DNA of 30,509 nucleotides, from positions 1 to 30,509 of IMG/VR virus record IMGVR_UViG_3300027418_000032; one strand, given 5' to 3'. This document shows positions 1-30,509 of the stretch, piece after piece; the stretch's first letter is position 1; each line of letters opens with the position of its first letter. Source of the stretch: a virus. Under the pieces are notes generated by a model, which worked only from the letters and a program-made list of their open reading frames with translations, had not been told where the DNA came from and made no database searches. The position numbers were made by a program, and so were the translations under genes.

Positions 1-63
1 TTCTTGGTAGATAAGATACTGGAGAAGTATGTTAAGACCATTGTCAAGCCAGGGATAATTTAA
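1..63 (+). CDS. C-terminal end of an upstream phage gene (partial)
   Basis: Frame 1 is open from the window edge and gives 20 residues (FLVDKILEKYVKTIVKPGII) before a TAA at 61-63. The stop overlaps the ATG of the next gene in a TAATG junction, the same junction used by many undoubted genes in this window, so it is probably a real gene end. Too little is present to identify it. By position, immediately before a head-closure-like gene, it could be a head-tail adaptor or another capsid-proximal protein; this is inference only. Confidence 0.6.
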   Translation, partial: FLVDKILEKYVKTIVKPGII

Positions 64-509
64 TGATATGCGAATCAACAGACTTTATTTTCCCAATGCA
101 AGCGGATATATTCTATCCTATAGTTGAGCAAGGCGCATACGGAGATTTAAAAAAGACTTGGATTATTGATAGAACTATTGCCTGTAATTTTTCACATGCA
201 GGCTCTGCAACAAAAGAAGAAGTCACCCCCAATGTAAACATAACACAAGAAAATCTTTTAATAGGTAGATCAAAAACTGATGTAAGAATTTCTAGTTTAG
301 ACTCAAAGAACTCAGTAACTAATATCGTTATAAGCAATATAAAAGATAAGTCTGGCAATCAGGTTTATATAGAAACCGCTGGAATCAGATCTGGCAAAGC
401 AACCCTTTTTGAGATAGCATCCGTACAACCATTTCTTGGTCCATTTGGCAATGTTGAATATTACAATGTTCTTATACGTCGTTCTGAAAATCAGGCGGTA
501 GACCTATGA
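63..509 (+). CDS. Putative head-closure / head-tail connector protein
   Basis: Encodes 148 residues. The start is the ATG at 63 overlapping the upstream stop (TAATG), and the stop overlaps the next start (ATGA at 506), so it is translationally coupled on both sides. The protein has an N-terminal segment with alternating hydrophobic residues (DIFYPIVEQGAYGDLKKTW), a central strand-rich part and a C-terminal motif ending in a run of hydrophobic strand residues. The size, predicted small beta fold and position two to three genes before the major tail protein fit the head-closure (stopper) class that seals the portal after DNA packaging and gives the tail its docking surface. The assignment rests on size and synteny more than on a diagnostic motif. 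It could instead be another neck protein. Confidence 0.5.
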   Translation: MICESTDFIFPMQADIFYPIVEQGAYGDLKKTWIIDRTIACNFSHAGSATKEEVTPNVNITQENLLIGRSKTDVRISSLDSKNSVTNIVISNIKDKSGNQVYIETAGIRSGKATLFEIASVQPFLGPFGNVEYYNVLIRRSENQAVDL

Positions 510-1180
510 TATCCTTAAAATTTGATAGCAAAATGTTTAAGAAGGAAATGGACAATATAATGGAGTACTCTGTTGGATTTGTTGATGGGTTTGTAAGTGG
601 AAGAAAAGAGTTTTTAAATAATCTTGGACCAGAAGTTGCAGAATTAGCCTCACAGTTTATTGATACTAATGCAAGAGTAAGCCCTGCTACACTGCACCAT
701 GTTTATGAATGGACAAAGGTTGGAAGCCCAGGAGCAAGATTGTTTGATATTAAATACTCAATAAACTCTTCTGGTTTATCTTTTAACTCTAGTTTTAAAC
801 AGTCTGATAGCATTAAGCAGGGGTCTAGCGTTCCTTTCTATAACAAAGCACAGATCATGGAAAGTGGAACAGCCGTGACCATCTCTCCAAAAGAAGGACA
901 GTCTTTGGTGTTTGAAGTTAATGGAGAAACAATTTTTACAAAGGGTTCTGTGGTTGTAGAAAACCCAGGGGGAGACGTTCAAGGTCAATACTCAGATGTA
1001 TTCGATGTATTCTTTAGTAGATATTTTTCTCAAGCATTTTTAAAGACTAGCGGACTATATCAATACTTTAATAACCCAGTAGTATATAAAGCAAACCTTC
1101 GTAAAGGTAAAAGATCTGGTAGAAGTGCTGGACTTTCCACGGGATACAAGTGGGTTGCAGGAGCAAGGATAGGTGCATAA
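506..1180 (+). CDS. Putative HK97 gp10-like neck / minor tail protein
   Basis: Encodes 224 residues from an ATG that overlaps the previous stop codon. The N-terminal half is helical (residues about 10-60, MFKKEMDNIMEYSVGF onward). The C-terminal part has a Gly/Pro turn (VVVENPGGDVQGQY) followed by an aromatic-rich helix (FFSRYFSQAFL) and a basic tail rich in Lys, Arg and Gly. This helix-then-beta layout with a basic end is what I associate with the HK97 gp10-like family, which acts between head closure and tail terminator during head-tail joining. Gene order (closure, this gene, terminator, tail tube) supports the role. No catalytic motif is seen. Function is a family and context inference. 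Confidence 0.5.
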   Translation: MISLKFDSKMFKKEMDNIMEYSVGFVDGFVSGRKEFLNNLGPEVAELASQFIDTNARVSPATLHHVYEWTKVGSPGARLFDIKYSINSSGLSFNSSFKQSDSIKQGSSVPFYNKAQIMESGTAVTISPKEGQSLVFEVNGETIFTKGSVVVENPGGDVQGQYSDVFDVFFSRYFSQAFLKTSGLYQYFNNPVVYKANLRKGKRSGRSAGLSTGYKWVAGARIGA

Positions 1181-1809
1181 TGGCTAATGACTCAACACTA
1201 AATACCCCAGTTATCTGGATCAACAAATACCTTCAGCATAAGATTGCTGAACTAACTAGTAATCAAGATACAGACCTAACTAAGGGTTTTGGTATTCCTA
1301 TTTTCCCGTCAAGCCCATCAACGATAGACGATCTAACAGAAACCTTTATTAAGATTAATGGAGAGAACTATTCGTATTCAGGTATCGCAGCCTACTGGGA
1401 TAGACTTGCCAAGATGAACAAGTCTGGATTCCCACATATTAAGTGTGAGCAGATACTATATTATTTTTATTCAACACAAGAAAATGTAATTGAAAAACTA
1501 GTCAGAACTCAGGAGGCCGTCCTTAGACTTATGGATCGAGGAGATGAAACGGCTGAGGAAATAAACGACTGGTGTAAACACAGACAGGTAAACCTTGGAG
1601 GAGAACTCGTAGACAATATGTTCTATTTCCATAACTTCAAGGTGTACCAACTAGAGGAGACCAGAGACATTATTGACTTTGGCTCAGCCCGTACCTATGG
1701 TGGCAACAAATTTATCATTGACTACGATTATCATCAAATGCCAGAATTAACCAATAATGCCTGGCAGCCAGAAGTTCGTCCAGCAGGACAAGATAAATAT
1801 ATAGTTTAA
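1180..1809 (+). CDS. Putative tail terminator protein
   Basis: The open frame extends upstream to 1150, but the ATG at 1180 sits in a TAATG junction with the previous stop and is the start used here, giving 209 residues beginning MANDSTLNTP. It lies directly before the major tail protein, where siphoviruses usually place the terminator that caps the polymerised tail tube and attaches it to the head. The sequence begins with a proline and tryptophan rich N-terminus, has a central helical part (KLVRTQEAVLRLMDRG) and ends with aromatic strands (GGNKFIIDYDYHQM) and a Pro/Gly tail. Terminators are poorly conserved in sequence, and at about 210 residues this one is longer than many. The name is a synteny call. 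Confidence 0.45.
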   Translation: MANDSTLNTPVIWINKYLQHKIAELTSNQDTDLTKGFGIPIFPSSPSTIDDLTETFIKINGENYSYSGIAAYWDRLAKMNKSGFPHIKCEQILYYFYSTQENVIEKLVRTQEAVLRLMDRGDETAEEINDWCKHRQVNLGGELVDNMFYFHNFKVYQLEETRDIIDFGSARTYGGNKFIIDYDYHQMPELTNNAWQPEVRPAGQDKYIV

Positions 1810-1815
1810 AAGGGA

Positions 1816-1824
1816 TGTTATAAT
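1816..1824 (+). promoter_or_regulatory. Extended -10 promoter element before the major tail gene
   Basis: The sequence TGTTATAAT carries a perfect TATAAT (1819-1824) with the TGN extension. It lies in the 66-base gap between two genes. No recognisable -35 hexamer lies at the usual distance. A start near 1831 would give a leader of about 45 bases containing the ribosome site of the major tail gene. A dedicated promoter here fits the high demand for tail tube subunits. Confidence 0.55.
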
Positions 1825-1875
1825 TATCATGAGGAAACAAGCCCTTTAATCTAAAAGAAAAAAGAGGTGAAATAC

Positions 1876-2505
1876 ATGGCATATACACGTGGTAGTTCAA
1901 ACGATATTATCGTTGGAGCAGCAGCACTCTTCACATACGAAGCAGGCGCACTTGCAGACGCAGATCTTCCAGCATACGTATCAGGAACTTCATACAAGGA
2001 GACACTTGCAGCACCTGCAAACTCCGATGAATTCCGCAATGTTGGATACACAATGAATGGTTTGGAAATACAATTCCAACCAGATTTCGGCGAAGTAGCA
2101 GTAGACCAGGTACTTGACGTTGCTAAGTTATTTAAGCAAGGCATGCAAGTAAATCTGAATACTACATTCGCAGAATCAACACTAGAGAACCTTCTATTTG
2201 CATTAGCAGGTAAAGATTCATCTATGACTACAGTATCAGGAAACCCAACACTTAATCTTTCAGCAGGAGACATCGGAGATGTTCCAGTCGAGCGCGGTTT
2301 GGTTGCAGTTGGTCCAGGAACTGGAGACGCTTCAGAAAATATTGAGCGCGTCTACGTTGCATACCGTGCACTTTCAATCGAAAGCGTATCAGTATCAGCA
2401 AAGAGAGACGAAGCGACAATGTTCGAAGTATCATTCCGTCTTCTTCCAAATGATAATGCATCATACGGTAAGATCGTAGATCGTACTGTTGGCGTAGCAT
2501 CATAA
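1876..2505 (+). CDS. Major tail tube protein
   Basis: Encodes 209 residues. A GTG at 1867 is in frame, but it is inside the purine-rich ribosome site GAGGTG (1864-1869), so the ATG at 1876, six bases further on, is the start. The product is a strand-rich protein with alternating small and hydrophobic residues (SNDIIVGAAALFTYEAGALA near the N-terminus), acidic patches, and no catalytic motif. Its codon use looks more GC-biased at third positions (many gca, atc, ttc, cgc) than its neighbours, as expected of a highly expressed structural gene. Position between the terminator-like gene and the tail chaperones, with its own promoter and a strong terminator immediately after it, is typical of the tail tube subunit that stacks around the tape measure. 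Confidence 0.75.
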   Translation: MAYTRGSSNDIIVGAAALFTYEAGALADADLPAYVSGTSYKETLAAPANSDEFRNVGYTMNGLEIQFQPDFGEVAVDQVLDVAKLFKQGMQVNLNTTFAESTLENLLFALAGKDSSMTTVSGNPTLNLSAGDIGDVPVERGLVAVGPGTGDASENIERVYVAYRALSIESVSVSAKRDEATMFEVSFRLLPNDNASYGKIVDRTVGVAS

Positions 2506-2527
2506 TACAACTTAATATATACAGTTT

Positions 2528-2560
2528 GACCCAGACCCTAAAAAGTCTGGGTCTTTCTGT
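2528..2560 (+). terminator. Rho-independent terminator after the major tail gene
   Basis: GACCCAGAC (2528-2536) and GTCTGGGTC (2545-2553) form a perfect 9-base-pair stem around an 8-base loop (CCTAAAAA), followed by a short T-rich tail (TTTCTGTT). It lies 22 bases after the major tail stop codon. The tail is interrupted by C and G, so termination may be partial, and the next gene has its own promoter directly downstream. Confidence 0.85.
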
Positions 2561-2566
2561 TATACT
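2558..2566 (+). promoter_or_regulatory. Extended -10 promoter for a leaderless chaperone gene
   Basis: TGTTATACT overlaps the T-tail of the terminator. The -10 hexamer TATACT (2561-2566) ends six bases before the ATG at 2573, so transcription starting at the usual distance would begin at or next to that ATG. No ribosome site precedes the ATG, which supports a leaderless message. No clear -35 is visible; the corresponding position lies in the terminator loop. Confidence 0.6.
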
Positions 2567-2572
2567 ATATGT

Positions 2573-3262
2573 ATGGCAACAACTGTTTATAAAACTGGAT
2601 TAATCACATTAATGGATGGGACAGAGTTAGAACTGTCTCCTCTTAAAATTAAACATCTAAGATATTTTATGGATAAATTTGAAAATGTTAAATCCGCACA
2701 AGACGACATAGAGGCAATAGAAGCCTTGTCTGATTGTGCACAAATTTGTATGAAACAGTTTAAGCCAGAGATCGCTATTTCAAAAGAAATATTTGAAGAG
2801 TACGTTGATATAAAAACTGTATACGCAATTCTTGACATTACTGCTGGTATTAAGATTGATAAAGAATCAGAAGAACCAGTAAAAAAGCAAGCAGTGGATT
2901 CAGGTTCAACATGGGAAACCTTAGACTTAGCAACATTAGAGTCTGAGGTTTTTTTGCTCGGCATCTGGAAAGACTATGAAGAACTTGAACTATCCTTATC
3001 TATGTCAGAATTAACGGCTACATTAAACATAAGTCGTGACTTAGACTATCAAGGAAAGAAATTTATGGCAGCAATTCAAGGTGTTGACCTAGATAAGCAA
3101 AGCGGTAGAGATCAAGGAAATGCCTGGGAAGAAATGAAAGCAAGGGTATATTCTAAGGGTCAGGCAAGTAACGCAAAAGACATACTCGCACTACAAGGCG
3201 CAAACGCAGCAAAGGCTGGATTCGGTATTGGTATGGGATTATCATACGAAAAGATTGAATAA
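2573..3262 (+). CDS. Tail assembly chaperone, uninterrupted G-T-like fusion
   Basis: Encodes 229 residues from an ATG that lacks a Shine-Dalgarno sequence but sits just after an extended -10. Residues about 10-95 (ITLMDGTELELSPLKIK onward, with a later MKQFKPE) match the complete next gene product along its length, so they form a G-like domain. After a Lys/Glu linker, residues about 112-195 (ESEVFLLGIWKDYEELELS, then KKFMAAIQGVDLD) resemble the T-domain extension of siphovirus chaperones. Such proteins bind the tape measure and recruit tail tube subunits during assembly. In most siphoviruses the T part is reached only by a -1 frameshift; here it is in the same frame, so the fusion should be the default product. 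Two in-phase slippery heptamers (2881-2887, 2950-2956) lie between or at the edge of the domains. The family call is good; the mechanism is open. Confidence 0.75.
   Translation: MATTVYKTGLITLMDGTELELSPLKIKHLRYFMDKFENVKSAQDDIEAIEALSDCAQICMKQFKPEIAISKEIFEEYVDIKTVYAILDITAGIKIDKESEEPVKKQAVDSGSTWETLDLATLESEVFLLGIWKDYEELELSLSMSELTATLNISRDLDYQGKKFMAAIQGVDLDKQSGRDQGNAWEEMKARVYSKGQASNAKDILALQGANAAKAGFGIGMGLSYEKIE
2881..2887 (+). other. In-phase slippery heptamer A_AAA_AAG
   Basis: In the reading frame of the G-T-like gene the codons are gtA AAA AAG, the X_XXY_YYZ pattern also used by dnaX of Escherichia coli. A -1 shift would add 19 residues and stop at TGA 2944-2946, giving about 124 residues, close to a G-only length. 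The same heptamer also occurs in phase in the tape measure gene (5790-5796), so chance occurrence in this AT-rich DNA is possible. Confidence 0.35.
2950..2956 (+). other. In-phase slippery heptamer T_TTT_TTG
   Basis: The codons gtT TTT TTG form a second X_XXY_YYZ heptamer at the start of the T-like domain. A -1 shift would add seven residues and stop at TGA 2977-2979, for a product of about 135 residues. No strong downstream stem-loop was recognised by eye, so use in the cell is uncertain. Confidence 0.3.
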
Positions 3263-3277
3263 AAATAAGCCTGTTTG

Positions 3278-3286
3278 TGGTATAAT
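3278..3286 (+). promoter_or_regulatory. Extended -10 promoter before the second chaperone gene
   Basis: TGGTATAAT with a perfect TATAAT (3281-3286) lies in the 49-base gap between the two chaperone genes. A weak TTGAAT (3255-3260) is 20 bases upstream, longer than the usual spacer. A start near 3293 leaves a short leader with the GGAGG site at 3302-3306 in front of the ATG at 3312. Confidence 0.55.
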
Positions 3287-3311
3287 TAACTAACCTACAT
3301 TGGAGGAACAA

Positions 3312-3629
3312 ATGACAGACCAGAATAACAGCATCCACCTTATGGATGAAACAGAAATAAAGATCAGACCGCTAAAGATATCTCTACTAAAGCCATTCCT
3401 AAAAGAATTTAAAAGCCTAGAGAAGGTTGCGGATAATGATGAAAAATCTATGGACGTTTTGCTTAACTGTGTTCAAATTGCACTTAAGCAGTATGCTCCA
3501 GAATTAGCAGAGGACAGAGCAAAGATTGAGGACAGTATTGACCTTCCTACAATCTACAAGATTATTGACGTTGCTTCAGGTATTAACTTAACTGACACAG
3601 CATCACTTCTTGGTTCAGTCCCAAAGTAA
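3312..3629 (+). CDS. Tail assembly chaperone, G-like, paralogue of the preceding gene
   Basis: Encodes 105 residues. A TTG at 3300 is in frame, but GGAGG (3302-3306) followed by ATG at 3312 marks the start. The protein aligns almost end to end with residues about 9-95 of the upstream product: shared blocks include LMD-TE, PLKI, a Cys-x-Gln-Ile then Lys-Gln-x-x-Pro-Glu block, and the C-terminal ID-x-x-T-x-Y-x-I-x-D run. I judge roughly 30 percent identity by eye with one gap. It has no T-like domain, and neither shifted frame after its stop continues into the tape measure gene. It should therefore be the short chaperone form, present in excess over the fusion. Its last codons form C_CCA_AAG directly before the TAA, which by a -1 shift would add only nine residues. 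Confidence 0.7.
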   Translation: MTDQNNSIHLMDETEIKIRPLKISLLKPFLKEFKSLEKVADNDEKSMDVLLNCVQIALKQYAPELAEDRAKIEDSIDLPTIYKIIDVASGINLTDTASLLGSVPK

Positions 3630-3642
3630 GAGGGTGTTATGA

Positions 3643-6600
3643 TTGTCTGACGTAAATGCTAATATAGGTATTAATTTTGATACCCAGCAAGCACTTGCAT
3701 CTTTACGTCAGTTACAGGCGGGACTTAGCCGTTTCAATCAATCCCTAACACAGGGGAATATCGCTGCTGAGAATGCACAAAAGGGTTTAAATGCCCAGTT
3801 GATGCAATCTATCAATGCCACTGGAAAGTTTGTAGCATCTCAAAAAGTTGTTGCAGGCAGTACATCAGCATTTACAACAGCCTTAGAAAAGAATCAACTC
3901 TCTATGGGAGAGTACTTTAGATTTACTGCAGCAGCAGCGACAGCAAACACTAAAGTCTTTTCTAAGATGTTTGCTCATGAACGAGACATATTTAATCGTG
4001 CTCGTAAGGATAGAGTAAAGTCTTTACAGACTCAATACATACAATTAACTAGCGCCAATGGTGAACTAGTAAAGGTTCTTCAGGTAGTTCCAAAGCACCT
4101 TCAGATGGTCAATGGCAAGTATGCAGACTATGCTACAAGAACTCAGATGGCTGCACAAAGACAACAGATGATGAATCAGTTGCTCAAGCAAGGTTCGACT
4201 CAACTTCTAAACTTTGGTAAGAATACTCAATGGGCAGGTCGCCAGTTGATGGTTGGTCTTACAGTCCCTCTCACAATGCTTGGAGGATTTGCCTCTAAGG
4301 TTTTCAGGGAGATGGAACAGTCAGTAATCGCATTCACAAGAGTTTATGGAGACATGACTACAAGTGGAGATGCAACTAATAAAGCAATTGCAGACATCCA
4401 AAGACTTGCAAAAGAATTTACAAAGTATGGAATCGCAGCAAAAGATACTATAGAGATGGCTGCCAAAGCAGCAGCAATGGGTTTAACTGGAAACGATTTA
4501 AATGCACAAGTAATATCAGCAACAAGGCTTGCTGTTCTTGGTCAAGTGGAACAACAACAAGCACTCGAAACAACTATTTCTCTTCAAAACGCTTTTGGAA
4601 TTTCTTCAGAACAACTTGCAGAAAAGATTAACTTTCTTAACGCAGTAGAAAACCAGACAGTACTTTCTATTGAAGACTTAACTATTGCAGTTCCAAAGGC
4701 TGGACCAGTTATAAAGCAACTAGGTGGATCTGTAGAAGATCTTGCATTCTTTATGACTGCAATGAAGGAAGGTGGAATCAACGCATCAGAAGGTGCTAAC
4801 GCACTTAAGTCTGGTCTTGCTTCTATGATTAATCCTTCTAAGAAGGCAGCAGGATTCCTTGCAGATCTTGGTATCAACATAAAGGGTCTTGTTGAAGCAA
4901 ACGCTGGAAACCTTAAAGGAACAGTCATTGGTTTTGCAAAAGCACTTGACACACTAGATCCACTAAATAGAGCAAGAGCAATTGAACAAATGTTTGGTAA
5001 GTTCCAATTTGCTCGTCTATCAACATTATTTCAAAACGTAACAAAAGATAGTTCACAGGCTGCTAGAGCACTTGGACTTGCTGGAGCATCAGTTGAAGAA
5101 TTAGCAATCTTATCTGAGAGAGAACTTGGAAAAGTAGAAGATGCTGTTGGAGTTAAATTCCAAAAAAGTATTGAACAATTAAAATTAGAACTCATTCCAA
5201 TTGGAAAGACATTCCTACAAGCGCTAACACCAGTAGTTGAATTTCTTGGTAAGATTTTAGCGAAGTTTAATAACTTTAGCGATGGAACTAAAAAGGCTTT
5301 TGCAATTGTTATTGGAGTTGTAGGGGGACTTGCCCCAGTTGCACTGATGACATTTGGTCTATTCATGAACGCTATTGCAAACGGCATTAAGTTATTTGCT
5401 GCCCTTCGTAGTGGAATGGCAAAACTAAATGGTCAGAACAATGTACTAGGTGGAGGATTTGATTACCTTACACAACAAGAGATTGAACAACTAGCACAGA
5501 CTAACGCCCTTCACACATCTCACCAACAATTAATTAGCACATTTAATGTGGAGTCTGGAGCAGTTAATGCTCTTGCTGCAGCCTATGCAAATGCAGCAAG
5601 CCAAGCAAGAACTCTTGCAGCATCATCACCAGGATTATTTAATACAGTTCCAGGACCAGTAGGCGCAGTTGCAGGTTTACCACCTGTTCAAAAGTTTGCA
5701 AAAGGCGGAGTTGTTCCAGGTACAGGAAATAAAGACACCGTACCTTCAATGCTTACTCCTGGAGAAGTTGTACTAACTACAGATACTGTAAAAAAGAATC
5801 CAGAACTTGTTGCAGCACTTCTTACTGGCACTGTAAAGAAGTATGGTACAAGTACTCAGTCTGAAGGTGGAGGAATGAAGCCTCCTAAACTAGGCATAGC
5901 AAGTGTTACAGAAATGATGTCTATGGGTATAGATGATTTTGCAGCAGAGATTGGAAAACTTGGAAAAGGTGCTTCTCAAGCAACAGCCATTGCAGAAGTT
6001 AAGTTAGAATTAACTAAAGCGACAGACCGTGCAGGAGAAGATATGGCAAATGCAATTAAAAGAATGCTTGCAGAAGCAGCACAGTCTGTTGAAAAGGTAT
6101 CTGCTGATTGGGTAAAAAATAGAGCAAAAGATATTAATCCAGAAACTGGGGAACAGTGGAGAGCGCCATATGCAAATACATCTTCAACACCATGGCAGCC
6201 AAGTGATCCAGCAAGAGCACAAGTAGAACCAGGCGGTAGATATGTTGCTGCTCACATGGAAGCACCAAAGCCAAAGATTACAGACAAAGCCGAGTTAGAA
6301 CGTCTTGCAGTTCTTGCTGGAAAATCAGGCCTAGGCGAAGCCCTTGCTCTCGCAGCAAAACATGGTGGCTCTGCAACACCAATGGGCAGTTTTACAGCGA
6401 TGCTTCCAGAAGAAGCAAACAAAACAACTGCTTTAAATTTGTCTGACCCTAACGATGTAGCGATCCACTCTCAACTTGCAGCAAGAAGAGGGTTAGCGCC
6501 AGCACAATTTTCTGGTGACGATGCAAAAGTATTTGAAATGCCTAAGTCTGGAATACAGGATTTATTTAGTGGAGAAGATGCAGGTAAGTCTCTTTCTCCA

Positions 6601-9600
6601 GTAATGAGAGAAATTGCAAGACTTCATGGCAAAACCTTTGAACAAGGTCTTAACGACCCAGCAATTATGTCAGAGATGACTGCTGGTGTTGATAAGTTTG
6701 GTGGATTTATTGCAGAAGAGATGGACCAACTTCCAGATAAATTTGGAGAAGAAGATTTTTATGCAGCGGTGCAAAGAGCAAAAGATAGACTCACTCAAGC
6801 AGACGGAAAATTAAAAGAAGCAGTAGATAATCTAGGATTAACAACTACTTACTCAGTAACTACAAATGCGCCTAAAGAAGACGGCTCAAGAGATAGAAGA
6901 GCAAACAGAAAAGATGTTCCACAAAAGGCCCCCGCATTAAGAGACGAACTTGGACTTACAGATGCAGGAGTTGCAACAACAACACCTAAAGGAAAAACAA
7001 AAGTAATTCCTTTTGGCTCTTATCAAAAAAAGAATACAGACAATTTAGATTCTGGAGACATTATAGATCAACAAAGAGAGAAAGATAATGCTCCAACTGT
7101 TGAGGCTACCCCAGAAGAAATAGCAGCAGCAGAAGCAGCAGGTGCAGAGATTGGTAAAGCAGCAGCAGACGGAGTAAGAAGTACAGAAGGAACAGATGCA
7201 GACTCTCCATCTAAAAAGGGTATCAAGGCTGGTAAAGAAGTTGCAGACGGAATTATCCAAGGAATGAAAGAAGGAGAAGCAGCAGTAACTACGCAGGCTT
7301 CGCAACTTGGAGATGCAGCAGTACCAACAGCAGCAGAAACACAAGCAAGAGTTGATAGGATGGATCTTGGTAACAAGGCGTTCTATGATGATCTCAATAC
7401 CCCAGAGATGCGTGATGAAAGACAAATACTTAAGTCTCAAGATAGACAAAGAAGAAAACTAGGCGCTACAGCAACAGTAGATTCTGTATCTGACACTCCA
7501 GTTTCTGCACAAACTTCATCTGTAACTGTTGCTTCATCAAAGAGGGTAGCAGAAGCAACAACGAAACTAGCAGTAAAAACTGAAGAAGCCGTGACTGCTC
7601 AATCACAAGTTGTTCAACAGATTAAAGATGAAAGCAGATCAAGAGTTACGATTAAAGGCAACACTGTTAATATTCAGAAGGCTAGGGAAGATGCTGATAA
7701 GGCTGAAAATGAAGCAGCGATTACAAGAGCAAGAGCAGCAGCCCTTGAAAAGGAGCAAGCAAAGCAAAAGAAAACTGGATCTCCAACTACCATTACTGAC
7801 GAGCAAGTTCTTGCTGCTAAAGAAAAGGCTAATGCTGCAGAACTAGAGTACGCAAGAGTAAGACAAGAATTGGCAGAGCAGGGAATTACTGCAGCACAGC
7901 CAGGGGAAATGCAAGAAATTATTAATCAAGATCCAGTAAAGACTCCATCAAAGGTTAAAAAGGCAGAAGAAATTATGTCTAACGGAACCGTTGAAGCAGG
8001 AGATGGAATGCGACGAATTGTTGACGGGACAAATGACACAGCAGACTCAACCCTATTAGTTGCAGATCAAACAGGCGATCTTGCAGATGCAACTGGAGAA
8101 GCATTTATTACTCAAACAGGAAGCAATCAAAACCTACTAACGGCTTCTCAACTAGCAAGCGTAACTGCTGGAAATCTTGGTGATGTGGCTAATGCAACAG
8201 ATCTAACAGGAAATGCTCAGCAAGATGTGCTTGAGTCAACACAGGCCATTGATGAACAAAATAGAAAAATTGAAGAACATAAGCGAATGCAACTCAAGGT
8301 AATGCAAGAAGAGTTTGCTAGAAGAGAAGCAATTGCTAATGCTCCTGTAATACCAGAAGGAACTCAATCAGGGAATCCTGTACTGGGTCCAAATCCTATG
8401 GACAGATTAGAGGCCTACGACTATGCAATGGGTAGAGATCCAGGAACATATGGACCAGATGATCTGGGAGAACAAGGATTCACAAGAGACCGAAAAGGTC
8501 GTATTGTTATGGATCCAGAAAAAGATGCTAAGGGAAAATATAATCCAACAAAGATGTCTTTGAAGCAAGTTAAAGAAAAGAAGCGTGGCATGCGTAGAGC
8601 AGCCGTTGGTCAGTTTTCTGGAAAAGTTTCAGGTGGACTTGGAACTGCAGCAATGGTTGCTGGTATGGCAGGAGCACCACCACAAGTTACAGCAGCACTT
8701 GGTACTGCAGCGACAGTAGCACAGTTTGCTCCAATGATTGCGGGGACTGGACCAATTGGTCTTGCAGTAGGAGCAGTAGTAGCATTAGGAGCAGCAGCAT
8801 ATCTAGTAAACAAACACTTTAATCAGGTGGCTGCAAAGGCAGCACAGTTCGCAAAAGACTTATCAGCAACTAGAGATGGATTAAAAGCAATAGGAGAAAT
8901 GTCTGGCAAGGTTGGGTCTTCTCAAAAGATGGACAAGCGCAGATCAAAGACTCAGTATACAAAATATACTGACGCTGTAAAGATTGATAATACTTTTGGC
9001 AAGAACTACATGGCTTCTGATATTGGTAAAAAAGAAAAGAAACTATTTAAAGAAAACATGGAAAAGTTTGGAAAGAGCAAAGCCGTTAGTGATCTAACTT
9101 TAAAACTTGCCACGGCTGTTGCAGATGGAGTTATTGATGCTGACCAAGCAAACAGTATTGCAGCAGGCCTTGCCTTACAACTTAAAGACACATCAATTGA
9201 AATGCAGGTTGTTGGTCAACTATCAATGATCCTTGGCCCAGACGGTAAAAATCTAAAAGACAACCCAATGTCTACAAGGATCTTGCTTATGGGCAAGGCA
9301 AACCAAAGAACTGCAAAACTTGAAAAAGACATTTCTAAAAAGTCTGGGTTTGGAGAAAGTTCAAGAGAAGAAGTAGCACAACTTGCAGCCCTTGGCATGA
9401 ACAATATGGAAATGGCTACTATGATGGCAGATCAAATTCAAGTAGAGTATGAGGCTGCAAAACAAAAATTAGAAACAGAGTTAGCATCAACAGCAAATGC
9501 ACAAAAGAAACTGGAGATTGAACAACAACTTTCTGATCTTAATTCAGAGAATCTAAAAAATTCTCAATTTATGAATGATCAAATCTTTTCTCAGATAATG

Positions 9601-12600
9601 AAAAATCAGCAGAGTTTTGATAAAGTCTGGAGCGGTTCTGTTTGGGGCAAGCAGGCTATGCGTGAAGATGCATTCTTTGATGCATCAAGATCACAAGTTA
9701 CCTCAACCTATAAAGGAACAGACCAAGAAGATGCTGCTAAAAAGTTCTTAAATAAAACAGAGGCACTTTCAAATGATACAACCACTGGAAAGTATAACTC
9801 TAAGACTGGTGAGTATGTAAAGACTGGATTGGGTACTGCTCAAAATGCACAGAGGTTCCAGGCAAAGATGGAAATGCTTGTTGGAAGTAAAGTCTTAACT
9901 CCTACACAAGCAACAAGTTACATGGACCTATTTAGTGGCAAATTAAATGAGTTCGACTTCTTACTTAATGCTAGCATTAAAACAAAGGGAACAGCAAAAA
10001 CTAAAGAGTTGTTTGATTCATTTGCAGGCTTCAAGAGTACAAAAGGAAGGCAGCAAGCAACAAACATCATTACAGAAATGACAATGAGAAAGAAAGATCC
10101 AAAAGAATTTGATGCAATTATGGAAACTATCAGAAGCCTACAGGCTTTAGATGGAAATACCATTGACTTTGAGATTTTGATTACAAAGGTTGGAATGAAG
10201 GGCCTTCAGAAAATCAGGAAAGAGCAAGAAGCAATCGAAAAAATAAAAGAAGCAGCAGAAAAAGAAGGCAAAAAATCTCTTGTTTCAAAAGATGCTACTG
10301 GAAAAGAAACTGTTGATCCACGAGTAGCAGGAGTTAGCGCAGATATTTCAGAAGGAATTGCTGCGTTACAGAAAAATGAAAAAAGGTTTACCGCATTTAA
10401 AAACGCAAGCACAGCAGCCCAAGCGGATTACTTACAGGCACTATCAGCAAATATTTTATGGGAATCAACCGCTAATGCTGCAGAGCGAGATGCAGATATT
10501 GCATTTATGGCAGAGCAGTATGCATTAGATCAAGCAATGACTCACAACTTCTCTACAACTAGCCAGCGATACATTGATCTAGTAGCACAGAAAATTGCAG
10601 ACCTTAAGGCTTTAAGTCCAACAGAATATGCAGTTGAAAAAACTGGTATTTCATGGAACCCTGGTGTAACTTATACATCCCCACCACCAACAACAAGCAA
10701 GGGTCCTGGCACAGGTAGTGATCCTCTAGACTTCCTAGACGAACTTGCAATGAGAATTAAGAATGTTCGTGATGGCGCATTTGATGCAACTAAGCCTCTT
10801 CAATCAATGATTGCAGCCTTTACTAGCAAGAAAGCCAAAAAAGATGTATCAGCAATGTTTGACATGTTTGATGGCTTGCAACACAGATTACTTAAATTAA
10901 AAGTTCCACAAGAAATGAGAGACGTTATCTCTGGTATGAGTTCAGAAGAGTTTACAAAGTTCTCTAACTTGGGCAAGGGAAAGAATTTATTTACTTATGA
11001 TAAATACACCTCTGGGCCAAACAAGGGTAAAGAAAAGCCAAAAACAAAGAAAAATATTAAGGGACTAACCAATGAAGGTAAGGCTGTTATGGCTACCTAC
11101 CGTGAAGCAAATGTAGGTGCCTCACAACTAGTAAATAAAGAAACTGTTGTAAATGTTAATGAACAAAAGAAGGCCATGAACATGCTCATGTCTGCTGGTC
11201 TATCAGCAAAGGATGCTTTAGCAGCAGTTGAAGATCAGTTAGTGGCATCGGCTATTGCTAATGGTGCTATGGGAGAATCTGGAACTAAAGAGTTTAAAGA
11301 ATACAAGAAGGCTATTGTAGAGGCTAATAGCGCTCTTGAAAGACAAGCCATTCTTCAAAACTTAACTCAAAAGAATGCAGATTTTAAATTTTCCGTACAA
11401 GCCCAAGATTTTGCAAAAGCCTTTGCAGATGCAGGTCTATCTATTGAACAAATTAATGAAGTGCTTGAAGACCCACAACTTACTGGTCAACTTATAGACG
11501 ATCTTAAAAATGGTAGAGTTGCTGCAGAACATATAAGAGACTACATAAACTCAATACCTAAAAGACTTGAAGTATCTTTGACGACTAAAATCAATTCAGG
11601 AGATCTAAAGGGCGGAGCAGAGCCAGGTCTTGAAATTGTTGATCAAATGTTTTCAATCCAAGAAGCACTAATCCGTGCAGGCGCTGCCGATGCTGCATCC
11701 GCAGCCAATGTTAAAATAATTGAAGAGAATGAGAAATTAATTGAACAAGAAGAAGCAAAACTACGTGCTTTGCAAGAGACTCAAGTTGTAAGAGAAAGTC
11801 TTGCTGGAGTTTTAAAGGGTACTGCAGCAGGGGCTTTTGAAGGCACAAAAATGAATTATCAAGACCTACAGGATGCTGCTAAAGCAATGAGCGATCAAAT
11901 TGAAGTAGCACAAAGAGACCTTGAAATGAATGCTGAGTACGGATCAAGAGCAATAGACGATCTAAATGAAAGTGTAAACGATTTAAACAGAGACATGGAA
12001 ATGAATAAGGACTGGGGTTCTAGAGCAGTTCAAGCATTACAAGATGAGTCAGGGGTCTTGTCACATGACTTAGATTTAATTAATAAGGCTGCAGAAGGTG
12101 TTAATGAAAAATACGATAAACAAGCAGAGGCCCTTCAAAAAGTTCAACAGATTAATCAAAATATTCTTGCTTTGCAACAAGATCAATTAGACCTTGCTGG
12201 TGCTTTAACTTCTGGAGATATTTCTTCGGCAGCAAAGGCTGCTCAAAAGATGAGAGCCACTGCTGCTGGACAATTTGCTTCAGGACAAACTGATGCACTT
12301 GAGCAAGCAAGAAAGAATTCTATAGACTCTCTAAAGAGTGGATCTGGAATGACAAGCAAGCAGATCCAAGACAGACAGTACGAGATTGCTGAAAAGATTT
12401 ATAAGATGGAAACCCACCCTGATAAACTTAAAACGCAAAAGCAAATTCAAGAAACTCAAGATAAGATTTATACTCTTGAAGAAAAGCGTAAACTCAAGAT
12501 GGACGAAATTCAGAAAATTGAAGATGCTATTTATCTTGTTAATAAAGAACTTGCAAAAGACGACGGGGCTATTGACAAGATAAACAGAAAACTAACTAGT

Positions 12601-13869
12601 TACAACACAGCCCTCAGCGATGCACAAAAAGCAATTGATAAGCAAGTGGCAGAGATTACGGTAATGGGTACTGATAAAAAAGGTTGGGATTTAGTAAAGA
12701 CTAAGTTAGAGGCCTATGATCTTGCTAAGAATTGGGAAAGTGTAAAAACTAAGTTGGCTGGACTTCTTGCGTCTACTACTGCTATGGAAAAAGACTGGGG
12801 AAATATTCACAATTGGCTAGACCAGTTTATGAAGATGCCTGCTGATAAAAAAGTAAATATTAATGTTATAACAAAGTATACCTATGAAGGAACTCCTCCT
12901 CCTGGAGCAGACAATGTAACTCTAGACGGCTGCCCTGAAGGAATGGTAGCAGATGCAAATGGATGGTGTGTAAATGTTCACAAGGTTCTACCTTCTGGTA
13001 CACCTAATTCATCAGGAACGCCAACGCCTTCACCAAGCAAGACTGCTTCTCCAACACCAACAACTACGACTTCTCCAAAACCATCAACTACTTCAACACC
13101 AACAAAGAGTACAACATCGACCCCAACATCATCTGGAACACCAACACCAACACCGACTGGCCCAAAGGTCGGAGACACAAAGTATGTCGGTTCGATGTTA
13201 ATGACATGGAATGGCACAATGTGGATGGATCAAGTTGCATATAATAATGCAAAGGTTGCTCCAAAAGTTGGAGAAACAAAGTATGTAGGTTCCGACCTAA
13301 TGACCTGGAATGGTTCACAGTGGGTTACTCAAGTTGCATATAATGCTAAGAAGATTGCAGATCAAAAGGCTAAAGACTTAGCAGAGAAAGTAGCAGCAGA
13401 ACAAGCAAAAAATAGAGCACTTGTTGCAGCACTTGAGGCCAAGGCAGCATTAATTCCAAAATCACGCACTAAGCCAGGAACTGGAACTTATCTTGGCGGA
13501 ATGTTTATTCCACCAGTAACACAATATTTGCAACCAGGAACTGGAGTTGTAGTTAACGGTGTATTGAGAGATCCAGTATACAAGTATTCTGGAGGTTTGA
13601 TTGGTATGACCCCACGTGGATCAGACACTGTTCCAGCAATGCTTACACCAGGAGAGTTTATTATGAGCAAGTATGCTGTTGATAACTTTGGAGTAAATAA
13701 CTTAAAGGCCATTAACAGCGGATCTACAAGTGTCGGTGGAGACTCAGTGTATAATTATAACCTAACAGTAAATGCAAAATCTAATGCCAGCCCAGATGAT
13801 ATTGCAAGAACTGTTATGGCTCAGATCCAACAGATTGATTCACAAAGAATTCGGGGAGTAAGAATATAA
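3643..13869 (+). CDS. Tape measure protein (3408 aa)
   Basis: The protein sets tail length and is ejected with the DNA. A TTG start at 3643 follows AAGAGGGTG at a normal spacing; the nearby ATG at 3640 hits an immediate stop. Residues about 215-420 carry the TP901-type tape measure core (AKEFTKYGIAAKDTIEMAAK and following). Hydrophobic, Gly/Ala-rich segments lie at about 552-580 and 1666-1715, the usual membrane-insertion candidates. Long alpha-helical Ala/Lys/Glu/Gln tracts fill the middle. At the usual 1.5 angstrom per residue the length predicts a tail of about 0.5 micrometre. Unusual elements: the motif DTVPSMLTPGE at about residue 700 recurs as DTVPAMLTPGE at about 3328; a 25-residue repeat near 2758; the only two cysteines (3097, 3109) before a Pro/Thr/Ser linker; and a 33-residue tandem repeat. 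I see no lysozyme or peptidase motif. Confidence 0.95.
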   Translation: MSDVNANIGINFDTQQALASLRQLQAGLSRFNQSLTQGNIAAENAQKGLNAQLMQSINATGKFVASQKVVAGSTSAFTTALEKNQLSMGEYFRFTAAAATANTKVFSKMFAHERDIFNRARKDRVKSLQTQYIQLTSANGELVKVLQVVPKHLQMVNGKYADYATRTQMAAQRQQMMNQLLKQGSTQLLNFGKNTQWAGRQLMVGLTVPLTMLGGFASKVFREMEQSVIAFTRVYGDMTTSGDATNKAIADIQRLAKEFTKYGIAAKDTIEMAAKAAAMGLTGNDLNAQVISATRLAVLGQVEQQQALETTISLQNAFGISSEQLAEKINFLNAVENQTVLSIEDLTIAVPKAGPVIKQLGGSVEDLAFFMTAMKEGGINASEGANALKSGLASMINPSKKAAGFLADLGINIKGLVEANAGNLKGTVIGFAKALDTLDPLNRARAIEQMFGKFQFARLSTLFQNVTKDSSQAARALGLAGASVEELAILSERELGKVEDAVGVKFQKSIEQLKLELIPIGKTFLQALTPVVEFLGKILAKFNNFSDGTKKAFAIVIGVVGGLAPVALMTFGLFMNAIANGIKLFAALRSGMAKLNGQNNVLGGGFDYLTQQEIEQLAQTNALHTSHQQLISTFNVESGAVNALAAAYANAASQARTLAASSPGLFNTVPGPVGAVAGLPPVQKFAKGGVVPGTGNKDTVPSMLTPGEVVLTTDTVKKNPELVAALLTGTVKKYGTSTQSEGGGMKPPKLGIASVTEMMSMGIDDFAAEIGKLGKGASQATAIAEVKLELTKATDRAGEDMANAIKRMLAEAAQSVEKVSADWVKNRAKDINPETGEQWRAPYANTSSTPWQPSDPARAQVEPGGRYVAAHMEAPKPKITDKAELERLAVLAGKSGLGEALALAAKHGGSATPMGSFTAMLPEEANKTTALNLSDPNDVAIHSQLAARRGLAPAQFSGDDAKVFEMPKSGIQDLFSGEDAGKSLSPVMREIARLHGKTFEQGLNDPAIMSEMTAGVDKFGGFIAEEMDQLPDKFGEEDFYAAVQRAKDRLTQADGKLKEAVDNLGLTTTYSVTTNAPKEDGSRDRRANRKDVPQKAPALRDELGLTDAGVATTTPKGKTKVIPFGSYQKKNTDNLDSGDIIDQQREKDNAPTVEATPEEIAAAEAAGAEIGKAAADGVRSTEGTDADSPSKKGIKAGKEVADGIIQGMKEGEAAVTTQASQLGDAAVPTAAETQARVDRMDLGNKAFYDDLNTPEMRDERQILKSQDRQRRKLGATATVDSVSDTPVSAQTSSVTVASSKRVAEATTKLAVKTEEAVTAQSQVVQQIKDESRSRVTIKGNTVNIQKAREDADKAENEAAITRARAAALEKEQAKQKKTGSPTTITDEQVLAAKEKANAAELEYARVRQELAEQGITAAQPGEMQEIINQDPVKTPSKVKKAEEIMSNGTVEAGDGMRRIVDGTNDTADSTLLVADQTGDLADATGEAFITQTGSNQNLLTASQLASVTAGNLGDVANATDLTGNAQQDVLESTQAIDEQNRKIEEHKRMQLKVMQEEFARREAIANAPVIPEGTQSGNPVLGPNPMDRLEAYDYAMGRDPGTYGPDDLGEQGFTRDRKGRIVMDPEKDAKGKYNPTKMSLKQVKEKKRGMRRAAVGQFSGKVSGGLGTAAMVAGMAGAPPQVTAALGTAATVAQFAPMIAGTGPIGLAVGAVVALGAAAYLVNKHFNQVAAKAAQFAKDLSATRDGLKAIGEMSGKVGSSQKMDKRRSKTQYTKYTDAVKIDNTFGKNYMASDIGKKEKKLFKENMEKFGKSKAVSDLTLKLATAVADGVIDADQANSIAAGLALQLKDTSIEMQVVGQLSMILGPDGKNLKDNPMSTRILLMGKANQRTAKLEKDISKKSGFGESSREEVAQLAALGMNNMEMATMMADQIQVEYEAAKQKLETELASTANAQKKLEIEQQLSDLNSENLKNSQFMNDQIFSQIMKNQQSFDKVWSGSVWGKQAMREDAFFDASRSQVTSTYKGTDQEDAAKKFLNKTEALSNDTTTGKYNSKTGEYVKTGLGTAQNAQRFQAKMEMLVGSKVLTPTQATSYMDLFSGKLNEFDFLLNASIKTKGTAKTKELFDSFAGFKSTKGRQQATNIITEMTMRKKDPKEFDAIMETIRSLQALDGNTIDFEILITKVGMKGLQKIRKEQEAIEKIKEAAEKEGKKSLVSKDATGKETVDPRVAGVSADISEGIAALQKNEKRFTAFKNASTAAQADYLQALSANILWESTANAAERDADIAFMAEQYALDQAMTHNFSTTSQRYIDLVAQKIADLKALSPTEYAVEKTGISWNPGVTYTSPPPTTSKGPGTGSDPLDFLDELAMRIKNVRDGAFDATKPLQSMIAAFTSKKAKKDVSAMFDMFDGLQHRLLKLKVPQEMRDVISGMSSEEFTKFSNLGKGKNLFTYDKYTSGPNKGKEKPKTKKNIKGLTNEGKAVMATYREANVGASQLVNKETVVNVNEQKKAMNMLMSAGLSAKDALAAVEDQLVASAIANGAMGESGTKEFKEYKKAIVEANSALERQAILQNLTQKNADFKFSVQAQDFAKAFADAGLSIEQINEVLEDPQLTGQLIDDLKNGRVAAEHIRDYINSIPKRLEVSLTTKINSGDLKGGAEPGLEIVDQMFSIQEALIRAGAADAASAANVKIIEENEKLIEQEEAKLRALQETQVVRESLAGVLKGTAAGAFEGTKMNYQDLQDAAKAMSDQIEVAQRDLEMNAEYGSRAIDDLNESVNDLNRDMEMNKDWGSRAVQALQDESGVLSHDLDLINKAAEGVNEKYDKQAEALQKVQQINQNILALQQDQLDLAGALTSGDISSAAKAAQKMRATAAGQFASGQTDALEQARKNSIDSLKSGSGMTSKQIQDRQYEIAEKIYKMETHPDKLKTQKQIQETQDKIYTLEEKRKLKMDEIQKIEDAIYLVNKELAKDDGAIDKINRKLTSYNTALSDAQKAIDKQVAEITVMGTDKKGWDLVKTKLEAYDLAKNWESVKTKLAGLLASTTAMEKDWGNIHNWLDQFMKMPADKKVNINVITKYTYEGTPPPGADNVTLDGCPEGMVADANGWCVNVHKVLPSGTPNSSGTPTPSPSKTASPTPTTTTSPKPSTTSTPTKSTTSTPTSSGTPTPTPTGPKVGDTKYVGSMLMTWNGTMWMDQVAYNNAKVAPKVGETKYVGSDLMTWNGSQWVTQVAYNAKKIADQKAKDLAEKVAAEQAKNRALVAALEAKAALIPKSRTKPGTGTYLGGMFIPPVTQYLQPGTGVVVNGVLRDPVYKYSGGLIGMTPRGSDTVPAMLTPGEFIMSKYAVDNFGVNNLKAINSGSTSVGGDSVYNYNLTVNAKSNASPDDIARTVMAQIQQIDSQRIRGVRI
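11914..12063 (+). repeat. Two tandem 25-residue repeats in the tape measure
   Basis: Units 11914-11988 and 11989-12063 encode matching segments, RDLEMNAEYGSRAIDDLN and RDMEMNKDWGSRAVQALQ, each followed by seven less conserved residues. The units share R-D-x-E-M-N, G-S-R-A and a spaced Leu pattern. They fit a coiled-coil or helical-rod duplication of the kind that lengthens tape measures. Confidence 0.7.
12931..13161 (+). other. Two-cysteine loop and Pro/Thr/Ser linker in the tape measure
   Basis: Cys3097 and Cys3109 bound a short loop (CPEGMVADANGWC). I found no other cysteine in the 3408 residues. It is followed by a low-complexity stretch (residues about 3117-3173) made almost wholly of Pro, Thr, Ser, Gly and Lys. 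Such linkers normally separate exposed domains on secreted or surface proteins. Finding one inside a tape measure is unusual. Confidence 0.75.
13162..13359 (+). repeat. Two tandem 33-residue W-N-G repeats in the tape measure
   Basis: Units 13162-13260 and 13261-13359 each encode 33 residues of the form PKVG-[DE]-TKYVGS-x-LMTWNG followed by a Trp and Q-V-A-Y-N. They are most alike at both ends and differ in the middle and at synonymous sites, so the duplication is not recent. The pattern of Gly turns and two Trp per unit suggests a small beta hairpin module as in fibre or wall-binding proteins; its function here is unknown. Confidence 0.85.
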
Positions 13870-14552
13870 TGGCAACAGCAGCATATATTAATGGTAGAAG
13901 AAAATACCAAAGACCACAGGCAATGCTATGGTCTGACAATCCTGGCACTCTTGTAGCCTCTCCAACAACTGCTTATCCTGATAGGAAAATGTATGTTCCA
14001 ACTGGCTATGAGACAGGCTTTAATACCCCCGTAGGAACCGATACAAGCCTCATTAACGAGTTTTTAATCCTGTCAGATGATAATAGATCGGCCATAGACT
14101 TTAAGCCCTCTAGAATTGAAATACGTGAAAGAATGATCAATGGACGCATGAGGTCTTATCACACTGCAGACAAACTACAGATTAGCACTTCTTGGGATAT
14201 GCTACCATCAAGATCTTTTGCTATAAAACCAGATTTTAATGACGCTGGAAAATCAGACATGACTGGACAAAGAGGTTTGGCTAATTATCCCGATATGGAA
14301 TACACTACTGATGGTGGTGCTGGCGGAGCAGAGTTGTTTGAATGGTACAACAATCACCCAGGATCTTTCTGGGTATTTTTAGCCTATGACAATTATCCAA
14401 ACTTTGGCAATGACGATGCTGCATACGGTCATCTAGATCAATATAACGAAGTGATAGAGGTTTTCTTTACTGACTTTTCCTACTCTGTTCAAAAACGTGG
14501 CGGGTATAAGCATGACTTTTGGAATGTTTCTGTATCGCTGGAAGAGGCATAA
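13869..14552 (+). CDS. Putative distal tail protein
   Basis: Encodes 227 residues starting in a TAATG junction with the tape measure stop. Directly after the tape measure is where siphoviruses encode the distal tail (Dit-like) protein, the hexameric ring joining the tail tube to the baseplate hub. Features fit: a central segment describing an extended beta core (RMRSYHTADKLQISTSWDML), a Gly-rich loop (TTDGGAGGAELFEW), aromatic strands and a final strand ending in a Val-Ser-Leu-Glu-Glu sequence as seen in many tail proteins that pack against the hub. No enzymatic motif is visible. It overlaps the next gene by one base. It may be annotated elsewhere simply as a minor tail protein. Confidence 0.55.
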   Translation: MATAAYINGRRKYQRPQAMLWSDNPGTLVASPTTAYPDRKMYVPTGYETGFNTPVGTDTSLINEFLILSDDNRSAIDFKPSRIEIRERMINGRMRSYHTADKLQISTSWDMLPSRSFAIKPDFNDAGKSDMTGQRGLANYPDMEYTTDGGAGGAELFEWYNNHPGSFWVFLAYDNYPNFGNDDAAYGHLDQYNEVIEVFFTDFSYSVQKRGGYKHDFWNVSVSLEEA

Positions 14553-17500
14553 TGTTTCAAAATGAAGAACTTAAGAATCACCTAGAAACTAGTTCTGTTG
14601 TATCTACTCAGACTGCTGTGATTGCTGAATGGAATATGAACATTCCAACAAATATTTTTACAATAGGAAACTATAGGTATAGACCCACATCAACGAAGCC
14701 ATCCGATGTAAAATATACATCTCTTCCAAATACTTTTGATGCAAACGATGATGGTAATTTTTACAAAGGCGCTACAGATGCTGATGTATTAATTGATGGA
14801 GGATTTACTGATGCTGGAGCACCAACTACTTTAACAGTTCTTAAAGATAGAGTCAAGATGCTTTATTCTTTAGAAGATTGCTTTAGACCTTTCAGACCAA
14901 GGTCAGGAATTAATAAAGCAAGGTACATTCCTGGTTCATATATTCATAGCCCTAATGCTAACATGGCTAGAAGACCTAGATATTACCTTTCAGATAAAAA
15001 CGATAAGTTTAAATACTGGTCATCATATAGAACAGAGGGTACTTCAACGTACGGAATCTCTAGTAACAATATAGTCTCTGGCAGATACATAATTGAAGAT
15101 GCGGTTCCGTTTGTTGTGTATAATGAAAAGATTCCAACAAATAGGCTAGTTATAAAGATGCAGACAAATGTTGGAGATATTGATCTTGGAACTTCCGATC
15201 CACTTTATGGAGATAACAATAGAACAGTTCCCAATAAGTGGAAGGTTCAATCATTAAAAGATAATAATTGGGTAGACTTGTTTTCATTTAACGAGGGTAC
15301 AAAAAGATCAGACGGAACAAATGTAATTAAGCATGATGGCTATGTAGAGTTATCTTATGGATTAATCGTTCCAAGCAAGTATAAAGACATGTTTATTTAC
15401 GCAGAGACTCTCCTGTCTGAAACATTAAAGCCAATTAAGGCAGTACACGGATATGCTTATTTAATTAAATCAAGTGTATCAGATATTGGTGTTTTTCATA
15501 TCTGGAATAAAGACAAGTGGGAATTATTTACTCCAGTTTATGGTTGGCAACTAGAAGAAGAGACGGTTGATAGACTGACTAACTTTGTAACAGATCTAAC
15601 AAGCCCAATAGCCTACACCTTAGCAGCAGATGGAACTCAAAAATATAGAGAGTTTGAGTATCTTAAAGGAGTTCGTATTGTTGTTGACAACATGGTAAAG
15701 GCAAATTCTTCATTTGATCTAATTGAAATTTCTCCAAGACTTACAGTAAACTTAACAGACAAGGTTACAGATATCTCTGTAAAGAAGAGTGCATCAGATT
15801 TAGGAACTAGCGGTATGCCAGTTGGACAACTCTTGGCTTCAACAGGATCTTTGAGTCTTTTTGATTATGATGATTCTTTTAATCCAAATAATTCTTCTAG
15901 TATAATCAATAACTATATAACTAGGAATCTTCAAATAAAGATATATGACATTATCGTTAATGTAGATGGGTATGATTATTTTGTTCCAATTAAAACAATG
16001 TACTCAGAAGGCTTTCCTACACTGGATAATAAAACAAAAAGAGTTGAGTTAAGTCTGCGTGACTTATACTTTTATTTTGAATCAACGCTAGCACCACAAA
16101 CCCTTTCTACTGGAGTATCTTTAAGTTCTGCAGTTTCAATGCTTTTGGATTCTATTGGTTTTTCAAACTATGCTTTTAAGCGAGTTGCTGGCGAAACAGA
16201 AATCACAATCCCATATTTCCATATTCCACCAGAAACAAGTATTGCCCAAGTTCTGCAAGATTTGGCGGTATCAAGCCAGACAGCAATGTTCTTTGATGAA
16301 TACAATAACTTTATCATGATGAGTAAAAACTACATGATGCCTACAGAATTACAAAGAGCAACAGATATAACTCTCTATGGATCAGCAGATTCTGAAGATA
16401 CTGGGGTAGTTAGAAACAGCCAAACAAAACCCAAACTTGCAAACATTGCAGAGATTACTACACAGGACAATCAACTATATAATAGCGGTAAGATTACTTA
16501 TAGTTCAAAATACATTCAAAGATCTCTTGGTAGCATTAAGCAGGCTAGTTTAATTGATAATGAACAGTCTTGGATATATAAGCCAGTCCTATTATGGGAA
16601 GTTTCTGGCGAGAGCAATACAAAGTCTGTTAATGGTGAGGTAGGAAACCAATCCACATATGTTCTTAGTGCTATACCACTTAACTCAGATCTATCAGACA
16701 CAAAGCCTTTTGTTTCAAATAATCAAATAAAAAATAACGTTATGGATTTTGGAGAAGGAGTTTATTGGATCACAAGATACAATGGATACTTCTATGCCAA
16801 TGGAGAAATAATTAAGTATGATGCTGTTGAGTATAGCGTCCCAGGTGTTGGAAATGTTTGGATTAATAACGTTCAAGAGTATGAGTACTACTTTGCTAAA
16901 CTTCCATTTAATGGAAAGATATATCCAACAGGCCTTGTAAGAATTTACTCTGAACCAAACTATGAAGAGGTTCAGGGGGTTTTAAGATTAAAAAATGGAG
17001 AAGTTTCTAAGCATGGTAGAGGACAGTTTGGAACAACACCTGTTTATCATGTTGCTGGATTAAACCCATATTGGGCAGATAATGCAAATGTTCGTGGTTG
17101 CACAATGAGAAGTGAGTTTTTATTTAATCCACTAAGAACCACTACTCTCACCAATGTAAATTCAACGGGATCTACTCTTACAGTATCTTCTACCTCTTCT
17201 ATTTCAGTAGGACAACAGTTGACCATGCTTAGTGGAACTGGAAAGTTATCAACAATACAAAAAACTTTAGTTATAGCAAAGCCAACAGAGACAACTTTGC
17301 TAGTTAGTCCAGCGCCTACCACTGCTCTTCTTGACGCAACTATTTATTTTGAGACTCTAGTTCCAACAACGATTGATGCTCCAGCAGGAATTAATAACAC
17401 ACTGGCTCAGCAAACAACAAGAAATGGAATTATTAAAAACTTCTTCGCTTCTAATTATATTGAAGATTCAAAAGTAAGAGCAATGCTAAGTACTCAATCG

Positions 17501-19030
17501 GGAACTCTTCAATCTTCTGCTTTAGTCATGACTGGACCAGGGTTTACAAGTACAGAAAAGCCTAGAGATTTTGTTTCTTATGTTTATAAAAAATTAACAG
17601 ATAAGTTTACTCATTTTGGAACCAGAATTAGAATAGTTGGAAAAATTGAGAATGACGCATCTCGTGGACAAACCCCAGTAGGATCTACAGCATATTTTGT
17701 AATCCCAGGAACAACTCCAGACAAAGATATTAGTATCATTGGCGGTAGTGGTGGAATGGCAGTAATGATTAATCCAGAATCAAATAGTGGATATTATTTT
17801 GAAATTGTAGCCCTTGGTTCAAGTTCTTTGACTAGTGAAGAACAACAGAATGTAAACAACTTGCTATTCTATAAAGTAGGGCAATCAGGCACAGACGCTG
17901 TTCCAACTATTCTTTGGCAAGGACTTGCAAATGTTATTGTTGATGATGGAAAGTTTACTGGTCAATATAGAATGGTTACTGAAGAAAATCCAACAGTCTA
18001 TGATCTTGCTGTAGAGTATCAAGATATTGGAAGTTTTAGAAAGTTCTTCTTGTATGTAAACAACAACTTGGTAGCCACGGCTATTGACGAAAACCCTATT
18101 AAAGCATACAATAATATGGCATTATTTACTCGTGGATCTTCCAGGGTAATGTTTGAAAACATCTATGCTATTACTAATAACTATAGTCAAAACACTGCTT
18201 TTGCCGTTAATACCCCAATCAATTCTATTTTTGGAGACACAGAAATAAACGTAAGTGAGTCTTTGAGAAAATATGCAATGAGTGGAGCAATCCAATCTAC
18301 CTATCTTTCTGGAATAAGTTCTTCATCCCCACCCTCATATAATATATACTTTGAAGAGTTTGGCAGTATAATGAGAGAGGCAGCATCGTTTAATGTTAAA
18401 TATGATAAAGCCTACCCAGCGCTTTACGCAAAGATGTCACCAACTTTTAATTCTATAAAAGGGTATACGGTTTCAGGATTTAGAGCAGGTTCGTATGGGG
18501 CAGAGTTTATGGTATTCAACGCAACCGACACCGCTTTAAGCCTAGATGAAACAACGGGTAACTATTTAAGAATTCAAGGAATAACGTTTACACAGCAATC
18601 AAATAATGATTTAACTGTTGACGAGTATTTTTCAAAGAACTCTGACTTTACTGATCCACAATTTGTTGGCTCAACGCTAGTGTCTTCTCCGTTTAAAATA
18701 AAGAAAGACTACGAAGACATTAAACTAAGCAGACTAACCTACGGAGTAAAAGACTTTGCTCTAACCGTCCCTTACCTTCAAACAGCAGACGATGCAAACG
18801 ATCTTATGAAGTGGATGGTTTCAAAGGTAATGAAACCAAGGAAGTCAGTCGGAATAAAGATTTTTTCTAACCCTACTATTCAATTAGGAGATATTGTTAA
18901 TATAGACTACTTTGAAAATGGAATAGACAAGGTTGATTCAAAAGATAAACGCTTTGTAGTGTATAATATAGATTATTCAAAAAGTTTGCAGGGACCAAGC
19001 ATGACCATTTACGTAAGTGAGGTAGCCTAA
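14552..19030 (+). CDS. Large baseplate hub / minor tail protein with inserted jelly-roll-like domain
   Basis: The frame is open from 14519, but the ATG at 14552 lies in a TAATG junction with the previous stop, giving 1492 residues. The region at about 400-595 (VTDISVKKSASDLGTSGMPV onward, then ELSLRDLYFYFES) and the C-terminal 100 residues (QTADDANDLMKWMV, then LGDIVNIDYF) resemble the two parts of a tail hub barrel of the gp27/Tal type. Between them, residues about 868-935 form a Ser/Thr-rich beta module (TGSTLTVSSTSSISVGQQL) and residues about 976-1210 look like a concanavalin or LamG-like jelly roll (GRIR-type strands, YYFEIVAL, FFLYVNNNLVATAI). Such insertions often bind cell-surface glycans. 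The protein likely forms the tail tip and contacts the host. Hub assignment is inference from order and pattern. Confidence 0.65.
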   Translation: MFQNEELKNHLETSSVVSTQTAVIAEWNMNIPTNIFTIGNYRYRPTSTKPSDVKYTSLPNTFDANDDGNFYKGATDADVLIDGGFTDAGAPTTLTVLKDRVKMLYSLEDCFRPFRPRSGINKARYIPGSYIHSPNANMARRPRYYLSDKNDKFKYWSSYRTEGTSTYGISSNNIVSGRYIIEDAVPFVVYNEKIPTNRLVIKMQTNVGDIDLGTSDPLYGDNNRTVPNKWKVQSLKDNNWVDLFSFNEGTKRSDGTNVIKHDGYVELSYGLIVPSKYKDMFIYAETLLSETLKPIKAVHGYAYLIKSSVSDIGVFHIWNKDKWELFTPVYGWQLEEETVDRLTNFVTDLTSPIAYTLAADGTQKYREFEYLKGVRIVVDNMVKANSSFDLIEISPRLTVNLTDKVTDISVKKSASDLGTSGMPVGQLLASTGSLSLFDYDDSFNPNNSSSIINNYITRNLQIKIYDIIVNVDGYDYFVPIKTMYSEGFPTLDNKTKRVELSLRDLYFYFESTLAPQTLSTGVSLSSAVSMLLDSIGFSNYAFKRVAGETEITIPYFHIPPETSIAQVLQDLAVSSQTAMFFDEYNNFIMMSKNYMMPTELQRATDITLYGSADSEDTGVVRNSQTKPKLANIAEITTQDNQLYNSGKITYSSKYIQRSLGSIKQASLIDNEQSWIYKPVLLWEVSGESNTKSVNGEVGNQSTYVLSAIPLNSDLSDTKPFVSNNQIKNNVMDFGEGVYWITRYNGYFYANGEIIKYDAVEYSVPGVGNVWINNVQEYEYYFAKLPFNGKIYPTGLVRIYSEPNYEEVQGVLRLKNGEVSKHGRGQFGTTPVYHVAGLNPYWADNANVRGCTMRSEFLFNPLRTTTLTNVNSTGSTLTVSSTSSISVGQQLTMLSGTGKLSTIQKTLVIAKPTETTLLVSPAPTTALLDATIYFETLVPTTIDAPAGINNTLAQQTTRNGIIKNFFASNYIEDSKVRAMLSTQSGTLQSSALVMTGPGFTSTEKPRDFVSYVYKKLTDKFTHFGTRIRIVGKIENDASRGQTPVGSTAYFVIPGTTPDKDISIIGGSGGMAVMINPESNSGYYFEIVALGSSSLTSEEQQNVNNLLFYKVGQSGTDAVPTILWQGLANVIVDDGKFTGQYRMVTEENPTVYDLAVEYQDIGSFRKFFLYVNNNLVATAIDENPIKAYNNMALFTRGSSRVMFENIYAITNNYSQNTAFAVNTPINSIFGDTEINVSESLRKYAMSGAIQSTYLSGISSSSPPSYNIYFEEFGSIMREAASFNVKYDKAYPALYAKMSPTFNSIKGYTVSGFRAGSYGAEFMVFNATDTALSLDETTGNYLRIQGITFTQQSNNDLTVDEYFSKNSDFTDPQFVGSTLVSSPFKIKKDYEDIKLSRLTYGVKDFALTVPYLQTADDANDLMKWMVSKVMKPRKSVGIKIFSNPTIQLGDIVNIDYFENGIDKVDSKDKRFVVYNIDYSKSLQGPSMTIYVSEVA

Positions 19031-19563
19031 TGGCAACTGACGCAACACCAAACTCTTTTGCTATGAGTGCAACCGAGCAAGCATTAGCACAAGCAGCAAT
19101 AAAAATAGCCACACCAGCCCTGGTAGCATTAGGCAGTCCAACTCTAAACATAGAGTACATGACAGACCTAATCTTTGAAGACATTGGTGGACAAGAACTA
19201 ATTAATATCTCAAGAGGAGATATTATTAATGGTCAAAATATCATGTACCAGCCAATTAAAAATTTGACAAATATTCTGTTCCAATATAATCCACAGAATA
19301 TATTAAAACTACAGGATACTTCAGCAACATACTTTAAGAATTTTCCAATAAGACTTGAAACCAAGATCCCCAATTGTGGAACTGGGTTTGCATATGTAAG
19401 TGGACAGAGGGTTGACAACTGCAAGATAGTTTATATGGACAAAGATCCAAACTCAATCACTTATGGAAGCATTATTATAGACTTAATCAATCTTCAATCA
19501 GATGAACAGGTAGAAGTGCAGGTGTTGTCTTCAGGGGCAATACTTAGTGATACAATATACTAG
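19030..19563 (+). CDS. Minor tail protein, function unknown
   Basis: Encodes 177 residues starting in a TAATG junction with the hub gene. The N-terminus is Ala-rich and helical (ATEQALAQAAIKIATPALVA), followed by a strand-rich body with hydrophobic runs (INISRGDIINGQNIMYQPI) and a C-terminal part with Val-Glu-Val-Gln-Val strands typical of beta proteins that trimerise. There are two cysteines (in NCGTG... the segment IPNCGTGFAYVSGQRVDNCK) spaced by 15 residues. I recognise no family. The tail-module context and coupling to the hub gene suggest a baseplate or tip component that connects the hub with the following fibre-like proteins. Confidence 0.6.
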   Translation: MATDATPNSFAMSATEQALAQAAIKIATPALVALGSPTLNIEYMTDLIFEDIGGQELINISRGDIINGQNIMYQPIKNLTNILFQYNPQNILKLQDTSATYFKNFPIRLETKIPNCGTGFAYVSGQRVDNCKIVYMDKDPNSITYGSIIIDLINLQSDEQVEVQVLSSGAILSDTIY

Positions 19564-19572
19564 GGGAAAAAT

Positions 19573-21021
19573 ATGATAACTAACACTGGCAAAAGCATTA
19601 TAGCAAAATACCTTGTGGGGCAGGCACCAGCCTATGCTTCTTACATTGCCATTGGCTGTGGGCCAATACCAATTAACTCAAATGCTACTCTGGGAGACTA
19701 TTCTTCAAAAACTTCATTAGACTTTGAAATGTTTAGAGTTCCAATAACTTCACGAGGTTTTATCAATGAAGATGGAGTAAATAAAATTGTATTGACAGCA
19801 GAACTACCCACAGAAGAAAGGTATGAAATTTCTGAGGTAGGACTATATTCTGCTGGATCAAACCCTTCAGTTGGAGCATATGACAGCAAGACTGTCTATA
19901 TATTTAATGATTCTGAAGGTTGGGAATATCACCCACAGAACAGTACGCCATCAACCATCTCTTCTATATTTGTTCCAATCGGAGGGGAGAGTGGATTAAT
20001 CTCTGGAGAATATCCAATAAACACAACAACAAGAGCGTACGATTCTAACGGAACATTAACAAAACTACCCGTGTTTAAAACAAGCGCAGACAATAAAACT
20101 TTTACTGATGAGGTAAGAATTAACAGATATGAAAGATCTAGATTTTTAAATAGCGTAATTCTTATTCAAGGAGATAACTCAGGACTATCTGTTGAAGTAG
20201 ATGGAGGAATTAAAAGACTTAAGGTTCAGTCACAGTCAAACCACATTCACTTAACTGGAGCAAATTTAGACTTTAGCAAGAACGCCCCTTCAGATGAATT
20301 AAAACTAGCATTTTCTATAATAAGCAAAAGTCAACTAGTATCAGCACCAGCCCCAGATCGTGTTAGAATACTTTTTGAGTTTGCATCAAGTGATATTCAT
20401 GGTGCAGGACAATGGGCAAGGTTTGAAGTAGACGTTGACGATACAGCCTTTGCAGCAACTAATCCAACAGAGGCATCAACAACTACTCATAACTTTACAA
20501 CTAGCAGATATATTACAGTTGCTAAGCAACTACAAGATTTAAGAAAAAGTTCTGGGTTTACTTGGGCCGAAGTCGATGTAGCAAAAGTTTATGTTTCTGT
20601 AATAAAAGGAACTGCTCTAGTTAGCAATAAAGCAGCAACTTCTACAACTGTAACTCTAACAACATCCGCAACACACGGATTTAGTGTTGGTGATCAGATA
20701 CTTGTTAATGGATTAGGAAACTCTGCAAGGTTTGACGGATTGTTTTCAATTACTGAAGTTACACCTACTACTATCAAATATTTTAAAACAGGCTCAGTTG
20801 TTGCCTCAACTGCGGTTTCTCCAACAATAAGGATTGAATCTCCAAGTGATGACTACTATGTTGCTTTAGATGCATTTAGATTAGATAATAAATCACAAGC
20901 AAACCCCCTATATGGACTTACTGGATATTCTGTTATAAAAAACACTGGGGCAAGAACAATAGTTAAAGATGCAAATACAACTAATTATGTTGAATTTAGA
21001 TTTGGCATGGATGTAGTCTAA
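19573..21021 (+). CDS. Tail fibre-like minor tail protein
   Basis: Encodes 482 residues; the ATG at 19573 has a GGGGA site five bases upstream. The N-terminal 100 residues (ITNTGKSIIAKYLVGQAPAY, then a Glu-Ile-Ser-Glu-Val-Gly-Leu-Tyr motif) resemble the attachment domain of phage tail-collar and fibre proteins, in which the strand before the E-V-G-L-Y motif carries the fibre onto the baseplate. The central part is strand-rich and may be a carbohydrate-binding fold. Residues about 353-418 form a module (TSTTVTLTTSATHGFSVGDQ) also present in diverged form in the hub protein. The C-terminus overlaps the next gene by one base. The likely role is host-surface recognition; no enzymatic motif is visible. 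Confidence 0.6.
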   Translation: MITNTGKSIIAKYLVGQAPAYASYIAIGCGPIPINSNATLGDYSSKTSLDFEMFRVPITSRGFINEDGVNKIVLTAELPTEERYEISEVGLYSAGSNPSVGAYDSKTVYIFNDSEGWEYHPQNSTPSTISSIFVPIGGESGLISGEYPINTTTRAYDSNGTLTKLPVFKTSADNKTFTDEVRINRYERSRFLNSVILIQGDNSGLSVEVDGGIKRLKVQSQSNHIHLTGANLDFSKNAPSDELKLAFSIISKSQLVSAPAPDRVRILFEFASSDIHGAGQWARFEVDVDDTAFAATNPTEASTTTHNFTTSRYITVAKQLQDLRKSSGFTWAEVDVAKVYVSVIKGTALVSNKAATSTTVTLTTSATHGFSVGDQILVNGLGNSARFDGLFSITEVTPTTIKYFKTGSVVASTAVSPTIRIESPSDDYYVALDAFRLDNKSQANPLYGLTGYSVIKNTGARTIVKDANTTNYVEFRFGMDVV

Positions 21022-21464
21022 TGGCAGACAGTGGCATCAAGAAAGCAATTATTTCAAAGGAAAAATTAGGAACAGTAATCGCGTCCAACGAATATGTTGT
21101 TCGATATAGAGTTGTTTCAGAAGATAAAAATAGGGCATCTCATTGGTCCCAAAACCATATTGTGCTTTCCACACCTATTGAGACTGTTCTTGGAAATGTA
21201 AGCATCTCAAAAGAGAGCGTAAGCGTAACCTGGCAAAACCCAATACAAAGACCAGAATTTGATGTTTTTGTAGGTTTCAATAATGTTAGCCCAACATGGC
21301 ATGGATCAACATTAACAAACACTTATCAGTTTATCAAAACAGGAACCCTGCCAGTAAGAGTCATAGTTCAGATAAAGTATACTGGCAATCTTAATAATGG
21401 TATATTCTCTAAAGAACTAAACTCTGATTTAGCGGTATATGATTCTGGACAGGTTCTGGTATAA
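21021..21464 (+). CDS. Small minor tail protein with fibronectin III-like pattern
   Basis: Encodes 147 residues from a TAATG junction. The sequence shows an early strand with YVVRYRVVSEDKNRASHWS, a middle strand pair containing SVSVTWQNP, and a later strand (FDVFVGF then TYQFIKTG), the W and Y/F positions of an immunoglobulin-like or fibronectin type III fold. Such domains often decorate actinophage tails and can bind glycans weakly. Its stop codon (21462-21464) lies inside the TATAAT of the promoter for the next gene, so gene end and promoter are interlocked. Confidence 0.5.
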   Translation: MADSGIKKAIISKEKLGTVIASNEYVVRYRVVSEDKNRASHWSQNHIVLSTPIETVLGNVSISKESVSVTWQNPIQRPEFDVFVGFNNVSPTWHGSTLTNTYQFIKTGTLPVRVIVQIKYTGNLNNGIFSKELNSDLAVYDSGQVLV

Positions 21465-21465
21465 T
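21457..21465 (+). promoter_or_regulatory. Extended -10 promoter overlapping a stop codon
   Basis: TGGTATAAT carries a perfect TATAAT (21460-21465), identical to the element at 3278-3286. It ends nine bases before the ATG at 21475, leaving at most a few leader bases and no ribosome site. The stop codon of the upstream gene is part of the hexamer. No clear -35 is seen. Confidence 0.5.
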
Positions 21466-21474
21466 AGAATAACC

Positions 21475-21912
21475 ATGTCAATCATCCCATTACCAGAACG
21501 AGGCCAACCACTAGATGTGACCTACATCTATCAACTTGCTAGTGCAGTAAATCAGTTAGCAACAACTACTCCTGCTACAGATAAGCGTGTTCACATTAAT
21601 ATAGGCGGTAGTGTAGACAATAAAAACATTAATGATTTAAGGATTGTGGCTTCCGAAGTTACAATTGCAAAGCAGACAACTACAGCAGGGGAAGAGTTCA
21701 CATTTCCTATCCCCTACCCATTTGAATTTAGACATAGACCAATCATAACTGCAACACCAGTAAACGTTAGAAATACTCCAGCAGGTAAAAATGTAACAGT
21801 TGTTCTTAATGATATAACTACATCTTCTGCTCAAGGAACTGTGCGATTTGGCACAAGCGGAGACCTATCTGTTGCCGTTCACATTCTTATAATGGGCATA
21901 CCAAATCAATGA
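21475..21912 (+). CDS. Minor tail or virion-surface beta protein
   Basis: The frame extends up to 21439, but that start is upstream of the promoter-like element, so the ATG at 21475 (MSIIPLPERGQPLDVTYIYQ) is preferred, giving 145 residues. After a short helical part that resembles a coiled-coil attachment segment (YIYQLASAVNQLATTT), the rest is beta-rich, with Phe-Arg-His-Arg-Pro-Ile-Ile-Thr-Ala-Thr-Pro-Val, a pattern common in small appended domains of tail fibre and minor tail proteins. It is the last structural gene; the zinc-ribbon gene starts within its stop codon. It probably trimerises through the N-terminal helix. Exact role unknown. Confidence 0.55.
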   Translation: MSIIPLPERGQPLDVTYIYQLASAVNQLATTTPATDKRVHINIGGSVDNKNINDLRIVASEVTIAKQTTTAGEEFTFPIPYPFEFRHRPIITATPVNVRNTPAGKNVTVVLNDITTSSAQGTVRFGTSGDLSVAVHILIMGIPNQ

Positions 21913-22100
21913 TCAAGTGTATAAAATGCAGGTCCAGAATGTTTATTGATCGTCAATATAGTTCTGCTATGCACCTAGAAATGTATTGTTTGTATTGTGG
22001 ATCAAGAAGATTTTTTAATCCACCTCAAAGTACTGCGGAGGGTAGATGGCTACTAAAAAAGGAACAATTGAGAGCGAAGGCTACAATCTCCTCCCTATAA
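21909..22100 (+). CDS. Small zinc-ribbon protein
   Basis: Encodes 63 residues starting in an ATGA junction with the last tail gene. Cys4-x2-Cys7 and Cys27-x2-Cys30 form a four-cysteine zinc ribbon or knuckle with a short basic C-terminal half (LLKKEQLRAKAT). The basic tail and zinc site suggest a nucleic-acid binding protein, perhaps an accessory regulator for the neighbouring DNA-binding gene. Its last 55 bases overlap the start of that gene, which is read in another frame. Many phages carry such small zinc proteins of unknown role; I do not assign a function. Confidence 0.7.
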   Translation: MIKCIKCRSRMFIDRQYSSAMHLEMYCLYCGSRRFFNPPQSTAEGRWLLKKEQLRAKATISSL

Positions 22101-22588
22101 TTCCAGGGAATAAAAAAGTTTGGTTTTTAAATGGTAGTCTTGTTAGAATCCATCACTTAAATAAATCTAACGGAATAATGTCTGTTTATAATATTACTAA
22201 TGATCAAATTGAAAGTTGTTTAATTAGTGATTTTAAAAATAAAAGAGAACGAGCATACACCGTAGGGCAGACTGCTGATTTAGTTAATCGTCACAAAAAG
22301 TATATGCCATCACTAATGAAACGAGGAGTCATCCCATTTCCAACGGGATCTCAAAAGGGTGGGGCTAGAGGATTTCAAATAAGATCATACTATTCAGAAT
22401 CACAGGTAAGAGCCATACGTGATATACTTGCTTCATACCATATTGGTAGACCAAGAAAAGATAAATTAATAACAAATGATATTACGCCTAGCAAACAAGA
22501 GTTGACACGTAGAATGGGCGATGGTATACTTACATATACGAGAACTGAAGATGGTCGATTCATTCCAATCTGGTCTGAATCTATTTAA
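22046..22588 (+). CDS. MerR-like helix-turn-helix DNA-binding protein with AT-hook-like tail
   Basis: Encodes 180 residues. The ATG at 22046 has GGAGGG (22037-22042) with a short three-base spacer. Residues 71-93 (YTVGQTADLVNRHKKYMPSL) form a helix-turn-helix, followed by a Gly/Lys-rich wing (residues about 96-112) and a helix (SESQVRAIRDILAS), a MerR-type winged-helix layout. Residues 134-138 (GRPRK) give an AT-hook-like motif. There is no dimerising coiled coil or effector domain like those of classical MerR proteins. The N-terminal 65 residues are a strand-rich domain of unknown role. It lies at the border between virion and replication genes and could be a transcriptional regulator of either module, or an origin-binding protein. 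Confidence 0.65.
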   Translation: MATKKGTIESEGYNLLPIIPGNKKVWFLNGSLVRIHHLNKSNGIMSVYNITNDQIESCLISDFKNKRERAYTVGQTADLVNRHKKYMPSLMKRGVIPFPTGSQKGGARGFQIRSYYSESQVRAIRDILASYHIGRPRKDKLITNDITPSKQELTRRMGDGILTYTRTEDGRFIPIWSESI

Positions 22589-22602
22589 CGAAGGGTATGA
22601 AG

Positions 22603-22809
22603 ATGGAAAATGATTTAACTAAGGTATCTGTAACACTGGGGTACACACTTAACCTAGGAAACTTTCAATCACTAAGACTTGATCTTGGTATTGTAGATTC
22701 TAAGCGTGGTGACGAAAGCACAAACGATGCGTTTGAGCGTGTTTATAAATTTGTTGAAGATAAACTTGCTGAAAAGATTAACGAAGCAAAGTCTGAAATC
22801 AACGAGTAA
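22603..22809 (+). CDS. Small conserved-looking protein of unknown function
   Basis: Two in-frame ATGs exist. The one at 22597 is only one base from the AAGGG site (22591-22595), whereas the ATG at 22603 has a seven-base spacer and is used here, giving 68 residues. The protein has an N-terminal pair of strands with VSVTLGYTLNLGNFQSLRLD, a charged turn and a C-terminal amphipathic helix rich in Glu, Lys and Val. I recall similar small proteins beside replication genes of actinophages, but I cannot name a family or function. It overlaps the next gene by one base (TAATG), so it belongs to the replication operon. Confidence 0.6.
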   Translation: MENDLTKVSVTLGYTLNLGNFQSLRLDLGIVDSKRGDESTNDAFERVYKFVEDKLAEKINEAKSEINE

Positions 22810-23117
22810 TGGCCGAACGCAAAGACCGAATGGCTTTGCTTTCACGCTACAGTAAACACCATACTGCAAAGTATGAGCAAAAGCCATCACTAAATTTAAA
22901 TGTAGAACAATGGGCAGCAGATGCCCTTATAGAGTCCTACGGCATGCCAATGCTGTATGATTTGCTAGAGCACTATTTTAATGTAGCACAGACACCTACT
23001 TGGAATTATTTTGCATACAATGCAGAAAAAATATTGCAGGCACAAAGAGATAAACAACAAGATGACAAAGAGAGAGCAGAGCGTAGACGAATGGCAAAGG
23101 AGTGGCTAAGTGAATAA
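22809..23117 (+). CDS. Small helical protein upstream of the helicase, possible helicase partner
   Basis: Encodes 102 residues starting in a TAATG junction and ending eight bases inside the helicase gene. Almost all of it should be helical: a middle region with QWAADALIESYGMPMLYDLL, then an aromatic patch with Trp-Asn-Tyr-Phe-Ala-Tyr-Asn-Ala-Glu-Lys, then a very charged tail rich in Gln, Asp, Arg and Lys. I recognise no named family. The tight coupling to the DnaB-type helicase makes a helicase loader or co-factor possible, because many phages encode such a small helical protein just upstream of the helicase. This is an inference from context only. Confidence 0.55.
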   Translation: MAERKDRMALLSRYSKHHTAKYEQKPSLNLNVEQWAADALIESYGMPMLYDLLEHYFNVAQTPTWNYFAYNAEKILQAQRDKQQDDKERAERRRMAKEWLSE

Positions 23118-24333
23118 TACAGAAGCAAAATTAATCTCTGCAGTCCTTAACGATAAGCAGGTTCACGTTCTTCTCCAAGCAAATGTGGATAACTTACTAA
23201 GAACCCACAACGATGTTTGGAACTTTATAAGAAACTATTTTGAGCATAATAAGTCTATTCCACCACTCGATCTTGTTGTAGACAAGTTTAGAGATTTTCA
23301 ACCCATTGATGGAGTCGGTGCAACAAAACATCATCTTGAAGAGTTACAGTCAGAGTACCTCACTGATAGCCTAAAAGATATTATCCGAACTGCAGCAACC
23401 GAGATTCAGACTGGTAATGGTGGGGAGGCTCTTGACCAACTCATTACTAAGACATCTGAGTTAAAGAAAAACACTTCAGCAATCCGTGATATTGATGTAA
23501 CTGATCTTCAGTCCGCAATAGCGTACTTTGAAAATTTAAAAGAGCAACAGGCTCTAGGTCATGTTGGAATTAAAACCAACCTACCAGGATTTGATAACTA
23601 CCTACCCTCTGGAATTATGCCAGGGCAGTTAGGAGTCTTCTTAGCATACCCAGGTATAGGAAAGTCATGGATGGCTCTATACTTCGCTGTACAGGCCTGG
23701 AAACAGGGTAAGACACCCCTTGTAATCTCCCTTGAGATGTCAGAGACAGAAGTTCGTAACCGTGTATTTACAATCATGGGTGAAGGCTTGTGGTCTCATA
23801 GAAAACTCAGTAATGGTGAGATTGAAGTGGAAACCCTAAAGATGTGGCATGCTAAACATCTACAAGGTAAGCCAGAGTTTCACATTATTTCAAATGACCA
23901 AGGTGGCGAGATTAACCCCTCAGTCCTTCGTGGAAAGATTGATCAGTACAAGCCAGACTTTGTAATCGTTGACTACCTTCAGTTGATGGCTCCCAATCAG
24001 AAGTCAGATAATGAAACGGTACGAATGAAGAACCTTTCAAGAGAACTTAAACTAATGGCTATTGGCGAAGAGGTTCCTATTATTGCTATCTCCTCTGCCA
24101 CACCAGATGATGTTAATGATCTTAGTGGGGTTCCTACTCTTGGTCAGACTGCTTGGTCTAGACAGATTGCTTATGATGCTGACTGGGTTATTGCCCTAGG
24201 CCGTGCAACAAATAGTGATATCATTGAATGTGCTTTCCGTAAAAACCGTAATGGTTTTATGGGAGACTTTCTAGTCCAAGTCGATTTTGACAAGGGATAC
24301 TACAGATATAAAGACTTTGAGGATAAAAATTGA
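23110..24333 (+). CDS. dnaB: Replicative DnaB-type DNA helicase
   Basis: Encodes 407 residues from a GTG overlapping the upstream stop by eight bases. Residues 1-120 form a helical N-terminal domain as in DnaB. The ATPase domain has Walker A A-Y-P-G-I-G-K-S (residues 179-186), an E-M-S motif after the next strand (SLEMSETEVRNRVF), a Walker B ending in Asp288 (IVDYLQLM) and, further on, a Gln/Arg region before a C-terminal strand (AFRKNRNG) with the arginine-finger-like residues of this family. The protein should form a hexamer that unwinds the fork and works with the primase two genes downstream and the phage polymerase. It is somewhat shorter than bacterial DnaB (about 450-470). A replicative role is well supported; loading partner unknown. 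Confidence 0.9.
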   Translation: MNNTEAKLISAVLNDKQVHVLLQANVDNLLRTHNDVWNFIRNYFEHNKSIPPLDLVVDKFRDFQPIDGVGATKHHLEELQSEYLTDSLKDIIRTAATEIQTGNGGEALDQLITKTSELKKNTSAIRDIDVTDLQSAIAYFENLKEQQALGHVGIKTNLPGFDNYLPSGIMPGQLGVFLAYPGIGKSWMALYFAVQAWKQGKTPLVISLEMSETEVRNRVFTIMGEGLWSHRKLSNGEIEVETLKMWHAKHLQGKPEFHIISNDQGGEINPSVLRGKIDQYKPDFVIVDYLQLMAPNQKSDNETVRMKNLSRELKLMAIGEEVPIIAISSATPDDVNDLSGVPTLGQTAWSRQIAYDADWVIALGRATNSDIIECAFRKNRNGFMGDFLVQVDFDKGYYRYKDFEDKN

Positions 24334-24343
24334 CATAAGTAGT

Positions 24344-24349
24344 TATAAT
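24344..24349 (+). promoter_or_regulatory. TATAAT element before a leaderless GTG gene
   Basis: A perfect TATAAT ends five bases before the GTG at 24355, with no ribosome site. TTGACA is present at 24330-24335 but only eight bases upstream, too close to be its -35. The TGN extension is absent (AGT instead). The position relative to the start codon is the same as in the other candidate leaderless genes here. Confidence 0.4.
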
Positions 24350-24354
24350 ATGAT

Positions 24355-24681
24355 GTGCCTAATTATCACCATAAGCCAATTAAGAAGTTCTCTTTAGATG
24401 GAGTCATCCATGATGAAGCCTCTATTGGAAGATTAAAGATTGAATATATTAGGCTAGTAGTATCAGAAATGAGATTAAATGGATATGTGCCAAGGTTTGA
24501 CATAGATCCAGATTTTACGATAGACTATAATGAAGTAAAGAAAAGTTTTTATTTTGCATTGACAGTACATGGAGTTCACGTAGGGAAAAGGAAAAGCGAA
24601 TGGATATCAGGAATAGACGGCACCAAACCAATCTATATACAAAAGAGCAAATCAAAAGAGTCATTACAGGCTCAGGTCTAA
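24355..24681 (+). CDS. Hypothetical protein overlapping the primase gene
   Basis: Encodes 108 residues from GTG 24355; no ATG is available in frame nearby and there is no Shine-Dalgarno, but a TATAAT lies just upstream. The protein is mixed alpha/beta, with a His/Lys-rich start (NYHHKPIKKFSLDG), a helix with RLKIEYIRLVVSEMRLNG, and strands in the middle with alternating Tyr, Phe and Ala. The last 82 bases are also read in another frame as the primase N-terminus, an overlap much longer than the one to eight bases seen elsewhere. The C-terminal Lys/Ser-rich residues come from this overlap. I recognise no family. It may be a non-essential or regulatory small protein of the replication operon. 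Confidence 0.6.
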   Translation: MPNYHHKPIKKFSLDGVIHDEASIGRLKIEYIRLVVSEMRLNGYVPRFDIDPDFTIDYNEVKKSFYFALTVHGVHVGKRKSEWISGIDGTKPIYIQKSKSKESLQAQV

Positions 24682-25544
24682 CTATTGAGTCAGAGGTCGA
24701 CTCTGATTATATTCTTTTTTGCCCATTCCATAATAATAACCGTACGCCTGCAGGAGAAGTAGATAAAAATAACGGAACCTTCTTTTGTTTTTCTTGTCAT
24801 AAAATTGCAGACCTAATTGAATTAGTAATGCACACAACTGGCAGAACCTACTTTGAGTCTATTAGGTTTATTAAGAATAAAGAAACCCAGATGGATCTGG
24901 AAAAAGAAATTAACAAGCAACTATTCACAAAGCCAGAGTTTGTTCCGTTTGATGAGTTAATTCTAAAAAGACTTTACAACAACCTTGTAACATCTGAAAG
25001 AGCAAAAGATTATTTTAGATATCGCAAACTAGAAATTTCTTCTTGGGCCAAGTTCTCTTTAGGCTATTCAGAAAAACAAGACATGGTCACTGTTCCAGTT
25101 CACAGTCCAGATGGAATTCCTTTAGGCTTTGTAGGCAGATCAGTTGAGGGCAAAGAGTTTAAAAATACCCCAGGACTTCCAAAATCAAAAACATTATTTA
25201 ATTTACACAGAGTAAAGACAGCAGATAAGGTTTATGTGGTAGAGTCATCTTTTGATGCTATCCGACTAGACCAGTGTGGATTCCCAGCGGTAGCAACACT
25301 TGGATCTAATGTATCCAATATACAAATAGAATTGCTTCAAAAATATTTCAATAACATTATTGTTGTTGCAGATAATGATGAGGCAGGAGGAAATATGAAA
25401 ACTAAGATAGTTGAAAAACTAGGTTCTCGTGTATCCGTTATCAAACTAGATAAACAATATAAAGACATTGGCGATATGGGTGATGAAGAAATAAAGAAGT
25501 TAGACTTCCAGTTTGACAAATCCATACAGTCTATGCTAAACTAA
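24600..25544 (+). CDS. dnaG: DnaG-type primase with zinc ribbon and Toprim domain
   Basis: Encodes 314 residues. The ATG at 24600 follows AAGGA (about 24588-24592) and is inside the previous gene; no later start keeps the zinc domain. Residues 41-66 hold the CHC2-type zinc ribbon: Cys41-x2-His44, then Cys63-x2-Cys66. The Toprim domain has the conserved Glu215 (VVESSFDAIRL) and the Asp258-Asn259-Asp260-Glu261 motif (VADNDEAGG), which bind the metals for primer synthesis. The protein ends soon after Toprim, so the C-terminal helicase-binding domain of bacterial DnaG (about 580 residues) is absent. It should make RNA primers for the phage fork. Coupling to the helicase may then use other contacts or the small helical proteins nearby. 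Confidence 0.9.
   Translation: MDIRNRRHQTNLYTKEQIKRVITGSGLTIESEVDSDYILFCPFHNNNRTPAGEVDKNNGTFFCFSCHKIADLIELVMHTTGRTYFESIRFIKNKETQMDLEKEINKQLFTKPEFVPFDELILKRLYNNLVTSERAKDYFRYRKLEISSWAKFSLGYSEKQDMVTVPVHSPDGIPLGFVGRSVEGKEFKNTPGLPKSKTLFNLHRVKTADKVYVVESSFDAIRLDQCGFPAVATLGSNVSNIQIELLQKYFNNIIVVADNDEAGGNMKTKIVEKLGSRVSVIKLDKQYKDIGDMGDEEIKKLDFQFDKSIQSMLN
25513..25542 (+). promoter_or_regulatory. Strong promoter for the single-stranded DNA binding protein gene
   Basis: TTGACA (25513-25518), an 18-base spacer and TGCTAAACT (25534-25542, an extended -10) give a near-consensus sigma-70-type promoter within and just past the primase stop. The start near 25549 leaves about 20 leader bases that contain AAAGGAG (25556-25562) before the ATG at 25570. 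It is the only promoter here with a good -35, suiting a protein needed in bulk. Confidence 0.75.
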
Positions 25545-25569
25545 TACAAACAACACAAAGGAGAAATAT

Positions 25570-26223
25570 ATGAGCGTAATTAAGGGATTAAAAGATATCA
25601 ACGCCCTGCTCGAAAAACCAAAGTATGAAGGAACAGGACAAAAAGTTCGTTGGGTCAAGTTGGCTGACGGACAATCTGCAAAGGTTCGCTTTGTAGAAGA
25701 ACTAGATCAGGACTCAGCACACTACGCAGAGGCCCGTGGTCTTTCGGTTGTAGTTTCAGAACACACAAATCCAAAGGACTATAAGCGCAAGGCTGCTTGT
25801 ACCCAAGATTCAGAAGGCCGTTGCTTCGGCTGTGAAATGGCTCGTAAGGAACCAAAGTCTGGCTGGAGAGCACGACTTCGTTTCTATTGCAATGTCCTTA
25901 TCAATGACGGAACAGAAGATGCTTACATCGCTGTTTGGTCACAAGGCATTTCAAAGCAGTCAGCATTCAACAACATTCGTGAGTATGCACTTGACACAGG
26001 TAGCATCTCAAACCTAGAGTGGAAGTTAAAGCGTAATGGTCAGGGAACTGAAACCAACTACACACTTCTACCATCAAAGCCAGATGCAGAACCATTTGCA
26101 TGGGATGGCTTTGAATACTTCAACCTAGAAAAGGTTGTTCGTGAAGTTCCATATCCAGAGCAAGAAGCATTCTACTTTGGGTTTGACACTCCATCTGTTA
26201 CCAGCACAAATATTGACTGGTAA
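25570..26223 (+). CDS. Single-stranded DNA binding protein, gp32-like
   Basis: Encodes 217 residues from an ATG with AAAGGAG at a good distance. His65, Cys77, Cys85 and Cys88 (SEHTNP, then AACTQDSEGRCFGCEMA) reproduce the H-C-C-C zinc site of T4 gp32, which uses a histidine and three cysteines at similar spacing. Strands on both sides (KVRFVEEL, RLRFYCNVLIND, AYIAVWSQG) fit an OB-type fold. A basic and aromatic middle would hold single-stranded DNA. The C-terminus is aromatic/acidic (EAFYFGFDTPS then DW), compatible with the tail that contacts other replication proteins. It coats exposed strands at the fork and should work with the helicase, polymerase and RecA-like protein. Third positions are GC-enriched, as in the major tail gene, consistent with high expression. 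Confidence 0.8.
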   Translation: MSVIKGLKDINALLEKPKYEGTGQKVRWVKLADGQSAKVRFVEELDQDSAHYAEARGLSVVVSEHTNPKDYKRKAACTQDSEGRCFGCEMARKEPKSGWRARLRFYCNVLINDGTEDAYIAVWSQGISKQSAFNNIREYALDTGSISNLEWKLKRNGQGTETNYTLLPSKPDAEPFAWDGFEYFNLEKVVREVPYPEQEAFYFGFDTPSVTSTNIDW

Positions 26224-26226
26224 TTG

Positions 26227-29200
26227 ATGAACTACGTAGGCTTACACGTACACACCCATTACTCCCTCTTTGACGGGATCGCTACTCCAGAAGAATACAT
26301 TGACCGTGCAGTTGCGTTAGGGATGCCAGCCATTGCCATCACTGACCACGGTACTTTATCTGGGCATAGGGAACTGCATCGTATTGCAAAAGCGAAGGGT
26401 ATTAAGCCTATACTTGGTGTAGAAGGCTATATGTGTCAAGATAGATTTGATACTAGAGACAAGTCTGAAAGAGACGGGGATCTAGATTTAATTTATAACC
26501 ATATAGTCCTTCTCGCCAAGAACCAAATTGGTCTAGAAAACTTAAACAAGATTAATGAGATTGCGTGGACAGAAGGATTTTTTAAGAAGCCTAGGTTTGA
26601 CTTTGAGATTCTTGAGAAGTATGCAGAAGGCATAATTGTAACTTCTGCATGTCCTAGCAGCGTACTAGTCAAGGCTCTTGAAAATAACGAGTTTGCCGTT
26701 GCTAAAAAGCATATTGAATGGTTTAAGCGAGTATTTAATGATGACTACTACATTGAGGTAATGCCTCACAACCCTGCAGAAATTAACAAACAACTAATTG
26801 CACTAGCAGATGAGTTTGGCGTACAGGTTGTAGTTACCCCTGACTGCCACCACAGTTCAACAGATCAAAAAGAAATTCAGGAGTTTAAACTACTTCTGAA
26901 TACTCACGTCAAGATTGACAAAGAGCATACTTTTGAAAAGTCTAAGAAGCACCCAGACATGATGAAGCGCCTAGACTATCTATATGGGGAAGACCGTCAG
27001 ATTACATTTAATAAGTTTGACATTCACCTTCTTTCCTATGAAGAGATGAAGTCTGCTATGGAAGCACAAGGCATTGATCGTCCAGACATTTATTCCAACA
27101 CAATATCTATTGCAGATAAAGTCGGGGACTATGGAATTCAAGAAGGAATGGATCTACTACCAGTACAATATAAAAACCCAGATAAAGAATTAAAGACTCT
27201 TGCTATTGAAGGCTTGACAGAGCGTGGTCTTGAAAATAATAAAGAGTATCTAGATAGACTAGATGAAGAACTCAAAGTAATTAAAGATAAAAAGTTTGGT
27301 CCATACTTCTTGGTTGTTCGTAGCATGATTGCTTGGGCAAAGAAAGAAGGAATTATGGTAGGTCCAGGTCGTGGTTCTGCTGCTGGATCATTACTATGTT
27401 ACACATTGGGAATTACAGACATTGACCCAATCAAGCACAAACTTCTGTTCTTTCGTTTTATTAACCCAGACCGTAATGACTTCCCTGATATTGATACTGA
27501 TATTCAAGATAACCGTCGTGAAGAAGTTAAAGATTATCTTGTTAGACAGTATAAGCATGTTGCGTCTATTGCTACTTTCCTTTCTTTTAAAGACAAGGGT
27601 GTAGTTCGAGATGTTGCACGAGTATTAAACATTCCGCTAACAGATGTTAACAAAGTTTTAAAAATGGTTGACACTTGGGAAGACTATTGTAGTTCTAAAT
27701 CAACAAGAGAGTTTCGTGAGAAATATCCAGAGGTAGAAATTTATGGAGAGCAATTACGTGGTCGCATTAGGGGTACTGGTATTCACGCTGCAGGAGTTGT
27801 TACTAGTAAAGATCCAATCTTTAGGTTTGCGCCGATGGAGACTCGTTCTTCTACTGGATCTGACGATAGGATTCCAGTGGTTGCAGTCGATATGGAAGAG
27901 GCTGAGCGCATTGGCTTAATTAAGATTGATGCTCTTGGTCTTAAAACATTATCTGTTTTACAAGATGCTATTCAGATTATTAAAGAGCGTGATGGAAAGA
28001 CTATTGATCCATTAAATATTCCTATGGATGATGCTAATGTATATCAGATGCTTTCTGACGGATATACAAAGGGTGTGTTTCAGTGTGAAGCAGCACCATA
28101 CACAAACCTACTGGTTAAAATGGGTGTAAAGAACCTTGCCGAGTTAGCAGCATCAAATGCATTAGTTCGTCCAGGTGCTATGAATACAATTGGAAAAGAT
28201 TATATTGAGCGTAAACATGGTCGTCAAAACATTGGGTATACTCATCAAGTACTAAAAGAATTTACGGAGGAAACCTATGGTTGTATTCTTTACCAGGAAC
28301 AAGTTATGCAAGCATGCGTATCGCTTGGCGGTATGTCCATGTCGGAAGCGGATAAAGTTAGAAAGATCATTGGAAAGAAGAAGGATGCTAAAGAGTTTGA
28401 TGTATTCAAAGACAAATTTGTCAATGGTGCTTCTGCCTATATTAGTCCCAATTCGGCTCGTGATCTATGGCATGACTTTGAAGCGCATGCAGGATACTCG
28501 TTCAACAAGTCTCATGCGGTTGCTTACTCTACGCTCTCGTATTGGACGGCGTGGCTAAAGTATCATTATCCATTAGAGTTTATGTACTCACTACTAAAAA
28601 ATGAAAAGGACAAAGATGCACGTACTGAATACCTTATTGAAGCAAAGAGAATGGGGATTAGTGTTAAACTTCCTCACATTAATGATTCGGATATCGACTT
28701 TAAAATTGAAGGAAAGGGCATTCGTTTTGGTTTGTCGGGCATTAAGTTCATATCTGACAAAATCGCAGAGAGGTATATTTCTGCTAGACCCTTTAATTCG
28801 TATGCTCAGTTGGAAGAGTTCACGTTTACAAAAGGAAATGGTGTCAACTCTAGAGCGCTGCAAGCGCTTCGAGTTATTGGCGCAGCCACATTTAATGACC
28901 AACCAAGAAACGAAAACGAAATAAAAGAAAATCTATACGAGTATCTAAATTTACCAGAGTTTAATCTTTCTGTTCCTTCTCACTATCATGCTTGGATTAC
29001 ACAGAATGAAGACTATGAAGAAAAAGGTTCTTTTATTCTTATGGGTATGGTAAAGAGTATTAAGAGGGCCACGGGATGGTCAAGAGTAGAAGTTCTTGAC
29101 AAGACTGGAAGCGTAGGTATCTTTGATGATGAGAATACTACCATTGAAGCAGGTACATCATATATCATTCTTGCTAATGACAACAGGATTCTTTCTGCTG

Positions 29201-29499
29201 TCCCTGTTGATCAGATAAAGGGTTCAGATAGTGCTCTTATTAAGTTCTTGAATTATAAGATGCTTCCATACAAAGATGATGACATGTTTGTGGTATCCTT
29301 TAAACCAAGGATTACAAAAACAGGAAAGAAGATGGCTTCACTTACACTTGCAGATTCTTCAAGGGATTTGCACTCAGTCACCGTATTCCCTACAACGTTT
29401 GCCAAAGCGTATATGAAACTTGAAGAAGGACATGTATATAAGTTTAGTTTTGGAAAGACTAAGGATGGCACAGTAATATTGGAGGATATCAATGCTTGA
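26227..29499 (+). CDS. dnaE: DNA polymerase III alpha subunit (DnaE-type)
   Basis: Encodes 1090 residues from ATG 26227; an in-frame TTG at 26224 is less likely. The N-terminal PHP domain has all nine metal-site residues expected of a DnaE with proofreading: His7, His9, Asp16, His41, Glu66, His92, Cys142, Asp206 and His208. The polymerase palm has G-P-G-R-G-S-A-A-G (from residue 379), Asp421 and Asp423 (PDIDTD) and the third Asp568 (KIDALGLKTL). A fingers segment with KSHAVAYSTLSYWTAWLKY follows. The last 200 residues hold an OB-type domain (VKSIKRATGWSRVEVLD). Size is close to bacterial DnaE (about 1160). It is the phage replicative polymerase, likely with its own PHP exonuclease; a separate epsilon subunit is not seen. 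It overlaps the next gene by eight bases. Confidence 0.95.
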   Translation: MNYVGLHVHTHYSLFDGIATPEEYIDRAVALGMPAIAITDHGTLSGHRELHRIAKAKGIKPILGVEGYMCQDRFDTRDKSERDGDLDLIYNHIVLLAKNQIGLENLNKINEIAWTEGFFKKPRFDFEILEKYAEGIIVTSACPSSVLVKALENNEFAVAKKHIEWFKRVFNDDYYIEVMPHNPAEINKQLIALADEFGVQVVVTPDCHHSSTDQKEIQEFKLLLNTHVKIDKEHTFEKSKKHPDMMKRLDYLYGEDRQITFNKFDIHLLSYEEMKSAMEAQGIDRPDIYSNTISIADKVGDYGIQEGMDLLPVQYKNPDKELKTLAIEGLTERGLENNKEYLDRLDEELKVIKDKKFGPYFLVVRSMIAWAKKEGIMVGPGRGSAAGSLLCYTLGITDIDPIKHKLLFFRFINPDRNDFPDIDTDIQDNRREEVKDYLVRQYKHVASIATFLSFKDKGVVRDVARVLNIPLTDVNKVLKMVDTWEDYCSSKSTREFREKYPEVEIYGEQLRGRIRGTGIHAAGVVTSKDPIFRFAPMETRSSTGSDDRIPVVAVDMEEAERIGLIKIDALGLKTLSVLQDAIQIIKERDGKTIDPLNIPMDDANVYQMLSDGYTKGVFQCEAAPYTNLLVKMGVKNLAELAASNALVRPGAMNTIGKDYIERKHGRQNIGYTHQVLKEFTEETYGCILYQEQVMQACVSLGGMSMSEADKVRKIIGKKKDAKEFDVFKDKFVNGASAYISPNSARDLWHDFEAHAGYSFNKSHAVAYSTLSYWTAWLKYHYPLEFMYSLLKNEKDKDARTEYLIEAKRMGISVKLPHINDSDIDFKIEGKGIRFGLSGIKFISDKIAERYISARPFNSYAQLEEFTFTKGNGVNSRALQALRVIGAATFNDQPRNENEIKENLYEYLNLPEFNLSVPSHYHAWITQNEDYEEKGSFILMGMVKSIKRATGWSRVEVLDKTGSVGIFDDENTTIEAGTSYIILANDNRILSAVPVDQIKGSDSALIKFLNYKMLPYKDDDMFVVSFKPRITKTGKKMASLTLADSSRDLHSVTVFPTTFAKAYMKLEEGHVYKFSFGKTKDGTVILEDINA

Positions 29500-29809
29500 T
29501 GATTTGTCTATAAAGTTACATGAAGTTGCAGTAGAAAAAGGTTTTTGGCCTGAAGAGGTTGATGACATTTTTATTGCTAAGCAGTGCATGATGATTGTTT
29601 CAGAAGTAACAGAAGTAATGGAAGCAATTAGAAAAGATAAGGGCGAAGAAGAAATAACAAAAGAGGTTGCTGATATTTTGATTCGTACTCTTGATCTATA
29701 CGCAGGCTTGGTTGAGGCAGGGTATACTAAGTTATCACTTGATTATGCACTAAAAGAAAAAACACAATTTAATAAAACTAGACCAGAGAAGCATGGGGTA
29801 AGATTTTAA
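29492..29809 (+). CDS. MazG-like nucleotide pyrophosphohydrolase
   Basis: Encodes 105 residues; the ATG at 29492 follows GGAGG and overlaps the polymerase stop by eight bases. The all-helical protein has Glu38-x-x-Glu41 in SEVTEVMEAI and Glu58-x-x-Asp61 in KEVADILIRT, the metal-binding motif of MazG and dUTPase-like all-alpha pyrophosphatases. These enzymes hydrolyse nucleoside triphosphates to monophosphates. In phages they are thought to clean the nucleotide pool or lower the stress nucleotide ppGpp. Length matches single-domain phage MazG. Its place between the polymerase and recombinase genes supports a nucleotide-pool role during replication. The exact substrate cannot be read from the sequence. 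Confidence 0.8.
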   Translation: MLDDLSIKLHEVAVEKGFWPEEVDDIFIAKQCMMIVSEVTEVMEAIRKDKGEEEITKEVADILIRTLDLYAGLVEAGYTKLSLDYALKEKTQFNKTRPEKHGVRF

Positions 29810-30509
29810 TGTCAGTCACAGTAGAAGAAGCAATGGCACAATTAGATCCAAAATTAAGAAAGAAGTTAGGCACTGGAGTTGGTGTTAACTATGAGTACCA
29901 ACCTACTCCAAGTTATGGCTTAAACCGTGCTCTGGGGGGTGGGCTTCCATATGGTAGACAAGTACTCATCTGGGGTTCAAAGTCGTCTGCAAAGTCCTCT
30001 ATGTGCCTTCAAATGATTGCTCTAGCACAAGCAGAAGGAAAGTTGTGTGCATGGATTGATTCAGAAATGTCATACTCAGAAGACTGGGCCAGAACTCTTG
30101 GGGTAGATCCAGAAAAACTAATCTACTCACAAGCAAGAACTATTAGTGATATGGTAGATGTTGGCGTTGGATTAATGAATGCTGGTGTTGACTTAATTGT
30201 GGTAGACTCTATTACATCAATGCTTCCCGCAATCTATTTTGAAAAAGATACAGATGAAATGAAAGCATTGGAAAACACCAAACAGATTGGAGCCGAATCC
30301 CGTGACTTTAGTAACGCATGGAAAATGCTTAACTATGCAAACAATAAAGTTAAGCCAACTCTGCTTGTTCTTATTTCTCAGTCTCGTAACAATATCAATG
30401 CTATGTATACTAGCCAGCAGCCTTCTGGTGGTCAGGCTACTAAGTTTTATTCCTCATGTATTGTTAAACTCTTTTCTTCAGAGTCAGACAATCAAGCAAT
30501 TAAGGGCAA
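29809..30509 (+). CDS. RecA-like recombinase (partial, cut by window end)
   Basis: Starts at ATG 29809 in a TAATG junction and stays open to the window edge, giving 233 codons so far. The start is M-S-V-T-V-E-E-A-M-A. The ATPase core has a Walker A at residues 56-63, G-S-K-S-S-A-K-S, where Ala61 replaces the usual Gly before the lysine; then a strand leading to W-I-D-S-E-M-S, a Walker B ending in Asp133 (IVVDSITSM) and the RecA-type VLISQSRNN segment with the DNA-loop region starting after it. RecA-type proteins pair single-stranded DNA with its homologue and are used by phages for repair and recombination-dependent replication. It would work with the gp32-like protein. The Ala substitution is unusual; the lysine and serine are intact, so ATP binding is still plausible. 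Confidence 0.85.
   Translation, partial: MSVTVEEAMAQLDPKLRKKLGTGVGVNYEYQPTPSYGLNRALGGGLPYGRQVLIWGSKSSAKSSMCLQMIALAQAEGKLCAWIDSEMSYSEDWARTLGVDPEKLIYSQARTISDMVDVGVGLMNAGVDLIVVDSITSMLPAIYFEKDTDEMKALENTKQIGAESRDFSNAWKMLNYANNKVKPTLLVLISQSRNNINAMYTSQQPSGGQATKFYSSCIVKLFSSESDNQAIKG

Follow-up and report, generated by a model that had tools for sequence, protein, structure and literature searches.

In the 30,509-nt viral DNA analysed here (the window; IMG/VR virus record IMGVR_UViG_3300027418_000032, positions 1 to 30,509), the short and long tail assembly chaperones are encoded by two separate genes, and it is likely that gene duplication, in-frame fusion and two different initiation modes have replaced ribosomal frameshifting, with GT as the long chaperone, G2 as the short one, and their ratio set by expression. 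Most long-tailed phages obtain the short and long forms from one gene by occasional ribosome slippage, and this G/G-T frameshift, which is among the most conserved recoding events in phages, is usually thought to be needed for a critical ratio.

All genes and signals described here lie on the forward strand. GT extends from ATG 2573 to TAA 3262 as a single uninterrupted frame of 229 aa in which domain G (residues ~1-98) is fused in frame to domain T (residues ~110-229), and it is followed by the G-only paralogue G2, which encodes 105 aa from ATG 3312 to TAA 3629 (the mechanical ORF starts at TTG 3300). The two genes occupy the position of a chaperone pair, being flanked upstream by a major tail protein gene (1876-2505) that matches PHROG 2175 ('protein with Ig domain', E 1.2e-32) and downstream by a tape measure protein gene (3643-13869; 3408 aa, TTG start) whose first 452 aa match the tape measure family PHROG 10030 (E 8.8e-68). 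Synteny supports the upstream assignment, because the gene at the same position in the Streptomyces relatives BoomerJR, TunaTartare, and Circinus is annotated either 'major tail protein' or 'protein with Ig domain'. An intrinsic terminator hairpin at 2528-2553, composed of a perfect 9-bp stem (GACCCAGAC/GTCTGGGTC) and a T-rich tract, parts the major tail protein gene from GT. No terminator is seen in the sequence between G2 and the tape measure gene, which starts 13 nt downstream of G2.

BLASTP alignment of the N-terminal domains of GT and G2 covers 86 aa at 38% identity (E 3e-21), and a comparison of family profiles, made with 39 relatives of GT and 26 of G2, extends over the entire G domain (E 3.4e-35, 99.9% probability). 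In addition, PHROG 10504 matches both proteins and PHROG 10474 matches only the C-terminal half of GT (residues 131-205), so that the short form consists of the shared N-terminal domain, to which the long form adds a C-terminal T domain. The nature of this second domain can be read from annotated relatives, which in the phage collection comprise 127 Streptomyces phage records and no others; those examined belong to the Stanwilliamsviridae wherever a family is given. In these phages the match to GT is split between two frames, that of an annotated tail assembly chaperone gene and that of the ORF after it, and TunaTartare has an explicit joined frameshift CDS that matches GT. Homology between GT and the frameshift product continues across the T region, including the F-L-L-G-x-W-K motif, and the C-terminal half of GT is therefore, as judged by alignment, homologous to the T region that lies in the -1 frame of the Streptomyces Stanwilliamsviridae. 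The sequence-only reading had proposed that the 229-aa and 105-aa products share a G domain and that a T-like extension, read without a frameshift, is limited to the first; both proposals stand, as do the two points on which they were most exposed, namely the T-likeness of the C-terminal half and the relatedness of the second gene at the profile level.

An alignment-based AlphaFold2 model of GT (mean pLDDT 73, with ~90 in the G domain and an uncertain end from residue 173) matches a tail assembly chaperone in a viral structure library at E 9e-5 with a probability of 1.00. Together with the homology to annotated Stanwilliamsviridae chaperones, this match likens the pair to recognised chaperones. 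Weaker structural matches of GT are the chaperones of Arthrobacter phage Kitkat and Staphylococcus phage 6ec, and the chaperone 'frameshift protein' of Enterococcus phage EfaCPT1. Weak matches in family libraries include Phage_TAC_19, GP24_25, and PHROG 330, 393 and 344, and PDB searches by sequence and by fold gave no matching solved structure. Pfam matches to Rubis-subs-bind, SGTA_dimer, DUF4778, and TetR_C_12 were sub-threshold or implausible for these proteins and were taken as chance, and a single-sequence structure prediction (pLDDT 34.5) was unusable, for which reason the alignment-based model was employed instead. Two chaperone-like BFVD models, A0A7D5JPD3 (273 aa) and A0A7D5JTE0 (150 aa), match GT at E 1e-7 and 0.06, respectively, and have similar accessions; they may represent the long form and the short form of some other phage.

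Scans of viral contigs, in each of which the best 80 of 568-597 confirmed relatives were kept, gave 159 distinct loci among the matches listed after removal of identical loci, and these were classed by reading frame and by the presence of a second G; the sample is biased toward neighbours of the query sequences, and its counts are not independent events. G and T are fused in frame at 136 of the 159 loci and split by a -1 shift at the other 23. Among these matches, G2 is found directly downstream of GT in all 131 fused loci with enough sequence (the remaining five retain at most 137 nt of downstream sequence), and a second G occurs in none of the 23 split loci. The 159 loci contain no exception to the association of fusion with G2 and of the split state with its absence, and the search of related phages suggested by the sequence-only reading thereby returned the pair of one short and one in-frame fused gene in 131 distinct loci besides the window. 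This comparative pattern represents one evolutionary event rather than 131 independent ones. A scan of the contigs of genomes found one relative only, L170 (CAINGU010000031.1, ~110 kb), which is split-type and actinophage-like; it sits in a metagenome-assembled genome labelled as a cyanobacterium, and is probably a mis-binned phage contig. That the window is itself a metagenomic virus record raises the question of whether duplication and fusion are artefacts of assembly or of the metagenome. We regard this as practically excluded, given that the same arrangement recurs on many contigs, that the paralogues have diverged to the identity given above and are separately conserved, and that three further contigs match the window at 99.9% or more, so that independent assemblies refute it.

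A 92-kb viral contig agrees with the window at 99.98% over 18.3 kb, and this contig is among the 13 of 17 large fused-clade contigs that encode WhiB. Since WhiB is restricted to Actinobacteria (PMC10202952), its presence points to actinobacterial hosts, and the fused-clade phages are a widespread aquatic group that probably infects such hosts. Within the tail module, to which this comparison is confined, the window and the Stanwilliamsviridae have homologous major tail protein, G/T and tape measure genes in the same order, but chaperone identity is only ~40-45% and the two form separate clades.

Slippery heptamers of the form C_CCA_AAY are present in 21 of the 23 split loci listed (C_CCA_AAT in 11 and C_CCA_AAC in 10), always at one fixed place, L-N/T-D-P-N-L-L, with CCCGGAA substituting in two Boydwoodruffvirinae loci; a slip at this place yields a product equivalent to fused GT. 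The fused genes have, instead of the slip-site stretch, a longer linker that contains no conserved heptamer, and T is read in the frame of G, unlike in lambda-type genes, where a slippery site close to the end of G leads into a shifted frame. GT might, of course, still yield a short form by recoding, in which case G2 would be an extra gene and nothing would have been replaced, and the linker of the window does contain A_AAA_AAG (2881-2887) in the right phase, where a -1 slip would add 19 codons before a stop. Any heptamer at all, however, occurs in only 25 of the 136 fused loci listed, mostly as A-runs in Lys codons, as against the single fixed site of the split loci, and the predicted length of the extension varies among relatives. 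We therefore judge the heptamer to be a chance occurrence, reject residual recoding at this site because it is not conserved, and consider retention of recoding by GT to be very improbable. Frameshift extension of G2 was likewise rejected, as the alternate frames of most loci listed close within a few codons of the end of G2, and in the window only 13 nt separate G2 from the tape measure gene. The C-terminal tail of G2 (L-x-D-...-LL) resembles the zero-frame tail of split G with the heptamer broken, reading S-G-I-N-L-T-D-T-A-S-L-L in the window and S-G-I-Q-L-T-D-P-T-A-L-L in locus L247, compared to G-G-L-K-L-T-D-P-N-L-L in split G.

In a maximum-likelihood tree of 83 G domains (110 columns), the GT N-domains, G2, and split G each fall on one side of a branch, with support of 93, 97 and 99, respectively, and two label changes, the minimum, suffice to explain the labels. 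This separation indicates a single duplication, after which the pair was kept together; it is retained even where the identity between fused proteins falls to 47%. The tree is unrooted, and its rooting is argued from outgroups and from the resemblance of the G2 tail to that of split G. This resemblance, together with the wide use of the -1 G/G-T frameshift in other long-tailed phages (PMC5009743), indicates that the split state is ancestral and the two-gene state derived.

The depth of the divergence invites a different view of G2, as a paralogue that has taken on a new job, such as binding another part of a long tape measure or acting as a decoy, and that no longer serves as the short chaperone. 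The G domains of GT and G2 are in separate clades, each with a long stem of its own (0.59 and 0.46 changes per site), they share only ~38% identity, and the tape measure is longer in seven of the nine fused-clade phages examined. G2 has, however, lost no part of the domain, its ancestral expression layout and its position beside the tape measure gene are preserved, and no other source of a G-only protein is seen in the fused loci listed, all of which makes a new job unlikely, and favours G2 as the short chaperone. As to tape measure length itself, 3408 aa in the window predicts a tail of ~0.5 micrometre by our own estimate at 1.5 Angstrom per residue; the protein has 2780-3491 aa in the seven fused-clade phages mentioned, ~2010-2045 aa in the other two, and 1995-2132 aa in each of the four split-clade phages examined. 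The idea that a longer tape measure caused the switch is at best suggestive and was set aside, as two of the nine fused-clade phages resemble the split clade at ~2000 aa.

The start signals of GT and G2 are as the sequence-only reading had described them, and across relatives they are far above chance. GT is preceded by an extended -10 element at 2558-2566 (TGT-TATACT, TGTTATACT), which a spacer of 6 nt separates from the ATG, and there is no Shine-Dalgarno sequence. An extended -10 (TGnTAnnnT) ends 5-10 nt, most often exactly 6, before the ATG of GT in 133 of 135 loci listed, and a Shine-Dalgarno sequence is absent from all 135; among the 696 other ORFs of 120 aa or more in these loci, only 12 share this layout, as do 2.1% of shuffled upstream sequences. 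With the -10 hexamer of the window at 2561-2566, transcription is predicted to begin on or next to the A of ATG 2573, and the transcript would be leaderless. G2 has a consensus extended -10 at 3278-3286 (TGG-TATAAT, TGGTATAAT) and a GGAGG Shine-Dalgarno sequence at 3302-3306. Its extended -10 occurs in 125 of 125 loci listed (with TG in every one and the consensus TATAAT in 124), mostly 23-30 nt before the start; a Shine-Dalgarno-type motif occurs in 122, and the combination of -10, leader, and Shine-Dalgarno in 121. In the split clade the same leadered layout precedes the lone G gene in 21 of 23 loci listed, and G2 therefore retains the ancestral mode, the new one being that of GT. Moreover, the -10 of GT is off consensus in 119 of 135 loci listed (TATACT, TAGAAT and TAAAAT among them), which would be expected of GT as the less abundant product. 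Of the fused loci listed, 133 of 135 carry the terminator hairpin 5' of GT, and 22 of the 23 split loci carry it 5' of G; the hairpin would protect GT from being overwhelmed by the abundant transcript of the major tail protein gene. Against the proposed two-gene replacement, transcription that begins at the GT promoter probably continues into G2. In Actinobacteria leaderless mRNAs are frequent and are translated well, which makes this mode plausible here, yet also means that a leaderless start is not by itself weak.

In the window an extended -10 promoter-like site stands before each of three consecutive tail genes, that of the major tail protein gene being at 1816-1824 (TGTTATAAT, located, like the other two, by pattern scan), whereas many phages have a single late operon. 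Of 124 fused loci listed, 76 have such a site 5' of the gene for the major tail protein, and an extended -10 without a clear -35 looks like the standard promoter of the clade. In five loci (L044, L056, L068, L073, and L080) the GT frame extends to 234-236 aa, apparently into the G2 promoter, and the -10 of G2 would then sit within the GT coding region.

The proposal of the sequence-only reading that gene duplication has replaced recoding gains support from the strict segregation of the fused and split states with the paralogue, from the single duplication in the tree, and from a start contrast conserved in more than 120 loci listed. In the following scheme the evolutionary steps can be read from the sequences, and from these we infer the transcript starts, relative expression, chaperone activity, and ratio control. 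An ancestor of these actinobacterial long-tailed phages would have made both gpG (TAC-N) and gpG-T (TAC-NC) from one gene by -1 programmed ribosomal frameshifting, and the gene was duplicated once in this clade. One copy, now GT, lost the slip site, joined G in frame to T, and gained a start, predicted to be leaderless, from an off-consensus extended -10 right after the major tail protein terminator; the other, now G2, kept G only, with the ancestral promoter layout, leader and Shine-Dalgarno sequence. Made in excess from its consensus promoter and Shine-Dalgarno sequence, along with the downstream tape measure protein, G2 would coat the tape measure, and the scarcer GT would join through its G domain, allowing T to recruit the tail tube protein. 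The short-to-long ratio would then probably be set by gene expression, through two promoters and two initiation modes, and not by ribosome slippage. These domain roles are carried over from lambda, in which gpG in excess binds the tape measure and the T part recruits the tail tube protein (PMC5009743), and they are assigned here by analogy; lambda differs in that gpG and gpGT come from one gene by -1 frameshifting at about 30:1. A more tentative idea, to which we give little weight, is that a fixed, ribosome-encoded stoichiometry became tunable through leaderless GT and leadered G2 mRNAs, with G:GT varying with the state of the host's translation machinery, to which leaderless and Shine-Dalgarno-led initiation respond differently, and free to evolve with longer tape measures.

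The closest known systems are the homologous G/T chaperones of the Stanwilliamsviridae (TunaTartare gp36/37, BoomerJR gp59/60, Circinus gp34/35), which likewise lie between the genes for the major tail protein and the tape measure, follow a terminator, and have a -10 and leader for G, the latter like G2. They differ from the window in having one G gene without a paralogue and T in the -1 frame, with slip sites of C_CCA_AAT in Loccivirinae and near CCCGGAA in Boydwoodruffvirinae. The split-type environmental relatives, L170 and the IMG/VR contigs L172, L178, L189, L227, L233, and L236, have the same layout; G of the IMG/VR contigs is 62-77% identical to that of L170, and the long form of L170 is ~41% identical to fused GT. 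Unlike the window, they have a -1 shift at C_CCA_AAC, a leadered G and no paralogue. As described in PMC10885494, citing Vladimirov et al. 2022, some T4-like phages employ a short chaperone gene and a longer in-frame fused gene instead of frameshifting, so that on this description the two-gene principle is already known. T4-like phages are a different virus lineage, and the window is likened to them by arrangement. According to PMC7302621, some subclusters of Microbacterium cluster EA phages have two ORFs and no evident frameshift. In the literature searched we found no report of the arrangement in this clade, of its slip-site ancestor, or of the conserved leaderless/leadered contrast.

For annotation, the finding means that pipelines seeking a slippery site will miss or misname such genes. 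It also means that two-gene solutions arose outside the T4-like phages. A whole clade without the frameshift, the ancestral state of which is alive in sister phages, constitutes a large natural experiment that makes it testable whether frameshifting itself matters to these phages or only the ratio.
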